This document shows positions 1 to 64,000 of a DNA stretch of 64,000 bases, one piece after another. Below the pieces are notes generated by a model that was given only the letters and a program-made list of their open reading frames with translations, did no database searches and had not been told where the DNA came from. The stretch's first letter is position 1; every line of letters starts with the position of its first letter. The position numbers and the translations under genes were made by a program. The DNA lies in assembly GCA_003216575.1 (NCBI GenBank), contig QCIR01000001.1, forward strand, positions 124,001-188,000. Direction: 5' to 3'. The stretch comes from Prochlorococcus sp. AG-402-M23. Lineage in GTDB: Bacteria; Cyanobacteriota; Cyanobacteriia; PCC-6307; Cyanobiaceae.

Positions 1-333
1 TTGTGGAGCATGAACTAAAAAAAATTGACTACCGCCTGTATCTTTTCCTGCGTGCGCCATAGAGAGAGAACCAGCGATATGCTTGTTTGAATTAATTTCA
101 CAATTAATGGAGTATCCAGGGCCTCCAGTTCCAGGCATACCTCTTGATCCTTCTCTAGTGTTTGGACATCCGCCTTGCGCCATAAACCCATTAATAACTC
201 TGTGGAAAGAAAGGCCATCGTAAAAACCCTTTTTAACAAGCTTCAAAAAGTTTTCTACTGTTTTGGGTGCATCATTATCAAATAGGTCAATAGTCAATTG
301 GCCTTTATCTGTATCCATCAACACTTTTGACAT
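1..333 (-). CDS. Cyclophilin-type peptidyl-prolyl isomerase (3' end cut by window)
   Basis: Cyclophilin, which isomerises X-Pro peptide bonds during folding. The minus-strand frame opens at an ATG at 333 and runs without a stop to base 1, giving 111 codons. The visible protein starts [18 protein letters not shown] and carries the family core [13 protein letters not shown], then a GTGGPGY loop and SLSMAHAG...GSQFF, which hold the catalytic Arg and the substrate-pocket residues. No signal peptide, so probably cytoplasmic. Roughly the last third is outside the window. The ORF track missed the gene because it is open-ended; track ORF 15-239 is only a shadow of it. Family certain; which paralogue is not. 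Confidence 0.93.
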
Positions 334-424
334 AGCTCAAATTAATTTTTTTTATAATAACTGTTTTTAAAATTTAATGCAGAAAGTATATTCTTGAATA
401 TAAAAAGTTTAATTAAATTATAAT

Positions 425-1357
425 TCAATAACTTTTAACCGTAATTAGTGCTGTTCTTAAATTGCCCTCTGAATCATTAAGTAATTGCTTAGCCTCAATA
501 ACATCCATCCCAGTCAAAGCTATTAATAATGATAATTTTACGGATCCATTTGTCTTCTTTAAAAGTTGAAGAGCTGTTTTTTTATCAACTGAACCAATAT
601 CAAATAAAATTCCAATTGCTCTATCCATTAATTTATCGTTGCTTACTGATAAATCAATCATTCTATTGCCATAAACCTTACCTAATTGAATCATCACAGA
701 TGTAGAAATAATATTGAGAGCCATTTTTGTAGCTGTACCAGCTTTTAATCTTGTAGAACCAGCTAAAATCTCTGGGCCTGTAATCAACCTAATATCGACA
801 TCATTAGACAAAGTCGAATCAGACTCTGGAACAGATGAAATAGAAATGGTTAGTGCATTTATGGATTTTGAAAAGTCTAATGCCGCCAGGACATATGGAG
901 TTCTGCCACTAGCTGTTATACCAATTAAGGCATCTCTATTTGAAAAATTTCTGTTTTTAAGATCAGTAATTGCAAGCTCAGAAATATCCTCTAGAGATTC
1001 AGAACTTTTTGTAAGTGCTGTTACACCTCCAGCGATTATTCCTTGAACTAAATCTGAATTTGTGCAAAAAGTTGGTGGACATTCTGAAGCATCAAGTACA
1101 CCTAATCTTCCTGACGTACCAGTGCCAATATAAAACAATCTACCATTCAATTTAAGTCTTGATGTAATTTTATCAATAGCATTAATTATTTCTGGAATAG
1201 AATTTTCAACTGCCTTTTGAGGTTCTTTATCGGCTTCAGAAAAAAGCTTAACTATTTCATATGTCGATTTAATATCTAAATCTATTGAAGTTGAATTAAT
1301 CTGCTCAGTTAATATTCGATAGTTATTATCAGGTAACTTATTATTTGAATAAATCAT
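425..1357 (-). CDS. murQ: N-acetylmuramic acid 6-phosphate etherase
   Basis: MurQ removes the lactyl ether of MurNAc-6-phosphate to give GlcNAc-6-phosphate and D-lactate, a cytoplasmic step in recycling cell-wall sugars. The 310-aa product has the usual family length. A SIS sugar-phosphate domain begins near residue 60, with the signature GTGTSGRLGVLDASECPPTF around residues 78-97 and a second SIS segment IGITASGRTPYV near 145. The C-terminus has the short helical UBA-like tail usual in MurQ. The start overlaps the stop of the upstream DUF3110 gene by 4 bases, which implies translational coupling. No anmK or amino-sugar kinase is nearby, so the source of substrate cannot be judged from this window. 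Confidence 0.93.
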   Translation of the reverse strand: MIYSNNKLPDNNYRILTEQINSTSIDLDIKSTYEIVKLFSEADKEPQKAVENSIPEIINAIDKITSRLKLNGRLFYIGTGTSGRLGVLDASECPPTFCTNSDLVQGIIAGGVTALTKSSESLEDISELAITDLKNRNFSNRDALIGITASGRTPYVLAALDFSKSINALTISISSVPESDSTLSNDVDIRLITGPEILAGSTRLKAGTATKMALNIISTSVMIQLGKVYGNRMIDLSVSNDKLMDRAIGILFDIGSVDKKTALQLLKKTNGSVKLSLLIALTGMDVIEAKQLLNDSEGNLRTALITVKSY

Positions 1358-1755
1358 AAAAGATTTTCCAATCGTTTCTTTATATCTTCGAGTTGATCAT
1401 TAGTAGATAAATTATCATTTAGTCTATCCTGATCTTTCCAATTTCCAACTTCTAAATTTGAGAGAGGTGGGGAAATCATTAAACGTTCTTCATCAGTACT
1501 TGGAATAAAACCTTTCTCAACATAACGAGCTTCATAGCCAGCTTCGACACAAAAAGCCTCGATATCGATCCTAGTCAAAACCTCAACGGATGGTGTAGGG
1601 AAATCCTGAGCTTCAAGTAGACCACAATACCTTTCAGCATCGTCCTTATCTTCGAACATAAGGATAACTGTTTTACCCTTAAGTTCTAGGGAATGTATGC
1701 CCTCGCTTTCAGTCCCTGGTTCATATAAAAGGACATTCACTAACATAGGAATCAA
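1354..1755 (-). CDS. DUF3110 family protein
   Basis: Cyanobacterium-specific DUF3110 protein of 133 aa with no established function. The N-terminal 90 residues (MLVNVLLYEPG, then GIHSLELKGKTVILMFED and DAERYCGLLEAQDFP) form the conserved compact domain. The C-terminal 40 residues are polar and probably unstructured. The ATG at 1746 (MLVNV...) is as plausible a start as the one at 1755. It sits first in a two-gene unit with murQ (4-base overlap), about 50 bp downstream of dnaJ. No membrane segment or signal peptide. Family call confident; role unknown. Confidence 0.8.
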   Translation of the reverse strand: MIPMLVNVLLYEPGTESEGIHSLELKGKTVILMFEDKDDAERYCGLLEAQDFPTPSVEVLTRIDIEAFCVEAGYEARYVEKGFIPSTDEERLMISPPLSNLEVGNWKDQDRLNDNLSTNDQLEDIKKRLENLL

Positions 1756-1802
1756 ACAATCAAATTCATTATAAATCGATAAAATAATTACACAATATAT
1801 TT

Positions 1803-2738
1803 CTAATAATTCTCCATAGATATTTCATTTAGACGCTGATATAATGCAAGTTCAGAATCACTTAAATTATCCGGTAAAACAATAATTATTTCAACAATTT
1901 GATCACCTCGATATTCTTCGTACTTCAATCCACGACCTCTAAGTCGTAACAACCTTCCTGTAGAAGAATTAGGAGGAACTTGTAAAGTCACTGATCCATT
2001 TAGTGTTGGTATATCAACAGCACACCCCAACAAAGCATCATGAGGGAATAATTCAAGACGATACATGACTCTTAATCCGTCGATTCTCAACCCATCATCG
2101 GTTTGGACCTTTAATTGAACAAAATGATCTCGGCAACCAATTGCTGCACCTTCTATTCTTAATCTCCAACCATCGCCAGCGAATGGAGGTGTTAAAAGTT
2201 CTACAAAAGTTCCATCTTGCAACTGAATTTCAACTGACGAACCATAAAGAGCTTGATCTGGTGTGATTTCAACAATTGATTCTTGGTCTTCATAAATTAA
2301 TGTTGGTGGTGGTGATGGATCACTTTTAGTTGGAATATATTCATTAAAATTAGAAACTTCATGATCTTCATGATCTTCATATTCATCCTCCGAAAGATCA
2401 GCATATTGATAGTTAATATCATCATTATCTTTTTTTATATTAGATTTAATTCCTAATACAACATCTAAATATTCCTCATAAGTTGGGAATCTATTTTCAA
2501 AGATATCTTTATTTTTATTATTTAATTTCTCCCACTCTTTTCTCTTTATTGGATCACTTAAAATTGCGTAGGCTTCATTGATTAATTTGAATCTTTCTTC
2601 AGCATTAATATCATTTTTATTTAAATCAGGATGCCACTTCCTAGCCTCTTTTCTAAAGGCTAATTTAAGTTCAGTAGAATCACAATCTGGTGAGACACCT
2701 AATAGGGACCAATAATTAGGATCAACGGTAGTAGTCAT
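1803..2738 (-). CDS. dnaJ: DnaJ-family co-chaperone without zinc finger
   Basis: J-domain co-chaperone that stimulates the DnaK ATPase. Residues 7-70 form the J domain with the essential HPD (KWHPDLNKND). An acidic linker of about 70 residues follows (DEYEDHEDHE, coded by a small 9-bp tandem repeat near 2365), then two C-terminal beta domains from about residue 155 (VEITPDQALYG, RGRGLKYEEYRGDQ). The CxxCxGxG zinc repeats of classical DnaJ are absent, so this is a CbpA-like type II protein. The 311-aa length fits that class. Its start overlaps the end of dnaK by 17 bases, so the two are cotranscribed and probably work as a pair. Confidence 0.9.
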   Translation of the reverse strand: MTTTVDPNYWSLLGVSPDCDSTELKLAFRKEARKWHPDLNKNDINAEERFKLINEAYAILSDPIKRKEWEKLNNKNKDIFENRFPTYEEYLDVVLGIKSNIKKDNDDINYQYADLSEDEYEDHEDHEVSNFNEYIPTKSDPSPPPTLIYEDQESIVEITPDQALYGSSVEIQLQDGTFVELLTPPFAGDGWRLRIEGAAIGCRDHFVQLKVQTDDGLRIDGLRVMYRLELFPHDALLGCAVDIPTLNGSVTLQVPPNSSTGRLLRLRGRGLKYEEYRGDQIVEIIIVLPDNLSDSELALYQRLNEISMENY

Positions 2739-4722
2739 TATCCCAAGGATCTATATCCCTTCGTCCATAATTATTTTCACCATTTCTATTTTGACCTCGT
2801 TGAGAATAATCCCAGGGATCATCATCCCAGTAGTCATCGGAAAATAATTCGTCCTTTAAAGATCCAAAAGTATTTTTTATCCCTTGTATGGGATTAGATT
2901 CTGTTTTTCTCTCTGCTGATAAGCGACGATTCAAGCCAAACAATGCTTCTTGCAAAGAGCCAACTGCATATTCAAGTTCTTGTAAATCATTATCTTCTAG
3001 CAAATCTTCAACGTCCCTCATTGCAACTTCAACTGATCTTTGCTGCCTTTCTGCTCCATAAGGCCCCAGTTCAAGAGAAGCATCTCTTAGTCGTCTTTCA
3101 GCTTGAGCAACAAGTGTTAAAGCGTTATTCTTCTGATCAATAGAAGCTCGTTTTTTTCTATCCTCAGATGCTTTAATTTTTGACTCCTCAATCAATTTAT
3201 TAACTTCATTTTGATTCAGGTTTGAACCACCAGTAACACTTACAGACTGTTTCCTTCCAGTAGTCCTATCAGTTGCACTGACTTCTAACAAACCATTTGC
3301 ATCAATATCAAAAGCAACTTGAACTTGAGGAACCCCTCTAGGCGCTGGAGGTATACCAGACAATCTGAATTTACCCAATGATTTGTTATCTGAGGCCATT
3401 TGCCTCTCTCCTTGCCATATATGAATTTCTACGGATGATTGGTTGGAGGCCGATGTACTAAAAACATCTGATTGTCTTACTGGTATAGATGTATTTCGAG
3501 GAATTAAAACTTTCATTAAACCTCCGACAGTTTCAAGCCCTAGTGAAAGAGGAGTGACATCATTTAATAAGAGGTCTCTCAACTCTCCTGAAAGGATTCC
3601 GCCTTGAATTGCAGCACCAATAGCGACAACTTCATCTGGGTTGACAGATTGACAAGGTGGATTTGGTACTAAGGTCTTAACTAATTGCTTTACCATTGGC
3701 ATCCGAGTACTGCCTCCTACAAGCACAACCTCATCAATTTCATCAGGGTTCCATCCTGAATCATCAATAACAGTATTAACAGGATCAAATAATCTATCTA
3801 AAAGATCACTGCAAAGACTCTCGTACATTTTTCTACTTAGAGTCGTCTCTATATGTAATGGACCATCTTTTCCTGTAGAAATAAAAGGAAGTGATATTGG
3901 TGTAGCTTGTACACCAGAAAGTTCTTGTTTAGCTTTTTCGGCTGCTTCAGTAAGTCTTTGTAAAGATTGCCTGTCTCTTCTTAGATCTATTTTATTTTTT
4001 TCTAAAAAATCCTCAGCTAGCCAATCAACAATTCTTTGATCAAAATCATTACCTCCTAATTGTGTATCACCTGAAGTTGCCTTTACATCAAAAACACCAT
4101 TGGAAATTGACATTAAAGAAACATCAAATGTCCCACCACCTAAATCAAAGACTAATACTTTTCTAGAAGAACTTTTATCGAATCCATAAGCAAGAGCAGC
4201 TGATGTTGGCTCATTCAGTATCCTTTCAACGGAAATACCAGCCAATATTGCAGCATCTCTAGTTGCTTGTCTTTGTGAATCGTTGAAATAAGCGGGAACA
4301 GTGATTACAGCAGAATCAACATTTTCACCTAAATAGGTTTCTGCGTCATCTATTAACTTTCTAATAATATTTCCAATCAATTCTTCTGGGGCATATTCTC
4401 TTTTTGTTACTGGAGAAGTAATACGAACATTTCCCTGATCATTTGAGCGAACGCTATAAGGGACAGAGAGACTTACCTCTTCAAGCTCATCCCAAGCTCT
4501 GCCAACAAATCTTTTTAAATTTGAGAAAGTATTTTTTGGATTAAGAACTAATTGTCTTCTAGCTAGTTGACCAACTAATAATTCAGATTCCTTTGTAAAG
4601 CCAACCACTGACGGAGTAGTTCTGGCACCTTCAGCACTAGAAATAACAACAGGCCTACCAGCCTCTAACACCGCAACAACGGAATTAGTCGTTCCCAAGT
4701 CAATGCCAACGATTCTCCCCAT
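2722..4722 (-). CDS. dnaK: Hsp70 chaperone DnaK (divergent C-terminal tail)
   Basis: ATP-dependent Hsp70 chaperone of 666 aa. I place the start at MGRIVGIDLGTTNS (4722) rather than the track start 13 codons upstream, because the Hsp70 N-terminus begins there. The nucleotide-binding domain has DLGTTNS, VFDLGGGTFDVS and VVLVGGSTRMP. The substrate-binding domain follows from about residue 390, with the helical lid to about 600. The tail is unlike the EEVD-type end of housekeeping DnaK: it is rich in Asp, Trp and Tyr (DDYWDDDPWDY, then DPWDNDYYR). Cyanobacteria carry several DnaK paralogues; this looks like a secondary one, paired with the downstream dnaJ. Divergent from pstC. Confidence 0.93.
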   Translation of the reverse strand: MGRIVGIDLGTTNSVVAVLEAGRPVVISSAEGARTTPSVVGFTKESELLVGQLARRQLVLNPKNTFSNLKRFVGRAWDELEEVSLSVPYSVRSNDQGNVRITSPVTKREYAPEELIGNIIRKLIDDAETYLGENVDSAVITVPAYFNDSQRQATRDAAILAGISVERILNEPTSAALAYGFDKSSSRKVLVFDLGGGTFDVSLMSISNGVFDVKATSGDTQLGGNDFDQRIVDWLAEDFLEKNKIDLRRDRQSLQRLTEAAEKAKQELSGVQATPISLPFISTGKDGPLHIETTLSRKMYESLCSDLLDRLFDPVNTVIDDSGWNPDEIDEVVLVGGSTRMPMVKQLVKTLVPNPPCQSVNPDEVVAIGAAIQGGILSGELRDLLLNDVTPLSLGLETVGGLMKVLIPRNTSIPVRQSDVFSTSASNQSSVEIHIWQGERQMASDNKSLGKFRLSGIPPAPRGVPQVQVAFDIDANGLLEVSATDRTTGRKQSVSVTGGSNLNQNEVNKLIEESKIKASEDRKKRASIDQKNNALTLVAQAERRLRDASLELGPYGAERQQRSVEVAMRDVEDLLEDNDLQELEYAVGSLQEALFGLNRRLSAERKTESNPIQGIKNTFGSLKDELFSDDYWDDDPWDYSQRGQNRNGENNYGRRDIDPWDNDYYR

Positions 4723-4807
4723 GGCAATACTTATTTGAGCCCCACAGTAACTAGCATTCAAGGGTATTCAATACTTATTATGTACCCTTCAACACTTAAA
4801 GCCAATG

Positions 4808-4848
4808 ATTAACCTACTGTTAGTGAAAAATTTGAAATTAGATATAGA
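4808..4848 (+). promoter_or_regulatory. Possible Pho box and -10 element upstream of pstC
   Basis: Two imperfect 8-bp half-sites, ATTAACCT (4808-4815) and GTTAGTGA (4819-4826), are separated by 3 bases, resembling the direct-repeat Pho box of cyanobacterial PhoB/SphR. A -10-like TATAGA lies at 4843-4848, about 17 bases after the second half-site, so the regulator would sit where a -35 box is expected. The pstC start codon is at 4861. The second half-site is a weak match, so this is a suggestion based on spacing and gene context. Confidence 0.35.
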
Positions 4849-4860
4849 TTCATAATGTAA

Positions 4861-5826
4861 ATGCTTTTGCGCGTGGACAAAGCAACTACATCAAAATTTT
4901 TACTGAGAAGAAGACCAACTTCAGAGAAGTTGGTAGATATAGGCTTTAAAAATATTGTTGTTGCCATGGCTTCAATGGTAGCCGTCGTACTTTTTTCGAT
5001 ATTTGCAGTTGTTTACTATGAATCAACCGAATCGATTTCAAGATATGGATTGAGGTTTCTTTTTAGCTCAGCGTGGAATCCTGTTACAGATGAGTATGGG
5101 GCATTCACTGCTATATATGGAACCCTTTTTACATCAATTTCTTCATTGTTAATTGCCATTCCATTGGGCGTCGGCACTGCAATATTTATAACTGAAAATA
5201 TAATTCCCGAATATATAAGAAATATAATTGGAATAATGGTTGAGCTTTTAGCTGCTATTCCATCAGTAGTTTTAGGACTATGGGCAGTATTTATTATGGA
5301 ACCTTTTATTAGACCATTTTTGAACATAATCTACAAAATATTTGGATTTATACCATTTTTCAGCACCCAACCTTTGGGCGCTGGAATGATGCCAGCAATT
5401 TTAATACTTGTGGTAATGATATTACCTATAATTACATCAATTTCAAAAGATTCTCTCAAACAAGTTCCATCAAAACTTAGGCAAGCTGCCTATGGAATTG
5501 GAGCATCAAGATGGACTACTATTTTTAAAGTTATTATTCCAGCCGCAATTTCTGGGATAACTGGAGGAGTTTTACTTGCTCTAGGAAGAGCCATGGGTGA
5601 AACAATGGCAGTTACAATGATTATTGGCAATTCAAATAACTTTAGTTGGTCAATATTTGCTCCTTCATATACAATTTCATCCATGCTTGCCAATCAATTT
5701 GGTGAAGCAGATGGAAGCCAAGTCTCTTCTCTAATGTATGCAGCCTTAATCCTAATGATATTAACCTTATTGGTTAATGTATTTGCCCAGTGGATTGTAA
5801 AAAAATTAAGCTTAAAATATCAATAA
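4861..5826 (+). CDS. pstC: Phosphate ABC transporter permease PstC
   Basis: Inner-membrane permease of the high-affinity phosphate importer PstSCAB. The 321-aa protein has a polar N-terminus of about 28 residues, then six predicted membrane helices. The binding-protein-dependent transport loop that docks the ATPase reads AAYGIGASRWTTIFKVIIPAA, near residue 210, with RAMGETMAV following. The N-terminus after the first helix has the PstC-type periplasmic loop (RFLFSSAWNPVTDEYGAF). pstA begins on the base after its stop. No pstS gene precedes it, so the periplasmic phosphate-binding protein must be encoded elsewhere. Confidence 0.95.
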   Translation: MLLRVDKATTSKFLLRRRPTSEKLVDIGFKNIVVAMASMVAVVLFSIFAVVYYESTESISRYGLRFLFSSAWNPVTDEYGAFTAIYGTLFTSISSLLIAIPLGVGTAIFITENIIPEYIRNIIGIMVELLAAIPSVVLGLWAVFIMEPFIRPFLNIIYKIFGFIPFFSTQPLGAGMMPAILILVVMILPIITSISKDSLKQVPSKLRQAAYGIGASRWTTIFKVIIPAAISGITGGVLLALGRAMGETMAVTMIIGNSNNFSWSIFAPSYTISSMLANQFGEADGSQVSSLMYAALILMILTLLVNVFAQWIVKKLSLKYQ

Positions 5827-6741
5827 ATGAATTACACATCACAAAAATCTCTAACTTATAATCCCTCTCTAACTAGAAATATTGGGAATAAAGCCTTAAC
5901 TATTATTTCTGCTCTTTTTGCCATTATTTCTGTACTTCCTTTAATATTAGTCATAAGCTATGTATTAATTAAAGGCGGAAGTTATATAAACTTTGATACC
6001 TTAATACTTGAACCCGAGCCACCCGGAGATGATCTTCTCTCAGCTGGAGGAATAGGACCCGCAATAACTGGAACTTTTATAATGGCAGCTATTGCTTCAA
6101 TAATATCAATACCTGTTGGAGTGGGAGGTGGAATATATCTTGCCGAATATTCAAAATCAGGAAAATTTGCAAAGTTTATAAGGTTTGGATCAAATGTACT
6201 TGCAGGGGTTCCTTCTATAATTGCAGGTGTATTTATATATGCAATTATTGTCTCTACCAAAATATTATTTGGTTCAATGTTCAGCGGTATTGCAGGCGGA
6301 ATATCACTTTCAATTTTAATGCTTCCAACAATAATTAAAACTACTGATGAAGCACTTAAATTAGTTCCAAATGACATGAGAAGAGCTGCATTTGGAGTTG
6401 GCGCCTCAAAATTCACAATGATAACAAATATCACATTACCAGCTGCATTTAGTTCAATTTCTACAGGCGTATTATTAGCACTCGCAAGGGCCGCTGGAGA
6501 AACAGCTCCCTTAATATTTACAGCTCTTTTCTCCCGTTACTACATTACAAGTTTTGATGATCTTTTCTATGAAATGGGTTCATTGTCAGTGTTAATTTAC
6601 AATTTCGCTCTTGAACCATATGAAGCTCAAAACCAACTAGCATGGGCAGCATCATTTATATTAGTTATTGTACTTTTAACCCTTAATATCCTTTCAAGAT
6701 GGATAGGCACACTTGGTACTTTTTCAAAAAATAAAGTATAA
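5827..6741 (+). CDS. pstA: Phosphate ABC transporter permease PstA
   Basis: Second permease subunit of the phosphate importer, forming a heterodimer with PstC. 304 aa with six predicted helices. The ATPase-docking loop reads AAFGVGASKFTMITNITLP around residue 190, followed by RAAGETAPLIFTALF, a PstA hallmark. The start ATG directly abuts the pstC stop, so translation is probably coupled. A periplasmic loop (EPEPPGDDLLSAGGIGP) follows the first helix as in other PstA proteins. Normal family length; no defect seen. Confidence 0.95.
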   Translation: MNYTSQKSLTYNPSLTRNIGNKALTIISALFAIISVLPLILVISYVLIKGGSYINFDTLILEPEPPGDDLLSAGGIGPAITGTFIMAAIASIISIPVGVGGGIYLAEYSKSGKFAKFIRFGSNVLAGVPSIIAGVFIYAIIVSTKILFGSMFSGIAGGISLSILMLPTIIKTTDEALKLVPNDMRRAAFGVGASKFTMITNITLPAAFSSISTGVLLALARAAGETAPLIFTALFSRYYITSFDDLFYEMGSLSVLIYNFALEPYEAQNQLAWAASFILVIVLLTLNILSRWIGTLGTFSKNKV

Positions 6742-6772
6742 TTATGAGCAAAACAAATGATAAAATAAGTTA

Positions 6773-7576
6773 ATGAATAAAAAAAATATAAAATCTACAT
6801 CTTCAGTCTCATTAGATAATGTATCAATTACATATGGCAATTCAGTTGCTGTTAAAAATGTGTTTTGTGATATTGAAAAGAATCAAGTTACTTCATTTAT
6901 AGGTCCATCAGGATGCGGTAAATCAACCGTCATTAGAGCAATCAACCGAATGAACGATTTAATAGAAGGTTGCAAATTATCAGGAAGTGTTATTTTTGAA
7001 GGGATTGATATATATGCAGAGGATATAGATCCAGTTGAAGTTAGAAGGAGAATTGGAATGGTTTTTCAACAACCCAATCCTTTTCCTAAGAGTATTTACG
7101 AAAATATTGCCTTTGGCGCAAGAGTTAATGGATATAAAGGTAATATGGATCAACTGGTAGAAGAATCTCTTATAAAGGCAGCTGTTTGGGATGAGTGCAA
7201 GGATAAATTAAACGATAGTGGTTATTCATTATCTGGTGGTCAACAACAAAGATTATGCATAGCAAGGACAATTGCTATTGAACCTGATGTGATATTAATG
7301 GATGAGCCATGCTCAGCACTAGATCCATTATCTACATTAAAAATTGAAGAGACAATTCATGAATTAAAGAAGAATTTTACAATCATTATTGTTACGCACA
7401 ATATGCAACAAGCCAATAGAGTCAGTGATTACACAGCTTTTTTCAATACAGAGAAAAAAAATAAGGATTTAGGTGGGAAAATTGGATTTTTAGTTGAGTT
7501 TGATAAAACAAAAAACATGTTCAATTCACCAAAGCAAAAATCAACTCAAGACTATATCTCTGGAAAATTTGGTTAA
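6773..7576 (+). CDS. pstB: Phosphate ABC transporter ATPase PstB
   Basis: Cytoplasmic ATPase of the phosphate importer. In 267 aa it shows Walker [10 protein letters not shown] (about residue 43), the PstB-type Q-loop [16 protein letters not shown], the signature [16 protein letters not shown], Walker B VILMDEP and the switch VTHNMQQA. It follows pstA by 31 bases, completing pstCAB. The C-terminal 45 residues are lysine-rich ([11 protein letters not shown]) but keep the family length. phoU is not adjacent. Confidence 0.96.
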
Positions 7577-7614
7577 TCACTAAAGAGTTGTAATTTTAAA
7601 GCGACCTTAAGGAA

Positions 7615-7701
7615 CGGAGAGAGAGGGATTCGAACCCTCGATAGGGTTGCCCCTATACAGCATTTCCAGTGCTGCGCCTTCAACCACTCGGCCACCTCTC
7701 C
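7615..7701 (-). tRNA. tRNA-Ser (anticodon GGA)
   Basis: An 87-nt cloverleaf reads off the minus strand from GGAGAGGTGGCCGAGTGG. The 7-bp acceptor stem (GGAGAGG with TCTCTCC, one G-T pair) is followed by discriminator G. The anticodon stem CAGCA/TGCTG encloses loop CTGGAAA, giving anticodon GGA (serine, UCC/UCU codons). A long variable arm typical of class II tRNAs precedes the T arm GGGTTCGAATCCC. CCA is not encoded. It faces away from suhB. Confidence 0.96.
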
Positions 7702-7917
7702 TTAAATCCAGCAAAGAAGAACTTTTGCATTTGCTTAATTTAAATATATACCACAATAGAGCTTTTGTTAAAAATTAAAATGTCGTATTTATTTATTAAA
7801 TATTTTGTTGATATATAAGGTCCTAGTAATAATTAATTAAATAATTAAAATAAATTGATTTAAAGATAAATAGACTCTTCCAATAGCTGCACATTATTAT
7901 AAATAAAAACTATAGCT

Positions 7918-8784
7918 ATGATTATACCTTCCTGTAAAACTGCAGCCTTGAATGCAGGTCTAACTAATGATGAAATTAATAAATTATTAGTTATTGCCAA
8001 GCAGGCTGCAGAAAGAGGTGGAGTATCACTAATGAATAATTTTGGAAGGATTAAAACAATAAATTGTAAGGGAACTGCTGGAGATCTTGTTACTAATGCA
8101 GATATAGAATGTGAAAAAATAATAATAGACTATTTAGAAAAAGAGACTCCTTATATTTCTATTCTTGCTGAAGAAAGTGGATATAAGTTGAAAGATGGAG
8201 AATTAAAATGGTGTATAGACCCTCTTGATGGAACAACTAACTATGCACATGGCTATCCATTTTTTGCAACTTCAATAGGTTTAATTTGGAATAGCAATCC
8301 AATTTTAGGAGCAATATCAGTACCTTCCTTAAATGAAATTTATTATGCCTCTCCAGAAGATGGATCATTTTGTAATGGTGAAAAGATACATGTCTCGGAC
8401 ACCAATTCCTTATCTGATTCTCTCTTAGTTACCGGTTTTGCATATGACAGACGAGAAATATTAGATAATAATTATTCAGAATTTTGTTGGCTAACACATC
8501 GTACCCATGGCGTCAGAAGAGGAGGAGCAGCCGCAGTAGATCTAGCATTTGTAGCCTCAGGCAAAGTGGATGGTTTTTGGGAACGCGGGCTTGCGAAATG
8601 GGATATGGCTGCTGGAGTCCCACTAGTTGAAATGGCAGGCGGAATTGTTTCTAACTATCCTTCCGGCGATTTTGATCTGAATACCGGCAGAATACTTGCT
8701 TGTAATCCAAAGATACAAAATCAACTCATTAAAGAACTTGAAAAAATTAGACCATTAACTCCTAACTCTTATGGTGGAAAATAG
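7918..8784 (+). CDS. suhB: Inositol-monophosphatase-family phosphatase
   Basis: Mg-dependent sugar/inositol phosphatase superfamily, 288 aa. Metal-binding motifs are visible: AEESG near residue 85, the signature DPLDGTTNYAHGYPFF near 102-117, and WDMAAGVPLVEMAGG near 228-242. The N-terminal helix contains the expected GD-VTNAD (AGDLVTNAD). No signal peptide. The substrate cannot be told from motifs; relatives act on inositol-1-phosphate, fructose-1,6-bisphosphate, PAP or histidinol phosphate. It lies 42 bases upstream of hisZ on the same strand, which makes histidinol-phosphate phosphatase (HisN type) worth considering. The symbol suhB reflects family only. Confidence 0.85.
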   Translation: MIIPSCKTAALNAGLTNDEINKLLVIAKQAAERGGVSLMNNFGRIKTINCKGTAGDLVTNADIECEKIIIDYLEKETPYISILAEESGYKLKDGELKWCIDPLDGTTNYAHGYPFFATSIGLIWNSNPILGAISVPSLNEIYYASPEDGSFCNGEKIHVSDTNSLSDSLLVTGFAYDRREILDNNYSEFCWLTHRTHGVRRGGAAAVDLAFVASGKVDGFWERGLAKWDMAAGVPLVEMAGGIVSNYPSGDFDLNTGRILACNPKIQNQLIKELEKIRPLTPNSYGGK

Positions 8785-8826
8785 TCCTAATTTATGTGAT
8801 CCTTAAGTAATAAAAAGATTCAAATA

Positions 8827-10002
8827 ATGACATTGCAACCTGCCTCGGGTGCGCGCGACTTAAATCCTCAGCAAGTAAGAAAGAACCACCTCATTGCATC
8901 AAAACTTTCAAATTTATATCAACTATGGGGATATGAGCGCATATCACCGCCACATATTGAACGTCTAGACACACTTATGGCAGCTGGTGGAATTTCTAAC
9001 AATGAAATATTAAAAATCGTTTCTGATGAACCTCTTGGATTAAGACCTGAAATAACAGCGTCAATTGTTCGTGCTGCATCAACTAGATTTAATGAATATG
9101 AAAGACCACTTCGTTTCTGGTCTACAGGTACTTCATTTAAATGCAATCAAAGCATTGATGGTGGTATTGATATCGAGGAGTCATTCCAAAGCGGAGTAGA
9201 ATTGATAGGAACTAAGGCTATTAATGCAGAGATAGAACTTCTATCTTTGCTAATTGAATCATTAAAAATAATTGAACTAGATCAGGAATATAAAATGACA
9301 TTGCTTATTGGCAATACATATCTATTGGAACTTATTTTAAGCTCATTTGATTCAACCATAATAGACCAAATAAAAAATATTCTGATCGATCTAGATTACA
9401 TAGCATTGAGTAAACTTGATGTAAAAGATGAACAAAGAATGTTTATACAAAAGATCTTGAACATGAGAGGAACACCAGAAAGAATATTAACCGATCTAAA
9501 AAATATCTATGGATCGAATTCTTACATTGAGAACCTAACGGAATTATTTAATATTATTGAACCATTAGCTAAAGAGAAGGGAATAGAGGTACAGCTAGAC
9601 CCTACATTAGGGACTAAATATAAATTATATAGTGGTTTAACCTTTTCACTAGTTTCATCAACCCCAAGTGCTCCAGTTATTATTGCGAAAGGCGGTAGAT
9701 ATGATGATTTAGTAAAGAAATTTAGTTCTAGCGATCATAATTGCTTCGGAATTGGATTTAGTATCAGCATTGATAAAATAAGAGAATTAGTCTCCCCAAG
9801 TGCAGAAATGAACGGCAATAATGAAAAAGTATTAGTAGCATATAAGCAAAGTGCAAGTTTATATAAAGCATTAAAACAACAAAAGGAATGGCACAACAAG
9901 GGAATTATTTCTGTAATTTCACATGAACCTCTAAAGACTATTGATGCAACAAATCAACTTTTAAAATCCAATAGATGCACAAAAATTGAATGGATAGATT
10001 AA
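8827..10002 (+). CDS. hisZ: ATP phosphoribosyltransferase regulatory subunit HisZ
   Basis: HisZ is a catalytically inactive class II aminoacyl-tRNA-synthetase paralogue that partners short-form HisG in the first step of histidine synthesis. The 391-aa length matches HisZ (true HisRS is about 420-450 aa). The N-terminus GARDLNPQQVRKNHLIASKL and class II motif 2 region (LRPEITASIVRAAS, RFWSTGTSFKCNQ) are present. The HisRS signature regions near the C-terminus are reduced (YSGLTFSLVSST, KGGRYDDL, CFGIGFSISID), and the anticodon-binding domain is short. Follows the phosphatase gene by 42 bases. Confidence 0.87.
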   Translation: MTLQPASGARDLNPQQVRKNHLIASKLSNLYQLWGYERISPPHIERLDTLMAAGGISNNEILKIVSDEPLGLRPEITASIVRAASTRFNEYERPLRFWSTGTSFKCNQSIDGGIDIEESFQSGVELIGTKAINAEIELLSLLIESLKIIELDQEYKMTLLIGNTYLLELILSSFDSTIIDQIKNILIDLDYIALSKLDVKDEQRMFIQKILNMRGTPERILTDLKNIYGSNSYIENLTELFNIIEPLAKEKGIEVQLDPTLGTKYKLYSGLTFSLVSSTPSAPVIIAKGGRYDDLVKKFSSSDHNCFGIGFSISIDKIRELVSPSAEMNGNNEKVLVAYKQSASLYKALKQQKEWHNKGIISVISHEPLKTIDATNQLLKSNRCTKIEWID

Positions 10003-10132
10003 TATGAATTAGCTATATCTTATTAATAATTGTCAGGGATCGCAAACTATTGAGCTGTAATCAATAATACTTTTGCTTTTAACACCTAAATGGAAATTTG
10101 TATCGCTATGATGATAGAAATTATGATAAGTC

Positions 10133-12034
10133 ATGCCTGTTAAAGAAGAAGGAACGATTCTTATTCACACAGAAAATATATTTCCGATAATAAAGAAAGC
10201 AGTCTATTCAGATCATGAAATATTCATTAGAGAGCTAATAAGTAACTCCGTAGATGCAATCAAGAAAAGGAAAATGGCCGCCTTTGCAGGAGATTGTATC
10301 GCTGCTGAAGATGAAAAGATAAAAATCTCAATTGACAGAGAAAACAAGACATTGACCATTACTGACAATGGAATAGGAATGACTAGTGATGAAATAAAGA
10401 AATATATTAATCAAGTAGCATTCTCAAGCGCAGAAGAATTTCTTGAAAAATATAAACAACCCGATGATGGTTTTATAGGACATTTTGGACTAGGTTTTTA
10501 TTCAAGTTTTATGGTTGCAGAAGAAGTTGAAATAATAACCAAATCAGCAAATAAAGATTCACAAGCTATTAAATGGAAATGTAATGGTTCACCTCAATAT
10601 TCACTTGATGAATCTGATAAAGAAGAGATTGGTACAGATATAATTTTACATTTAATGGAAGAAGAAATTGAATACATTGAACCAAGCAGGATTAAATCAT
10701 TGATTAAAAAATATTGTGATTTCATGCCTATTGAAATCTCGCTTGAAGAAGAAGTTATCAACAAAATGAATCCACCATGGAGAGAAAGCAAACAAAATCT
10801 TAAAGATGAAGATTATATTGAACTCTATAAATATCTATATCCTTTTCAAGGAGATCCTCTTTTATGGGTTCATTTAAACACTGACTATCCATATAATTTG
10901 CAAGGTATATTATATTTCCCAAAGTTAAGTGGGAGAGCCGATTGGGAAAGTGGTGAAATTAAACTATTCTGCAATCAGGTTTTTGTTAGCGACTCAATTA
11001 AAGAAATTGTACCTAGATACTTGTTACCTTTGAGGGGAGTAATAGATTCGCCAGATATTCCCTTAAATGTCAGCAGAAGCGCATTACAGTCAGACAGAAG
11101 AGTTAAATCTATCGGTAACTTTATTGCAAAGAAGTTAGCCGATAAGCTTAAAACATTAAAGAAAGATGAAACCCAATTCTATGGAGATATTTGGGACTCT
11201 ATATCTCCCTTTATAAAAATAGGAGCTATGGAAGATGAGAAATTTGCTGAGCAAGTAAAAGAAATAATTTTATATTCAACAACTAAAAACTCTGCTGATA
11301 TTGAAGACACAAATGAACTAATAAAATCTGGTTCTAAGACTTTTACCACCCTTGAAGGTTATAAGAATAGGCTAACTGATCAAAACAAAAAGGTTTTATA
11401 TTCCACGGATGAAGTCTCTCAATCAACAGCTCTCAACATGTGGACCTCGCAAGGTAAAGAAGTTTTAAAACTTGATACTGTTATTGATACCCAATTTATT
11501 CCTTGGTTAGAAGACAAAAACAAAGAAATAAATTTTGTCAGAGTAGATTCCGAACTTGATGAAAGCATTAAAGATGATTCACCTGAAATCGCAGATAAAG
11601 ATGGAAATACAAAGTCAGAAACACTTAAAAAGATTATTAGTTCAGCGCTAAACAATGAAAAAGTGACTGTACAAGTGCAGAGTCTTAAAGGTGAGAGTTC
11701 CCCACCTTCATTAATATTATTACCAGAACAAATGAGAAGAATTAATGATATAACAGCATTAATGGAACAGAAACTTCCTGGTCTACCTGAATATCATAAT
11801 TTAATAGTCAATTCTAACCATCCACTTATTCAAGGATTACTCAAGTTAAATTCCAACCCAATAGTTATTGAAGGATCTAGCAAATCAGAGGAAGGTCAAT
11901 TAGCCAGTGACATCGCTATCCATGTTTATGAGATGGCAAAACTGTCAATTGGAGGTCTCGAGAATAAAGATATCGCAGCTTTTCAATCTAGGAATGCAGA
12001 GGTGTTAGGGAAATTAATGCAAAAATTCGTTTAA
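10133..12034 (+). CDS. htpG: Hsp90-family chaperone HtpG
   Basis: Cytosolic Hsp90 chaperone of 633 aa. The GHKL ATP-binding domain is at the N-terminus with ELISNSVDAIKK, DNGIGMTSDEI and the lid/glycine motif GHFGLGFYSSFM. The middle domain carries PLNVSRSALQSDRRV, including the ATPase-contacting Arg, around residue 330. The C-terminal dimerisation domain ends without MEEVD, as in bacteria. The start MPVKEEGTILIHTENIF matches cyanobacterial HtpG. It is preceded by a 130-bp gap and stands as its own unit or leads rpmB 45 bases downstream. Confidence 0.96.
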   Translation: MPVKEEGTILIHTENIFPIIKKAVYSDHEIFIRELISNSVDAIKKRKMAAFAGDCIAAEDEKIKISIDRENKTLTITDNGIGMTSDEIKKYINQVAFSSAEEFLEKYKQPDDGFIGHFGLGFYSSFMVAEEVEIITKSANKDSQAIKWKCNGSPQYSLDESDKEEIGTDIILHLMEEEIEYIEPSRIKSLIKKYCDFMPIEISLEEEVINKMNPPWRESKQNLKDEDYIELYKYLYPFQGDPLLWVHLNTDYPYNLQGILYFPKLSGRADWESGEIKLFCNQVFVSDSIKEIVPRYLLPLRGVIDSPDIPLNVSRSALQSDRRVKSIGNFIAKKLADKLKTLKKDETQFYGDIWDSISPFIKIGAMEDEKFAEQVKEIILYSTTKNSADIEDTNELIKSGSKTFTTLEGYKNRLTDQNKKVLYSTDEVSQSTALNMWTSQGKEVLKLDTVIDTQFIPWLEDKNKEINFVRVDSELDESIKDDSPEIADKDGNTKSETLKKIISSALNNEKVTVQVQSLKGESSPPSLILLPEQMRRINDITALMEQKLPGLPEYHNLIVNSNHPLIQGLLKLNSNPIVIEGSSKSEEGQLASDIAIHVYEMAKLSIGGLENKDIAAFQSRNAEVLGKLMQKFV

Positions 12035-12079
12035 TCTCAACCTCATTTGATAGAATAATGAAACGATTAAGTTTGAAAA

Positions 12080-12316
12080 ATGTCTAGGGTTTGCCAACTT
12101 ACAGGCACAAGAGCTAACAATGGAATGTCAGTAAGCCATTCCCATATTAGAACCAAAAAATTGCAGCAAGCAAATTTGCAGCAGCGAAGATTATGGTGGG
12201 AAGAAGAAAACAAATGGATCAATATAAGAGTATCGACAAGAGCACTAAAAACTATTCAGAAGAAGGGATTAGGAAAGTATGCGAAATCATTAGGGATAGA
12301 TTTAAATAAACTTTGA
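12080..12316 (+). CDS. rpmB: 50S ribosomal protein L28
   Basis: L28, a small basic protein of the large ribosomal subunit. 78 aa, starting [21 protein letters not shown], the conserved L28 N-terminus, followed by [19 protein letters not shown] and a C-terminal [19 protein letters not shown]. The length is standard. It lies 45 bases after htpG and 18 bases before a peroxiredoxin gene on the same strand. Confidence 0.96.
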
Positions 12317-12336
12317 ATTTGATTTATTAATCAAAT
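12317..12336 (+). promoter_or_regulatory. Perfect 8-bp hairpin overlapping the peroxiredoxin start
   Basis: ATTTGATT (12317-12324), a TATT loop and AATCAAAT (12329-12336) make an 8-bp perfect inverted repeat just after the rpmB stop. The right arm covers the first two bases of the peroxiredoxin ATG at 12335. No T-run follows, so it does not look like a standard terminator. It may mask the start codon or cap the rpmB transcript. It is AT-rich, so the stem is weak and chance is possible. Confidence 0.35.
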
Positions 12337-12889
12337 GAAAAGAAGACAATTTATAAAATCTTTTATTTTATTTTCTATTATTTTATTTATTAAACCTTCA
12401 AGATTATTTGCAAGTATAAATTCGGTCAAGCTTGGTAAAAAAGGACCTAATTTTTTATTAAATGGTTACAACAAAAACAACCCGAATAAAAAAGAATGGT
12501 CGCTAGATGATTTTTCAGGCGAATGGTTAATTTTATATTTTTATCCTAAGGATTTCTCAAGTGGTTGTACATTACAAGCCAAAGCATTTCAAGATAATCT
12601 TTATAATTTTAAAAAACTTAATTCCTACATAGTTGGAATCTCTGCTGACAATGAAGAAGAACATGAATCATTTTGTACATCCGCGAAACTTGGATACACC
12701 CTACTTTCAGATACAACAGGAGAAATAAGTAAATCATATGATTCATGGTTAGATCCCTATTCAAAAAGAAATACATTTATGCTCAATCCAGAGGGTATAG
12801 TTGTATATAAATGGATAGGAGTAAGACCCATAGGACATGCTCAAGAAGTTCTAGAAGAGCTTATTAAACAGCAAAAAATATATGCATGA
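12335..12889 (+). CDS. PrxQ/Bcp-type peroxiredoxin with Tat-like signal
   Basis: Thiol peroxidase of the AhpC/TSA superfamily, 184 aa. The N-terminus MKRRQFIKSF followed by hydrophobic FILFSIILFI resembles a twin-arginine signal (RRxFxK), so lumenal or periplasmic location is likely. The thioredoxin fold starts near residue 35 (GPNFLL). The peroxidatic Cys is in FYPKDFSSGCTLQAKAF; the usual PrxQ resolving Cys five residues later is Lys here, so it may work as a 1-Cys enzyme or use another partner. A second Cys is in ESFCTSAKLG. The downstream DUF2499 gene overlaps its end by 8 bases. Confidence 0.87.
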   Translation: MKRRQFIKSFILFSIILFIKPSRLFASINSVKLGKKGPNFLLNGYNKNNPNKKEWSLDDFSGEWLILYFYPKDFSSGCTLQAKAFQDNLYNFKKLNSYIVGISADNEEEHESFCTSAKLGYTLLSDTTGEISKSYDSWLDPYSKRNTFMLNPEGIVVYKWIGVRPIGHAQEVLEELIKQQKIYA

Positions 12890-13190
12890 ACTTTCCTTAG
12901 GAACATGGTTTATTCACATTGCAACTTTATTTGAGTGGTGTATTGCAATAATAATAATTGACTATATTTCGTCAATATCCAATAACAAGGCATTGGCTTA
13001 TTTTGCTTTAGCAATGTTGCCAAATCTAGCTAGTGCTATGGCCGCAATTACTTGGCATATATTTGACAACAGTATTGAATTAAAAGGATTAGTTGTTCTA
13101 CAGGCAGCTCTTACAACAATAGGAAATATATGTCTTGCATTTGCTGCTTGGAACCTGTTTAGATCTGAGTCATCACAACCAAACCAATGA
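12882..13190 (+). CDS. DUF2499 membrane protein
   Basis: 102-aa membrane protein of the DUF2499 family, found in cyanobacteria and as plastid-targeted homologues in plants. It starts MHELSLGTWFIHIATLFEW and has about three predicted helices with the conserved SAMAAITWHIFDN motif near residue 58. It overlaps the peroxiredoxin gene by 8 bases and the following DUF3593 gene by 4 bases. This DUF2499-DUF3593 pair commonly occurs together, which suggests one membrane complex. Function not established. Confidence 0.83.
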   Translation: MHELSLGTWFIHIATLFEWCIAIIIIDYISSISNNKALAYFALAMLPNLASAMAAITWHIFDNSIELKGLVVLQAALTTIGNICLAFAAWNLFRSESSQPNQ

Positions 13191-13531
13191 ATATTTCAAT
13201 TCTTAGTCTTGAGTCAATTGCAAGAATTGATCCTAGTCCATTTTTCATCCTTTCACTAATTCCTTATCTAGTATTCCTGAATTACGCGGGCAAAACAAAA
13301 GCGATACCCAAAGAATCATTTTTAGGTTTTAAATTAACTCTCTTATTTGTATTTATGACAATAGTTTTTGCTGTAATAGCACAAATTTATTTTGGGGATG
13401 AATTAACAAATGTAGATATACTGCACGGACTAGCAGAGTCATTTTTAACCATTAGCGATGCTTTTGTTGTTTATGGTTTTGTTTTGACGCTGCAGTCAAT
13501 CAAAACTAAAAAGGAAGTAAAAAACTCTTAA
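13187..13531 (+). CDS. DUF3593 membrane protein
   Basis: 114-aa integral membrane protein of the DUF3593 family. Visible hydrophobic segments lie at about residues 18-32, 46-67 and 85-105. Conserved pieces include RIDPSPFFILSLIPYLVFL near the N-terminus and DILHGLAESFLTISD. Its start overlaps the DUF2499 stop by 4 bases (ATGA), so the two are translationally coupled. Role unknown; cyanobacterial and plastid distribution suggests a thylakoid or envelope function. Confidence 0.82.
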   Translation: MNISILSLESIARIDPSPFFILSLIPYLVFLNYAGKTKAIPKESFLGFKLTLLFVFMTIVFAVIAQIYFGDELTNVDILHGLAESFLTISDAFVVYGFVLTLQSIKTKKEVKNS

Positions 13532-13601
13532 GAGGTGAGTAACATTTGACGCAAAAGCATTCTTTATGGTCGATAATGAAATTATTCAATAGGGGTAAAA
13601 G

Positions 13602-13862
13602 ATGTTCACAACATTATTAGCTGCAGCTGATCCAGTGACATTTCAGTGGTCTCCAAAATGTGCCGTTGTGATGATCATTTGCAATTTGCTTGCATATGCA
13701 ATAGCAAGATCAAATATTGAAAAACCAAACGAAGGTTTCCCTATGCCTAATGCTCAGTTTTATGGAGGACTAAGTCATGGTTCTTTTGTTGCTGCAAACT
13801 GCTTAGGTCATGTTTTGGGAATAGGTTCAATTTTGGGTCTTGCTGCTAGAGGTGTTTTATAA
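13602..13862 (+). CDS. psaK: Photosystem I subunit PsaK
   Basis: PsaK (subunit X), a two-helix peripheral subunit of the photosystem I core. 86 aa with a short N-terminal leader (MFTTLLAAADPVTFQWS), helix 1 (AVVMIICNLLAYAIA), the conserved loop GFPMPNAQFYGGLSHGSFV, and helix 2 ending GSILGLAARGVL. An AGGGG-like sequence sits about 8 bases before the ATG. The gene stands 70 bp after DUF3593 and runs convergently into dxs across an A/T-rich spacer. Confidence 0.95.
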   Translation: MFTTLLAAADPVTFQWSPKCAVVMIICNLLAYAIARSNIEKPNEGFPMPNAQFYGGLSHGSFVAANCLGHVLGIGSILGLAARGVL

Positions 13863-13888
13863 AATTAGTTTTTAAAAGTTTCTAAATT

Positions 13889-13910
13889 AAAAAAAAAAAA
13901 AAAAAAAAAA
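13889..13910. repeat. Homopolymer A22 tract
   Basis: Twenty-two consecutive A residues on the plus strand, followed within 25 bases by a T-rich stretch (T10 near 13931). It lies in the convergent spacer between psaK and dxs. Such a run is prone to slippage and to sequencing-length error, so the exact count is uncertain. Read from either strand, the A and T runs could also help transcription release. Confidence 0.9.
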
Positions 13911-13945
13911 TATTTTTTATAAAAATAATATTTTTTTTTTTAAAG

Positions 13946-13978
13946 GATTATATTTGATATCAATAATCTTTTTTTTTG
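13946..13978. terminator. Candidate intrinsic terminator between psaK and dxs
   Basis: A 6-bp stem GATTAT (13946-13951) and ATAATC (13963-13968) with an 11-base loop is followed directly by a run of T (to 13978). It could end the psaK transcript on the plus strand. The upstream A22 run is a T22 on the minus strand, though no strong stem abuts it there. The stem is weak and AT-rich, so termination is likely but not certain. Confidence 0.5.
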
Positions 13979-13985
13979 TAAAAAA

Positions 13986-15872
13986 TTAATTAAAATTAAA
14001 TTTATTTCTAATTTGATCAGCCATCATTTGTGGCGTTAAGCCAAGGGATTCTTTACTTTGCTGTGGAGTTGCATGATCTACTAATTTATCTGGTATTCCA
14101 ATTCTTAATGTAGGAACAAAAATATCATTATCATTAAAAGATTCAACGACTGCTGATCCAAATCCACCCAACAATGTACCTTCTTCCATTGTTACTACTT
14201 TACCAATCCTTTTAGCAGCATTGTGAATAGTTTCCTCATCTAATGGTCTTATGAAGCGAGCATTAACAACTGTACTGCTCACTCCATACTCTTTAAGGAT
14301 TGCCGCTGTTTTGATTGCTGGGCAAACCATAGAGCCATAACCAATTATTAATAAATTATCTCCCTCTTCTATTATCTCAGCTTTACCAATTTCTAGAGAC
14401 TCCCATCCTTCCTCCATCAACGCTGCTCCTTCACCAGAGCCTCTGGGTATTCTTAGAGCCGATGGACCATTATGATTGATACATGTAACTAACATCTGCT
14501 GCAATTCTGACTCATCCTTTGGAGCCATAACAGTAAAATTAGGTACACATCTTAAATAACTAATATCATATTGTCCTTGATGAGTTGGGCCGTCAGCACC
14601 AACGATTCCAGCTCTATCTAATACAAAAGTTACAGGTAAATTCTGTATTCCAATATCATGAATTAACTGATCATATGCCCTTTGTAAGAAAGTACTGTAA
14701 ATAGCTACTACTGGTTTCAGGCCTTCGCAAGCCATTCCACCAGCAAGAGTTACAGCATGTTGTTCAGCGATACCAACATCAACATATTGATCTGGAATAG
14801 CTTTCTGTAAAAGGTTTAAAGCAGTTCCCTCTGCCATCGCAGCAGTAATCCCAATAATCTTGCCGTCTTGCTCGCAAAGTTTAACTAATGTTTGACCAAA
14901 CACCTTACTAAAACTTGGTGGTTTGGGAGTTTTAGAAGGAATAGATTTTCCTGTTGTCAAGTCAAAGGAAGACTGTGCATGGTAACCAACTTGATCAGCC
15001 TCCGCATATGGATAACCCTTTCCCTTTGTAGTAGCAACATGGACCATTACTGGACCGCCAACTTTATGTGCAGCATTAAAGGTCCTTATCAATTCAGAAA
15101 TATCATGCCCATCAACTGGACCCATATAAGTAAAGCCCAATTCCTCAAAGACAGCTCCAACCTTAGGAACAGCCAAACGTCTTACACTCCCAGTAAGAGA
15201 TTTAAATTCTTCTTGTATGGCATCTCCCATAAAAGGAAGATTTTTAACACTTTCTTGAACACTGTCAGAAATAAATTGAACAGGTGGGCTATGACGCATG
15301 CGATTTAAATAAGTCGACAATGCTCCAACAGGAGGAGAAATAGACATGTCATTGTCATTTAAAACAACCAAAAGTGGTGTTTTGGGCAAGTGTCCAGCAT
15401 GATTTATTGCTTCTAAAGCCATTCCACCAGTCAAGGCGCCATCACCAATAACTGCAACGCATTTATAATCTTCCCCTTTTCGATCTCTAGCAATAGCCAT
15501 ACCAAGAGCAGCTGAAATAGAAGTACTCGCATGCCCAGCACCAAAATGATCGAATTTGCTTTCAGTTCTTTTTAAGTACCCAGCTACTCCTTTTTGCTGT
15601 CTTAGTGAATCAAAGCGCTCATATCTTCCAGTTAGTAACTTGTGTGGGTAGGCTTGATGCCCAACATCCCAAATAACTTTATCAACATCTAAATCTAAAG
15701 TTTGATACAAGGCAATTGTTAACTCAACAACACCAAGACCTGGACCTAAGTGCCCACCACTAGTAGAAACTACTTGAAGATGCCTTTCTCTAATTTGGCA
15801 AGCAACATCTTCCAATTCACTAATGGCTAAGCCATGAAGCTCATTCGGATGACTTAACTGGCTCAGACGCAT
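13986..15872 (-). CDS. dxs: 1-deoxy-D-xylulose-5-phosphate synthase
   Basis: DXS condenses pyruvate and glyceraldehyde-3-phosphate, the first and flux-controlling step of the MEP isoprenoid pathway feeding carotenoid, phytol and quinone synthesis. The 628-aa protein has the thiamine-diphosphate motif [18 protein letters not shown]...NDNDMS at about 150-185, the substrate histidine region VSTSGGHLG near 35-45, and the transketolase pyrimidine and C-terminal domains ([31 protein letters not shown]). Length is normal. It converges on psaK and diverges from ilvA. The downstream MEP gene ispE is also in this window, at 33-34 kb. Confidence 0.97.
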
Positions 15873-15991
15873 ATAACTCTGAGGTGTAATCCATCCAATC
15901 TACGAGGTCTACCCTACATTTTGATAAAACTTGCACAAGAACAAATGGAATGTAGAAAATACAAAAACCAAAAATCGGTGAAAAACTAGAT

Positions 15992-17536
15992 ATGGAGGAC
16001 TATCTACAGAAAATACTAAGAGCTCGTGTTTATGACGTTGCTAAGGAAACCCCATTAGAAAGGGCAAAAAACTTAAGTAAAAAATTCAAAAACGACATCT
16101 GGTTTAAAAGAGAAGACCTTCAACCTGTCTTTTCATTCAAGTTAAGAGGGGCATTTAACTGCATGTCTCAGCTAACCAAGGAAGAGCTATCGAAAGGTGT
16201 TATTGCATCAAGTGCTGGGAACCATGCACAGGGAGTTGCTTTAAGCGCATCATTCCTAAAATGCAGATCAGTGATCGTAATGCCTCTAACAACTCCCATA
16301 ATGAAAGTAAGGGCTGTTGAGTCGCATAAAGCTGAAGTTATTCTTTTTGGTGAAACTTATGATGAATGTTATGAAAAAGCACTTGAAATTTCTAAAAAAG
16401 AAAATCTAACTTTTATTCATCCATTTGATGATCCTGAAGTTATCGCGGGACAGGGAACAATAGGTCTTGAAATTCTTAGACAAAGTCAAACACCACCTGA
16501 CGCTATTTACATCGCAGTAGGAGGAGGAGGACTAATAGCCGGAGTTAGTGCATATGTAAAAGCAATATGGCCAGACACAAAGATTATTGGCGTTGAACCT
16601 GAAGATGCATGTGCAATGACACTTTCAATAAAAGCCAACAAACCTATTGAGCTTGAAAGTGTTGGCTTGTTTGCAGACGGTGTTGCAGTAAGAAAGGTAG
16701 GAGAAAAGACTTTCTCGATCTGCAAGAAAAATGTTGATGAAATGGTTACTGTAAATACTGACGAAATCTGTGCTGCTATAAAAGATGTTTTCGAGGATAC
16801 ACGATCAATTCTTGAACCAGCTGGAGCATTATCTATTGCTGGTTTAAAAAAACATATTGTAAATAATCAGCTAAAAGACAACAACCTAGTTGCTATAGCT
16901 TGTGGTGCAAATATGAATTTTGAACGACTGAGGTTTGTTGCAGAAAGGGCAGAATTAGGAGAAGAAAAAGAAGCTATGTTTGCAGTCGGAATTCCAGAAA
17001 AAGCTGGAAGTTTAAAACTTCTATGTAAAACACTTGGATCACGAAGCTTAACTGAATTCAGTTACAGAATGTCAGAAGGTAAAACAGCTCAAATATTTAT
17101 GGGTGTAGAAGTTTTTAATATTAGTGATAGAGAGTTCTTAATTTCTGAGATCAAAAGTAAGGGTTTTGATTGTCATGATTTAAGTAATGATGAATTATCA
17201 AAAGTTCATCTCAGACATATGGTTGGAGGGAGGTTGCCACGATCAATAAATCAAATATCTAAGGGAGAATACAAAGAATTGCTATATCGATTTGAATTTC
17301 CAGAAAGGCCTGGAGCTTTAATGAGATTTGTTAACTCAATGAGACCTGAGTGGTCAATAAGCATTTTTCATTATCGAAACCATGGCGCTGATACTGGAAG
17401 GATAGTCATAGGGGTGCTAGTCAACGATTCCGACGTACCAGCTTGGAATGAATTTGTAAAAGAAATAGGTTATAAAAGTTGGAAAGAGACAGATAATCCA
17501 GCATATAAATTATTTTTAGGTGCAGAGTTTAAATAG
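15992..17536 (+). CDS. ilvA: Threonine ammonia-lyase (biosynthetic)
   Basis: PLP enzyme converting threonine to 2-oxobutanoate and ammonia, the committed step to isoleucine. The PLP lysine lies in FSFKLRGAFNCM (about residue 50), the phosphate cradle in GGGGLIAG (about 175), and the catalytic N-terminal domain ends near 320. Two ACT-like regulatory repeats follow (from AMFAVGIPEKAGSLKLL and from LYRFEFPERPGALMRF), as expected of the isoleucine-inhibited biosynthetic form. 514 aa matches that class. It diverges from dxs over 119 bp. Confidence 0.95.
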   Translation: MEDYLQKILRARVYDVAKETPLERAKNLSKKFKNDIWFKREDLQPVFSFKLRGAFNCMSQLTKEELSKGVIASSAGNHAQGVALSASFLKCRSVIVMPLTTPIMKVRAVESHKAEVILFGETYDECYEKALEISKKENLTFIHPFDDPEVIAGQGTIGLEILRQSQTPPDAIYIAVGGGGLIAGVSAYVKAIWPDTKIIGVEPEDACAMTLSIKANKPIELESVGLFADGVAVRKVGEKTFSICKKNVDEMVTVNTDEICAAIKDVFEDTRSILEPAGALSIAGLKKHIVNNQLKDNNLVAIACGANMNFERLRFVAERAELGEEKEAMFAVGIPEKAGSLKLLCKTLGSRSLTEFSYRMSEGKTAQIFMGVEVFNISDREFLISEIKSKGFDCHDLSNDELSKVHLRHMVGGRLPRSINQISKGEYKELLYRFEFPERPGALMRFVNSMRPEWSISIFHYRNHGADTGRIVIGVLVNDSDVPAWNEFVKEIGYKSWKETDNPAYKLFLGAEFK

Positions 17537-17582
17537 ACGCGGTAATTTTGGATATCAAGAAAAATATTTTTTTTTCAAAGTT

Positions 17583-18089
17583 ATGAGTGAGAGCATACAA
17601 ATTTCATTACCTGCGAAGATTGAGGCGATCCTTTATCTCAAAGGGAGGCCAACATCATCAAAAGAAATGGCTGAATTATTGGAAAAAGATATTGTTGAAA
17701 TAGAAAAAGCACTTTGGGAACTTAAAGCTGGATATGCTCAACGTGACACTTCTTTAGAAATAAACGAAAACAAAAATTATTACAGCTTGGAATTAAGGCA
17801 AGGACTAGGTGAATTGGTTCAGGATCTTCTGCCAGCAGATTTATCGATTGCGACACTAAGAACATTAGCGACTGTTGCACTAAAGAAAAAAATACTTCAA
17901 TCAGAATTGGTTGATCTCAGAGGATCTGGTGCATACGATCACATTAAAGAGCTAGTAGATAAGAACTTCGTTGAAAGAAGGCGGCAAAAGGATGGACGTT
18001 CTTTCTGGTTAACACTTTCAGAAAAATTTCATCAAACATTTTCAGTTTTACCTGAACCCGATCTAGCAGAAGACAAAAAGGCAGCGTAA
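17583..18089 (+). CDS. scpB: Segregation and condensation protein ScpB
   Basis: ScpB is the winged-helix accessory subunit of the SMC condensin complex used in chromosome segregation. I take the ATG at 17583 (MSESIQISLPAKIEAILYLKG), giving 168 aa; the track start at 17520 lies within the end of ilvA. Two winged-helix units are visible: residues 10-75 (PTSSKEMAELLEKD) and 80-150 (LSIATLRTLATVALKK, RGSGAYDHIKELVDKNFVERR). The C-terminus is short and acidic. ScpA and SMC are not in the window. Confidence 0.87.
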   Translation: MSESIQISLPAKIEAILYLKGRPTSSKEMAELLEKDIVEIEKALWELKAGYAQRDTSLEINENKNYYSLELRQGLGELVQDLLPADLSIATLRTLATVALKKKILQSELVDLRGSGAYDHIKELVDKNFVERRRQKDGRSFWLTLSEKFHQTFSVLPEPDLAEDKKAA

Positions 18090-18113
18090 TATAATACAAA
18101 AAATAAAACACTA

Positions 18114-18413
18114 ATGGGTTACGAAATTATTCCAACAATTCTGCTTGTACTTTTAAAAACACTTGGCATTTATTCAACAATATTGATCATTAGGGTTTTA
18201 CTGACCTGGTTCCCAAATCTTGATATGAGTAACCCAATACTTGTAAATTTATGTGCTATCACTGATCCCTACCTAAATTTTTTCAGAGGAATCATACCTC
18301 CATTAGGAGGCTTAGATTTATCTCCTATCTTAGCTTTTGTAGTTATCAGAGTTGTTCAAGGAATTCTTGGAAATGCAGCCGCACTAGCGATGGGAGGATT
18401 TCAAATGTATTGA
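18114..18413 (+). CDS. YggT family membrane protein
   Basis: 99-aa membrane protein of the YggT/Ycf19 family. It has two predicted helices (about 8-28 and 70-92) and the family motifs LTWFPNLDMSNP and TDPYLNFFRGIIPPLGGLDLSP. In cyanobacteria and plastids these proteins are linked to thylakoid or nucleoid organisation and cytochrome maturation, but the exact role here cannot be read from sequence. It follows scpB by 24 bases and converges with the MazG-like gene 10 bases away. Confidence 0.87.
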   Translation: MGYEIIPTILLVLLKTLGIYSTILIIRVLLTWFPNLDMSNPILVNLCAITDPYLNFFRGIIPPLGGLDLSPILAFVVIRVVQGILGNAAALAMGGFQMY

Positions 18414-18423
18414 TAATTGAATA

Positions 18424-18753
18424 TCACCGATTATCGCCACTACCTTGGATTTTACCTCGAGATTTACGGCTGTTGAGCTTTTGTAAGTTTGCATTAGCGA
18501 CCTCTTCCAATTCATATCCCAGTTCGCTAGAAAGTTGTGATATGTACCAAAGGACATCACCAAGTTCAAATTTAATTGCATCCTTACTATCTTTATCAAA
18601 AACACCTTTTTTATCTCTTAGAATTTTCTTTACTTTGTCAGCAACCTCACCTGCTTCACCTACAAGTCCTAATGTGGGATAAATAACATTGGATCCAACA
18701 TCAGGATAAAGAGCTGTCTTTCGAGATTCTCTTTGATAATCATTTAAATCCAT
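18424..18753 (-). CDS. MazG-like nucleotide pyrophosphohydrolase
   Basis: 109-aa all-alpha NTP-PPase of the MazG-like superfamily, which hydrolyses (d)NTPs to NMP and PPi as nucleotide-pool housekeeping. The Mg-binding pattern is visible: GLVGEAGEVADKVKK (EExxE-like, about 30-42) and KFELGDVLWYISQLSSELG (ExxD, about 62-80). It is a single domain, unlike full MazG. Cytoplasmic. It faces pyk across a 78-bp divergent spacer. Confidence 0.85.
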   Translation of the reverse strand: MDLNDYQRESRKTALYPDVGSNVIYPTLGLVGEAGEVADKVKKILRDKKGVFDKDSKDAIKFELGDVLWYISQLSSELGYELEEVANANLQKLNSRKSRGKIQGSGDNR

Positions 18754-18831
18754 GTTTATTTTCTTAAAAAAGCAAAGTTAACAATTCAAACACAACCAGA
18801 TGTTAGTTTTTTGTAGTCACAAGTCACATAA

Positions 18832-20289
18832 ATGACAATACTCGACCTCGCTAGAAGGACCAAAATAGTAGCCACAATAGGCCCCGCAACAGAGAGTGCG
18901 AGCCAAATAACTAAATTAGTAGAAGCAGGCGCTTCTACTTTCCGACTAAACTTTAGCCATGGGGATCATGATGAACATGCGCAAAGAATAAAAACAATTA
19001 GACAAGTTTCAGATAATTTAGGCATTCACATAGGAATCCTTCAAGATCTTCAAGGCCCAAAAATCAGGCTTGGAAGATTTAAAAATGGTCCAGTTAATGT
19101 AAAAAATGGAGATAAATTTATACTTACTTCAAAAAATATTGACTGTGATAAAAATCAAGCAAATGTAACCTATGACAAGTTAGCAGAAGAAGTTTCAGTT
19201 GGAAATAGAATTTTATTGGATGATGGAAGGGTAGAGATGAAAGTTGAGGAAGTCGATCTGAAAGATCAAAGACTAATTTGCTCAATTACAGTAGGGGGCG
19301 TACTTTCTAATAACAAAGGTGTAAATTTTCCTGATGTTCAATTATCAATTAGAGCATTAACAGATAAAGATAAGGAAGATCTTGCTTTTGGCTTAGCACA
19401 AGGTGTTGATTGGGTAGCTCTTAGTTTCGTGAGGAATCCATCAGATTTAATAGAAATTAAAGATTTAATTAGAAATCACGGCTTTGATACACCAGTAGTT
19501 GCCAAAATTGAAAAATTTGAAGCCATTGATCAAATCGATGCAGTTTTAAAACTATGTGACGGAGTTATGGTTGCCAGAGGAGATCTAGGAGTGGAGATGC
19601 CCGCAGAAGAAGTTCCTCTGTTGCAAAAACAATTAATCAAGAAGGCCAACAGTCTCGGTATCCCAATTATTACAGCGACACAAATGCTTGATTCAATGGC
19701 CTCAAGCCCAAGGCCTACTAGAGCTGAGGTAAGTGATGTCGCAAATGCCATCCTGGATGGAACTGACGCCGTAATGCTTTCTAATGAAACCGCAGTAGGT
19801 GATTACCCAATTCAAGCCGTAGAGACTATGGCCACCATTGCTAAAAGGATCGAAAGAGATTATCCACAAAGAGCACTTGAGAGTCATCTCCCAAGCACAA
19901 TTCCAAATGCAATAAGCGCCGCTGTAAGTAGTATCGCTAGACAAATAAATGCAGCGGCAATTATTCCTTTAACCAAAAGTGGTGCAACTGCAAAAAATGT
20001 AAGTAAATTTAGACCTGCTACTCCTGTATTAGCAGTAACAAATGAGAAAAGTGTTGCAAGTACTCTTCAACTTGTTTGGGGTGTCACTCCACTTCTGATA
20101 GAAAATCAAACCAGTACATCTAAAACTTTTGACGACGCAATGAATATGGCAAAAAGGATGAAAATCTTAAAACAAGGAGATCTTGTAGTAGAGACTGCAG
20201 GCACATTATCTGGAGTTAGTGGTTCAACTGATTTAGTAAAGGTTGGAATAGTTGGATCAGAAGAAGAAACTAAAACTCCATTCATTTAA
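18832..20289 (+). CDS. pyk: Pyruvate kinase
   Basis: Pyruvate kinase makes pyruvate and ATP from PEP and ADP, the last glycolytic step. 485 aa. Key motifs are RRTKIVATIGPATES at the N-terminus, FRLNFSHGDHDEH, LQDLQGPKIRLGRF, the signature KIEKFEAIDQIDAVL and DGVMVARGDLGVEMP, and ITATQMLDSM. The length is that of the standard A-B-C domain enzyme; it lacks the extra C-terminal PEP-utiliser-like domain seen in some longer cyanobacterial enzymes. A permease gene begins 5 bases after its stop. Confidence 0.96.
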   Translation: MTILDLARRTKIVATIGPATESASQITKLVEAGASTFRLNFSHGDHDEHAQRIKTIRQVSDNLGIHIGILQDLQGPKIRLGRFKNGPVNVKNGDKFILTSKNIDCDKNQANVTYDKLAEEVSVGNRILLDDGRVEMKVEEVDLKDQRLICSITVGGVLSNNKGVNFPDVQLSIRALTDKDKEDLAFGLAQGVDWVALSFVRNPSDLIEIKDLIRNHGFDTPVVAKIEKFEAIDQIDAVLKLCDGVMVARGDLGVEMPAEEVPLLQKQLIKKANSLGIPIITATQMLDSMASSPRPTRAEVSDVANAILDGTDAVMLSNETAVGDYPIQAVETMATIAKRIERDYPQRALESHLPSTIPNAISAAVSSIARQINAAAIIPLTKSGATAKNVSKFRPATPVLAVTNEKSVASTLQLVWGVTPLLIENQTSTSKTFDDAMNMAKRMKILKQGDLVVETAGTLSGVSGSTDLVKVGIVGSEEETKTPFI

Positions 20290-20294
20290 CGGAC

Positions 20295-21524
20295 ATGAAA
20301 CGGAAACTCCCGTTAGCTGAAACATCGGGAATGGCATTTAAGAATCTTAAATCTAATAAGTTTAGGAGCTTATTAACTATGCTTGGAATAGTCATAGGGA
20401 ATGCATCGGTAATAACTCTTGTGGGAGTAGGGAGAGGTGCACAAAATCTTGCAGAAAATCAATTAAGCAATCTTGGTGCAAACGTGTTATTTGTCGTCCC
20501 AGGAAATAATGATACAAGAAGACGAGGAGTAGCTTTTCCTAAAAATCTTGTTCTTAAAGATGCCATAGCAATAGAGAAACAAGTACCAACAGTAAAAAGA
20601 GTAGCTCCACAAATTTCTTCAAATGAAGTTATTCAAGCAGGATCTAAAAGTACTAGTAGTTCAATTTCTGGAGTAACAAATGATTTTCTAATTGTAAGAA
20701 GCTTCGAAATTGCAAAAGGACGTTTTATCAGTTCTCAAGATTCAAAAGGTGCAAAAAATGTTGTAGTGATAGGTCCGGATCTTGAAGATAAACTCTTTAA
20801 TAAAAAAGAAGGATTAGGGGAAAGAATAAGAATAAAAGACCAGTCTTTTGAAGTCATCGGAGTAATGAAGCCTAAAGGGGCGGTATTTGGCAACAATCAA
20901 GACGAAAATGCATACATCCCTCTATCAACTATGGTCAGTCGAATTACTGGCAAAGACCCAACATATGGCACAACACTTAGTTTCATAAGCGTTGAAGCAA
21001 TAAATGAAAAATCCACAAAGGCTGCAAAATTCCAAATAACAAATTTATTGCGACAAAGACATAAAATAATTAGAGATGATGACTTCGCTGTTAGATCTCA
21101 AAAAGATGCCTTACAGATAGTATCAAATATCACAGGTGGACTAACACTAATGTTAGCGGCAATAGGAGGTATATCTTTACTAGTTGGAGGAATAGGAATT
21201 ATGAATATTATGTTGGTATCTGTAAGTGAGAGAACTGAAGAAATTGGTCTTAGGAAAGCTTTAGGAGCTAGAAGACTTGATATTTCAACTCAATTTTTAA
21301 TTGAGTCATTAATTTTATCAAGCCTAGGAGGATTAGTCGGAACAGGCTTAGGACTTACAACTGTAAGATTGGTAGCTTTATTAACACCTTTACCTGCAAC
21401 AATTGGATTGGGAACAGTCTTTATAACCGTTATGATTTCAGGTACAATTGGATTAACTTTTGGCGTATTACCAGCCAAGAGAGCTGCAAGACTTGATCCA
21501 ATTACAGCACTAAGAAGTTTATAA
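20295..21524 (+). CDS. MacB/FtsX-type ABC transporter permease
   Basis: 409-aa permease of the MacB/LolC class. The N-terminal membrane anchor is preceded by the typical NLKSNKFRSLLTMLGIVIGNASV. A MacB periplasmic core domain spans about 50-270, and a C-terminal FtsX domain has three helices, with SERTEEIGLRKALGARR between the first two. It starts 5 bases after pyk, but no ABC ATPase or membrane-fusion gene is adjacent, so its partner must be elsewhere. Substrate unknown; relatives export peptides, lipoproteins or glycolipids. Confidence 0.88.
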   Translation: MKRKLPLAETSGMAFKNLKSNKFRSLLTMLGIVIGNASVITLVGVGRGAQNLAENQLSNLGANVLFVVPGNNDTRRRGVAFPKNLVLKDAIAIEKQVPTVKRVAPQISSNEVIQAGSKSTSSSISGVTNDFLIVRSFEIAKGRFISSQDSKGAKNVVVIGPDLEDKLFNKKEGLGERIRIKDQSFEVIGVMKPKGAVFGNNQDENAYIPLSTMVSRITGKDPTYGTTLSFISVEAINEKSTKAAKFQITNLLRQRHKIIRDDDFAVRSQKDALQIVSNITGGLTLMLAAIGGISLLVGGIGIMNIMLVSVSERTEEIGLRKALGARRLDISTQFLIESLILSSLGGLVGTGLGLTTVRLVALLTPLPATIGLGTVFITVMISGTIGLTFGVLPAKRAARLDPITALRSL

Positions 21525-21621
21525 ATATTTTATTGAATATAATAACTAGTTAAGAAATTTCGATTCCTGAAATCTTTTTTCTTAATTTTTTGGAAAAACT
21601 GCTGAAATCATTCAACAGAAA

Positions 21622-21634
21622 GGGGCGTTACCCC
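21622..21634 (+). promoter_or_regulatory. GC hairpin in the ftsH 5' leader
   Basis: GGGG-CGTTA-CCCC forms a 4-bp GC stem with a 5-base loop about 30 bases before the ftsH ATG. It stands out in very AT-rich surroundings (the 138-bp gap after the permease gene). It could be a leader structure, a weak terminator of the upstream permease transcript, or a protein site. No T-run follows. Confidence 0.3.
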
Positions 21635-21662
21635 ATTAGAATCTCCGAAAAGTTTTAAATTC

Positions 21663-23585
21663 ATGGATAAAAAATGGAAAGTAATAGCACTATGGGTTCT
21701 TCCAATAACAATAGTAATTTTAATTAGCTGGCAAATTTTAGGCTCTGCAAGCAATACTCAAGTTAATCAGAGCGGATCAGCTGCTTCATCACGAAATGTA
21801 CCAGTAACGAGAATCAGCTATGGAAGATTTTTAGATTATGTAAAAGCGGGGCGTGTAACTTCTGTAGATATTTATGAAGGAGGAAGAAATGCAATTGTTG
21901 AATCAATTGATCCAGAATTTGATAACAGAGTTCAGCGATTAAGAGTAGATCTTCCAGGACTTGCTCCCGAATTAGTTAATTCGCTGAAAGAAGAGGGAAT
22001 AAGTTTTGATATTCATCCCCCCAAAACAGCTCCGGCAGGAATTGGAATACTTGGAAATCTGTTATTCCCATTAATTCTTATTGGAGGATTAATTTTACTT
22101 TCTAGAAGATCAAATTCCATGCCTGGAGGCCCAGGGCAAGCAATGCAATTTGGAAAAACAAAGGCAAGATTTGCTATGGAAGCCGAAACTGGTGTCAAAT
22201 TCGATGATGTTGCTGGAGTAAACGAAGCCAAGCAGGACTTAGAAGAAGTTGTTACTTTTTTAAAGCAACCTGAAAGGTTTACATCTGTTGGCGCTCAAAT
22301 TCCAAGAGGTGTTTTGCTAGTTGGTCCTCCAGGAACTGGTAAAACACTATTAGCCAAGGCAATTGCCGGAGAAGCAGGAGTCCCTTTTTTCTCTCTTTCA
22401 GGTTCAGAATTTGTAGAGATGTTTGTTGGGGTTGGGGCTAGCCGTGTAAGGGATTTATTTAAAAGAGCAAAAGAAAACAGCCCTTGTTTAATTTTTATAG
22501 ATGAAATTGATGCAGTTGGTAGACAGAGAGGTGCTGGGATAGGAGGAGGAAATGATGAAAGGGAGCAAACACTAAATCAACTATTAACTGAGATGGATGG
22601 ATTTGAGGGGAATAGTGGAATCATTATCATTGCCGCTACTAATAGACCAGATGTATTGGATTCAGCATTGATGAGACCAGGCAGATTTGATAGACAGGTA
22701 ACAGTTGATGCCCCTGACATAACTGGTAGATTATCTATTCTCAAAGTTCATTCTAGAAATAAAAAATTAGAAAAAGATCTAACCTTAGAAAGTATTGCCA
22801 GAAGAACTCCAGGTTTTACAGGTGCTGATTTGGCAAATTTACTCAATGAAGCTGCCATTCTTACAGCCAGAAGAAGAAAGAATCATATAGGTCTATCTGA
22901 AATTGATGACGCAGTCGATCGAATAATTGCAGGGATGGAAGGTCAACCTCTGGTCGACGGGAGGAGTAAAAGACTAATTGCCTATCATGAAGTTGGTCAT
23001 GCGTTAATAGGTTCATTGGTCAAAGATCATGATCCCGTTCAAAAGGTTACTGTCATTCCAAGGGGACAAGCTAAAGGATTGACTTGGTTCTCACCTGATG
23101 ATGATCAAACATTAATTAGCAGATCACAATTAAAAGCAAGAATAATGGGAGCGCTGGGTGGGAGAGCTGCCGAAGATATAATTTTCGGAAGAGAAGAAGT
23201 AACAACCGGTGCAGGAGGCGACGTACAACAAGTGGCCTCAATGGCAAGGCAGATGGTTACTAGATTTGGAATGAGCAGCTTGGGTCCAGTTTCTTTAGAA
23301 GGAGATAGTCAAGAAGTTTTTGTAGGAAGAAGCTTAATGAATACATCTGACATATCAGATGAAATTTCAAAACAAATTGATGAGCAGGTTAGAAAAATAG
23401 TTAAGCAGTGTTATAAAGAGACACTAGAATTAGTAGGTAAAAATAGACCTGCTATGGATAAATTGGTAGAAATTTTAATCGAAAAAGAAACAATGGACGG
23501 TGAAGAATTCTGCAAAGTATTATCTGATTTTACAGTCATTCCAGATAAAGACAGATTTATACCAGTACTTCAAGATCCAAAATAA
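21663..23585 (+). CDS. ftsH: ATP-dependent zinc metalloprotease FtsH
   Basis: Membrane-bound AAA+ protease; in cyanobacteria FtsH complexes remove damaged D1 and other membrane proteins. 640 aa. An N-terminal helix (about 8-26) and a second helix (about 122-142) flank the lumenal domain. The AAA module has Walker A GPPGTGKT, the pore loop [10 protein letters not shown], Walker [10 protein letters not shown] and the second region of homology (RPGRFDRQV). The zinc site is HEVGH, with a third ligand expected in the GGDVQQ region. clpP converges 11 bp after it and psb29 follows clpP, a neighbourhood that fits photosystem quality control. Confidence 0.97.
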
Positions 23586-23596
23586 AAAAAACGAAA

Positions 23597-24214
23597 TCAA
23601 ACTGAATTTATAGGCCTTTTATTAAATACGTTATCAATAAGTCCATATTCCACAGCTTCTTCAGGAGACATATAAAAATCTCTATCAGTATCCTCTCTTA
23701 TTCTCTGTATTGGTTGTCCAGTTCTTTCTGATAATTCATTATTTAACTTGTCCTTAATAAATAATATTTCATCTGCTTGAATTCTTATATCACTTGCCTG
23801 TCCTCTTGCACCACCCAAAGGTTGGTGAATCATTATCCTTGAATGAAGTAAACTACTTCTCTTTCCTTTTGCTCCAGCACAAAGCAAAAAAGCTCCCATA
23901 CTTGCAGCCAGCCCAACACATACAGTATGAATATCTGGTTTGACGTGCTGCATAGTATCAAAGATCCCCAGACCGTCATAAACAGACCCACCTGGGGAAT
24001 TTATATAGAGAAAAATGTCTTTATCTGGATCATCAGCCTCAAGAAAAAGTAGTTGGGCAACAATTCTGTTAGCAGAATCACTAGTTACTGGTTCTCCTAA
24101 AAAAACTATTCTTTCTCTTAAAAGCCTTGAATAAATATCAAAAGCTCTTTCTCCTCTCCCAGATTCTTCAATAACTATTGGAATCATTAAACTATGATGT
24201 TGGACGGTTTTCAT
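23597..24214 (-). CDS. clpP: ATP-dependent Clp protease proteolytic subunit
   Basis: Serine protease subunit of the Clp machine. The catalytic Ser is in GLAASMGAF, the His in [15 protein letters not shown], and the Asp in the [13 protein letters not shown] region. The track start at 24226 is a TTG. The ATG at 24214 (MKTVQHHSL, 205 aa) or the ATG at 24187 ([17 protein letters not shown], 196 aa, where family homology begins) are more likely. All catalytic residues are present, so this is an active ClpP paralogue, not ClpR. Its start is 52 bases from the divergent psb29. Confidence 0.95.
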
Positions 24215-24266
24215 GATCTTAGCCAAGTAGCGGGGTAAGCTAAGGTCTCTTAAGAATTATCTAGGT

Positions 24267-24878
24267 TTGGCATTGAGCGTTAGAGCAACAATTTCAGACA
24301 GCAAATCTGATTTCCATAAGGAATTTCCTTATGTCATCCCACCTATTTACAGGAAGCTTGCAGATGAATTGCTTGTGGAATTACACTTACTAAGTCATCA
24401 GAAAAATTTTAAAAATAATTCCATTTTTGCAACTGGATTAAAAGAAATATTTGAAAAATTCACTACTGGATATAAACCCACTGATCATACTAGTAAACTT
24501 TTTAATGCGATTTGTAATTGCAATGGATTTAATCCAGAAGAAATAAATAACTTGTCAGAACAATTAATTAGGGAGACAAGTGCTTTAAAAAAAGATAATT
24601 TAAATAACTATCTATCACAAATAAAAGATAAGACTTTAGAACATGATTATTACAGTCGTATCAACGCTATAGGAATATACAAACTTGTGACTGAATTAGA
24701 TTATTGTAAGGACATTAAAAATGATGACTTAAATAACGAGATAAAAAGGGTTACAGAATTTCTATCATACCAATATGAAAGAGTAGAGAAAGATATAAGT
24801 ATGTACAAGTCAAATATCGACAAAATGAAACAGGCATTTGAAATAATTGAACTAAACACATCTTCAAATAAAAAGTAA
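24267..24878 (+). CDS. psb29: Photosystem II biogenesis protein Psb29/Thf1
   Basis: Thf1/Psb29 (203 aa) is needed for photosystem II assembly and repair. Work in Synechocystis and plants links it to the stability of thylakoid FtsH complexes. The sequence shows the family pattern: [36 protein letters not shown] in two adjoining pieces near the N-terminus, then [31 protein letters not shown] and [13 protein letters not shown] at the C-terminal coiled coil. No signal peptide. The first codon is TTG at 24267, as no upstream ATG is available. Located one gene away from ftsH. Confidence 0.88.
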
Positions 24879-24887
24879 AGCGCAAAG

Positions 24888-25010
24888 TTACATTCTTTTC
24901 TTATCCTTCCAATCTATATAGCTAATATAAACAACACCAATTGTGATAAATGACAAAAGGAAAATTGAAAAAAATGATAAAAAGCTATAGAGGGTAAAGT
25001 CTATAGTCAT
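24888..25010 (-). CDS. 40-aa single-helix membrane microprotein downstream of petN
   Basis: Not in the ORF track. The frame starts ATG at 25010 and ends TAA at 24888, encoding MTIDFTLYSFLSFFSIFLL... with one strong helix (about 9-32) and a charged end IDWKDKKRM. It begins 8 bases after the petN stop on the same strand, so it is almost certainly cotranscribed with petN. The topology is like low-molecular-weight subunits of photosynthetic or NDH complexes, but I do not recognise a family; it does not match PsbX, PetM, PetG or PsaM as I know them. Function unknown. Confidence 0.6.
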   Translation of the reverse strand: MTIDFTLYSFLSFFSIFLLSFITIGVVYISYIDWKDKKRM

Positions 25011-25018
25011 CGCCAACA

Positions 25019-25120
25019 TTAAATATCAATAGAACCATCACCATTTCTTCCCCATACAACCATTGCTATAGAAAAAGTAAAAATAGCAGCTAAGGAAGCC
25101 CAACCTAACGTAAAAATCAT
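25019..25120 (-). CDS. petN: Cytochrome b6f complex subunit VIII (PetN)
   Basis: Not in the ORF track because it is only 33 aa. The frame reads [19 protein letters not shown] followed by [14 protein letters not shown], a clear PetN: a single membrane helix followed by the conserved VVWGRxGDGS tail. PetN is one of the small hydrophobic subunits at the edge of each cytochrome b6f monomer and is needed for complex stability. Start ATG at 25120, stop at 25019. It is followed 8 bases later by a 40-aa membrane microprotein gene. Confidence 0.93.
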
Positions 25121-25229
25121 TACTATGAATATTTTTCCAAATTATAACTTATTAAAAAGGTATAAATTATGTAAATTTTAAAAGAAATGAGAAAATTTAA
25201 AAAAAACTTAGCGTAGGTAATAAAAAACC

Positions 25230-25547
25230 ATGGGAAGACTAGTTCAAAATCACAGCACACATATAGAGGGATTAATTAAATGGTTGAAGAAAATAGCTCA
25301 AAATAAAGAAATCAAAACCATCACTCCAGCTTCACTATCGAAAACAAACGGGCGAGGAGAAAAACTTGCTCTAAAAATAACAATAAAAACAAATGAGGGT
25401 TTTAAGCTACTAGCAAGAAAAGGGAAACTCGTACAAGAAGTCTTTGTAGTAACAAATACGGATGAGAGGCAACTCAAAGAAATAATTCATAAAACTAATC
25501 CATACTTTTCTCGGAAAAAGAGAGGTTACTATTCGAAGGATCTTTGA
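25230..25547 (+). CDS. DUF2103 predicted metal-binding protein
   Basis: 105-aa cytoplasmic protein resembling DUF2103, a family annotated as metal-binding in cyanobacteria. It starts MGRLVQNHSTHIEGLIKWL and contains the conserved central basic stretch (GRGEKLALKITIKTNEGFKLLARKGKLVQEVFVVT in two neighbouring parts), which suggests a small alpha/beta fold with nucleic-acid or metal binding. The C-terminus is lysine- and arginine-rich (SRKKRGYYSKDL). Divergent from petN by 109 bp. Its last 53 bases overlap a small minus-strand ORF. Confidence 0.72.
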   Translation: MGRLVQNHSTHIEGLIKWLKKIAQNKEIKTITPASLSKTNGRGEKLALKITIKTNEGFKLLARKGKLVQEVFVVTNTDERQLKEIIHKTNPYFSRKKRGYYSKDL

Positions 25548-25653
25548 TATATAATTGATTATTTTGCTTAGAAACAGATTCAGAAAGCTCCCTAATAATG
25601 TCCTCCTTAATCATATTCATAGCAGTATCAATTTCAATTGGATTATCAGCCAT
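25495..25653 (-). CDS. Possible 52-aa small protein antisense to the DUF2103 3' end
   Basis: Not in the ORF track. ATG at 25653, stop at 25495, coding MADNPIEIDTAMNMIKEDII... with an amphipathic helix and a polar C-terminus. An AAGGA sequence lies about 6 bases before the ATG, a good ribosome-binding site for this AT-rich DNA. The C-terminal third overlaps the DUF2103 gene tail to tail. No family recognised. Coding is plausible from the ribosome-binding site and composition, but not proven. Confidence 0.45.
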   Translation of the reverse strand: MADNPIEIDTAMNMIKEDIIRELSESVSKQNNQLYIKDPSNSNLSFSEKSMD

Positions 25654-25799
25654 TAAATATCCTTAAAAATGTTATTCTAATGTTAACAATTTAAAAGCCA
25701 GAATAATTAATAAAAAAAACAGATTTATATAAAGAAAAAATAATTAATGAATTAAAAAATTGCGAATAATAATATTATAAGTCTAATAAAATAAATAAA

Positions 25800-26069
25800 T
25801 TATACTTCATATTCGCCCTTAAATTTATCTAGATACGACAAATAAAGCTGATAAAGTTTCGAAGTATCATCATTATACCCTACCTCAGTATACATTTTGT
25901 CTAGAGACATATAGGCACTCATTACTGGTAAAAAGGCTGATTTATATTCTTCCTGTATATCTTCCTCATCAATATCATGTATTATAGCTGTAATTAATTC
26001 AGTTTGTTTTTTAGCTAATGAAATATTTTTCTCAAGCTCGGGACTAAGCTTTCGTCTTTTTTTTGCCAT
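25800..26069 (-). CDS. Hypothetical cytoplasmic protein
   Basis: Small acidic, helical protein of unknown function. I place the start at MAKKRRKLSPELEKN (26069, 90 aa); the track begins at a GTG six codons upstream, and an ATG at 26078 is also possible. After a basic start the protein is acidic (DIDEEDIQEEY) and rich in Tyr (YNDDTSKLYQLYLSYLDKF). No membrane helix or motif I recognise. It stands alone between a 146-bp gap and a 220-bp gap. Confidence 0.6.
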   Translation of the reverse strand: MAKKRRKLSPELEKNISLAKKQTELITAIIHDIDEEDIQEEYKSAFLPVMSAYMSLDKMYTEVGYNDDTSKLYQLYLSYLDKFKGEYEV

Positions 26070-26291
26070 AGAATACATTTCATCCACGAAAATAATACAC
26101 TATTTTTAATCTAAAAATCAATCAGAGGAAGAAAGGGAAGAAAAAAAAAGAAGAATAAGAGTAAATACTCATAAATCGAACATATGAGTGTTCCATTTTT
26201 ATAAATATGGGATATATTTTAGTTGCTACAATATATATGTGATAAAAGCCCAAAAATAATTATTTGAGGGCAATCAAAACTAACTATCACT

Positions 26292-26636
26292 ATGAAAAGT
26301 AATTCAGATAAAAATCAAAAAATGCTTCCATGGTGGGTTGAACTTTTGTTTGTTCAAATTGGATTGCCTGACTCATGGCTTTCAAAATACCTGAAGAAGA
26401 GAAAAGAGACGTTGAGTTTTATTGATCAAAATAAAAAATATATAGCTTATTGCGTAATAGTAATAGCTGGAATATTATACATATATCCAATTGTAAAATA
26501 TACCTCCTCAAGCTCATCGTGCATAGAAAAGACAACAAAATATTTAAAATCTATCCAAGTAAATAAATCCCAAAATGAACTTGATATTAATTCACTAGCT
26601 GTTGGATATTGCCATGGTGGATCACTCCCAGAATAA
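26292..26636 (+). CDS. Hypothetical single-helix membrane protein
   Basis: 114 aa, no recognised family. The N-terminus contains an amphipathic Trp-rich stretch (MLPWWVELLFVQIGLPDSWL), then a basic patch, one membrane helix (about 52-68, YIAYCVIVIAGILYIYPIV) and a polar C-terminal domain with two Cys (SSCIEKTTKYL and VGYCHGG) that could form a disulphide outside the membrane. It faces the small minus-strand gene that ends 4 bases after its own stop. Confidence 0.6.
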   Translation: MKSNSDKNQKMLPWWVELLFVQIGLPDSWLSKYLKKRKETLSFIDQNKKYIAYCVIVIAGILYIYPIVKYTSSSSSCIEKTTKYLKSIQVNKSQNELDINSLAVGYCHGGSLPE

Positions 26637-26640
26637 TCAC

Positions 26641-26784
26641 CTAATCTTTATTTGATTTTTTATCTCCATCAATGTCATAAGTTGGTGTTTTGACTGGAGG
26701 CTTACCTTCTAAGAGAGGGATTAATGAAGAAATAAGTCTTCCCATAACAGGAACCCAAAATTTTTTATATGCATTTCTAAGCAT
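26641..26784 (-). CDS. Possible 47-aa small protein
   Basis: Not in the ORF track. ATG at 26784, TAG at 26641, coding MLRNAYKKFWVPVMGRLISS then LIPLLEGKPPVKTPTYDIDG and a lysine-rich end. The first 26 residues are an amphipathic or weakly hydrophobic helix; the rest is polar. Upstream sequence is AT-rich without a clear ribosome-binding site. The amino-acid composition looks protein-like, but no family is recognised. It sits after the glycosyltransferase gene on the same strand, 44 bases downstream. Confidence 0.45.
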   Translation of the reverse strand: MLRNAYKKFWVPVMGRLISSLIPLLEGKPPVKTPTYDIDGDKKSNKD

Positions 26785-26828
26785 TTTAATTTTTTTATAA
26801 TTATAATTAATTCTAGTTATAAATGAAA

Positions 26829-28439
26829 TTATTTACTAATTTTCATTAATAGCATATGATTATCGAATTTTTTAATTGATTTATAGACTTGATAATTTTT
26901 AAAATAAATATCTTCAGAAGTTATTATGTAATCATTTCTATTAACATCAAAAGAGGATTTTACAATTTTAGATGAAGGTAAGTAATATAATAATAAAGTT
27001 TGAATCTTACTATCGACGTTAAACAAATGTATAGTATTTGATTTAATAATCGAAGAGACATCAACATCGTTTAAAAATAACTTTGTTTTATAGTTTGGAC
27101 TTCCTAGAAATCCAAAATTAAATAAAAGCGATAGTGAAATATATTGAGGTATGAAGATATTGTAAAAGAATCTAATTAAATAGGTATTACCGCTCTTAGA
27201 GTTAAATAGGACCCTGATTGAGAATACATAAGATAAAATAATTATAATTAAAAGAACATATAAAAGAAAAACTCTTCCATGAGAATAAACCATTAACTGT
27301 TGATTAAAAAATAATATAAAAGCAAAGACCATACAAATCATTAATACCATAATGGTAGTCAAAAAATATTTAATGATTAGATTAGAAGAACTAAATCGAG
27401 TTGAAAAACATTGTATTTTATAAGCAAATACAAGAGACAATGAAGGTAGCAAAAATAAGTAATAATGTGGATATGAAGTAGACATACATAATAAAATTAA
27501 TAAGGATAAAATAGGGTAGATATAGATTAATAAGGGAAATTTTATAGAATTATTTGATGAGGTAAAAACAAGCAGAAGAAGAAATAAGAGTCCAATAGGA
27601 AATGTAAGGTAAAAATAATTTAGAGGAATTATCAATAAATTACCAACGTCAATTACACCTATTGCTTGCTTTTTAGCAAAATGGAAAAGCGCTGTAATTC
27701 CAACAAGCCCATAATCCTTATATGAATAAAAGAGATTTAAGAAAGTGGGGATAAATCCAACTATAATTCCAATAGAGAAAGTTAATTTGAATTTATAATT
27801 TGACCTTAGTAGCTGATAAAAGAAGAACGGTGTTAGACCTATAAGAGGAACAAATGCCATATAACTTCTAATGAAAAATGCAGTAGATACAAAAAGGCCA
27901 GAAGAAAAGATATACAGAAATTTATGGATTTGATCCTTGGAGTCTAAAAATTGCAGGAAGAAAAATATAACTAAAAGAACACATAAAACAAATGGTAAGT
28001 CTGGACTGGCATATCTAGAATATTGGATCCATAATGGCATTGATGATAGTGATAAAAGTGATATCAATGCCGTACTCTTATTTGATACCTTTAATGCAAT
28101 AAAATATGAAATAAATAAGCAAACAAAAGAAGATAGAATACTTGGAAGTCTTAATGATAATTCACTATTTCCAAATAACCTTATAGATAACGCAATTAAC
28201 CAATAACTACCGAGTGTCTTATGATGAGGAGTTGAAAATGGGGATGAAAACCAATTAATTGATTCTTCAATCAATCTAGATCTTCTAGCATAAAGGCCTT
28301 CATCATGAGCTACTAGACTTAGTGACGAAAGATCTATAATGAAATAGAATAAGGCTAAAAAAAGAATAATAAATAATAGTATGATTAAATTTGTTTTCTT
28401 TAATTGGAAATAATTTATAGTTGTTTGCTTATTATTCAT
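26829..28439 (-). CDS. ArnT/PMT-like family-39 glycosyltransferase
   Basis: Polytopic glycosyltransferase of the PMT/ArnT type, which moves a sugar from a polyprenyl-phosphate donor onto an acceptor outside the membrane. I prefer the ATG at 28439 (MNNKQTTINYFQ, 536 aa); the track start is 12 codons earlier. About 11-12 hydrophobic helices are visible. The first extracytoplasmic loop has the acidic pair typical of the fold (VAHDEGLYARRSRLIEES), followed by YWLIALSIRLFGNSELSLRLPS, a family landmark. No polysaccharide genes lie nearby, so the acceptor is unknown. Very AT-rich and rich in Ile, Leu, Phe and Tyr. Confidence 0.82.
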   Translation of the reverse strand: MNNKQTTINYFQLKKTNLIILLFIILFLALFYFIIDLSSLSLVAHDEGLYARRSRLIEESINWFSSPFSTPHHKTLGSYWLIALSIRLFGNSELSLRLPSILSSFVCLFISYFIALKVSNKSTALISLLSLSSMPLWIQYSRYASPDLPFVLCVLLVIFFFLQFLDSKDQIHKFLYIFSSGLFVSTAFFIRSYMAFVPLIGLTPFFFYQLLRSNYKFKLTFSIGIIVGFIPTFLNLFYSYKDYGLVGITALFHFAKKQAIGVIDVGNLLIIPLNYFYLTFPIGLLFLLLLVFTSSNNSIKFPLLIYIYPILSLLILLCMSTSYPHYYLFLLPSLSLVFAYKIQCFSTRFSSSNLIIKYFLTTIMVLMICMVFAFILFFNQQLMVYSHGRVFLLYVLLIIIILSYVFSIRVLFNSKSGNTYLIRFFYNIFIPQYISLSLLFNFGFLGSPNYKTKLFLNDVDVSSIIKSNTIHLFNVDSKIQTLLLYYLPSSKIVKSSFDVNRNDYIITSEDIYFKNYQVYKSIKKFDNHMLLMKISK

Positions 28440-28620
28440 ATAATTAACAGCTTTAGAGTGAATAATTTTTCGCATAATGGTATATAACTAGAAAAACATT
28501 AGTTCACTAAGGCAAAAACATACTTTAAATCAAATTATATCCAGAGTAATTTGATTTGGGAATCAAAGGAATTGAATTAATAACATCATGTATAATACTA
28601 ATAATTTAAGGATTATAAAG

Positions 28621-28818
28621 ATGGCAACTGCTAAGGAAAAGAAGGAGGAAGTAAAAGCCTCTTTAAAAATCCTACGTGCTGAACTAAGGAAGATGCATTT
28701 AGGGGTAACGGAAGAACTATCACTGCCAGAACCTACAGAAGTCAAGAAATTAATGACTCAAATGGAAGAACTATTGGTAGTAATTGAACCCAAGTCATCA
28801 AGGAAATCAAAAAAGTAA
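28621..28818 (+). CDS. Hypothetical small basic protein
   Basis: 65 aa from the ATG at 28621 (MATAKEKKEEVKASLKIL); the track start 11 codons upstream looks non-coding. The protein is highly charged, with a likely amphipathic helix or short coiled coil (about 3-28), a Pro-containing turn (LSLPEPTEV), a second helix (KKLMTQMEELLVVI) and a basic tail (KSSRKSKK). Composition would suit nucleic-acid or ribosome association. I recognise no family. Confidence 0.6.
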   Translation: MATAKEKKEEVKASLKILRAELRKMHLGVTEELSLPEPTEVKKLMTQMEELLVVIEPKSSRKSKK

Positions 28819-28879
28819 TTTAAAAAGTTAATTTCAGCTGCTAGATATAGAAAAAGAGAAATTATAAATATTTATTTTA

Positions 28880-29107
28880 TTATTTTAGATTAATTCTTTT
28901 TGCATTAAATAGAGTTGGGATTGTTATTAATACTGTAATGGCCAAGGGGTGTTCAGAAATAGTATAAAAAAGTGTAGAGAATGTAAAGAAGTCAAATAGA
29001 AGTCGTAAATCAATTCTTAAGTCATAAAATGAAAGTATAATTAAAATTATTTTTTTCCAATTATATTTTAAATAATTAATTAACCTTATTGTATAACTGT
29101 AATTCAT
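28880..29107 (-). CDS. Small hydrophobic protein at the end of the secDF operon
   Basis: 75 aa, starting 3 bases after the secF stop, so almost certainly in the pdhB-secD-secF transcription unit. Sequence: basic N-terminus (MNYSYTIRLINYLKYNWKK), a hydrophobic stretch (IILIILSFYDL), then a second segment (HPLAITVLITIPTLF). It may be a membrane protein with two short helices. No family recognised. The tight spacing behind secF is the strongest argument that it is real. Confidence 0.55.
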   Translation of the reverse strand: MNYSYTIRLINYLKYNWKKIILIILSFYDLRIDLRLLFDFFTFSTLFYTISEHPLAITVLITIPTLFNAKRINLK

Positions 29108-29110
29108 ATT

Positions 29111-30079
29111 TCATAAATCAAAGTCATTCTTACTTGTTATTGATAATAAAGAAGGTGCTAAAGCAATACTTGACCAAGATCCAGTTATAACTCCAACAAC
29201 TAATGCGAAAGCAAACCAGTACAATGTAGATCCACCCCAAACTAATATGCAAATCAAAGGTAGTAATGTTGTAAAGCTTGTATATAGGGTTCTTGTTAAA
29301 GTTGCACCAACTGCCTTATCGATTTGATATTTAAAACTCGATTTATTATCTATTGAGCTTTTTTCCCTGATCCGGTCAAAAACCACAACAGTATTATTTA
29401 CTGAATAACCTGCAATAGTTAAAAGAGAAACAGCAAATAATGAATCTACTTCTACATTATAAAAATATCCTAACCAGGAAAATACACCGCAAACAATAAG
29501 TACATCATGAAGAAGTGCCAACAATGCAAGAAATGAATACCTCCGATCGTATCTAAAATTTATGTACAAAGCTATTCCAAGGAAAGCAAATAATAATGAT
29601 ATCAAACTACTTTTAAGTAATTGTTTGCCAAGACTTGGGCCAATTATTTCTACTGAAGTATTCTCATTTATAAATGGTCCAAAAGATTTAGTAACTTGAT
29701 TGACTACAGCATCAGATTGAGCAGAAGATAAAAAAGGTAGTCTAATTGATATTAATTTTGAGTTATCAAGCAATTGTATTTGTGGACTAGTTAAATTAGG
29801 AGAAGTATTCGTACTAAAATTTTTATCCTGATTCTTTAAAGCTACTATATTGTATGAAATATCACTTGTATTTATATCAATACAATCATCATCACAACTC
29901 CTTTCTAAAGTTATTTGCGTTCCTCCGGTATAATCTAAACCAAGGTTTAAAGGGGCCTTGATAGAAGTACTTTTAAGGCAAATTAGCATTCCAATTATTG
30001 ATATTAAAGATAAAGAGAATGAAACAAGCCAAACAATTTTTCTATTTTTATAGAGTTGAACATTAAAATTAGCTTTCAT
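29111..30079 (-). CDS. secF: Protein translocase subunit SecF
   Basis: SecF with SecD uses the proton motive force to help pull secretory proteins across the membrane after SecYEG-SecA. 322 aa, six predicted helices with one large periplasmic loop after helix 1. Characteristic motifs are LGLDYTGGTQITLE near residue 45, VEIIGPSLGKQLL, and the membrane core AGYSVNNTVVVFDRIRE (about 225-240). It follows secD by 24 bases. Family length normal. Confidence 0.96.
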   Translation of the reverse strand: MKANFNVQLYKNRKIVWLVSFSLSLISIIGMLICLKSTSIKAPLNLGLDYTGGTQITLERSCDDDCIDINTSDISYNIVALKNQDKNFSTNTSPNLTSPQIQLLDNSKLISIRLPFLSSAQSDAVVNQVTKSFGPFINENTSVEIIGPSLGKQLLKSSLISLLFAFLGIALYINFRYDRRYSFLALLALLHDVLIVCGVFSWLGYFYNVEVDSLFAVSLLTIAGYSVNNTVVVFDRIREKSSIDNKSSFKYQIDKAVGATLTRTLYTSFTTLLPLICILVWGGSTLYWFAFALVVGVITGSWSSIALAPSLLSITSKNDFDL

Positions 30080-30103
30080 AATTTATGTGATTTTAATTTG
30101 TTG

Positions 30104-31594
30104 CTATTGAACATTGGTTGATGGTGAAGGAATCTGATTAGGATTTATAAAGTTTGAAATTTTCCTAAGGCCTTGATAACTCATTAAAAACTTTAATATT
30201 GCTTTTGTACATGTTAAGGCAGTAAATAAGCTCAATACAACCCCAATACCCAATGTAGCTGCAAAACCTTTTACAAATCCAGTACCTAAATAAAATAATG
30301 TAATGCAGCTTATTAAAGTAGTTATATGACCATCAATTATTGATGAAAAAGCGTTTTTAAAACTTGCATCTATTGAACGAATCAAAGTATTTCCATTGCG
30401 TAATTCTTCCTTTAATCTTTCAAAAATAAGAACATTAGCATCAACAGCCATTCCTATGCTTAATATAAATCCAGCAATACCTGGAAGAGTAAGTGTTACG
30501 GGTAGTAGTGCATAAATAGAAAGGGTGAATAGCGAATAAAAAGACAATGCCAGGACAGCAACAAAACCAGCTAGCTTATAGATGAAGATCATAAAAATAG
30601 CGACAAAAAGCAATCCTGTTAGAGCTGCAAAAAGACTAAGACGAATATTTTGAATCCCCAGAGAAGGTCCTATTGTTCTTATTTGGATAATATCAATTGG
30701 TAGAGGCAAAGCTCCGCCCCTTAATTGAACTTCTAAATTTCTAGCATCATCAGCCGTAAAGTTTCCGCTGATAGTAGCGGCACCACCAGTTATACCGGCA
30801 GCTTCAAATTGTTTACCCACACTTGCCTCGCTATATGAAATCCCATCAATAACAATTCCAAGCAATCGAGAGGTACCCGCGATAGATTTAGTAAGATCCG
30901 CAAATAATTCACCTCCCTCACTATTGAAGCTTAAAGTGACCTCCCAATTGTTGGTGTTTTGATCTTGCCGTCTACCTGCATTTGTCAAATATTGTCCAGT
31001 TAATGATGTTGGCTCAAATAGAGCTGCTATGTCGGTACTTATTCTATTCCTTAGAATATTGAATTGAACGATATCTAAAATCTGGTCGGATTGAATGTTA
31101 TATTTTTCGAATAACTGATTAATTTTATTATTAATATTAATCTCCTTTATCAATTGAGCTGAATTATTATTTTCTTCTAATAATTTAATAACAGATTCAA
31201 CATTATTTCGTTGAGTTTGTAAATCTTTTAATTGAGCTTCTGTACCATTTTTCTGAATTCTGAATTCTAATAGAGCAGTTTCACCTAATACTTTTGCTGC
31301 TCCAGAAGGATCTTGTTCCCCTGGAAGTTCTAATAACAATTGATTTGTTCCTACAGTTTGAAGTTGAGAATCTGCAACGCCTAATCCGTTTACTCTCTTA
31401 TCAAGAACAGCCTTAACTCCTTCGATTTCATTGGAGGTGATTTTTGTGATTTCCTTAACAGGCTGAACCTCTAGAGTTAATTGACTACCACCTCGTAGAT
31501 CCAATCCTAATTGAAAAGGTATACTAGTGCATATAAAAATACTTAATACTGCAAAAATAACAACCAAAAAAAACCAATAATTATTTTTGCGCAT
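30104..31594 (-). CDS. secD: Protein translocase subunit SecD
   Basis: SecD partner of SecF; 496 aa, the compact cyanobacterial length. It has helix 1 at the N-terminus, the SecD motif LGLDLRGGSQLTLEV (about 29-43), a large periplasmic P1 domain, and five C-terminal helices with ILSIGMAVDANVLIFERLKEELRNG holding the conserved membrane Asp. pdhB ends 2 bases before its start on the same strand, giving the run pdhB-secD-secF. An Asn-rich insertion (about 150-190) lies in the periplasmic domain. Confidence 0.96.
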   Translation of the reverse strand: MRKNNYWFFLVVIFAVLSIFICTSIPFQLGLDLRGGSQLTLEVQPVKEITKITSNEIEGVKAVLDKRVNGLGVADSQLQTVGTNQLLLELPGEQDPSGAAKVLGETALLEFRIQKNGTEAQLKDLQTQRNNVESVIKLLEENNNSAQLIKEININNKINQLFEKYNIQSDQILDIVQFNILRNRISTDIAALFEPTSLTGQYLTNAGRRQDQNTNNWEVTLSFNSEGGELFADLTKSIAGTSRLLGIVIDGISYSEASVGKQFEAAGITGGAATISGNFTADDARNLEVQLRGGALPLPIDIIQIRTIGPSLGIQNIRLSLFAALTGLLFVAIFMIFIYKLAGFVAVLALSFYSLFTLSIYALLPVTLTLPGIAGFILSIGMAVDANVLIFERLKEELRNGNTLIRSIDASFKNAFSSIIDGHITTLISCITLFYLGTGFVKGFAATLGIGVVLSLFTALTCTKAILKFLMSYQGLRKISNFINPNQIPSPSTNVQ

Positions 31595-31596
31595 TA

Positions 31597-32586
31597 TTAA
31601 TCGACTCCACCATTATTAATAATTTTTTCAGCAGCATCAACTATTTGATGAGGTTGAATAATAGTTAAATTTTCTAAGTTTCCATTATAAGGAGTCGGAA
31701 TATCCTGGCTGCTTAAACGTACAGGAGGAGAATCTAAATCATCGAAGCAATTCTCTGTAATTAAAGACATCAATTCTGCAGCAATACCGCCTGTTTTCAT
31801 ACATTCTTCAACAATAATTACTCTATGTGTTTTTTTGATAGATTTAGAAATTGTTTCCATATCAAAAGGCTTAAGACTTATTAAATCAATCAATTCAACA
31901 TCAATTCCTTTTCCTTCAAGAAGTTCGACTGCTTTTAAACAATGGTGACGCATTCTTGAATAAGTCAAAATTGTAATGTCTCTTCCTGGCTTTACAAGAT
32001 CTGCTTGATCTAGGGCACAGATATAATCACCATCAGGTAGCTCTTCTGTAAGGTTATACAAAAGAACATGCTCAAAGAAAAGAACAGGATTATTGTCCCT
32101 AATTGCAGCTTTCATTAGGCCCTTAGCATTTGTAGGAGTACTACAAGCCACAATTTTTATACCAGGAACAGCATGAAAATAAGCTTCAAGTCTTTGACTG
32201 TGTTCAGCGCCTAATTGCCTTCCAACACCACCAGGGCCACGCACAACTGTTGGAATAGTAAAATTTCCGCCACTTGTATATCTAAGCATCCCCATATTGT
32301 TGGAAATTTGATTAAAAGCAAGCAATAAAAAACCCATATTCATGCCTTCCACAATTGGTCTTAAACCTGTCATAGCTGCACCAACAGCCATACCAGTAAA
32401 ACTATTTTCAGCAATTGGTGTATCTAAGACTCTGAACTCTCCATATTTTTCATATAAATCTTTAGTAACTTTATAAGACCCGCCATATTGTCCAACATCC
32501 TCACCCATTACACAGACCAAGGGATCTCTAGCCATTTCTTCATCAATTGCTTCACGAAGAGCATTAAATAAAAGAGTCCCTTTCAC
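31597..32586 (-). CDS. pdhB: Pyruvate dehydrogenase E1 component, beta subunit
   Basis: E1 beta subunit of the pyruvate dehydrogenase complex, which with E1 alpha and ThDP decarboxylates pyruvate for acetyl-CoA supply. 329 aa, normal length. Motifs include [19 protein letters not shown] near residue 26, [23 protein letters not shown] near 53, [20 protein letters not shown] and the C-terminal [13 protein letters not shown]. The E1 alpha gene is not adjacent, consistent with scattered pdh genes in cyanobacteria. secD starts 2 bases after its stop. Confidence 0.95.
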
Positions 32587-32648
32587 AGCATTAACAGATG
32601 GTCCGGATTACCGGTTTGTTATTCCAAGCTATCTCAAACAGTGCCTAA

Positions 32649-32744
32649 TTACCCACCTGCGGCAAAAGTCGATAACAGCAATATAGAAAGCAACATCCCA
32701 GGAGATAGCAATAAAACCAGAAGACCTAAATCATGAAGAGTCAT
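32649..32744 (-). CDS. Possible 31-aa hydrophobic microprotein upstream of pdhB
   Basis: Not in the ORF track. ATG at 32744, TAA at 32649, coding MTLHDLGLLVLLLSPGMLLS plus a short hydrophobic end LSTFAAGG, i.e. essentially one membrane helix. It fills most of the 194-bp gap between DUF3082 and pdhB on the same strand. Size and topology resemble tiny photosystem or cytochrome subunits, but I cannot match a family. There is only a weak purine run before the ATG. Confidence 0.45.
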   Translation of the reverse strand: MTLHDLGLLVLLLSPGMLLSILLLSTFAAGG

Positions 32745-32780
32745 AGAAAGATCCAAATATGACAATTTAATAGTTAAATA

Positions 32781-33146
32781 CTAGTCTGTTTTTTCCTTAT
32801 TGCCTTCTATCAAACTTCGAATAAATACTAAAAACAAACCTATTCCAATAAAACCAAACGTAAAAGTTGCAAGAAAGCTAATTCCAATAATTAGTGTTTT
32901 AAAACCGGAAGCAATACTCTGAGCAATTGGTGAAGAATAATTAGGAGTATGAATAGAAAAATATAAAACTATTTTTTTACTAATAAAAAGGCTTAGCAGG
33001 CTAAAAGATAAACTGGTAACCGAGCCTGAAAGAAAGCTTAAAGGGCCTTTCTTTTTATCAGAACTAGCGGTATCTAAAGGACCTGATGAGGGAATAGCTA
33101 ATTCATCAGAATCATTTTTAAACCCATTACTAGGTGAATTCATCAC
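32781..33146 (-). CDS. DUF3082 membrane protein
   Basis: 121-aa cyanobacterial protein of the DUF3082 family. The N-terminal 35 residues are polar and probably disordered (SGPLDTASSDKKKGP), followed by two predicted helices (about 45-62 and 83-108). The conserved region reads SPIAQSIASGFKTLIIGISF and FGFIGIGLFLVFIRSL. Function not known. Its start overlaps the end of ispE by 17 bases, so it is read from the rsmA-ispE transcript. Confidence 0.78.
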   Translation of the reverse strand: MMNSPSNGFKNDSDELAIPSSGPLDTASSDKKKGPLSFLSGSVTSLSFSLLSLFISKKIVLYFSIHTPNYSSPIAQSIASGFKTLIIGISFLATFTFGFIGIGLFLVFIRSLIEGNKEKTD

Positions 33147-34101
33147 TTAATTGAACTCCATTAGACATCATTGAACATGCCCAAGCTGATAAACCAGCTC
33201 TTTCAAATTCAATAACATGTTCTTTTAGTACTTTATTTGCTTGGTCATAATTTTTAAACAAGGCAAAACAACTTGGGCCAGAACCACTCATTGAAACTAA
33301 AAAGCAATCAGGTAAACGAGACAATATCTTCAATGACTTTTCAACTTCTGGTGTCATAGGGAGAACGCTTTTTTGTAAATCATTTTGTAATTCTTTTCGA
33401 TTATCTAATAGCGACTGATCAGACCAGTCATTAGATCTAACAATATTTCTCTTGATTTCAAAATCCCTATCATCTTCAAGATAGCTATCACCATAATGTT
33501 CTTTATATTTTTTATATGCAACTGGAGTAGAAACTTGTATTGAAGGGTCTTTAACCAAAATAAGACCCAACTGAAATTGATCAAATTTTAATTTTTCTAA
33601 AATTTCACCTCTACCAAAACATATCTGCCTACCTCCTGATATGCAAAAAGGGATATCTGATCCTATTTCTTTTGATAATTTCTCTAATTCCTCAGTCTTA
33701 AGGTTTAACCTCCAGAGTTTATTTAATCCAACCAATGTTGCTGCTGCATCTGTAGAACCCCCTGCCAATCCTGCTCCAATAGGGATATTTTTTTCAAGTT
33801 CAATATCAACACCTAATTTTGTATTTCCTACTTTATTTCTCAATAGCTTAGCAGCTTTTATTATTAGATTGTCCTCACCATTACTAATCTCGTTATTATT
33901 AGATTTAAGAGTTATTTTATTATCTGAACTTTTTATCATTTTCAATTGATCACTTAAATTAATACTTTGCATGACCATTGCTAATTCATGAAAGCCATCG
34001 TTACGAATACCTAAAACCTCTAAATGTAAATTAATTTTTGCATGTGCTTTTGCAATAAGAAAATCTTCATTTGCTTTGGAAGGGACCATTTTTAATAACA
34101 C
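33130..34101 (-). CDS. ispE: 4-diphosphocytidyl-2-C-methyl-D-erythritol kinase
   Basis: GHMP kinase of the MEP isoprenoid pathway, phosphorylating CDP-ME. 323 aa. Key motifs are the N-terminal KAHAKINLHLEVLGIRNDGFHEL, the ATP-binding glycine-rich loop PIGAGLAGGSTDAAATL (about residue 100-116) and the C-terminal SMSGSGPSCFALF. An internal ATG at 34089 (MVPSKANED) is also possible. Either way it overlaps the rsmA 3' end, so the two are coupled. dxs of the same pathway is at 14-16 kb. Confidence 0.95.
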   Translation of the reverse strand: MLLKMVPSKANEDFLIAKAHAKINLHLEVLGIRNDGFHELAMVMQSINLSDQLKMIKSSDNKITLKSNNNEISNGEDNLIIKAAKLLRNKVGNTKLGVDIELEKNIPIGAGLAGGSTDAAATLVGLNKLWRLNLKTEELEKLSKEIGSDIPFCISGGRQICFGRGEILEKLKFDQFQLGLILVKDPSIQVSTPVAYKKYKEHYGDSYLEDDRDFEIKRNIVRSNDWSDQSLLDNRKELQNDLQKSVLPMTPEVEKSLKILSRLPDCFLVSMSGSGPSCFALFKNYDQANKVLKEHVIEFERAGLSAWACSMMSNGVQLSDEFT

Positions 34102-34939
34102 AAGTTTCTTTTAAAGCTTTTGCCAAGGCGAACCAATTGGAAGGTGAGATTTCCTGTGGTCTTTGATCAAGACTAATACCTCTGTAGGCGAAAAAATCCT
34201 TTATCTGATCATTGGAAGTAACAAAACTTCCAATCGTGTTTCTTAATTTCTTTCTTCTACCAGCAAAAGCATGTTTCAAAAGTTTCTCTAATAAATCACC
34301 TATCTCATAAAAATCTGGCTCAATAGAAACAAAGGGCTTAATCATGACTACTTTAGAATCCACCTTGGGTGCCGGTTGAAAACATTTAGAAGGCACATCG
34401 CATACATCCTGACATTTTGCTAATAGCTGAATCCGTACACTTAAAGCACTAAAATTACTAGTTCCAGGTAGAGCCACAAGTCTTTGTGCAACTTCTTTTT
34501 GCATAAGTAAAACTAAAGTTTCAAAACTATTATCAGGTGCTTTTCTTAATTCACCAATCAATCTTTTTAATAGTGGACCCGTAATGTTATAGGGAATATT
34601 AGCTACAACCTTGTTAAGAACTAGTCCGTTTTCAGTCTCCAGTGGAGCAGTTAGAATATCTCCCTCTCTCAAACTAAATTTATTTTGATGTCTAAAACGT
34701 TTTTTCAAACCAACGACTAAATCTCTATCTAGCTCAATTGCTTGGATGAATCTTGCTTGGGATTCAATTAATTTTTCAGTTAAAACACCTTTGCCTGGAC
34801 CAACTTCTAATACGCAATCTTCAGAATTCAATTCGGCAGCCTTAACTATTTGATCCAGGACGCCCTGATCTCTCAACCAATGTTGTCCAAAGCGTTTTCT
34901 AGGAATATGCCTAAAATCATTCAAAGTTTTTTCAACCAT
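34067..34939 (-). CDS. rsmA: 16S rRNA (adenine(1518/1519)-N6)-dimethyltransferase
   Basis: RsmA/KsgA dimethylates two adjacent adenines in helix 45 of 16S rRNA late in small-subunit assembly. I choose the ATG at 34939 (MVEKTLNDFRHIPRKRFGQHWL, 290 aa); the track start is a TTG five codons upstream. SAM-binding motif I is VLEVGPGKGVLTEKL, and the catalytic NxPY motif appears as VANIPYN. FGQHWL and the C-terminal HAFAGRRKKLRN are family landmarks. It overlaps ispE by up to 35 bases, a common cyanobacterial arrangement. Confidence 0.95.
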   Translation of the reverse strand: MVEKTLNDFRHIPRKRFGQHWLRDQGVLDQIVKAAELNSEDCVLEVGPGKGVLTEKLIESQARFIQAIELDRDLVVGLKKRFRHQNKFSLREGDILTAPLETENGLVLNKVVANIPYNITGPLLKRLIGELRKAPDNSFETLVLLMQKEVAQRLVALPGTSNFSALSVRIQLLAKCQDVCDVPSKCFQPAPKVDSKVVMIKPFVSIEPDFYEIGDLLEKLLKHAFAGRRKKLRNTIGSFVTSNDQIKDFFAYRGISLDQRPQEISPSNWFALAKALKETCVIKNGPFQSK

Positions 34940-35050
34940 ACGCACAATCACCAAACCAGATTAGAAATGATCACATATTTCACTCAAATAAAAATAAATT
35001 ATTTAAAATATACTCACAAGAACATCTTCAATCAATATACATTTTCTAAA

Positions 35051-35416
35051 ATGACTTTTGACAGCCATAGCCTTGAACGATTAAAAAAGCTAGGACGAAA
35101 ACTACCTAAAGAGATATCAAAACCTCAATCAAATCAATTAAAAAATCAAAAAGACAGAAAAAAGCATAAGTTACACCCAGTAGAAATCGAAACCAATCCT
35201 GAACAACTTTTTAGAGAGTTAATGGAAATAAGTCCAGATGGAAACATACCACCTCATTTATTAGAAAGACTAAAAGAACTAGAATCAAATAATGTGAAAA
35301 TTCCTTCCAATGCAGATTCATCCATTAACGAAAAGTCTAAAGACCTTTCAACTGAAGATTCTCTAAACCTATATACCCAATTTCAACAATTTCTACTAGA
35401 AGATGATATCGATTAG
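35051..35416 (+). CDS. Hypothetical protein conserved in marine picocyanobacteria
   Basis: 121 aa from the ATG at 35051 (MTFDSHSLERLKKLGRKLP); the track start at 34850 lies inside rsmA on the other strand. The first 20 residues form an amphipathic basic helix, followed by a lysine- and glutamine-rich linker, a short helical segment ETNPEQLFRELMEISPDGNIPPHL, and an acidic end QQFLLEDDID. No membrane helix. It precedes rlmH by 12 bases and is likely cotranscribed, which hints at a ribosome link, but no function is recognised. Confidence 0.7.
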   Translation: MTFDSHSLERLKKLGRKLPKEISKPQSNQLKNQKDRKKHKLHPVEIETNPEQLFRELMEISPDGNIPPHLLERLKELESNNVKIPSNADSSINEKSKDLSTEDSLNLYTQFQQFLLEDDID

Positions 35417-35428
35417 AAATATATTTTT

Positions 35429-35866
35429 ATGCTTAATATTTCACACTACAAAATCATTGCTATTGGGAAAATAAAAAAAAAATGGGTTCAAGAAGGTATA
35501 GAAATTTACTTAAAAAGATTACCTGGCTTAGAAGTTATAGAGATAAAAGACAACAAGCACATGAAAGAAGTACATATGATCAAAGAAATCATTCGCAAGA
35601 ATGAAATTCTCGTAACTCTTAATGAAAATGGTCAATCTTTCACATCAAAGCAATTAGCAACAAAACTTTTAAATTCTCACAATCAAAATATCATTTTTGT
35701 TATTGGAGGTGCTTCAGGTCTTCACCCTTCTCTCAATAACTTGGCCTCTTGGCAACTAAGTCTTTCACCATTAACTTTTCCTCATGAAATCGCTCGTCTT
35801 TTACTAATAGAACAACTCTACCGAGCAAAAACCATTACCCAAGGATCTCCTTACCACAAGGAATAA
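35429..35866 (+). CDS. rlmH: 23S rRNA pseudouridine-1915 N3-methyltransferase
   Basis: RlmH is a small SPOUT (alpha/beta knot) methyltransferase acting on helix 69 of 23S rRNA. 145 aa. The SAM-binding knot is visible as IIFVIGGASGLHPSL (about 90-104) and the C-terminal LSLSPLTFPHEIARLLLIEQLYRA followed by GSPYHKE, the invariant RlmH end. N-terminal IIAIGKIKKKWVQEGIEIYLKR is also typical. Follows the 121-aa unknown gene by 12 bases. Confidence 0.95.
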   Translation: MLNISHYKIIAIGKIKKKWVQEGIEIYLKRLPGLEVIEIKDNKHMKEVHMIKEIIRKNEILVTLNENGQSFTSKQLATKLLNSHNQNIIFVIGGASGLHPSLNNLASWQLSLSPLTFPHEIARLLLIEQLYRAKTITQGSPYHKE

Positions 35867-35887
35867 GACACAAACAAAACGACAAGT

Positions 35888-35916
35888 AGTTCTTTTGTAC
35901 TATACTAAATTATACT
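35888..35916 (+). promoter_or_regulatory. LexA-box-like site over the umuDC promoter
   Basis: AGTTCTTTTGTACT (35888-35901) matches the cyanobacterial LexA-box pattern RGTACnnnDGTWCB with one mismatch and is near-palindromic. A -10 hexamer TATACT lies at 35911-35916, and 17 bases separate it from the first six bases of the box, which therefore occupies the -35 position. umuD begins 11 bases after the -10. This layout fits LexA repression of umuDC and induction by DNA damage. The consensus is from memory; binding is untested. Confidence 0.6.
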
Positions 35917-35927
35917 GATCTGGGTCT

Positions 35928-36374
35928 ATGGATTCAAATAGCTCCTACTCTTCCTCAAAGGAAGATTCTCTTCCGCTATTAATTCCATTAGCAAAAGCAA
36001 CAATATCTGCCGGTTTTCCATCCCCTGCAGAAGAATCTATGGAGTTAGGTATCGATCTAAATAAATATTTAATCAAGAATACAATCAGTACTTTCTTTCT
36101 TCGCGTAAGTGGTAATTCAATGAATAATGCAGGAATTTATGATAATGACTTATTAATAATAGATCGCAGTATAAATCCATATCCTGGACATATTGTAGTT
36201 GCTATCATTGATGGAGAATTCACATTAAAGAGACTTATAAAAGAGAAAGATAATTATTATCTAAAAGCAGAAAAAGAAAATTATCCAGCAATAAGTTTAT
36301 GCGAATATTTAGATATTCATATATGGGGAGTCGCAATTTATTCGATACATGAACTAAAAAGAAAAAAGACATAA
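35928..36374 (+). CDS. umuD: UmuD-type S24 peptidase, DNA polymerase V accessory
   Basis: UmuD self-cleaves under RecA-DNA stimulation to UmuD', which joins UmuC as translesion polymerase V. 148 aa. The cleavage site lies in SAGFPSPAEESMELGIDLN (Ala-Gly bond). The catalytic Ser is in RVSGNSMNNAGIYDNDLLIID, and the catalytic Lys in DGEFTLKRL. The C-terminal S24 beta-fold is complete. umuC begins 2 bases after the stop, and a LexA-box-like site is upstream, so this is a full SOS mutagenesis operon. Confidence 0.94.
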   Translation: MDSNSSYSSSKEDSLPLLIPLAKATISAGFPSPAEESMELGIDLNKYLIKNTISTFFLRVSGNSMNNAGIYDNDLLIIDRSINPYPGHIVVAIIDGEFTLKRLIKEKDNYYLKAEKENYPAISLCEYLDIHIWGVAIYSIHELKRKKT

Positions 36375-36376
36375 GT

Positions 36377-37654
36377 ATGAGAAAAGCAATAGTACACATT
36401 GATGGAAATAATTTCTATGCTTCATGTGAACAAATGATCGATCCTTCTTTAATAGGAAAGAGATTAGTAATACTTTCAAATAATGATGGGTGCATAATAG
36501 CCCGCAGTGCAGAGGCAAGAAAAATAGGAATTCCAATGGGAATACCATATTTCAAATTAAAAAATAAATTAAATCAACTAAACATAAAAGTAAGAAGCTC
36601 AAATTACGCTCTTTACGGTGATATAAGTAATCGATTAATGCAACTACTAAAAAGGAATTGTGAAGAGCTAGAAATCTATTCTATAGATGAAGCATTTGGA
36701 ACGATAAAACGACCAAAAGACAAATATCTATATCAATGGGGAAAAGATTTAAGATCATTAGTTTACCAAAACATAGGAATAGCAATATCAATTGGTATTG
36801 GTGAAACAAAAATTTTATCAAAAATTTCAAATCATATAGCAAAGAAAATAGAAACAAATTCAGGTATATTTGATATAGGTGTTGTTGATAATAAGGATAA
36901 TTATCTTAATCAGATTAAAGTAGATAAAGTTTGGGGTGTAGGTAGAAAAATGTCAACATGGCTAAAAAAAAGCGGAGTAACTAATGCTAGAGAACTTAGA
37001 GATATATCAAGCAAACAAATCAAAGAAAAATATGGCATAGTTGGTCTACGAATAAAAAATGAGTTAAAAGGTAACCTCTGCATCCCAATCAAAGAAACAT
37101 CTTCAGACAGAAAAGAGATCTGCGTAAGTAGAAGTTTTGGTTATCCAATAGATAATTTACAAGAGTTGAATCAAGCAATAGGTAAGTATATTCTAATTGC
37201 AAGTTCTAAGCTTAGAGAAAACAAGCAATTAACTTCAGCTATTACGGTTTTTATCGCCACAAGTAATCATACAAAAGATTATTTTAAAAGTGAACTAACA
37301 GAGAAGTTAAATATACCAACCTCTGACTCGAGAGTTTTACTAAAAGAAAGTTTAACGTTAACTAAAAAGATATTTAGGCCTTATAGAAATCTCGTAAAGG
37401 CAGGTATAATATTACATAAACTCCAGAGCAGTCAATATAAACAAAATATAATTTTTCCAAAGCAAAATATTCAAGAAGAATTAAATATAGAAAGACTAAA
37501 TAATCTAATCGATAATATTAATCAGAGAAATGGAAAAAATATATTAGGTTGGGGATCCTCTACAATTGAAGAAAGTTGGAAGCCACGTCGAGAGAAGCTG
37601 TCTTATTTAAAAATAACAGATATAGAATATCTTCCAACAGTATCAGCTAATTAG
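36377..37654 (+). CDS. umuC: Y-family DNA polymerase V subunit UmuC
   Basis: Error-prone translesion polymerase, 425 aa. The N-terminal palm has the first metal site HIDGNNFYASCEQMIDPSL, then VILSNNDGCIIARS and GIPMGIPYFKL. The catalytic acidic pair is in IYSIDEAFGTI, where Gly replaces the more usual Leu after AF. A thumb HhH region (VWGVGRKMSTWLKKSGVTN), little finger and the C-terminal UmuC-specific domain follow (WGSSTIEESWKPRREKLS). Only 2 bases after umuD. Confidence 0.95.
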   Translation: MRKAIVHIDGNNFYASCEQMIDPSLIGKRLVILSNNDGCIIARSAEARKIGIPMGIPYFKLKNKLNQLNIKVRSSNYALYGDISNRLMQLLKRNCEELEIYSIDEAFGTIKRPKDKYLYQWGKDLRSLVYQNIGIAISIGIGETKILSKISNHIAKKIETNSGIFDIGVVDNKDNYLNQIKVDKVWGVGRKMSTWLKKSGVTNARELRDISSKQIKEKYGIVGLRIKNELKGNLCIPIKETSSDRKEICVSRSFGYPIDNLQELNQAIGKYILIASSKLRENKQLTSAITVFIATSNHTKDYFKSELTEKLNIPTSDSRVLLKESLTLTKKIFRPYRNLVKAGIILHKLQSSQYKQNIIFPKQNIQEELNIERLNNLIDNINQRNGKNILGWGSSTIEESWKPRREKLSYLKITDIEYLPTVSAN

Positions 37655-37731
37655 AATTTATTATAAGTTAAATCCATTTATAATTAGACTTTATGTTAAA
37701 TTAGATCAAACAAAAATCATAGAAAATAAAA

Positions 37732-38193
37732 ATGGAGTTTATTGAGTTTTTAGATCAAAAAGAAATTGAAATAATAAGGATTATTGAAAAAGCTGGTTAT
37801 TCAACAACAGAAAATACATCTCTATGTTTATTAAGTGAGAAATTCGTAGGTTTTTTCAAAAAAAAAGAAAAAAAAATCATTATTTGTACAGCTAATGCAA
37901 AAAAGAAAGAAGCTTATTCACTTATAAGAAGCAAAAATAATAGTGATCAATTTGAAAGAACATCAATACATATAAAAAAGGCATTAAGACATGAAGCTGT
38001 TCATGTAGCACAAGAATGTAATGGTGGAAACTTATTAGATATAAAAAGAAAGTTATCAATGAACCCGGCAAAGAATGAGGCTTTAAAAGGTTCTATAAAT
38101 ATATCTGGAGAGGAAGCAAAAGAAAGACAGGCATATATCTTAGAAGACAAACCAAAATTACTAAAAAAAGAACTAGAAAAATATTGTCTATAA
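37732..38193 (+). CDS. Hypothetical protein with an HEAVH zinc-protease-like motif
   Basis: 153-aa lysine-rich protein not recognised as a known family. A KALRHEAVHVAQECNGG segment (about residues 83-99) contains HEAVH, an HExxH metal-binding motif of the zincin type, with downstream Glu residues (KNEALKG, GEEAKERQAY) as possible third ligands. The rest has a helical N-terminus (FLDQKEIEIIRIIEKAGY) and a beta segment (KKIIICTANAKKKEAYS). No signal peptide. It follows umuC by 77 bp on the same strand. It may be a small metallopeptidase; alternatives are a structural zinc protein or chance motif. Confidence 0.62.
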   Translation: MEFIEFLDQKEIEIIRIIEKAGYSTTENTSLCLLSEKFVGFFKKKEKKIIICTANAKKKEAYSLIRSKNNSDQFERTSIHIKKALRHEAVHVAQECNGGNLLDIKRKLSMNPAKNEALKGSINISGEEAKERQAYILEDKPKLLKKELEKYCL

Positions 38194-38200
38194 TATTTTA

Positions 38201-38506
38201 TTAATAATAATTATCTTTAATCAACTGAATGGAGTTTAACTTATTGCTGTAGATCAAAAGCATTCCTTTTTCAATATATGTCAAACCAATATGAGTTTTA
38301 ATAACATGAGAATTAACAAGGGCTGTTCCACATGTTTCCAGTATAAGAACAGGCAAAGTAGAACTTGTTCCTTGCATAATTTGCAGATCTAGAGCTTGGC
38401 GAACAGCTACTTTAGCTTTAAAAATACCAATTTTATTGATGAAATCAGACCAAAGATCATTTGATAAAAAACATTTATCAAAATTTAGAAAAGAAGAGTT
38501 CTTCAT
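38201..38506 (-). CDS. Hypothetical protein downstream of dnaG
   Basis: 101 aa on the dnaG strand, starting 22 bases after the dnaG stop. Helical N-terminal half (KCFLSNDLWSDFINKIGIFKAKVAVRQALD) and a beta-rich C-terminal half (TLPVLILETCGTALVNSHVIKTHIGL). Two Cys residues. No motif recognised and no membrane helix. Likely cotranscribed with primase. Converges on the HEAVH gene with 7 bases between stops. Confidence 0.6.
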   Translation of the reverse strand: MKNSSFLNFDKCFLSNDLWSDFINKIGIFKAKVAVRQALDLQIMQGTSSTLPVLILETCGTALVNSHVIKTHIGLTYIEKGMLLIYSNKLNSIQLIKDNYY

Positions 38507-38528
38507 TTATAAATATAGAGTATAAAAA

Positions 38529-40556
38529 TTATTTAAAACATCTCTGTTGATCTAGATATAATATATGTTTTCTTTCAGCATAATAAAGTTCCTGAAAATT
38601 TATAGCGTCATTATTTAACTCTTCAAACATTTTAACCACACGTTCTTCCATATCAGAGGAAATACTTGGTTCGGAATTTTCTTGGACAATAAGTGAAGCA
38701 ATACAGTTCTCAAGGGTTTGTAATCGCTGCGAACTCCAAGCATCAATTAAATGTCTACAACGTTTTAAAGATTTTTGTTTTTCAAGAACTGCTAAAGCCC
38801 CTCGAATTTCAGACTCAGGTTCACTTAAAGTTGCTTGGCGAAGCTCATTAATCTCAAGAAAAGGATTCAATTTAGGTAAGAATTCACTATTAGAAACAAG
38901 AAAGATATCAAACAGATTTTTAATTAAATCGACATCTGCTAAAACATTACTTAAATCGCTACCACGGTTTATAGCCTCAACAGTTTCAGAACCAAATTTT
39001 TTTTCCTCTATGTTACTAATTGTAGACCAAATTGCTCGATGATAATTAATAGCAAAATCATCTAGGTCTCTTAGGCAAAGTTCATGGCGTATAAATGCCC
39101 TAGAGTTTGGACAATGAATATATATAAATAATATATCTGCCTCACTTCTTTCTCTATGACTGATTTCTTGAGGTTTCTCATATTTCTTAGAGCGACCATG
39201 CCATCTTTGACCACGAATTTGATTACGTAAATCCTCCTCCAGTTGAAGAGCAAATCTGCCTTGACCGCCACTAAGACGCTGTGCAACTTTCTGAAGATAA
39301 TGAGTTCTTATTGCAGTTTGAGGAAGCTTTCCAAGAAGACTTACTAAATCACTTACAGCAACCTGAAATTGATCAGATTTGCTTAAATCTAAATCTTTTA
39401 AGGATTGGTCTATTTGCCAGTCCATCCAAAGAGGAGATTTAGCTGCTAATACCTCATATTCGGAAGGCGAATTATCCTTAAGAAATTCATCTGGATCCTT
39501 ACCAGATGGTAGTTGTAGAACCCGTAAGTCTAGTTGGCCTTGAATGGCAAGATTTTCCACCTCACTAATAGCACGATTAGCCGCACGAATTCCTGCATTA
39601 TCTGAATCAAAATTCAAAAGGATCTTTTTACTATCTATGGCCCGCGAGAGAAGGGTTATTTGATTACGACTTAATGCTGTTCCTAATGAGGCAACAACAT
39701 TGGTGATGCCAGAATTATGAAGTGCCATCACATCAAAATATCCTTCGACTACGACTGCATAATCTTTCTTCCTTATTGAATTGACTGCTTTATCTAAACC
39801 AAAAAGATTTTTTCCTTTTTCAAAGATTTCGGTCTCAGGAGAATTTAAATATTTTGGCTCAGAGCCATCAAGACTTCTGCCTCCAAAACCAATAACTCTT
39901 TTTTGTCTATCATGAATGGGAATAATAATACGATTACGAAATCTGTCATAGAAACCATTACCTCCCTTCCTAGGAACGATCAATCCAGCGGCCTCAAGAA
40001 CTTCAACATTTTGTTTTTCAATATCTACAAGATATCGAAGCAATGAGTCCCAATTATCAGGTGCATATCCAAGCTCAAAATTAATTAGAGTTCCATCACT
40101 TAAATGACGTTTATTCTTAAGGTAATTAAGAGCATTTTGACCACATTTAGAATTTAATTGATTTCGAAACCAACCTGTAGCAAGTTTTAAAACACGGTAC
40201 AAAGTATCACGACGTGATATTTGTTCCTTTAGTCTTTCCTGTTGTGGACCTTCAACTGTATCAACAGGAACTTGATATTTTTTTGCAAGTTCAAGAACAA
40301 CATCACTAAAACTTTGACGTTGAAACTCCATTAAAAATTTAATTGCATTACCTCCTGCACCGCATGAGAAACAATAATAAAATTGTTTGCCAGGGATTAC
40401 TGACATAGAAGGCTTACTATCATCATGAAAAGGACATATCCCAACAAATTCTTTTCCTTTTTTCTTTAAAACAACGTGTTCACCAATAACATCAACTATG
40501 TCAACACGCTCTTTAACAGATTCTATTGTCCGTGAATGTAGTCGAGCTGAAGCCAT
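38529..40556 (-). CDS. dnaG: DNA primase
   Basis: DnaG makes the RNA primers for replication. 675 aa. The N-terminal CHC2-type zinc domain is clear (CPFHDDSKPSMSVIPGKQFYYCFSCGAGGNAIKF). The TOPRIM catalytic core follows: VVVEGYFDVMALHNSGI with the metal-binding Glu, and LLNFDSDNAGIRAANRA with the DxD. The C-terminal helicase-binding part (from about 440) is divergent. The upstream start MASARLHSRTIESVKERVDIV fits cyanobacterial primases. It diverges from the EamA gene by 48 bp. Confidence 0.96.
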   Translation of the reverse strand: MASARLHSRTIESVKERVDIVDVIGEHVVLKKKGKEFVGICPFHDDSKPSMSVIPGKQFYYCFSCGAGGNAIKFLMEFQRQSFSDVVLELAKKYQVPVDTVEGPQQERLKEQISRRDTLYRVLKLATGWFRNQLNSKCGQNALNYLKNKRHLSDGTLINFELGYAPDNWDSLLRYLVDIEKQNVEVLEAAGLIVPRKGGNGFYDRFRNRIIIPIHDRQKRVIGFGGRSLDGSEPKYLNSPETEIFEKGKNLFGLDKAVNSIRKKDYAVVVEGYFDVMALHNSGITNVVASLGTALSRNQITLLSRAIDSKKILLNFDSDNAGIRAANRAISEVENLAIQGQLDLRVLQLPSGKDPDEFLKDNSPSEYEVLAAKSPLWMDWQIDQSLKDLDLSKSDQFQVAVSDLVSLLGKLPQTAIRTHYLQKVAQRLSGGQGRFALQLEEDLRNQIRGQRWHGRSKKYEKPQEISHRERSEADILFIYIHCPNSRAFIRHELCLRDLDDFAINYHRAIWSTISNIEEKKFGSETVEAINRGSDLSNVLADVDLIKNLFDIFLVSNSEFLPKLNPFLEINELRQATLSEPESEIRGALAVLEKQKSLKRCRHLIDAWSSQRLQTLENCIASLIVQENSEPSISSDMEERVVKMFEELNNDAINFQELYYAERKHILYLDQQRCFK

Positions 40557-40604
40557 ATGATAATTTTAATTGATCCTGAAATATTTAGTTAAGAGTTTTA
40601 GAAA

Positions 40605-41507
40605 TTGAGAGAAAAACAAATTCTATATAAATTTAATAATTATAGAAATTTAAAAGGAATAAAGTTTTTGTTAGGAAGTGGACTTGCATTTAGTCTCATG
40701 AGTGTTTGTGTAAAAGCAATTGGAGGAAGAATACCAGTTTCAGAATTAGTTTTTGCTAGAGCTTTTATTAGCTTAATAATGACGAGATTATTACTATTTA
40801 AAAACAACATTAATCCATGGGGATATCAAAAGAAATTGTTATTATTAAGAGGAATTCTAGGTACACTAGCTCTCTTTTGTATATTTAAAGCTCTAACAAT
40901 TTTACCTATAGCAACAGCTACAGTAATACAATATATTTATCCAACTTTTACAGTTATATGTGCGTACTTTATTTTAAACGAGTATATATTCAAAAGAATA
41001 ATTTACTCTATCATTATTGGTTGGGTCGGAATAATATTGGTTAGTCAACCAGAATGGACTTCAAATACAGATATTAAAGAAACAGTAATAGTCATTATAA
41101 TTGCAATAACAGGAGCCCTCCTGACTTCACTTGCGTATATATGCGTAAGAAAATTATCTGCCAAAGAGCATCCCCTTGTTATAATTTACTATTTTCCTTT
41201 AGTTTCAATTCCATTTTCGATACCTCTATTAATTAACAATTTTGTATTTCCAAATGGAATTGAATGGATTTGTATATTAGGTATTGGATTATTCACACAA
41301 ATTGGGCAAGTATGCATAACCGAAGGCCTTAGGGTCATTCCAGCTGGTCAGGCTACTTCACTAAATTATTCACAAGTAATCTTTTCAAGCATATGGGGGA
41401 TTTTTATTTTTAAAGAAGCAATATCAATTACAGTTTATTTGGGTGGTATTTGCGTGCTGATATCCACTATTATTAGTATGAGTGCAATTAAAAGCTCACA
41501 AGCGTAA
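40605..41507 (+). CDS. EamA-family (DMT superfamily) transporter
   Basis: 300-aa membrane transporter of the drug/metabolite superfamily with about ten helices in two EamA repeats. The first repeat begins GSGLAFSLMSVCVKAIGGRIPVSELVFARAF, and the second begins near residue 165 (ITGALLTSLAYICVRKLS). The end of each half shows the typical PIATATVIQYIYPTFT and PAGQATSLNYSQVIFSSIWG. The first codon is TTG at 40605; no early ATG exists before the first helix. Substrate not predictable; relatives export amino acids, nucleosides or other metabolites. Confidence 0.87.
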   Translation: MREKQILYKFNNYRNLKGIKFLLGSGLAFSLMSVCVKAIGGRIPVSELVFARAFISLIMTRLLLFKNNINPWGYQKKLLLLRGILGTLALFCIFKALTILPIATATVIQYIYPTFTVICAYFILNEYIFKRIIYSIIIGWVGIILVSQPEWTSNTDIKETVIVIIIAITGALLTSLAYICVRKLSAKEHPLVIIYYFPLVSIPFSIPLLINNFVFPNGIEWICILGIGLFTQIGQVCITEGLRVIPAGQATSLNYSQVIFSSIWGIFIFKEAISITVYLGGICVLISTIISMSAIKSSQA

Positions 41508-41515
41508 ATTCACAT

Positions 41516-41902
41516 ATGAACGTCAAATCTGCAATTTTATCAACCCTTTTTGTTTGTGCTGGATCAACATCGATTCTTGCAGATGAATATCAACGCGGGT
41601 TTTCTTCAAGCAGAACATGTACAAGAAACGAATATAGAGAGGAGTATGTCCCAGGGACAAGAAAGGATCCTGGATATGTCAAAAAATGGGAAGAGACTGT
41701 GGAAGTACCTTGTCCAGGAATGAACTCAGCTGACGATAAAAATGAATTTGATAATAATGATTGCTCTGAAGGCACAATCGCTGGAGGAATATTAGGAGGT
41801 GGATTAGCAACAGCAATATCTAGAGGGAAAGATCGCTGGTGGGCTATTCCTGCTGGAGTTATCGGAGGATCAATGGTGGGATGTGAAATAGATGGTGGCT
41901 AA
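41516..41902 (+). CDS. Secreted glycine-zipper protein
   Basis: 128 aa with an N-terminal signal peptide (MNVKSAILSTLFVCAGSTSI, cleavage likely after ILA). The mature protein has a Cys- and charge-rich domain (RTCTRNEYREEYVPGTRKDPG, EVPCPG, NDCSEG) and a C-terminal glycine zipper (GTIAGGILGGGLATAISRG, then AIPAGVIGGSMVG) like outer-membrane lipoprotein-like proteins of the 17-kDa antigen/SlyB group. Cell envelope location is likely. No lipobox was seen. Only 8 bases follow the EamA stop. Function unknown. Confidence 0.7.
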   Translation: MNVKSAILSTLFVCAGSTSILADEYQRGFSSSRTCTRNEYREEYVPGTRKDPGYVKKWEETVEVPCPGMNSADDKNEFDNNDCSEGTIAGGILGGGLATAISRGKDRWWAIPAGVIGGSMVGCEIDGG

Positions 41903-41944
41903 ATTTATATTTACTCATAAATTATTTAAACAAATTTATAAATA

Positions 41945-42619
41945 ATGATTAGTTGGTTAAAAGGTGAAATAATACAAAAATGGCATATTTCATCAAAAAA
42001 TGGCGTTGTACTAAATGTTGGCGGCGTTGGTTATGAAGTACAAATCTTATCAAAACAAAAAGATATAATAGAAAATGCCGATTTGAAGGAATTTTGGATC
42101 CACCAAATAAATCGGGAAGATTATACAAATTTATATGGTTTTAACGAGATTAATCAAAGAGATCTATTTCGCAAAATCATTAGTGTAAATGGTATTGGTC
42201 CACAAATTGCAATGTCCTTATTAGAGGACCTTGAGGTCAATCAATTAGTTAATGCTATTGAATCAAATGACTCCAAATTGTTAACCAACTCGTCTGGTAT
42301 AGGTAAACGCATCGCTGAAAGGTTAATAGTAGAACTCAAAAATAAACTTCAACAATTCTCAGAGAATACAAATTCAAATGTTAACAATCAAAAATCTAAA
42401 ATAGCTAATAGCATTGGTCTCTATCTTGAAGAAATCAAATCAATTCTAAATTCACTGGGTTATATTGATAGTGAAATAAATGATTCAATTAAGTTTATAA
42501 CCACAAAGGAGAATGAAGATACATTATTAATAAGTTCCCTATCACCAGAAGAAAAAAAAGAGCAAATGGATAAGCATCTTAAAGAGATTCTTATAAGATT
42601 AAGTCAAAAGAGCACTTGA
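41945..42619 (+). CDS. ruvA: Holliday junction helicase subunit RuvA
   Basis: RuvA tetramers bind Holliday junctions and load the RuvB motor for branch migration. 224 aa: an N-terminal OB fold (MISWLKGEIIQKWHISSKNG, NVGGVGYEVQIL), two helix-hairpin-helix motifs (ISVNGIGPQIAMSLLEDL and LTNSSGIGKRIAERLIVELK), a polar linker, and a C-terminal RuvB-binding three-helix domain (EEIKSILNSLGYIDSEIN). RuvB and RuvC are not here. It precedes rpsO by 53 bases. Confidence 0.95.
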   Translation: MISWLKGEIIQKWHISSKNGVVLNVGGVGYEVQILSKQKDIIENADLKEFWIHQINREDYTNLYGFNEINQRDLFRKIISVNGIGPQIAMSLLEDLEVNQLVNAIESNDSKLLTNSSGIGKRIAERLIVELKNKLQQFSENTNSNVNNQKSKIANSIGLYLEEIKSILNSLGYIDSEINDSIKFITTKENEDTLLISSLSPEEKKEQMDKHLKEILIRLSQKST

Positions 42620-42672
42620 TAGAAGGCTAGGGATTAAATTAGAATTAATTTCATAAGAGAAACTCAAAGAAG

Positions 42673-42942
42673 ATGTCACTTGGCACAGAAGAGAAACAAC
42701 AGCTAATCAACACCCATCAAATTCATCCCACTGATACAGGATCTGTAGAAGTCCAAGTTGCAATGCTGACAACAAGAATCTCAAAGTTAAGCAAACACCT
42801 TCAAGGGAATATCCATGATTTTTCATCAAGACAAGGCTTGCTTAAAATGATTGGTCAGCGCAAAAGACTTTTGGGTTATGTTCGAAATAAAAGTGAAAAA
42901 AGATATACACAGCTAATAGAAAAATTAGCTATTAGAGGATAA
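42673..42942 (+). CDS. rpsO: 30S ribosomal protein S15
   Basis: S15 binds the central domain of 16S rRNA. 89 aa, exactly the family length. Recognised by [19 protein letters not shown] (here [14 protein letters not shown]), [19 protein letters not shown], and [20 protein letters not shown]. It lies 27 bases before the PAM68-like gene. Confidence 0.97.
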
Positions 42943-42969
42943 TGATTGGTATTACATAGTTAAAAGCTA

Positions 42970-43410
42970 ATGAAAGGAGCGAAAAAAACCCAACAATCAC
43001 AATCGAAAGAACTAAGTATTGGATTTTCTGCTAATAACTCTGCTCCAAAGATAGAAAAAAAAATTTCTTCAAAAGACAAAAGAAAGCAATCTGGCATCCC
43101 TAAATATGTAGCAAACAGGATGGCGAGGAGAATCGCATTTACTACAGGAATTCCTACGTTAAGTGGCATGGGTGTTTTTATTGGAAGTTATTTTTTAATA
43201 AGCAGAGGAATTGCAGAAATATCACCTACTGTTACGCTCGTCAGTTCAGCGATATGTTTTCTTGTTGGTTTATTGGGATTAAGTTATGGAATCCTTTCTG
43301 CTAGTTGGGATTTTGCCGCTGGCAGTTTTCTAGGTTTTGAAAACATAAAGCCTAATATCAATCGGATGAAGGATGCTTTTAAGAGTAGTAAGAAAGAAAC
43401 TACTAATTAA
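42970..43410 (+). CDS. PAM68-like photosystem II assembly protein (DUF3464)
   Basis: 146-aa thylakoid membrane protein of the PAM68/DUF3464 family, which helps early photosystem II assembly (insertion of chlorophyll into CP47 in plants and cyanobacteria). A long basic N-terminus (about 1-55, KDKRKQSGIPKYVANRMARR) precedes two helices (about 56-77 and 90-112), followed by the conserved YGILSASWDFAAGSFLGFENI. Cotranscription with rpsO is likely. It converges on dnaE with only 9 bases between stops. Confidence 0.87.
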   Translation: MKGAKKTQQSQSKELSIGFSANNSAPKIEKKISSKDKRKQSGIPKYVANRMARRIAFTTGIPTLSGMGVFIGSYFLISRGIAEISPTVTLVSSAICFLVGLLGLSYGILSASWDFAAGSFLGFENIKPNINRMKDAFKSSKKETTN

Positions 43411-43419
43411 TATTCAAAT

Positions 43420-46400
43420 TTAATTTACAAGACTATTACTCGCTCTTGCTATGAAGGAATTCTTAGATAAAGCACTCAAAGCTAGCTCCGTGTCTTTGAC
43501 ACAAAATTGATCACCTAATCTTACATACCTAGTATTATCATTATCCTTAAGACAAGCTACAACAGGGGTACGAACACCTAATTCATTTCTAGCAGGTCTA
43601 TTTTTCGAAAGACATTCTCTTAATTTATGCTGAACATTTATGTCAGTAGCTTGATCAGGACGTAAATCTATCAAGAGAAATCTTAAGTCATCAATTTCAC
43701 GACAATCATCAATAATTAATTGTACAGTTTCATCTCTTTTATCTACGCTGCCCCAAATTAATAACCTTGTTTCAACCATTAAGTGATCAGACAATCTTTC
43801 ATAACTTTTGGGAAATACTATGGCTTCACAAGAACCAGTTAAATCCTCTAGTTGAATAATCGCCATCCTGTCACCTTTTCTAGTTGTTACTTCTCTCATC
43901 TCTGGAATCATTGCAATCACACTGACCTTTGACTTATCCGTCTGCTCTTCTAAAGAACCAAGACTGATAGGAGCTATCAACCTGGCAGGCTCGGAGAGCT
44001 GCTTCAAAGGATGATCAGATAGATAGAAGCCAACATGTTCTTTTTCTAATTTAAGTTTGTCTGAAGGAGGATATTCATTGACTGGTTTTGCCTTAGGAGC
44101 TGAAGAATACTCATCAATTAATGATTCATTATTTGATGAGGAGGAAGTTAGATCAAAAAGATTACCTTGTCCGCTATTTCTATCCTTTGCCCTTGAAGAA
44201 GCCCAATCAATAACCAAATCTAGATCTGCAATAAGCTGAGCGCGATTTGCATTTTCTTCAAGACAATCAAAAGCTCCACAATGTATCAAAGCTTCGAGGC
44301 CTCTTCTGTTAACAGCACTCAGGGAAATTCGATCGCAGAATTGAGACAAAGAGGTGAATTCACCATCTTCATCTCTAGAAATAATGATTTTTCTAATCGC
44401 GCTATCACCTAAATTTTTCACAGCCGAAAAACCAAAAAGAATTGAATTATCTTTTGGAGTAAAATCAACACCAGAAGTATTTATATTTGGTGGCATTACA
44501 TTTATGCCCATTGAATTACAGTTAGATATATAACGTTGAACTTTGTCAGTCGAACCAGCATTAACTGTAAGCAATGCCGCCATATAAGCGACTGGATAAT
44601 GTGCTTTTAAATAAGCAGTCTGATAAGTAACTGCACCATAAGCAGTTGAATGACTTTTATTAAAGCAATACTCAGCAAATAACACCATTTGATCAAATAA
44701 CTTTTCAGCAATTTTGTCTGAAACGCCATTCTTAACTGCACCATCAACGAAAAGTGTTCTATGACGCTGCATTTCAGATACTTTTTTCTTACCCATTGCT
44801 CTTCTTAATAAATCCGCTTGACCAAGCGAATATCCCGCCAAATCCTGAGCGATTTTCATGATCTGCTCTTGATAAACCATTATTCCATAAGTCTCACTTA
44901 AAATAGGCTTAAGTGATTTATGTTGAAAATCAATACTTTCCTTTCCATGTTTTCTATTAATAAATTTAGGAATTAATCCTGCATCAAGAGGTCCAGGACG
45001 ATAAAGGGCAAGAATTGATGAAATATCTTCAAGAGATGAGGGTTTTAGATCTTTTACTATTTGTCTCATTCCACTAGATTCAAGTTGAAAAATACCTTCT
45101 AAATCACCCCTAGAAAGTAATTCAAATGTTTTTTCATCTGTGAAAGGCAATGCATCTGGATCTAATCTCTTACCTATTGATTTCTCAACTAAATTAATTG
45201 TCTTTTCGATCATTGTAAGGTTTCTAAGTCCTAAAAAATCCATCTTCAATAGACCTAATGATTCAATATCCTCCATAAAGTATTGAGTGATTATTTGACC
45301 ATCATTGTTTCTTTGAAGAGGAACTAAATTATCAAGTGAATTCGCAGCTATAACGACACCTGCTGCGTGCACACCAAAAGTTTTATTTGTTCCTTCTATC
45401 CTAATAGCCATATCAACCCATTTCTTAACTTTTGAATCATTATTGTATTTTTCATAGAATTCCTTATTTGGTGATTCCTTTGAAATCATAGATGACAATT
45501 TCGCAGGCTTACCCCTTACAACAGGAATTAATTTCGCTAAACGATCAGCATCTCCATAGGGAATATCTAGTACTCGAGCAACATCTTTTAAAACGGCTTT
45601 AGATGTCATTCTGTTGAAAGTTATTATCTGCGCAACTTTATCTTCACCATACTTCTTAGTAACATAATCTATAACCTCTCCACGCCTCTCAATACAAAAA
45701 TCAGTATCAATATCAGGCATTGATTTCCTTTCTGGATTGAGAAATCTTTCAAATAATAATCCATTTTCAACTGGATTAATATTAGTTATATGAAGAGAAA
45801 AAGCGACTAAAGAACCAGCAGCAGATCCTCTACCAGGACCTACAGGAATGTTTTTTTCTCTTGCAAATCTTATATAGTCCCAAACGACAAGAAAATATGT
45901 AGGAAATCCCATTTGTTCAATAACGTTTAACTCATAATCAAGTCTTTCTTTATATTCATCTGGAAAATCTTCAAATTGATCAATAGATAATATTTGTTTC
46001 AAACCATTAATAGTTATCTCTTTCAGATAGTCAATGGGTTTATATCCATTAGGAATAGGAAAATTTGGCATCTTATATGTTCCTAATATCGTATATTCCT
46101 CTACCTTGCTTGATAATTTTACAGTATTTTCAATTGCACTATTTATTACATCTTTATCTAAGTGATCTACAAACAAACTTCTCATTTCCTCCTCAGATTT
46201 AATATATTCAGTTCCTGTATATCTTAATCTCTTATGATCACTAATTAATTTTCCAGTCAACACACAAATCAATGCATCATGTGCTTCAATATCATTCTTT
46301 GATACATAATGTGCATCATTAGTAGCTATGATTTGAATATCAAGTTCTTCAGAAATTTTTACTATTTCACTATTTACAATTCTATCCTCAATTGATCCAT

Positions 46401-46938
46401 GATCTTGAATTTCAAGATAAAAATCATCACCCAAAATTTCTTTATACCAAGCGGCTACATCTCTAGCTACATCATTTCTTCCTTTTAATATTGCTTGTGG
46501 AATTTCACCACCTAGGCAAGCTGTTGAACAAATTAATCCCTCACTATATTTTTTAAATAAAGATTTATCTATACATGGTCTAGAAAATATACCTCTTCCG
46601 CGAACACCCTTTAAATGACTAAGTGTAGTTAATTTTACGAGGTTTTCATAACCTATTTGGTTTTTCGCAACAACAACAAGATGATATCTTTTCTCTTTTT
46701 TGAGCTGAGGGTCATCTATTGAACCATTAATGACATACATCTCATTACCAATTATTGGCTTTATATTTTCAGCCTTACATAACTTCAATAATTCAATCGC
46801 ACCATACATTACACCATGGTCAGTTAGAGCTAGAGCAGGCATTCCCAATTGTTTAGCCCTTGCAACCATTGAAGGTAGCTGACTGGCTCCATCAAGAAGA
46901 CTGTAATCACTATGATTATGGATTGGGACAAAAGCCAT
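43420..46938 (-). CDS. dnaE: DNA polymerase III subunit alpha
   Basis: Replicative polymerase catalytic subunit, 1172 aa in one uninterrupted frame. The PHP domain is N-terminal ([20 protein letters not shown]). The catalytic palm has [14 protein letters not shown] and [19 protein letters not shown] (two of the active-site Asp). Later landmarks are [41 protein letters not shown], tandem HhH, and a C-terminal OB fold ([20 protein letters not shown]). Many filamentous and freshwater cyanobacteria split dnaE with a trans-splicing intein; this copy is not split. Confidence 0.97.
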
Positions 46939-47009
46939 TAATATTGAACAAAGCTACGCTGCATGTAGTGTAGCGAAAATCAAAAGCTCCACATAAAGTG
47001 GTTAAAGCT

Positions 47010-48470
47010 TTACAATGTAAAATCTGTTTTAGGCCTACTTTTATAAACTTCAGCAGCTCTCTCGAATTGATTAGCTACTTGAAGCAGCTTCCCTTCTTCG
47101 AAGACATTACCTATCAGCTGTAAACCTATTGGCAATCCAGATTTATCAAAGCCACATGGAAGGCTGATAGCGGGTAATCCAGCTAAATTGGCTGGAATCG
47201 TTAATAAATCAGATAAGTACATAGCCATAGGGTTGTCAATATTTTCTCCAGAGCCAAAAGCAGTAGTGGGAGATGTAGGAGCTAGCAAAATATCTACTTT
47301 TTCGAAAGCATCATCAAAATCTTTACGTATCAAAGTTCGAACTTGCTGGGCCTTCTTGTAGTAAGCATCAACATAACCAGCGGATAAGGCGTAAGTTCCT
47401 ATAAGAATTCTTCGTTTAACCTCACTTCCAAAACCAAGTGCACGACTTTTGGAGGTCATTTCAATGAGAGTTTGTTCATCTTCAGAGCGGAATCCATATT
47501 TGACACCGTCATATCTTGCTAAATTTGCTGAAGCTTCAGATGGGGCAATCACGTAATAAGTAGCAATTCCATCATTAAACCGAGGACAGGAAATATTGAT
47601 AATCTCGACACCCAATGTTTCGAGCAGCGAGGCAGCACTAAGAACCGACTCCTTTACATCAGAGGACAATCCCTTATGCTCAAAACAATTATCAATTAAA
47701 CCAATTTTCATTCCCTTAATTGACTTCGTAAGTATGTCTAAATAATTAGGAACAGGTCTATCAACAGTTGTTGAATCAAACTCATCTTTACCTGATATAA
47801 CTTGAAGGATTTCAGCTACATCAGAAACATTATTCGCAAAAGGACCAACCTGATCTAAGGAACTAGCAAAAGCTATTAACCCCCATCTACTTACGCGACC
47901 ATAAGTTGGCTTCATTCCAACAACACCACAGAATGAAGCTGGTTGTCTGATTGATCCGCCAGTGTCAGAACCAAGAGATCCATAACATAATTCAGCAGCA
48001 ACAGAAGCTGCACTACCACCTGAGCTTCCTCCAGGAACCTTTCTTATGTTCCATGGATTTAAAGTTGGTCCAAATGCCGAGGTTTCAGTAGAGCTCCCCA
48101 TCGCAAATTCGTCCATATTTGTCTTGCCAATCATTATTGATCCAGCGTTTAAAAGCTTTTTTGTGACTGTTGACTCATATGGAGGAACAAAATTACCTAA
48201 AATCTTGCTTGCACAAGTTGTCTTAATTCCTTTTGTACAAAGGTTGTCTTTAATAGCCAATGGAATTCCAGCTAAAGAAGGAAGATCATTTCCAGAAGAA
48301 CGTTGATTATCAATATCTTCTGCAATTTTTAGAGCTTGGTGGCCGTTGACAGTTAAAAAAGTATTGAGGGTCTGATCTAATTCGTTTATCCTAGAAATTT
48401 TTTCTTGAACAAGTTCCTTGGCAGATACTTCACCACTTTTCAATTTTTGGCGCAAGTCTGCAAAAGTCAT
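47010..48470 (-). CDS. gatA: Asp/Glu-tRNA(Asn/Gln) amidotransferase subunit A
   Basis: GatA is the glutaminase of GatCAB, which converts Glu-tRNA(Gln) (and Asp-tRNA(Asn)) to the amide form. 486 aa. The Ser-cisSer-Lys triad regions are visible: Lys in [20 protein letters not shown], cis-Ser in [15 protein letters not shown], and the nucleophile Ser in [19 protein letters not shown]. Standard length. It stands 71 bp downstream of dnaE on the same strand; gatB and gatC are elsewhere. Confidence 0.96.
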
Positions 48471-48497
48471 TATTGAATTATAAAAACGTTATCCAGC

Positions 48498-48728
48498 TTA
48501 TGACGTTAGAGGCTCATTACGGCGACACCTGACTAAACTATGATTTATTTCCTGAGGAGACTCTGCATAGAGATCTTCTACAAATCCGTTTAAACTCACT
48601 TTCAAGCTACGGCGAGTCAGAAAAGGACCAAACCAATAAGTAACGTTAGGCTGATTTGTCTCAACCTTAGCCCACCAGGCCAAGCCAAAACTATTACCTA
48701 AGCTTCGAAGAGCCCTAATGGGACCCAT
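48498..48728 (-). CDS. DUF1816 protein
   Basis: 76-aa cytoplasmic protein of the cyanobacterial DUF1816 family. The core pattern WWAKVETNQPNVTYWFGPFL followed by GFVEDLYAESPQEINHSLVRC is typical; relatives occur near phycobilisome-linker genes, but no role is established. It is 27 bases upstream of gatA on the same strand. The 227 bp between it and rlmB are AT-rich, and I see no gene or motif in them. Confidence 0.75.
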   Translation of the reverse strand: MGPIRALRSLGNSFGLAWWAKVETNQPNVTYWFGPFLTRRSLKVSLNGFVEDLYAESPQEINHSLVRCRRNEPLTS

Positions 48729-48955
48729 AAGTAAAATGCATTTAATTTATTATACTTTCTTAACCAGATGTTTATCAAAAAAACAAGGAATATTATGTTC
48801 ACTTGATGATGAAACATATATTTGAAAGCAAACAATATTGAGTATAAAAAACTTTAGGTGATGTTATTAATAATCTAATTGGATTATGATCTTTAAAAAA
48901 TCATATTAAAACTATAAAAAATATACGCTTATTTTCTAGGTTAAATTTAAGGAGA

Positions 48956-50125
48956 TTAGTTATTATTTTGAGTTGAAATCTGAGGTTTCAATAATCTAGG
49001 AGATGGGTCTTGTCCAGAGATTGTGCGCATCCATCTGGATCTCGCCACTTCGTATAAGAAAATAGAAGTGGCGACTGAAGCGTTAAGGCTTGTAGTTACT
49101 CCCTTAAGGGGAATCCTGACTAACTGATCACACAACCTTCTAGTTATTAGAGAAATTCCTTTATCTTCAGACCCAACTACTACTACTAAGGGACCTTGGA
49201 ATTTTATTTCAGACAAAGTTGAACGTCCTTCCTCAGCAAGGCCAACAACGGTATAACCTGCATCTTTCAATTTCTCCAAAGACCTATTTAAATTAACAAC
49301 TCTTGCCACAGGCAAATGTTCCAGCGCTCCAGCAGCAACTTTTGCAACGGATCCGGTTAAACCTGCACTGCGTCTTTGTGGAAGAATCAATCCCTGAGCA
49401 CCAAGGGCTTCGGCAGATCGAATTATTGCTCCAAGATTCTGAGGATCAGTTAACCCATCTAAAGCCAGGAGCAATGATGAATCACCAAAAGCTTTACAAG
49501 CATCTATTAAATTCTTCAAATCATGTGTTTTTGATGCGGCAATTTGTAAAACTATTCCTTGATGAACTGCTCCATTTGTGAGCTGGCCAAGCCTGGACCA
49601 AGAAACTTCTTCAACCAAGACACCCGAAGCTTTTGAATCTTTGAGAAGTTGAAAAAACTTTGGTGTACTTCTTAATTCAGATGTACACCAAATCCTATGA
49701 ATTGCCCTGCCACCCATAAGAGCTGCCTCAGTAGAATGACGTCCCCAAATCAAATCATCACTTAACTTTTTGGTAAAACTTTCGGAATATGAAAGTGGTT
49801 CTTTTCTTTCTGGTCTTCTGTAATTATTAGCTTCATTAGAATTTTGATTTCTATATGAAGGGTTAGTCGATTTTCTTTCAAATCGACTAGATCCTCTATA
49901 ATTTGGAGTCAACTTATTATTGCTTCTTGATCTTTCGGAGGATTTTGATTCATAAAATGGCTGATTAGATTTATCAGAAGAAAGGCGAGTATTTTTATTC
50001 GTACTTCTTCTATCATTAAAGCTGGACTTCTTAGAATCATTATCTTGCCGATAAGAAATGCTATTTCGCTTATTAAAAGAAGAGTTTTTGGAACTCTTTG
50101 TCTCTTTGTTGAATCGATAACTCAT
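48956..50125 (-). CDS. rlmB: TrmH/RlmB-family RNA 2'-O-methyltransferase with long disordered N-terminus
   Basis: SpoU-class methyltransferase, probably RlmB (Gm2251 of 23S rRNA). The catalytic half starts near residue 125: LIWGRHSTEAALMGG substrate-binding domain, then ALDGLTDPQNLGAIIRSAEA (motif 1), VVVVGSEDKGIS (motif 2) and IPLKGVTTSLNASVATSIFLYE (motif 3). The first 120 residues are an extension rich in Ser, Asn, Arg and Lys (SYRQDNDSKKSSFNDRR, RSSRFERKS type), absent from the approximately 245-aa E. coli enzyme. It follows mrnC by 17 bases. Confidence 0.9.
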   Translation of the reverse strand: MSYRFNKETKSSKNSSFNKRNSISYRQDNDSKKSSFNDRRSTNKNTRLSSDKSNQPFYESKSSERSRSNNKLTPNYRGSSRFERKSTNPSYRNQNSNEANNYRRPERKEPLSYSESFTKKLSDDLIWGRHSTEAALMGGRAIHRIWCTSELRSTPKFFQLLKDSKASGVLVEEVSWSRLGQLTNGAVHQGIVLQIAASKTHDLKNLIDACKAFGDSSLLLALDGLTDPQNLGAIIRSAEALGAQGLILPQRRSAGLTGSVAKVAAGALEHLPVARVVNLNRSLEKLKDAGYTVVGLAEEGRSTLSEIKFQGPLVVVVGSEDKGISLITRRLCDQLVRIPLKGVTTSLNASVATSIFLYEVARSRWMRTISGQDPSPRLLKPQISTQNNN

Positions 50126-50142
50126 TTTAAATGAACTATTTT

Positions 50143-50541
50143 CTAGTTAATAGGGCGATCAAGTAGATCGAATAAATCCGCAAGGCGGGTAGGATTTTTT
50201 AAAAAGAGCCACCCAACAATAGTCTCAAATCCCGTAGCAATACCATATGTGGCTGCATCTACATTTTTAGGACCTTTTCCAGCTCTATTTCTACCTTTTC
50301 TGAAAAAGTCCTTTTCAAGATCAGTTAGAAATGGTTCGATTTTTGTAATTGCTATAGCCTGGCTGGAAGCATTTACCTCATTAACTACAGCTTTGTGTAA
50401 ATCCTTTGAGCGTCTGGGGCTTTTACAATAACGCAACCTTTGATGCATTTCCCAGACTGCATCACCTAACCATGCTAATTGCAATGGTCCCAAACCATCT
50501 GGTGAAATGGTTGATTTGTAAGAGCGAATCCAATCAGTCAA
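50143..50541 (-). CDS. mrnC: Mini-ribonuclease III
   Basis: MrnC is an RNase III catalytic domain lacking the dsRNA-binding domain; it trims 23S rRNA precursor ends. 132 aa. The signature region is LQLAWLGDAVWEMHQRLRY (metal-binding Asp in LGDAV), followed by KAVVNEVNASSQA and FRKGRNRAGKGPKNVDAATYGIATGFETIVGWLFL with the second acidic site. Start overlaps the STAS gene stop by 4 bases, and rlmB follows 17 bases later, so three rRNA- or regulation-related genes are coupled. Confidence 0.92.
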   Translation of the reverse strand: MTDWIRSYKSTISPDGLGPLQLAWLGDAVWEMHQRLRYCKSPRRSKDLHKAVVNEVNASSQAIAITKIEPFLTDLEKDFFRKGRNRAGKGPKNVDAATYGIATGFETIVGWLFLKNPTRLADLFDLLDRPIN

Positions 50542-50840
50542 GCTGATAATTTACCAAACGCAGTACTCAGATCTGGGGCCAAATGAAGAAACTCCTCTAG
50601 TCGAACAAGTTTTATAGTTTGAACAACTCGTGGATTTCCAACAACATTAAAAGCTCTTTTCGACTCATTACATTTTTTTGCCGCTTGAACCATTGCCCCT
50701 AGTCCAGAGGAATCAATAAAGTCGATGTTAGTTAAATCAATAACTACTGAAAGTTGATTTGAAGCTAAAACTTCATTGATATATGTAGTGAATTGCTTCT
50801 CTGAATATGCATCTAGTTGACCAGTGAAATTTAACACCAA
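50538..50840 (-). CDS. STAS-domain protein (anti-sigma-factor-antagonist type)
   Basis: 100-aa STAS protein of the SpoIIAA/RsbV type. The phosphorylatable Ser motif is clear: VVIDLTNIDFIDSSGLGAMVQAAKK. The track start at 50840 is a TTG in an odd place, because the frame stays open 25 more codons upstream (to a TAG at 50916-50918) and those codons read like protein (PIAELQRLTVSLRGGF). No ATG, GTG or TTG is found in that stretch; the only near-cognate start is ATT at 50912, after TAGGGG. No cognate kinase or sigma factor is nearby. Confidence 0.82.
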   Translation of the reverse strand: MVLNFTGQLDAYSEKQFTTYINEVLASNQLSVVIDLTNIDFIDSSGLGAMVQAAKKCNESKRAFNVVGNPRVVQTIKLVRLEEFLHLAPDLSTAFGKLSA

Positions 50841-50954
50841 GCAACCATTTTGCTGGTTAAAACCACCTCTAAGAGAAACAGTAAGTCGTTGTAATTCAGC
50901 TATGGGATCAATCCCCTATTACTTCATGATGGAAGTGTAGTTATAGAAACCAAA

Positions 50955-52109
50955 TTAATCCACGATTCTTCTTCGATCTTCTATTAAGGTTACGAAATGA
51001 TTAAAATGATGGTCAGCGTCATGAGGGCCCGGGCTTGCCTCAGGGTGATATTGAACTCCAAAGAACGGTCTATCAATAACTGAAATTGCAGCAACTGTTT
51101 GATCATTTAAATTGAATTTGGTGATTTTTATTTTTTCTGAATTTAAAGACTCTGAACTTAAAGCGAAACCATGGTTCTGACTTGTTATTTCAACTTGTCC
51201 ATTCAAGCCACAAGGATGATTAAGTCCTCTATGTCCATAAGATAATTTAAAAGTTTCACCTCCAAGAGCCAATCCAAGAATCTGATGACCCAAGCAAATC
51301 CCAAAAACAGGCAATCTATCTAATGCAATTAAATCTTTAGCCAATTTAATACCACTATCAACTGTGGCTGGGTCGCCAGGTCCATTAGAAAGAAAGACAC
51401 CCTCAGGAGATAAATCTAAAACATCAGAAATAGAAGCATTCGCAGGCAAAATAGTAACTTCACAACCATGAGCCACTAAGCGATCCAAGATCGATTGCTT
51501 TATTCCAAAATCTATAGCAACAACTTTGTAAGGGTTTGTTTTAATAATTTTAATTCTTTTATCAAATGAAACAGGACATGCTGAATTAACTTTAAATGCG
51601 TACTTAGTGGATACTTTATCAACAAGATTAAGTCCACTCATTGAAGGAGATTTCTTTAATATTGAAAATAATTCCTCTAACGAATAGCTTGATTCAGAAG
51701 AAATTATTCCATTCAAAGTCCCAGAATCCCTGAGATGTCTAACCAGTCCTCTTGTATCAATTCCATGAATTCCAACCACATTTTCATATTTTAACCATTT
51801 TTCTAAAGATTTTTCTTGCCTCCAATTACTAGCAACTTCCGATATTTGGCGAGTTATCACACCTTTTACAGAAGGATGTGAGGATTCACTATCCTCAGAA
51901 TTAATACCGGTATTTCCAATCTCAGGGTAGGTAAAAGTAATAAGCTGACCAAAATAACTTGGATCAGTTACAACCTCTTGATATCCAGTCATTCCAGTAT
52001 TAAATACGACTTCTCCTGAAACAGTGCCTATTGCACCAAACGAAATCCCTTCAAAATACGAACCATCTTCTAATAACAATATTGCAGAACAATCAGTATC
52101 AAAAAACAT
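50955..52109 (-). CDS. carA: Carbamoyl-phosphate synthase small subunit
   Basis: Glutaminase subunit supplying ammonia to CarB for arginine and pyrimidine synthesis. 384 aa. The N-terminal small-subunit domain starts [17 protein letters not shown]. The class I glutaminase has [16 protein letters not shown] with the nucleophile Cys (about 270), and the His-Glu pair in [13 protein letters not shown]. Complete and of normal length. trpD is upstream with 26 bases between, and the STAS gene follows after 114 bp (37 to 45 bp if the upstream start is used). Confidence 0.96.
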
Positions 52110-52135
52110 TAGAGAGAGTATATAAAGTTAAAGTA

Positions 52136-53173
52136 TTAGATGGCTAGAAAATCTCTTAACTGCTTAAAAATAAGCCAAGATTTATTTGTATTTAAGCAAT
52201 CTAATGATAATTTGACACCTAAAGATAAATTATCTTCGTATCCTGAGACCCATAAGACCAAAGCAGTATTTAAGGCCACGACTTCCTTATGGTATTTGTC
52301 TCCTTCACCATTGAATAAAGCCTTTAAAATCTGAGTATTAGTTTGCAAATCATCGCCCTTTAAACTTTCATTAGAAATTTCACTAAGTCCGAGGTCACTG
52401 GGATGAATAATTTCAGTTCTTATAGAGTCGTTATCTAAGAACCGAAATTGATTAGCACCAGCCAAAGATGCCTCGTCTAACCCCCCTGCTCCATGAACAA
52501 CTACAGCTCTTTTAAGATCCATCCTTTTTAAAGCTAAGGCCATTGGATCAAGTAAGTTAGCATTAGCCACTCCTAATACTTGAGCCTTCGGGTTAAGTGG
52601 ATTAACTAACGGTCCAAGCAAATTAAAAATAGTTCTAACTCCCAAGCTTTTTCTCAATGGTGCAAGACCTACTAAAGAAGGATGCCAAGAAGGTGCAAAA
52701 AGAAATGTAATCCCGAAATTCATTAAGGCTTCAATAGCTTTTTCGGAAGAAACTTTTAAAGGTAGCCCAAGACTTTCTAAGACATCAGCAGAACCAACTT
52801 TGCCGCTAGCACTTCGATTTCCGTGTTTAGCAATTTTCACACCTAAAGCAGCTGAAACGAAAGCTACTGCGGTAGAAATATTGAATGTGTTTGCCCCATC
52901 GCCACCAGTTCCACAGGTGTCAACTAAATCAAAAGATGGGAGGATGCATGGAGTAGATGAAGCATTTTGAAGAATTTTTGCCATTACTGAAAGTTCTTCA
53001 CCAGAGATCCCTTTAGCTCTAAATGCCGCTAAAAATGCTCCAGTTTGAACTGGCTCAATTTTATTTCCCAGCCATGCATTCATTAAGAATTTAGATTGCT
53101 CCTCCGTTAAATCCTTTGCCGAAAGAAGTGATTCAAGTATTACTGAAAAAGTTATAGGGTTTGATGAGGTCAT
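52136..53173 (-). CDS. trpD: Anthranilate phosphoribosyltransferase
   Basis: TrpD transfers phosphoribose to anthranilate, the second step of tryptophan synthesis. 345 aa. The PRPP-binding motif is [18 protein letters not shown] (about 78-95), followed by [18 protein letters not shown], and [17 protein letters not shown]. Normal length. Immediately upstream of carA on the same strand; other trp genes are not in the window. Confidence 0.95.
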
Positions 53174-53282
53174 TTATCAGAAAAAGGCTATTTGCTTTGC
53201 ATTACAGGCTGAATATAAATATTAACTTAGTAATATATAAGTCTATTGCAGAAGTTTTAAATAAAAAAATAATTTTCTAACT

Positions 53283-53594
53283 TTAAGCTTGAGAAGAATC
53301 TGACGTATCAAATCCTGAACCAACGTTATCAGTGCCTGAAGAGCTATTAGGACGAAAGCCCTCTGACCAAATTGTTCTTGTTATTTCCTCTAACTTTTCA
53401 CGATTAAGTCCCCATTTTTTTAATAGTTTGTTCATGTCTGCATTTAGATCTTCTGCGCCATTAAAGTCCTGATAGCGTATTAATAATCTGGCGAGCTCAA
53501 CAAACTCACGAGATGTTGGAGAATCTATAGAGCATAAACGATCAATATTTTCTCTATCTGTTGAATAAAGTGGGTGATTTTGGGCCTCATTCAT
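53283..53594 (-). CDS. DUF3288-like protein
   Basis: 103-aa protein resembling the cyanobacterial DUF3288 family. Recognisable parts are HPLYSTDRENIDRLCS, ELARLLIRYQDFNGAEDLNADM and KKWGLNREKLEEITRTIWS. The last 25 residues are a Ser/Gly/Asp-rich tail. No membrane helix. Function unknown. It diverges from the ABC exporter over 75 bp, and a 109-bp gap before trpD shows no further gene. Confidence 0.7.
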   Translation of the reverse strand: MNEAQNHPLYSTDRENIDRLCSIDSPTSREFVELARLLIRYQDFNGAEDLNADMNKLLKKWGLNREKLEEITRTIWSEGFRPNSSSGTDNVGSGFDTSDSSQA

Positions 53595-53669
53595 AAAACA
53601 CTTAAATTTAGTTTTTGCTCACGTCCATTGGCTTATATTGCCTAGGTTAATGAGCATATTAATAAAAGA

Positions 53670-55421
53670 ATGGCTGCATTAAGACTAGATCTAATAAAAA
53701 ACTATCTGAGACCCCACAAAAAGGAGTTATTGATAGGGGGAGTATGTCTGATTTTTGTAAATATTTTGAGCGTCGCTATTCCTATGGAAGTCAGAAACAT
53801 AGTCGATGATCTAAAAAAAGGTTTTACTTTTTCTGATGTCTTCAATAAGTCCATATGGCTAATACTTTTAGCGACGGTAATGGGTTCAGTAAGATTGCTA
53901 TCTAGGCAATTAGTTTTTGGAGTTGGCAGACAAGTAGAGGTCTCATTAAGACAGAAATTATTTGATCACATGCTCGAACAAGATCCAGGCTGGGTTCAAA
54001 CGATAGGAACTGGAGAAGTTATCACTAGAGCTACTAGTGATTTAGAAAATATAAGAAGATTACTGGGCTTTACGGTCCTTAGTCTTACTAATACTTTTTT
54101 GGCATATGCATTCACATTGCCAGCAATGCTAACAATCGATCCGCTTCTAACTTTTTTTGCTATTTCCATTTACCCAATATTGCTTGGAACAGTTGGTTTG
54201 TTTGGTGGAAGAATGGTTAAGCAACGAAAAAGACAACAAAAAGCATTATCTGAATTAAGTGAATTGATACAAGAAGATCTTTCTGGAATAAGCGCAATAA
54301 AAATTTATGGTCAAGAGCAAGCTGAGCAAAAAGCATTCAATAAATTAAACATTAGATATAGAGATGCTGCTATTAACCTTGCTAGAACTGCTAGTACATT
54401 GTTCCCATTACTTCAAGGTTTATCCTCAATATCATTACTACTCCTGATTGCAATTGGTAGTGGACAACTTTCAAGGGGTAGCCTTACTGTAGGTGGTCTA
54501 GTTGCATTAATTCTTTATGTTGAAAGACTCGTTTTCCCAACAGCCTTATTAGGTTTTACACTCAATACTTTTCAATTAGGTCAGGTAAGCTTAGAAAGAG
54601 TCGAAGAGATATTAAATCATGAACCTACAATAAAAGATAGAGACAACACAATAACTATAGAAAAGCCTATATCAGGTAAATTAGAAGCTAAAAATCTAAC
54701 AATAAAGTATGAAGCCTCTACAAGAAAAATACTTGATGAGATCTCATTTAAAATAAACCCAGGTGAAATTGTTGCATTAGTAGGGCCTGTTGGATGTGGC
54801 AAAACAACATTAGCTAGAGCATTAGGAAGGATGATAAATATTGATCAGGGGAGATTATTCTTAGATGATTATGATATTACTGAATTGAAATTGAAAGATT
54901 TAAGAAGCAATATTACCCTAGTACCGCAAGAAGGTTATCTTTTTACTGAAACTCTGACTGAAAATATTAGATACGGGAATCCTGAAGCTTCAATAAATAA
55001 AGTTGAGGAGTCAGCCTATGAAGCTCGAATGTCAGATGATATTAAAGGTTTTCCAGATGGATTAAACACCCTTGTAGGGGAAAGAGGCATAACTCTAAGT
55101 GGAGGTCAAAGGCAACGAACAGCCCTTAGTAGAGCATTATTAGTAGATTCAAAAATAATAGTTTTAGATGACGCATTAGCTAGTGTTGACAATAAAACTG
55201 CCTCCGCAATACTCCAAACAATAAAAAAACAATTTAATAAGACTGTTTTAATGATTAGCCATCAATTATCTGCTGCAGCGGCCTGTGATCGCATCTTAGT
55301 TATGAATGAGGGTAAAATCATACAAGAAGGATCACATCAAATCTTAATTAATAAAAACGGTTTGTATAAAAGCATGTGGGAAAGGGAAAAAGCTAAAGAG
55401 CAAATACAAGAAGAGTATTAA
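53670..55421 (+). CDS. MdlA/B-like ABC exporter (fused permease and ATPase)
   Basis: 583-aa half-transporter of the MsbA/MdlB class: six helices in residues 1-310, then a nucleotide-binding domain. Walker A is GPVGCGKTTLARALG, Q-loop LVPQEGYLF, signature LSGGQRQRTALSRALL, and the Walker B end reads IIVLDDALASVD. Asp replaces the catalytic Glu after Walker B, as in MdlA-like subunits, so it may need a partner with an intact site. None is adjacent. Substrate (lipid, peptide or drug) not predictable. Confidence 0.9.
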   Translation: MAALRLDLIKNYLRPHKKELLIGGVCLIFVNILSVAIPMEVRNIVDDLKKGFTFSDVFNKSIWLILLATVMGSVRLLSRQLVFGVGRQVEVSLRQKLFDHMLEQDPGWVQTIGTGEVITRATSDLENIRRLLGFTVLSLTNTFLAYAFTLPAMLTIDPLLTFFAISIYPILLGTVGLFGGRMVKQRKRQQKALSELSELIQEDLSGISAIKIYGQEQAEQKAFNKLNIRYRDAAINLARTASTLFPLLQGLSSISLLLLIAIGSGQLSRGSLTVGGLVALILYVERLVFPTALLGFTLNTFQLGQVSLERVEEILNHEPTIKDRDNTITIEKPISGKLEAKNLTIKYEASTRKILDEISFKINPGEIVALVGPVGCGKTTLARALGRMINIDQGRLFLDDYDITELKLKDLRSNITLVPQEGYLFTETLTENIRYGNPEASINKVEESAYEARMSDDIKGFPDGLNTLVGERGITLSGGQRQRTALSRALLVDSKIIVLDDALASVDNKTASAILQTIKKQFNKTVLMISHQLSAAAACDRILVMNEGKIIQEGSHQILINKNGLYKSMWEREKAKEQIQEEY

Positions 55422-55511
55422 GGAATACTTATTAAAGTTTTTTAATCAATTCAATTTAAATTAGATAAAAGCTAGAAAAACAATTATGTTCAATAAATTA
55501 ATTATGATTTC

Positions 55512-55757
55512 ATGAACACATTTTCAAATTATAAACTTATTTGCGACCTTGAATTTGGTGATATCTATATTCAAATCCTTTCATGGATGGGAGTAATTTT
55601 TGTAAGTCTTGCTGCAGGGCTTGCACTTATGGGGTCATCAAGACCAATTTTTGCCCTTTTAGGCGTAGGTTTGATTCTAGTACTGAGCCTTCCATTCTTA
55701 TTATTTGCCTTTGTTACAACACTAATAAATCATATTAAAATAGAAACTATAAATTAA
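55512..55757 (+). CDS. Hypothetical two-helix membrane protein
   Basis: 81 aa, starting MNTFSNYKLICDLEFGDIYI. Two predicted helices (about 22-42 and 46-70), with SRPIFALLGVGLILVLSLPF linking into the second. No family recognised. It precedes msrA by 3 bases and is likely cotranscribed. Its codon use and AT content are like its neighbours. Confidence 0.6.
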   Translation: MNTFSNYKLICDLEFGDIYIQILSWMGVIFVSLAAGLALMGSSRPIFALLGVGLILVLSLPFLLFAFVTTLINHIKIETIN

Positions 55758-55760
55758 ATT

Positions 55761-56510
55761 ATGATTAAAAGAATAATCCAAGATATATTATCAAAATTAA
55801 ATCAGCTATATTCAAATAAAAATCCTATAAATCAGAGTAAAAAAGTGCTCCTCCACACAATATTAAAAAGTGATCTTAAGGCAGAGATGAAAGATAATGA
55901 GGAAGAAATTCTTTTTGGATGTGGTTGCTTTTGGGGAGCAGAAAAAGGTTTTTGGAGACTCCCAGGTGTAATTTCAACATCCGTAGGCTATGCAGGTGGA
56001 AGAAGAGAGAATCCAACCTATGGAGAAGTATGCACTGGTTTAACAGGGCATACAGAAGTAGTAAGAGTTGTATGGAATAAGAATCAAATAGATCAAAGTG
56101 ATTTATTAAAATTATTTTGGGAGTGTCATGACCCAACACAAGGCAATCGTCAAGGTAATGACACAGGAAGTCAATACAGATCTGCTATTTATACGAGTAC
56201 GAAGGATCAATTAATTAAAGCTAAAGAAAGCAAAAAGAGTTATCAACAAGAACTAAGCAAGAATGGATTTGGTGAAATAACAACAGAGATTGAAAATGAC
56301 ATTAAATTCTTTTTTGCGGAGGATTATCACCAACAATATTTAACAAAGCCAGGTAGCAGGCCATATTGCTCAGCTATGCCAACAAAAGTTGAATTCAAAG
56401 ATTATGTCGGGTCAAACTTTAAACTTACTCAAAAAATATGGGCAAATTATAATTGGGATATAAGTCATTGTATTCTAAGAGGAGAAAATACACCAATTCA
56501 TTCTGATTAA
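55761..56510 (+). CDS. msrA: Peptide methionine-S-sulfoxide reductase MsrA
   Basis: MsrA repairs oxidised methionine (S-epimer). 249 aa: a 45-residue N-terminal extension with a Lys/Asn-rich region and no clear signal peptide, then the catalytic domain. The active Cys is in the signature GCGCFWGAEKGFWRLPGV followed by SVGYAGG. Further landmarks are TGHTEVVRVVW, LFWECHDPTQGNRQGNDTGSQYRSAIY and FFAEDYHQQYL. A late Cys (SRPYCSAMP) is a candidate resolving residue. Part of a tight gene run with small membrane proteins on both sides. Confidence 0.93.
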   Translation: MIKRIIQDILSKLNQLYSNKNPINQSKKVLLHTILKSDLKAEMKDNEEEILFGCGCFWGAEKGFWRLPGVISTSVGYAGGRRENPTYGEVCTGLTGHTEVVRVVWNKNQIDQSDLLKLFWECHDPTQGNRQGNDTGSQYRSAIYTSTKDQLIKAKESKKSYQQELSKNGFGEITTEIENDIKFFFAEDYHQQYLTKPGSRPYCSAMPTKVEFKDYVGSNFKLTQKIWANYNWDISHCILRGENTPIHSD

Positions 56511-56512
56511 TA

Positions 56513-56698
56513 ATGAATGACCAATTACCAGACAAGACAGTTTTACTAATTATTCTAGCAACGTTATTATTAGTATTTTTTTTAATATTTAGTTTTAAAT
56601 CTAATAAGATTGAACAAGAAAGAACAATTCAGTGGATGGATAGTTCATCTAGAACTGAACCTGTATTAACAAAACAAAGCAATGAAGATTTTATCTGA
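56513..56698 (+). CDS. Hypothetical single-helix protein
   Basis: 61 aa beginning 2 bases after the msrA stop (MNDQLPDKTVLLIILATLLL). One helix (about 9-27) and a polar tail (RTIQWMDSSSRTEPVLTKQ). No family recognised. The very close spacing suggests it is translated from the msrA transcript. Confidence 0.55.
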   Translation: MNDQLPDKTVLLIILATLLLVFFLIFSFKSNKIEQERTIQWMDSSSRTEPVLTKQSNEDFI

Positions 56699-56715
56699 TG
56701 ATTAAGATTTAACAA

Positions 56716-57030
56716 ATGAAAAACGATGAAATTCAAAAAAATATCGAAAAAACAAGAATCAATATATATAATATTCTTGCGATTATAATTGTAATTATTC
56801 CTGAATATATTGCAGAAATAATTTATGCGCTTGAAGTCTCACAACATAAAAGCATATTAGCCTATGAAGGTGAAGAATGGAATAAGAATACTGAATTAAA
56901 GCTTTCCAAAATGAATATTTTTGAGTTAAGGATAGCCGCTAAAAAACTTCGAATTCATGGCTATTCTAGTGATAACAGGGATACACTTATTAGACGAATA
57001 ACAAGAAAGACAAATAGAAGAATTAAATGA
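56716..57030 (+). CDS. Membrane-anchored protein with SAP/Rho-N-like C-terminus
   Basis: 104 aa. A helix near the N-terminus (about 17-38, IYNILAIIIVIIPEYIAEIIYAL) is followed by a polar linker and a C-terminal helix-turn-helix-like unit, LSKMNIFELRIAAKKLRIHGYSSDNRDTLIRRI, which resembles the SAP or Rho N-terminal motif that often binds nucleic acid. The end is strongly basic (TRKTNRRIK). A membrane-tethered DNA- or RNA-binding role is possible but inferred only from the motif. It precedes tRNA-Pro by 52 bases. Confidence 0.6.
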   Translation: MKNDEIQKNIEKTRINIYNILAIIIVIIPEYIAEIIYALEVSQHKSILAYEGEEWNKNTELKLSKMNIFELRIAAKKLRIHGYSSDNRDTLIRRITRKTNRRIK

Positions 57031-57082
57031 AAACCATTAAATAATTTAATCATTAGGAAGTACTTGTGATACCTTACGAATA

Positions 57083-57156
57083 CGGGACGTAGCGCAGCTT
57101 GGTAGCGCACCACTTTGGGGTAGTGGGGGTCGTGGGTTCAAATCCCGCCGTTCCGA
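57083..57156 (+). tRNA. tRNA-Pro (anticodon GGG)
   Basis: A 74-nt cloverleaf: acceptor CGGGACG pairs with CGTTCCG, discriminator A; D arm AGCGCAGCTTGGTAGCGCA; anticodon stem CCACT/AGTGG with loop TTGGGGT, giving anticodon GGG; T arm GTGGGTTCAAATCCCGC. CCA is not encoded. It reads CCC and CCU proline codons. tRNA genes are common island insertion sites, but no integrase or repeat of the tRNA end was seen beside it. Confidence 0.95.
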
Positions 57157-57172
57157 TAAAATCAATTAATTA

Positions 57173-57331
57173 TTAATCAGAGTCATTCACCAAAGATTGA
57201 ATAAGTTTAGTTGTAGTAATCAAAACAGCCAAAAAGACAAAAAGAGTTAAAAATATAATAAGACCAAAGACCAAAGGCGATATTTCAATTTCGCCAAAAG
57301 AGACTAAGAATAAAAGATTAAAAAAACTCAT
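57173..57331 (-). CDS. 52-aa single-helix membrane protein
   Basis: Not in the ORF track. ATG at 57331, TAA at 57173, coding MSFFNLLFLVSFGEIEISPL followed by a hydrophobic helix (VFGLIIFLTLFVFLAVLI) and a short polar tail (TTTKLIQSLVNDSD). It lies between tRNA-Pro and uppP on the uppP strand, 59 bases after the uppP stop. Topology like other cyanobacterial microproteins; family unknown. Confidence 0.55.
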   Translation of the reverse strand: MSFFNLLFLVSFGEIEISPLVFGLIIFLTLFVFLAVLITTTKLIQSLVNDSD

Positions 57332-57390
57332 AAATACTAAGAACCTAATACAATAACTAATATTAAAGCAATATGTAAATAATTTTGAAT

Positions 57391-58230
57391 TTATAAAGTA
57401 GACAAAACAAACACACCAAAGGCTAAACGGTAATATACAAAAATAAAAGTATTATTTCGTTTCAAGAATTTAATAAACATATCAATGGCAATCATTGAAG
57501 AGAAGAAAGATGAAATAACACCTATAATTGTTGGGAGAATATCTATAGTAGATGATGTTCTAAATAAGTTAAAAAGTTCAATAAATCCTGATATTGAAAT
57601 AGCAGGAATCCCAATAAGAAAAGAAAGTCTAGCAGCTGTTTGTCTTTCAATACCAGAAAATAATGCAGATGTTAAAGTAATCCCAGATCTAGAGACACCA
57701 GGAAATATTGCTAGAGATTGTGAAATACCTAACCATATAATGTCTATCAGTTTAATGTCTGAAAATAACTTTTTCTTTTGACCATGAACTTCAGAAATAG
57801 CAAGTAAACAAGACATAACAATAGAAACTATGGCGATAAAAAATAAACCCCTAAAATATGAAGAAGAGAAATCAGGCCAAATTAATTTAAATAATAAACC
57901 GATAAATAATATAGGAATAGTGGCAATAAAAATATAAGTAACTAATCTTGTATTATCATCCTTAAAAAAATTACGATGATTTAAAATGGAATACAAGGAT
58001 TTAATAATTATGCGTAAATCATTACGAAAATAAAGAATAATCGCAAAAGCACTGCCTAATTGAAGAGATGCTGATATAGAAACACCAGGATCACTCCAAC
58101 CTAAAAGATAAGGAACAACTTTTAAATGAGCGGTACTACTAATAGGAAGGAACTCCGTAACGCCCTGAAGAAGACCTAATAAAAAAGATTGAATACAATT
58201 AAAAACAAATTGATTTAGTACGTTAGGCAT
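57391..58230 (-). CDS. uppP: Undecaprenyl-diphosphatase
   Basis: UppP (BacA) dephosphorylates undecaprenyl diphosphate so the lipid carrier can be reused for peptidoglycan and surface-polysaccharide synthesis. 279 aa, multispanning. The catalytic motif is LQGVTEFLPISSTAHL (about 22-37, with the conserved Glu and Ser), and PGVSRSGITLTSALFSGIERQTAARLSFLIGIPA contains the second conserved motif. Single-gene unit with an 84-bp divergent promoter region toward 58315. Confidence 0.95.
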   Translation of the reverse strand: MPNVLNQFVFNCIQSFLLGLLQGVTEFLPISSTAHLKVVPYLLGWSDPGVSISASLQLGSAFAIILYFRNDLRIIIKSLYSILNHRNFFKDDNTRLVTYIFIATIPILFIGLLFKLIWPDFSSSYFRGLFFIAIVSIVMSCLLAISEVHGQKKKLFSDIKLIDIIWLGISQSLAIFPGVSRSGITLTSALFSGIERQTAARLSFLIGIPAISISGFIELFNLFRTSSTIDILPTIIGVISSFFSSMIAIDMFIKFLKRNNTFIFVYYRLAFGVFVLSTL

Positions 58231-58314
58231 ATTTTAAAAACATAAAAAAAAAAATTGCAAATTCGAAGAAACTTCAATTAGTATATCTATAATTATAAAA
58301 TTAGAATAAAAATC

Positions 58315-58596
58315 ATGAGGAAAAAGATTATTTTCCCATTAATAATTGCAATATCATCTCTATTAGGTTTACCAGCCAGTGCAAAAGCAAATTACTGGCT
58401 AGTTATAGGAAGCTATAGACAAGGTCCAGGAGGAAAGCCACAAGTAAGTGGGATAACAAGTCCTACATTATTTGCAATACCTATCGGAACAGAGAAAATG
58501 TGTGTGGAAGCAGGGAAGAAAATTGAAAATGATATATACAAACCTGTATGGCAGTTTGATAGCAAATGGACTTGCATCAAAAATTCAAGTCATTAA
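58315..58596 (+). CDS. Small secreted protein
   Basis: 93 aa with a clear signal peptide (MRKKIIFPLIIAISSLLGLPASAKA, cleavage near residue 25). The mature domain (about 68 aa) has NYWLVIGSYRQGPGGKP and two Cys (EKMCVEAG, KWTCIKN) likely to form one disulphide. No family recognised. Short secreted proteins of this form are common in Prochlorococcus. Divergent from uppP. Confidence 0.65.
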   Translation: MRKKIIFPLIIAISSLLGLPASAKANYWLVIGSYRQGPGGKPQVSGITSPTLFAIPIGTEKMCVEAGKKIENDIYKPVWQFDSKWTCIKNSSH

Positions 58597-58631
58597 ATAT
58601 ATTCAAAAAAAAAGGTTTGTAAAAATAAGAA

Positions 58632-58769
58632 TTATCTTTGCACATCATGAGCACATCCATCTCCTTCATAATCATCACTATTGTAGTAACCATTCTTTGT
58701 GCCGAAAAAAAAAACTGCAGACAACACAAATGGTATAGCTACAAAAACCAAGAACCCTGATAAGTTCAA
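58632..58769 (-). CDS. 45-aa single-helix membrane protein (TTG start)
   Basis: Not in the ORF track. From TTG at 58769 to TAA at 58632 the frame reads (M)NLSGFLVFVAIPFVLSAVFF with an end FGTKNGYYNSDDYEGDGCAH. One membrane helix then a Tyr/Asp/Gly-rich tail ending CAHDVQR. Similar tails occur in short conserved Prochlorococcus proteins, as I remember them. The frame is open for at least 20 codons upstream without an ATG, so the start is uncertain. The rest of the 280-bp gap holds nothing else I can support. Confidence 0.5.
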   Translation of the reverse strand: MNLSGFLVFVAIPFVLSAVFFFGTKNGYYNSDDYEGDGCAHDVQR

Positions 58770-58876
58770 ATTATGAAGTGCAAATATTAATAAATATATT
58801 CTAACTAAAAAAAGATGCCTATAAATTAAAGATTCTTAAAATAAAATTAATATAGCGTACCAATTGTGGATATGAA

Positions 58877-59254
58877 TTAATTGAACCTACCAAGGATTGG
58901 GTTAACAGCAAATTCAATAATAAAATAAGTAATTAAAAGCCAAGATAAAATAAAAAAGATAACCAAACTAGGACCTTTTAAAAAAGGTTGAAAATAATTG
59001 ATACCACCATCTCCCTCTAGAAAAGAACGGCATTCCTTAACCTGAGAATTAGCAAGTCGATAATAATCTGAACAAGGCAACCTATTGTCAACATAGATTT
59101 TTCTTAGATTATTAATGAGTGGGTCTGGCTTATCAGTTATTAAAAAGGCAACTAGTTCTCCTGGCCTTAAATCAATTCGAGTTCGCTCAAGGTTGCTAGT
59201 AACGCCTATATTAAATAAATCGCCATTTTGAATTAAATAAACATAAGAAGCCAT
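58877..59254 (-). CDS. GIY-YIG-like (T5orf172-type) domain with C-terminal membrane helix
   Basis: 125 aa. Residues 1-75 look like a GIY-YIG/T5orf172 module: SYVYLIQNGDLFNIGVTSNLE, then VAFLITDKPDPLINNLRKIYVDNRLPCSDYYRL. In this group the classical GIY...YIG appears as VYL...NIG. The catalytic Arg and Glu of true GIY-YIG nucleases are not obvious. A strong helix (about 95-113, LVIFFILSWLLITYFIIEF) follows, so the domain is tethered to a membrane. Role unknown; a DNA nuclease is not assured. Confidence 0.65.
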   Translation of the reverse strand: MASYVYLIQNGDLFNIGVTSNLERTRIDLRPGELVAFLITDKPDPLINNLRKIYVDNRLPCSDYYRLANSQVKECRSFLEGDGGINYFQPFLKGPSLVIFFILSWLLITYFIIEFAVNPILGRFN

Positions 59255-59379
59255 TTTATAGGCAAGAAAAAGTTATATTAAATTATAATAGGTTGAGAAA
59301 AGGATAAAGGATATAAGGTTAACAAAACATAAAATACAAAGAAAATTGATTAGAATTTATTTAATTATTCTTGCAATTA

Positions 59380-60393
59380 TTAGAAATCATATTTATTAGT
59401 ATAAAGATTAATAATACTACGATCATGATTAATTTCAATCGTTGTATCTGAATTTATGCTTAATAAACTTTCTTGAGGAATAGAGGCCTGAATCATCCGA
59501 ACAAAATCTTTTAATCTATTGTCTTTTAAACCTGCACCTTTTAATTTAATCATTTCTTCCTCCTGTTGTCTTTTCCATAAAACTGTATTATTAAACTGAG
59601 GTGATTTTAAATGCCAAATTTTCTCAAACATTTTCCATATTTGGCTATATTCTATAAGAGATTCCTGAATCAAAATGCGATACTGCTCTTCAGCTGGACT
59701 AAGTGATAAATTATATTTTTGTTCAGATGTATATTCTAAATCCATATGATTTGAAATCGGCTCACAACCAACAAACCAGCCTTCCAAAATTAAAACTTTA
59801 GTCCGAAATTCACACCATCCAGATCTATCTCCTTTCCCATCTCTTAGAGACTTATCAAAAATTGGACATTTTAAATAACCGGTATTTAAAAACGTATCTA
59901 ATGATTTATTCAATAAATCTATAGAGTGACTTCCTGGAAATCCTCTTGAAACATTCCATGGATTGCCATCCAAAGCAATATCCATTTGTTTGCCAGGCAA
60001 ATAAAAATCATCCAAAGATATAACTTTAATGTCTAAGCATAGCTCTCTAGCTACATTATTAATCCAAGAACCGAGAGTAGATTTACCGGACCCTGGAAGT
60101 CCCGAGAATCCAATTATAATAGGATAGTTCATGCTCTCAATATATTTTTCTAAAAGAGAAAAAAAAGGAAATGATAATGACCATTTCCAATCTAATTTAG
60201 TATTTGGCTTCCAATATTTTTCAACAATAGTTTTCCTATTAAGATCAGACCATGTGTTAAAAAAAAGTAGTGGGTTTAACGATAAGTCTTCAAGGAAAGA
60301 CAGATAAATGTCAAAAGAAAAGTCAAATTCATCCTTTATATCCTTTAGGAAAATACTATTAAGTTCATCATCATTAATAGTATTTTTAATCAT
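59380..60393 (-). CDS. glyK: D-glycerate 3-kinase
   Basis: Plant/cyanobacterial-type glycerate kinase of the P-loop kinase superfamily (related to uridine kinase and PRK), making 3-phosphoglycerate from D-glycerate and ATP; it also closes photorespiration. 337 aa. The Walker A loop is IIGFSGLPGSGKSTLGSW (about 95-112), followed by VISLDDFYLPGKQM, GNPWNVSRGFPGSHSIDLL and the Walker-B-like ILEGWFVGCEPI. Its start overlaps the upstream phosphatase gene stop by 4 bases. In this cluster it could also salvage glycerate released from glucosylglycerate. Confidence 0.92.
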   Translation of the reverse strand: MIKNTINDDELNSIFLKDIKDEFDFSFDIYLSFLEDLSLNPLLFFNTWSDLNRKTIVEKYWKPNTKLDWKWSLSFPFFSLLEKYIESMNYPIIIGFSGLPGSGKSTLGSWINNVARELCLDIKVISLDDFYLPGKQMDIALDGNPWNVSRGFPGSHSIDLLNKSLDTFLNTGYLKCPIFDKSLRDGKGDRSGWCEFRTKVLILEGWFVGCEPISNHMDLEYTSEQKYNLSLSPAEEQYRILIQESLIEYSQIWKMFEKIWHLKSPQFNNTVLWKRQQEEEMIKLKGAGLKDNRLKDFVRMIQASIPQESLLSINSDTTIEINHDRSIINLYTNKYDF

Positions 60394-61193
60394 TGTAAAT
60401 TATTTATATTACTAAGAATATCTTCAATACTATTTGACCATCCTTTTGCATGAGGTGCATTCGCCAATCTAAAGCGACCTTTATCTATTCCATTTTGTAA
60501 ATACCTATTAGCTCCATTTTTACCAGGAATAACAATAGAGATGTCAGCATATTCAAGTAGAGGAAGATCATTTTGTGAATCCCCAAGAGCTATTATCTTT
60601 ACATCCTTATTATTTAAATACACCTTTAACTTATTAACTGCTTCGCCCTTATGACTTTTATTTGAAAGGAGATGACTCATACGATTTCCCTTAAAGACAT
60701 GAACATTATATAGTTTACAAATAACCTTAACTTCTTCAAAGATATGATCAGGAGGATTTAAGAAAGGTACACTCCATTGCCTTTTTAAAGCTCGTTTAAT
60801 TCCATGGTTAGACAAACCTGTAAGTTCAAATATTTGATTATGATTTAAATCATTTAAAGGAGTCAAATTATAATTAATTCGTTCAGAAATTTTATTAAGG
60901 ATAAATCTCAAATCCTCATAACTTTTTCCTAATATCAATTCCCATTCTGAAGAATTATCATCATTAAAACCATAAATAGCTGCACCATTTTCTACAATAA
61001 AAGGATCTAATAAACCATTCTCATTACGAAAAAATCTAACCTCTGAAGCTGTTTTGCTTGTACAAGGTATTACTGGAATAGCCAACTCAGACAACAACTT
61101 CAAGGTGTCTCGAGCAGGAGTAATATCATAATTCTCATCCATTAATGTCCCGTCAAGATCGGTTACTATCCAGAATTTAGAATTATTTTGCAT
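60390..61193 (-). CDS. gpgP: Glucosyl-3-phosphoglycerate phosphatase (MpgP-like HAD)
   Basis: HAD-IIB phosphatase of the mannosyl/glucosyl-3-phosphoglycerate phosphatase group, releasing glucosylglycerate from its phosphate. 267 aa. The HAD motif I is VTDLDGTLMDENYDITPA with nucleophile Asp, followed by PVIPCTSKTASEVRFFR and FIVENGAAIYG (typical of this group), and the C-terminal motif IIALGDSQNDLPLLEYADISIVIP. Sugar specificity is assigned from context: gpgS is divergent and a GH13_18 phosphorylase is upstream, 4 bases away. Confidence 0.88.
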   Translation of the reverse strand: MQNNSKFWIVTDLDGTLMDENYDITPARDTLKLLSELAIPVIPCTSKTASEVRFFRNENGLLDPFIVENGAAIYGFNDDNSSEWELILGKSYEDLRFILNKISERINYNLTPLNDLNHNQIFELTGLSNHGIKRALKRQWSVPFLNPPDHIFEEVKVICKLYNVHVFKGNRMSHLLSNKSHKGEAVNKLKVYLNNKDVKIIALGDSQNDLPLLEYADISIVIPGKNGANRYLQNGIDKGRFRLANAPHAKGWSNSIEDILSNINNLQ

Positions 61194-61197
61194 AAAA

Positions 61198-63000
61198 CTA
61201 TTCAGCTAATGAAACCCACATTACTTGATAAGGATTAAGTTTAAATGTATCACTCCTTAAATAAGAACCTGTAATATTATCTAATAATTTAATTTCAGAA
61301 CTTAGTTTTAATAAACCTAGTATATTTGAACCCGGAAAAATTAAATGTTTGTCAGACATATTACAAATAACCAATACTTTGTCCTTTCCTAAGCCTCTTT
61401 GAATAATTACACAATTAGGAATCTCAGTAGAAATACATTTCATAAAAGATTCTGGATGGAAAGCCTTTAGCCTTGACCTGATTTTAATAATATGGCTGAG
61501 ATAAGATATGTTTTTACTTGCTGGGGAATCAAAATTTTTAAGTCGCTCAATTAATTTAGTAGCTTCGAACTTCTCTCGATTTAAATCTCTTCTTTGCCCC
61601 GTTTTCCTAAAAGTTTCAAGGTCATTAGGAGAAGCCAATATAGATGGGAGATAAAAAGCTGGAACACCTTTTAAAGATAATGTGAAAACTTGACTTAACA
61701 AAAAACGTTCAAATTGAAATAATGTAATGTCAGATCCTCCATTTGACATAGCGCTCCACCAACTAATATTTAATTCATAAGGTTGATCTTGTCCATTTGA
61801 AAGGCGCCTATGACTAACTAATCCTCCACGTTTTTCTGATTCAACCAAGAGATTATGAATTCTTTTTTCTTCCATAATTCCTTCCAATGCTCTTAATCCA
61901 ATTCCATCATGTGAAGAAGTGAAATTAAGAAGAGAAGTAGAAGTTGGCAAATCTTTCCAACTAGATAACCACGTTTTTAATAAATCTGTATTACCCGTAT
62001 AAATTGCCTCTAATAGTAAAGGAGGTAGCGTAAAATTATATGCAAGGTTTGCTTCATTCCCATCAATTAAATAAGAAAGATTTTCTTTCTCTGGGACATT
62101 GGTTTCAGTAATTAAGACAGCAGAAGGTTTGATAATCTTCAAACATTTATTTAAAAGCTTTACAATCGAATGTACTGGTTCTAAATGTAAACAAGTAGTA
62201 GATGGCTCCTTCCAAATAAAAGCAATAGCATCCAGACGAATCCATTCAGCACCATAATTGATATATCTAACTAATAATCTTAAGAATTCCAAGAAGAGAT
62301 ATGGATTTCGCCAATCAACATCAATTTGATCTGGTCCGAATGTTGTCCAGACGCTTTTATAACCATCATTTGTTTTTATATTTGTGAAAAGAGAAGAATT
62401 TCTAGGCCTTATAACTTCTTCCCAAATATCAGTTTTAGATGATGTGACAATATACGATGATCCTGGTTCGTCTGATTTCATAAATTGATGAACCCATGGG
62501 TGAGAGGATGAGACATGATTTAAAACAAGATCAGCCATTATTTTGTGGTTACTTGATAAATTCTTTAAATCATTCCAATTCCCAAATGAGTCCTCTATCT
62601 TTTCATGATTAGAAACTGCAAATCCACCATCACTTGTGGAAGGCAAAAAAGGCAAAATATGTATTATTGAAGAAAGGCCACTCAATCTATTTTTTACGAA
62701 TTCAGCTAATGTTTTTAACGTTGATTCATCTTCCCTATAAATTGCATCTGGATAAGTAATCAAAACAACACTTGAAGAATCCCAAATCGATTCAATCTCA
62801 TCTTCATGAATAACATGATATGGATCTAGAATCTGCAACAATTGAGACCACACTGAATTGATTTTCTCTTCAGAGTGATCGTGATAAATTTTTCTGAGAG
62901 AAATTCTCAGTTCTTCTAATTCACTATCCAACTGAGGCACTCTTAAAAGGGAAACAATCTTCTCTTCATCATCGTAGCTTCCACCTTGAATCTGTAGCAC
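61198..63000 (-). CDS. GH13_18 phosphorylase, probably glucosylglycerate phosphorylase
   Basis: 600-aa member of glycoside hydrolase family 13 subfamily 18, whose members (sucrose, glucosylglycerol and glucosylglycerate phosphorylases) split a glucoside with phosphate to give glucose 1-phosphate. The nucleophile Asp is in GAEWIRLDAIAFIWKE, the acid/base Glu in VLITETNVPE, and the transition-state Asp in FTSSHDGIGLRAL. Often annotated sucrose phosphorylase; its placement with gpgS, gpgP and glyK argues for glucosylglycerate. The start codon is GTG at 63000, only 11 bases from the opposing gpgS ATG. Confidence 0.85.
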   Translation of the reverse strand: MLQIQGGSYDDEEKIVSLLRVPQLDSELEELRISLRKIYHDHSEEKINSVWSQLLQILDPYHVIHEDEIESIWDSSSVVLITYPDAIYREDESTLKTLAEFVKNRLSGLSSIIHILPFLPSTSDGGFAVSNHEKIEDSFGNWNDLKNLSSNHKIMADLVLNHVSSSHPWVHQFMKSDEPGSSYIVTSSKTDIWEEVIRPRNSSLFTNIKTNDGYKSVWTTFGPDQIDVDWRNPYLFLEFLRLLVRYINYGAEWIRLDAIAFIWKEPSTTCLHLEPVHSIVKLLNKCLKIIKPSAVLITETNVPEKENLSYLIDGNEANLAYNFTLPPLLLEAIYTGNTDLLKTWLSSWKDLPTSTSLLNFTSSHDGIGLRALEGIMEEKRIHNLLVESEKRGGLVSHRRLSNGQDQPYELNISWWSAMSNGGSDITLFQFERFLLSQVFTLSLKGVPAFYLPSILASPNDLETFRKTGQRRDLNREKFEATKLIERLKNFDSPASKNISYLSHIIKIRSRLKAFHPESFMKCISTEIPNCVIIQRGLGKDKVLVICNMSDKHLIFPGSNILGLLKLSSEIKLLDNITGSYLRSDTFKLNPYQVMWVSLAE

Positions 63001-63011
63001 TTTATTTTTGA

Positions 63012-64000
63012 ATGGACTTTCAGCAAGGTTTAATCACAACTATTCATGAGTATGGATTAGCAAAAGATCCAGTATCTCAATTAAACAAAGACCTATTAAA
63101 GCGACCAACATCAATACTAATTCCTTGCCTGTTTGATGAATTCAGTAGACCAGCTCTAAAACTTATAAGACAAACATTAAAAGAGTTAAAAAATTTAAAT
63201 CAACTAGTTATAGCCTTATCAGCCAGTAATCATGATGAAGTACTAAAAGCAAGGCATTTCTTTAAAGAAATGCCCTTCCCCGTTCACGTGCAATGGACTA
63301 ATAGCCCAAAGGTAATTGAATTACTAAAGGATCAGGAAAAGAACGGCTTAGATTTATTAGGAGTCCCAGGGAAAGGATGGGCCGTATGGCAAGGAGTTGG
63401 TGTAGCAACAAAAAGCTCTGAAGTGGTAGCACTTTTTGATGCTGACATAAGAACATTTAACTCTAATTATCCAGCAAGAATGTTGGGTCCACTACTTGAG
63501 AAATCAAATGGTATTTCATATGTAAAAGCATTTTATAGTCGCCTATCATTAGAGACAAATGCGCTTCAAGGGCGAGCCACCAGATTATTTGTAGGACCTT
63601 TGTTATCTAGCTTAGAACAATTAATTGGTAATGTTCCCTTCCTACAATATTTACAGTCTTTTAGATATCCATTGGCTGGAGAATTTGCTTTTACGACTGA
63701 TTTAGCAATGAACTTAAGAATCCCTTGCGATTGGGGATTGGAAATAGGACTACTCTCAGAAGTTTATAAAAATGTAAGGATATCAAGAATCGCACAAGTA
63801 GATTTAGGTATCTTCGACCATAAACATAAAGAAATAGGCTCAAAAGCTAATGAAGGTTTGCAAAAAATGTCTACTGAAATTTTATCAAGTGTTTTAAGAG
63901 GCTTAATGGAACATGAAGCAAGAACACTTACTAGTTCTGAATTAGCGAACTTGGAGGTTTTATATCGAAGAGCAGGGGAAGATAGAGTTAAACAATTTAG
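63012..64000 (+). CDS. gpgS: Glucosyl-3-phosphoglycerate synthase (3' end cut by window)
   Basis: GT81 retaining glycosyltransferase joining NDP-glucose and 3-phosphoglycerate. The frame opens at ATG 63012 (MDFQQGLITTIHEYGLAKDP) and is open to the edge, about 329 codons. Family landmarks are PTSILIPCLFDEFSRPALKL, GKGWAVWQGVGVATKSSEVVALFDADIRTF with the DxD metal site, and LQYLQSFRYPLAGEFAF followed by WGLEIGLLSEVYKN. No ribosome-binding site precedes the ATG. It is the divergent partner of the phosphorylase-gpgP-glyK operon. Missing from the ORF track because it is open-ended. Confidence 0.93.
   Translation, partial: MDFQQGLITTIHEYGLAKDPVSQLNKDLLKRPTSILIPCLFDEFSRPALKLIRQTLKELKNLNQLVIALSASNHDEVLKARHFFKEMPFPVHVQWTNSPKVIELLKDQEKNGLDLLGVPGKGWAVWQGVGVATKSSEVVALFDADIRTFNSNYPARMLGPLLEKSNGISYVKAFYSRLSLETNALQGRATRLFVGPLLSSLEQLIGNVPFLQYLQSFRYPLAGEFAFTTDLAMNLRIPCDWGLEIGLLSEVYKNVRISRIAQVDLGIFDHKHKEIGSKANEGLQKMSTEILSSVLRGLMEHEARTLTSSELANLEVLYRRAGEDRVKQF

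Follow-up and report, generated by a model that had tools for sequence, protein, structure and literature searches.

A conserved HExxH protein of metalloprotease type behind umuDC in Prochlorococcus and its relatives beside the sliding-clamp gene of cyanophages

Introduction

Among the described proteins to which the protein considered here can be compared, the ImmA/IrrE-type proteases are small HExxH proteins that act on repressors. Wss1 and Spartan (SPRTN) are minigluzincin-type proteases, and Wss1 possesses a cysteine switch (PMC4559962). Atp23, a member of the Peptidase M76 family, is a protease of the mitochondrial intermembrane space and contains ten cysteines (PMC4951193). As regards the genomic context, in several Prochlorococcus umuCD is a predicted member of the LexA regulon (PMC3091678), and umuC expression stays high under UV (PMC2921402). 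A further point of comparison is phrog_16003, a PHROG family of cyanophage proteins whose function is left blank.

Prochlorococcus is exposed to intense light, and its genome is very small. Despite this small genome, it retains, together with an error-prone polymerase, an undescribed gene of protease type. The locus is presented here on a window of 64,000 nucleotides from Prochlorococcus sp. AG-402-M23, that is, the whole stretch of DNA that was analysed and to which the coordinates given without a locus name refer.

A Conserved Protein Encoded behind umuDC

The protein, 153 amino acids long, is encoded at 37732–38193 on the forward strand, starting with ATG 77 bp after the umuC stop codon, and umuC lies on the same strand. 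With 24 lysines and a pI of 9.2 it is lysine-rich, as an earlier note made from the letters of this DNA had described it, and host forms are in general basic (median pI 9.4). The motif that the note had singled out lies in the stretch RHEAVHVAQEC, where H87-E88-A-V-H91 (codons at 37990–38004, forward strand) would constitute a putative zinc-binding and catalytic motif. Taken alone, HExxH is only mildly unusual, since it arises in 110 of 20,000 shuffles of the protein (about 0.5%); in other words, the motif does not carry the case, which rests on conservation. In particular, H87, E88, H91 and A134 are invariant in all 97 diverse homologues, which settles the matter of the motif and excludes the objection, raised in the note itself, that the two histidines and the glutamate might not be conserved. 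Residue 94 is Gln in 95 of the 97; at residue 131, Glu occurs 91 times and Asp six times, the Asp rows being all of phage origin. E131, in an ExxA sequence (codon at 38122–38124, forward strand), is the likely third metal ligand.

Selection and distribution were also considered. A dN/dS of about 0.2 was obtained for the open reading frame against four relatives, and an orthologue is present in 35 of the 41 genomes of the window's genus, the six genomes without one being only 51–84% complete. In the named genomes scanned, 238 matching stretches encode a relative, and the best 80 of these 238 loci are all from Prochlorococcus. Judged by its conservation, 37732–38193 encodes a real, strongly conserved and previously undescribed protein; no description of it was found in the open literature searched, and subscription papers may differ.

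The two genes that precede it on the forward strand are umuD (35928–36374; Peptidase_S24, Pfam 2.5e-26) and umuC, encoding the catalytic subunit of Pol V (36377–37654; Pfam IMS 1.4e-31, IMS_C and DUF4113). This arrangement is widespread: among the 77 named Prochlorococcus genomes whose flanks are long enough, 73 have umuC directly upstream of the HExxH gene. The gap between the two genes measures 3–12 bp in 17 of these 73; it is 5–10 bp in group g18 and mostly about 75–100 bp in the window's genus. Within the window's gap no terminator-like site was found, and an Rfam search around the operon did not find an RNA element. The gap does contain TATGTTAAAT (37692–37701, forward strand), aligned by eye and absent from a consensus promoter scan, as a possible extended −10 of an internal promoter. 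A TATGnTAAAT-like element precedes the gene at the same place across the genus, as read by eye, and may represent such an internal promoter.

The earlier note was correct that a LexA-like box is absent directly upstream of the open reading frame. The box stands instead in front of umuD (AGTTCTTTTGTACT, 35888–35901, forward strand), where it falls inside a promoter-like pair at 35879–35906; in the window, 0.61 such boxes are expected by chance. With at most one mismatch, a box of this type precedes umuD in 68 of 68 relatives, as against one of 68 for an equally long control stretch, and with zero mismatches in 26 of 68 against none. These boxes agree with the published prediction of the LexA regulon and with the expression of umuC under UV. 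Together with the linkage to umuC, they give substance to the damage-linked neighbourhood that the note had suspected, and it is very probable that the gene encodes a real protein of metalloprotease type belonging to the umuDC operon.

A possibility raised by this context is that the protein is a regulatory protease whose cleavage of LexA, UmuD or UmuC acts as an on/off switch for the SOS response or for Pol V. The operon shared with umuD, itself a LexA-like S24 peptidase, and the LexA-type box in front of it would fit such a function, and the proximity of a small HExxH protein to a LexA-like peptidase recalls the ImmA/IrrE setting. Similarity to M78 is nevertheless absent, with no match in the own genome and an hhalign probability of about 3%, which leaves the anti-repressor suggestion of the note unsupported, and the phage relatives adjoin gp45 and not a repressor. 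A regulatory protease is, on balance, decidedly unlikely.

Predicted Fold and Family Membership

AlphaFold2 predicts a compact fold for the window protein (pLDDT 91, 17 sequences) and a comparably confident one for a phage homologue (pLDDT 95.5, 38 sequences). The model consists, in order, of N-terminal helices, a small three-stranded sheet, the long HExxH helix, the helix of E131 (predicted helix 128–137) and a C-terminal helix. Neither the host nor the phage model gave a significant fold match in the PDB: the host model returned noise, and the phage model weak matches, chiefly to lethal factor, a gluzincin (best E 0.49, TM 0.41). This weak resemblance to lethal factor (M34) concerns the phage model only, is accompanied by no sequence similarity that could be found and does not amount to kinship. 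Against viral structures, the host model retrieved cyanophage proteins first and, after them, weak matches to IrrE-like and SprT-like proteins. At the sequence level, the single protein yielded nothing useful against Pfam, NCBIfam and PDB sequences, and the family profile only chance-level matches against PDB sequences. Weak Pfam matches among 47 family members were to Peptidase_M76 in 12, to SprT-like in three and to WLM in one. Weak gluzincin folds, weak Pfam matches and confident models, considered together, support a gluzincin-like putative zinc protease outside every curated Pfam family. The zinc-metallopeptidase type proposed in the earlier note thus gains support from the invariant His, Glu and His, from Glu or Asp at position 131 and from a confidently predicted model that weakly matches zincins.

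A conserved fold could also be kept for other purposes, with the protein acting as a pseudoenzyme or as a structural partner of Pol V or of the clamp, the zincin fold being maintained without proteolysis. Activity is known for no member of the family, and E131 is replaced by Asp in the six phage rows; both histidines and the catalytic Glu88 are, however, invariant in 97 of 97 homologues, a constraint needless for a pseudoenzyme, so that this explanation is highly improbable.

Three candidate families were considered; SprT and M78 were rejected, and M76 is not supported by its cut-off. Peptidase M76 (PF09768) is the nearest Pfam family and the most frequent weak match, and Atp23 shares with the present family an HExxH followed by Cys and a richness in cysteines. 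The match covers only about 50 residues, though, and nearly always lies below the curated cut-off: the window protein has no Pfam match, the best relative tested reached 23.2 bits against a cut-off of 25.2, and the lone locus attaining it, from a distant Synechococcus, stands just at 25.2 bits. A secreted relative matches Peptidase_M76 at 6.4e-5. Identity with SprT-like proteins (PF10263) was rejected at an hhalign probability of 15%, and the sole SprT match of the own genome is another gene (C24). The likeness to SPRTN and Wss1 consists in a small zincin, a replication-linked context and the weak SprT-like and WLM matches, whereas the third ligand of the present family is probably Glu or Asp and no DNA- or clamp-binding parts were identified in it. 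ImmA/IrrE identity (M78, PF06114) was rejected on the M78 comparisons given above.

A match over most of its length was instead found with phrog_16003, to whose profile the window protein aligns at 1.5e-14 over residues 9–151; a phage protein (L031) matches the same profile at 1e-15, and host and phage proteins are hence members of the same family. In comparison with this PHROG, the host form is basic, 153 amino acids long, without a signal peptide and linked to umuDC.

Relatives in Cyanophages

The search for cyanophage homologues suggested in the earlier note was carried out. A tblastn search with the single protein gave only weak matches in phages, whereas an alignment-based scan recovered a phage family with 170 matching stretches; the following counts are taken from 80 of these 170 stretches. 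In T4-like cyanophages the HExxH gene lies directly after gp45, the sliding-clamp gene, in 79 of 80 contigs, the remaining one starting too close for the arrangement to be seen. A homologue of Pyr_excise, the pyrimidine-dimer glycosylase, and the clamp-loader gene gp44 are each found in 77 of 80. In the Synechococcus phages S-SRM01 and DSL-LC02 the gene follows the clamp gene with an overlap of one base, and in S-SRM01 the Pyr_excise gene comes next.

Some features of these contigs may be recorded separately. A MoxR-type AAA gene is located upstream of gp45 (L031 16–3878 and other phage contigs), and in S-SRM01 and DSL-LC02 it is preceded by a large gene annotated as a peptidase. The homologue of DSL-LC02 (L130 4001–4411) is annotated, apparently in error, as serine hydroxymethyltransferase.

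The closest non-host relatives of the window protein are T4-like cyanophage proteins. In the tree, host forms group with the gp45-linked forms (100/91), and host forms together with two phage rows make up one branch (96/93), with the secreted forms falling outside the host and gp45-linked clade except for one long-branched row (L174). On the evidence of this tree, the host protein and the clamp-linked cyanophage proteins are of common descent, and their presence in one clade suggests that the gene has passed between cyanophage and Prochlorococcus.

A family common to phage and host would also be expected if the gene served phage takeover, cleaving a replication protein or another protein of the host, with the Prochlorococcus copy captured as a decoy or defence; podophage relatives are found immediately ahead of the gene for the phage RNA polymerase. 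The gene is near-universal in Prochlorococcus, under purifying selection and with its motif intact, which speaks against this possibility and makes it very unlikely.

Signal Peptides, Cysteine Pairs and Unlinked Copies

Signal-peptide-like N-termini, as judged by eye, characterise the cyanobacterial relatives outside the host and phage clade and the phages P60, S-CBP42 and ACG-2014f. By profile comparison, the cellular ones among these relatives are firmly joined to the form that lacks a signal peptide (hhalign 99%, E 6e-21). In the podophages P60 and S-CBP42 (L132 1472–1960 and L133 3878–4357) the genes with such starts immediately precede that of the phage RNA polymerase. In one genome (G070), two secreted-type relatives are in tandem (L160/L184), with five family-profile matches in all. 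A small-genome Prochlorococcus relative (G268) carries a signal-peptide-bearing second copy (L174) as well as one linked to umuDC.

The cysteines follow a regular pattern. C32 (codon at 37825–37827) pairs with C52 (37885–37887), and C96 (38017–38019) with C152 (38185–38187), all on the forward strand, in the sense that none of the 97 homologues has one member of a pair without the other: 85 have all four, 11 the second pair only and one the first pair only. This all-or-none behaviour is expected of two disulphides. One reading of the invariant pairs in signal-less forms is that they reflect a redox-gated enzyme.

In a small number of divergent genomes the gene is found away from umuDC. In three genomes (g182) it lies close behind a ribosomal-protein gene read by eye as rplT, and in G472, G453, G054, G455 and G488 at other loci. 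A strict LexA box was sought before these unlinked copies and not found. Their persistence indicates that the gene is kept even after the linkage is lost.

These observations bear on the possibility that the protein descends from a secreted cyanobacterial family and is a protease of general quality control or of redox stress, placed behind umuDC on account of shared light and oxidative stress and with no role in DNA repair. The signal-peptide-like starts of the wider family, the two cysteine pairs, the retention at unrelated loci such as that behind rplT, and M76 as nearest Pfam family, with Atp23 as a cysteine-rich intermembrane-space member, are all in its favour. The signal-less host and phage forms are, on the other hand, linked to replication or translesion genes, and a purely general function is considered unlikely.

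A Possible Role at Damaged Replication Forks

The best account of the locus, to be held tentatively and with somewhat less than even confidence, is that of a cytosolic metalloprotease which is induced in the SOS response and whose substrates are proteins at damaged replication forks, in analogy with SPRTN and Wss1. The gene would be the third of a LexA-controlled umuD-umuC operon in most Prochlorococcus, and its product, a small intracellular metalloprotease of a gluzincin-like family, would bind zinc and cleave proteins. Produced alongside Pol V once DNA has been damaged, the protease would clear blockers or occupants of stalled or lesion-bypassing forks, such as DNA-protein crosslinks or clamp- or polymerase-bound proteins. 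Under oxidising stress, the two pairs of cysteines may serve to stabilise the enzyme or to gate it. Fork-associated proteolysis is the best single account because the family occurs in two separate placements, with Pol V in the host and with clamp and dimer glycosylase in phages. A host gene in a damage operon and a phage version beside the clamp gene suggest a protease at work during the copying of damaged DNA.

As evidence for such a role, the position in the operon and the synteny in phages amount to guilt by association. Two conserved cysteine pairs suit an oxidising compartment better than the cytosol, a separate SprT-like protein is already encoded in the genome, and no DNA-binding or clamp-binding motif was identified in the protein. 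The copies unlinked to umuDC and the secreted-looking distant relatives likewise call for caution. A broader proposition, which is rather doubtful, is that of one family of replisome-coupled and redox-gated metalloproteases, serving the phage clamp and the host translesion polymerase alike, clearing damaged forks and exchanged between T4-like cyanophages and Prochlorococcus. If the protein does act at the fork, bacteria would possess a translesion-linked counterpart of SPRTN and Wss1, whose function could be tested independently on the clamp-adjacent phage copies. For phrog_16003, a PHROG family without an assigned function, the proposal supplies one that can be put to the test.

Further Observations at the Locus and in Related Genomes

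Between the HExxH gene and dnaG the window contains an open reading frame of 101 amino acids on the reverse strand (38201–38506), conserved beside both genes in the genus with 54–77% identity and without a match in Pfam or NCBIfam. Three divergent genomes of the Prochlorococcus family carry a shorter paralogue of the HExxH protein (140–145 aa) at the same place (L220 5716–6138, L223 5754–6191 and L224 6106–6534), flanked by a secG-like gene and groEL, these gene names being read by eye. In a genome of the same family, a broken phage-type copy, with YDEGVH in the place of the HE motif, lies close to cas1, cas2 and cmr2/cas10 (L225 740–5840).

Follow-up and report, generated by a model that had tools for sequence, protein, structure and literature searches.

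The 64,000-nucleotide stretch of Prochlorococcus sp. AG-402-M23 DNA analyzed here (the window), taken from a genome of 1.68 Mb in 69 contigs, ends in four contiguous genes. Three lie on the minus strand: a predicted class III (plant/yeast-type, GLYK) D-glycerate 3-kinase of 337 aa with the P-loop GLPGSGKST (59380 to 60393); gpgP, for a predicted glucosyl-3-phosphoglycerate phosphatase of the HAD-IIB, MPGP family (60390 to 61193, 267 aa); and the gene for a GH13_18 enzyme, a putative glucosylglycerate phosphorylase (GGaP; 61198 to 62940, 580 aa from a conserved GTG at 62940). The fourth, gpgS, for a predicted glucosyl-3-phosphoglycerate synthase, begins at 63012 on the plus strand and is cut by the window end at 64000; the complete gene in the genome runs to window position 64199 and encodes 395 aa. 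Kinase and gpgP overlap by 4 bases and a gap of 4 bases separates the phosphorylase from gpgP, which is the spacing that the first-pass annotation had described for an operon within a contiguous set of four. A 125-aa open reading frame (ORF) at 58877 to 59254, between the kinase and uppP, keeps its position in close relatives and had no match in a Pfam search.

Reading frames, curated profiles and the phosphorylase start

Profile and structure matches for gpgP, gpgS and the kinase agree with these names to differing degrees. The gpgP product scores 417 bits against NF001217, a mannosyl-3-phosphoglycerate phosphatase model with a cut-off of 373, and 290 bits against TIGR01486 (MPGP subfamily; cut-off 165), with PDB matches 1xvi and 3ztw. 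The gpgS product aligns to positions 1 to 394 of the 402 in NF040724 (GpgS_Meth) with 394 bits, a score below the curated cut-off of 700 that we count against the main reading; its PDB matches are the mycobacterial GpgS structures 7p5l, 4y6n and 4ddz. The kinase matches 1odf (yeast), 7xpc and 6ckg (D-glycerate 3-kinase) with E values from 5e-16 to 4e-14. It is the sole copy found in the genome, where two further families of glycerate kinase, PF02595 and PF05161, gave no match.

The longest ORF for the phosphorylase spans 61198 to 63000 on the minus strand and would encode 600 aa, starting from a GTG at 63000. Of 21 close relatives, 18 have GTT as this first codon, and in most of the 21 a stop interrupts the frame at codon 19 (upstream regions L034-L068). 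The GTG at codon 21 (62940), on the other hand, is unchanged in each of the 22 sequences, that of the window among them, that could be aligned at this point. From stop codons and codon identities only, the start is placed near 62940, not 63000, and the longest-ORF start is judged to be misleading. The first 20 codons of that ORF (62941 to 63000) are untranslated in most close relatives. A start at 62940 therefore leaves about 71 bases between gpgS and the phosphorylase (62941 to 63011). This intergenic stretch is similar in DNA sequence among close relatives and is probably a divergent regulatory region that holds both promoters; a promoter scan gave counts close to those of shuffled sequence (35 versus 32.6), and no site in this stretch stood out.

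Probable substrate and mechanism of the GH13_18 enzyme

A 2020 review of GH13_18 gives two markers of glucosylglycerate phosphorylases, the motif (T/S)ETN and a Glu in loop A (PMC7178133), and we took the marker definitions from it. At beta-strand 5, (T/S)ETN is present in all 110 picocyanobacterial homologues (TETN in 109, SETN in 1), and the same 110 sequences have Glu in loop A in place of the Gln found in six of six references of the sucrose phosphorylase/glucosylglycerol phosphorylase (SP/GGoP) type. In the window enzyme (600-aa ORF numbering) the catalytic residues are D257, E299 and D365, which are invariant in the picocyanobacterial set, and TETN is accompanied by loop-A Glu409. Both markers also occur in Escherichia coli YcjM and in homologues from Meiothermus, Enterobacter and Pseudoalteromonas, and in none of the six SP/GGoP-type references. 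A maximum-likelihood tree separates a GGaP side of 39 rows, YcjM among them, from an SP/GGoP side of 6 rows with 100/100 support, the split sitting on long branches that the tree program flagged.

Because both published markers are present and the enzyme falls in a clade with the characterized YcjM, it is very probably a glucosylglycerate phosphorylase (EC 2.4.1.352). The characterized members of that activity, from M. silvanus and S. thermophila together with E. coli YcjM (Franceus 2017, tabulated in PMC8950772), share with the window enzyme membership in GH13_18, TETN, loop-A Glu and the catalytic triad. In the literature consulted we found no assay of a cyanobacterial GGaP member, and the M. 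taiwanensis homologue has only 35% identity to the window enzyme; both points are counted against the main reading. The comparison of acceptor-loop residues with characterized GH13_18 members, which the first-pass annotation had proposed, gives loop-A Glu and TETN, the GGaP type, and the enzyme names suggested there for all four genes are supported at the level of sequence.

Several other readings of this enzyme have to be weighed. The curated profile nearest to it is TIGR03852, for sucrose phosphorylase, and Prochlorococcus makes sucrose, as would suit a sucrose, sucrose 6'-phosphate or glucosylglycerol phosphorylase that feeds in carbon from another solute. The score of 180 bits, however, falls well short of the cut-off (334), as does that of the characterized YcjM at 221 bits. 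Loop A of the window enzyme, GQDQPYE, has Glu rather than Gln and departs both from the sucrose phosphorylase pattern N(L/V)D(I/L/V)YQ and from VGAIYQ of glucosylglycerol phosphorylase, and TETN stands where the SP/GGoP-type references have EIH or EVH. On these motifs and the separate clade, all three specificities were rejected as candidates, and we hold such a substrate to be extremely unlikely; specificity for sucrose or sucrose 6'-phosphate was what the first-pass annotation had regarded as incompatible with its proposal. Hydrolysis is a different matter, as recent picocyanobacterial comparative genomics calls the middle gene of the cluster gmgG (PMC7522525, PMC9361551), spelled out as a glucosyl(mannosyl)glycerate glucosidase in PMC9361551, an enzyme that would break the solute down to free glucose and glycerate. 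The available text of the two papers offers no supporting assay for the label, and the placement of the enzyme in GH13_18 with phosphorylases, its GGaP markers and the Arg and Tyr that match BaSP R135 and Y344, invariant in the picocyanobacterial set, make a hydrolase very improbable. If gmgG is the same gene, as the cluster order given in those texts suggests, the labels are probably wrong in mechanism, and "glucosidase" should on the sequence evidence read phosphorylase, an enzyme expected to conserve the bond energy. Lastly, the phosphorylase could be mainly synthetic, bypassing NDP-glucose by joining glucose 1-phosphate to glycerate from photorespiration to give glucosylglycerate. Its reaction can run either way, and the GGaPs already known have good affinity for D-glycerate, with KM values of 1-5 mM (PMC11009771). 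The kinase shares the operon and the substrate. Against synthesis, phosphate in cells usually exceeds both glycerate and glucose 1-phosphate. Expression has, moreover, been read as recycling by Coe et al. (PMC11631117), and we give the synthetic direction very little weight.

Conservation of the block and the position of the kinase

The family survey covered 91 genomes, 35 of which have the phosphorylase. In these, gpgP is adjacent to the phosphorylase without exception (35/35) and gpgS lies divergently beside it in 34, the remaining genome having gpgS on another contig. The order gpgS(-) GGaP(+) gpgP(+) kinase(+) is found at all named Prochlorococcus loci that extend far enough to show it, where uppP and msrA usually come after the kinase. 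Because the order is conserved across Prochlorococcus loci and family genomes, a chance arrangement is ruled out. The kinase behaves differently from the core trio: it adjoins the phosphorylase in 23 of the 35 genomes, falls at a contig edge in 1 and is unlinked in 11. Those unlinked genomes that are present in the tree are all on the other picocyanobacterial branch, and from genome size and divergence we infer that the 11 are Synechococcus-type. Thus the first-pass expectation of a four-gene block with a linked kinase in other picocyanobacteria stands for gpgS, the phosphorylase and gpgP, and for the kinase in the 23 genomes; in the 11 unlinked cases it fails, the joining of the kinase to the operon being lineage-specific.

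Whether the kinase belongs to glucosylglycerate metabolism at all can be asked from its distribution. It is present in 83 of the 91 genomes as against 35 with GGaP, and in three genomes (G026, G079 and G006; L120, L121 and L122) it is intact beside decayed remnants of gpgS and/or gpgP. Plants use glycerate kinases of class III in photorespiration; the class also occurs in cyanobacteria and yields 3-phosphoglycerate (PMC10970406). These observations, together with the 11 unlinked cases and the lack of a second glycerate kinase among those searched for, favor a purely photorespiratory enzyme that is a neighbor by accident, the glycerate from GGaP merely entering the photorespiratory pool. The tight same-strand overlap across Prochlorococcus, in contrast, suggests coexpression with the phosphorylase and gpgP. 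A further argument against incidental adjacency comes from the marine gammaproteobacterium Pseudoalteromonas donghaensis, a non-photosynthetic cell, where a plasmid (NZ_CP032091.1) encodes a kinase-GpgP fusion (L115:859-2601) followed by GpgS and GGaP. The fusion is annotated merely as a HAD-IIB family hydrolase. Its N-terminal class III kinase domain and the window kinase are 27% identical across 247 columns (pair E value 1e-20) and matches 6ckg, 1odf and 7xpc in the PDB. Here the four functions are contiguous as in the window, with the differences that kinase and GpgP are fused, that three genes carry the four functions and that all are on a single strand. Since P. donghaensis is without photorespiration, the association of its kinase is best read as the same glucosylglycerate loop, which by analogy supports a loop role in Prochlorococcus, and we consider a purely photorespiratory kinase unlikely.

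Joint use of the kinase, in the glucosylglycerate loop and in photorespiration, is compatible with the evidence on both sides. Because it is unlinked in 11 of 35 genomes and kept where other genes of the pathway have decayed, the kinase probably has a second use in photorespiration and is not reserved for the loop. The description of the block as a closed set, made in the first-pass annotation, thus holds to the extent that the four functions are contiguous in Prochlorococcus, and is too strong for a kinase that can lie elsewhere and outlives the decayed block. The phosphorylase, too, may have been lost in one case. In one genome (G085; L119:1497-5246, C8), gpgS, gpgP and the kinase are intact and the phosphorylase is a fragment of about 100 aa, possibly a natural loss of recycling. 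As this genome retains the synthesis genes with a GGaP remnant, some lineages may be able to do without recycling.

Proposed glucosylglycerate turnover in marine Prochlorococcus

Taken together, gene content, order, conservation, family membership and specificity markers, all read directly from the DNA, make us highly confident that the four genes enable marine Prochlorococcus to make the compatible solute 2-O-alpha-glucosylglycerate (GGA) and to recycle it by phosphorolysis. The enzyme activities, direction of flux, regulation and physiological role that follow are what we infer from them. GpgS would join NDP-glucose and 3-phosphoglycerate, and GpgP would remove the phosphate to give GGA. GGaP would then use phosphate to cleave GGA to glucose 1-phosphate and D-glycerate, so that the energy of the glycosidic bond is not lost, and the kinase would return D-glycerate to 3-phosphoglycerate. 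A phosphohexomutase-family gene is present and could carry glucose 1-phosphate onward. The likely role of such a loop would be to adjust the pool of osmolyte, or to reclaim it, in response to changes in salinity, light or nitrogen status.

The recycling loop is already known in the literature. Coe et al. (2024) reported that in strain NATL2A synthesis and recycling of GGA are colocated, with an adjacent putative transporter gene, and described recycling to glucose 1-phosphate and 3-phosphoglycerate (PMC11631117). In dark-tolerant NATL2A cells, synthesis transcripts were depleted and recycling transcripts enriched; the authors argue against increased use of GGA for storage and propose uptake of external GGA (PMC11631117). 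The NATL2A operon and the window thus have the same colocated synthesis and recycling, the evidence consisting of transcripts in the former, to which the window adds specificity markers and conservation of the block. Our additions are a firm assignment of the phosphorylase, a corrected start and the distinction between a core trio that is universal and a kinase that is lineage-specific. In NATL1A acclimated to low salinity, gpgS and gpgP transcripts were lower (PMC9606707), which is in keeping with an osmolyte role; the locus tags of that strain, NATL1_05721 for gpgP and NATL1_09131 for gpgS, place the two genes well away from each other, in contrast to the contiguous genes found here.

A GGA "reversible carbon store", as the first-pass annotation put it, is possible but unsupported, and goes beyond the sequence; a diel study proposed sucrose as a Prochlorococcus energy store (PMC8269247). 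A more speculative proposal, which we regard as improbable, is that linkage of the only kinase to the GGA operon ties glycerate from photorespiration to the osmolyte pool. GGaP could then work in both directions, GGA would buffer surplus glycerate and glucose 1-phosphate, and for lineages that have lost GGaP while retaining synthesis the solute would be a dead end.

Comparison with related clusters sets the window apart in some respects. The GGaP family often lies beside GGA genes (PMC7178133); the genes for YcjM and the M. taiwanensis homologue adjoin sugar ABC transporter genes, and not gpgS and gpgP as in the window. The gpgS-gmgG-gpgP cluster of marine Synechococcus, described from marine and brackish strains in the available text of PMC7522525 and PMC9361551, is the same trio as here, differing in that its middle gene is called a glucosidase and that in Synechococcus-type genomes the kinase lies elsewhere. 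The kinase itself is of the same family as plant-type GLYK and in Prochlorococcus has become joined to the GGA operon. Natural contrasts are thereby available in the genome without an intact phosphorylase, in the unlinked kinase of Synechococcus-type genomes and in the fused kinase-phosphatase of Pseudoalteromonas. No photosynthetic organism is more abundant than Prochlorococcus, and the turnover of its osmolytes bears on open-ocean carbon flow.

Just past the window end, convergent with gpgS, is a TauE/SafE transporter gene (L002:12211-12996), which is beside gpgS in the window's own genus and elsewhere in most of the family. As a part of the GGA system it was rejected, since only 8 of the 35 genomes with the phosphorylase carry it within 3 kb of that gene, and it is present in many genomes that have no GGA genes. 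It is possibly the transporter gene mentioned by Coe et al. (PMC11631117).
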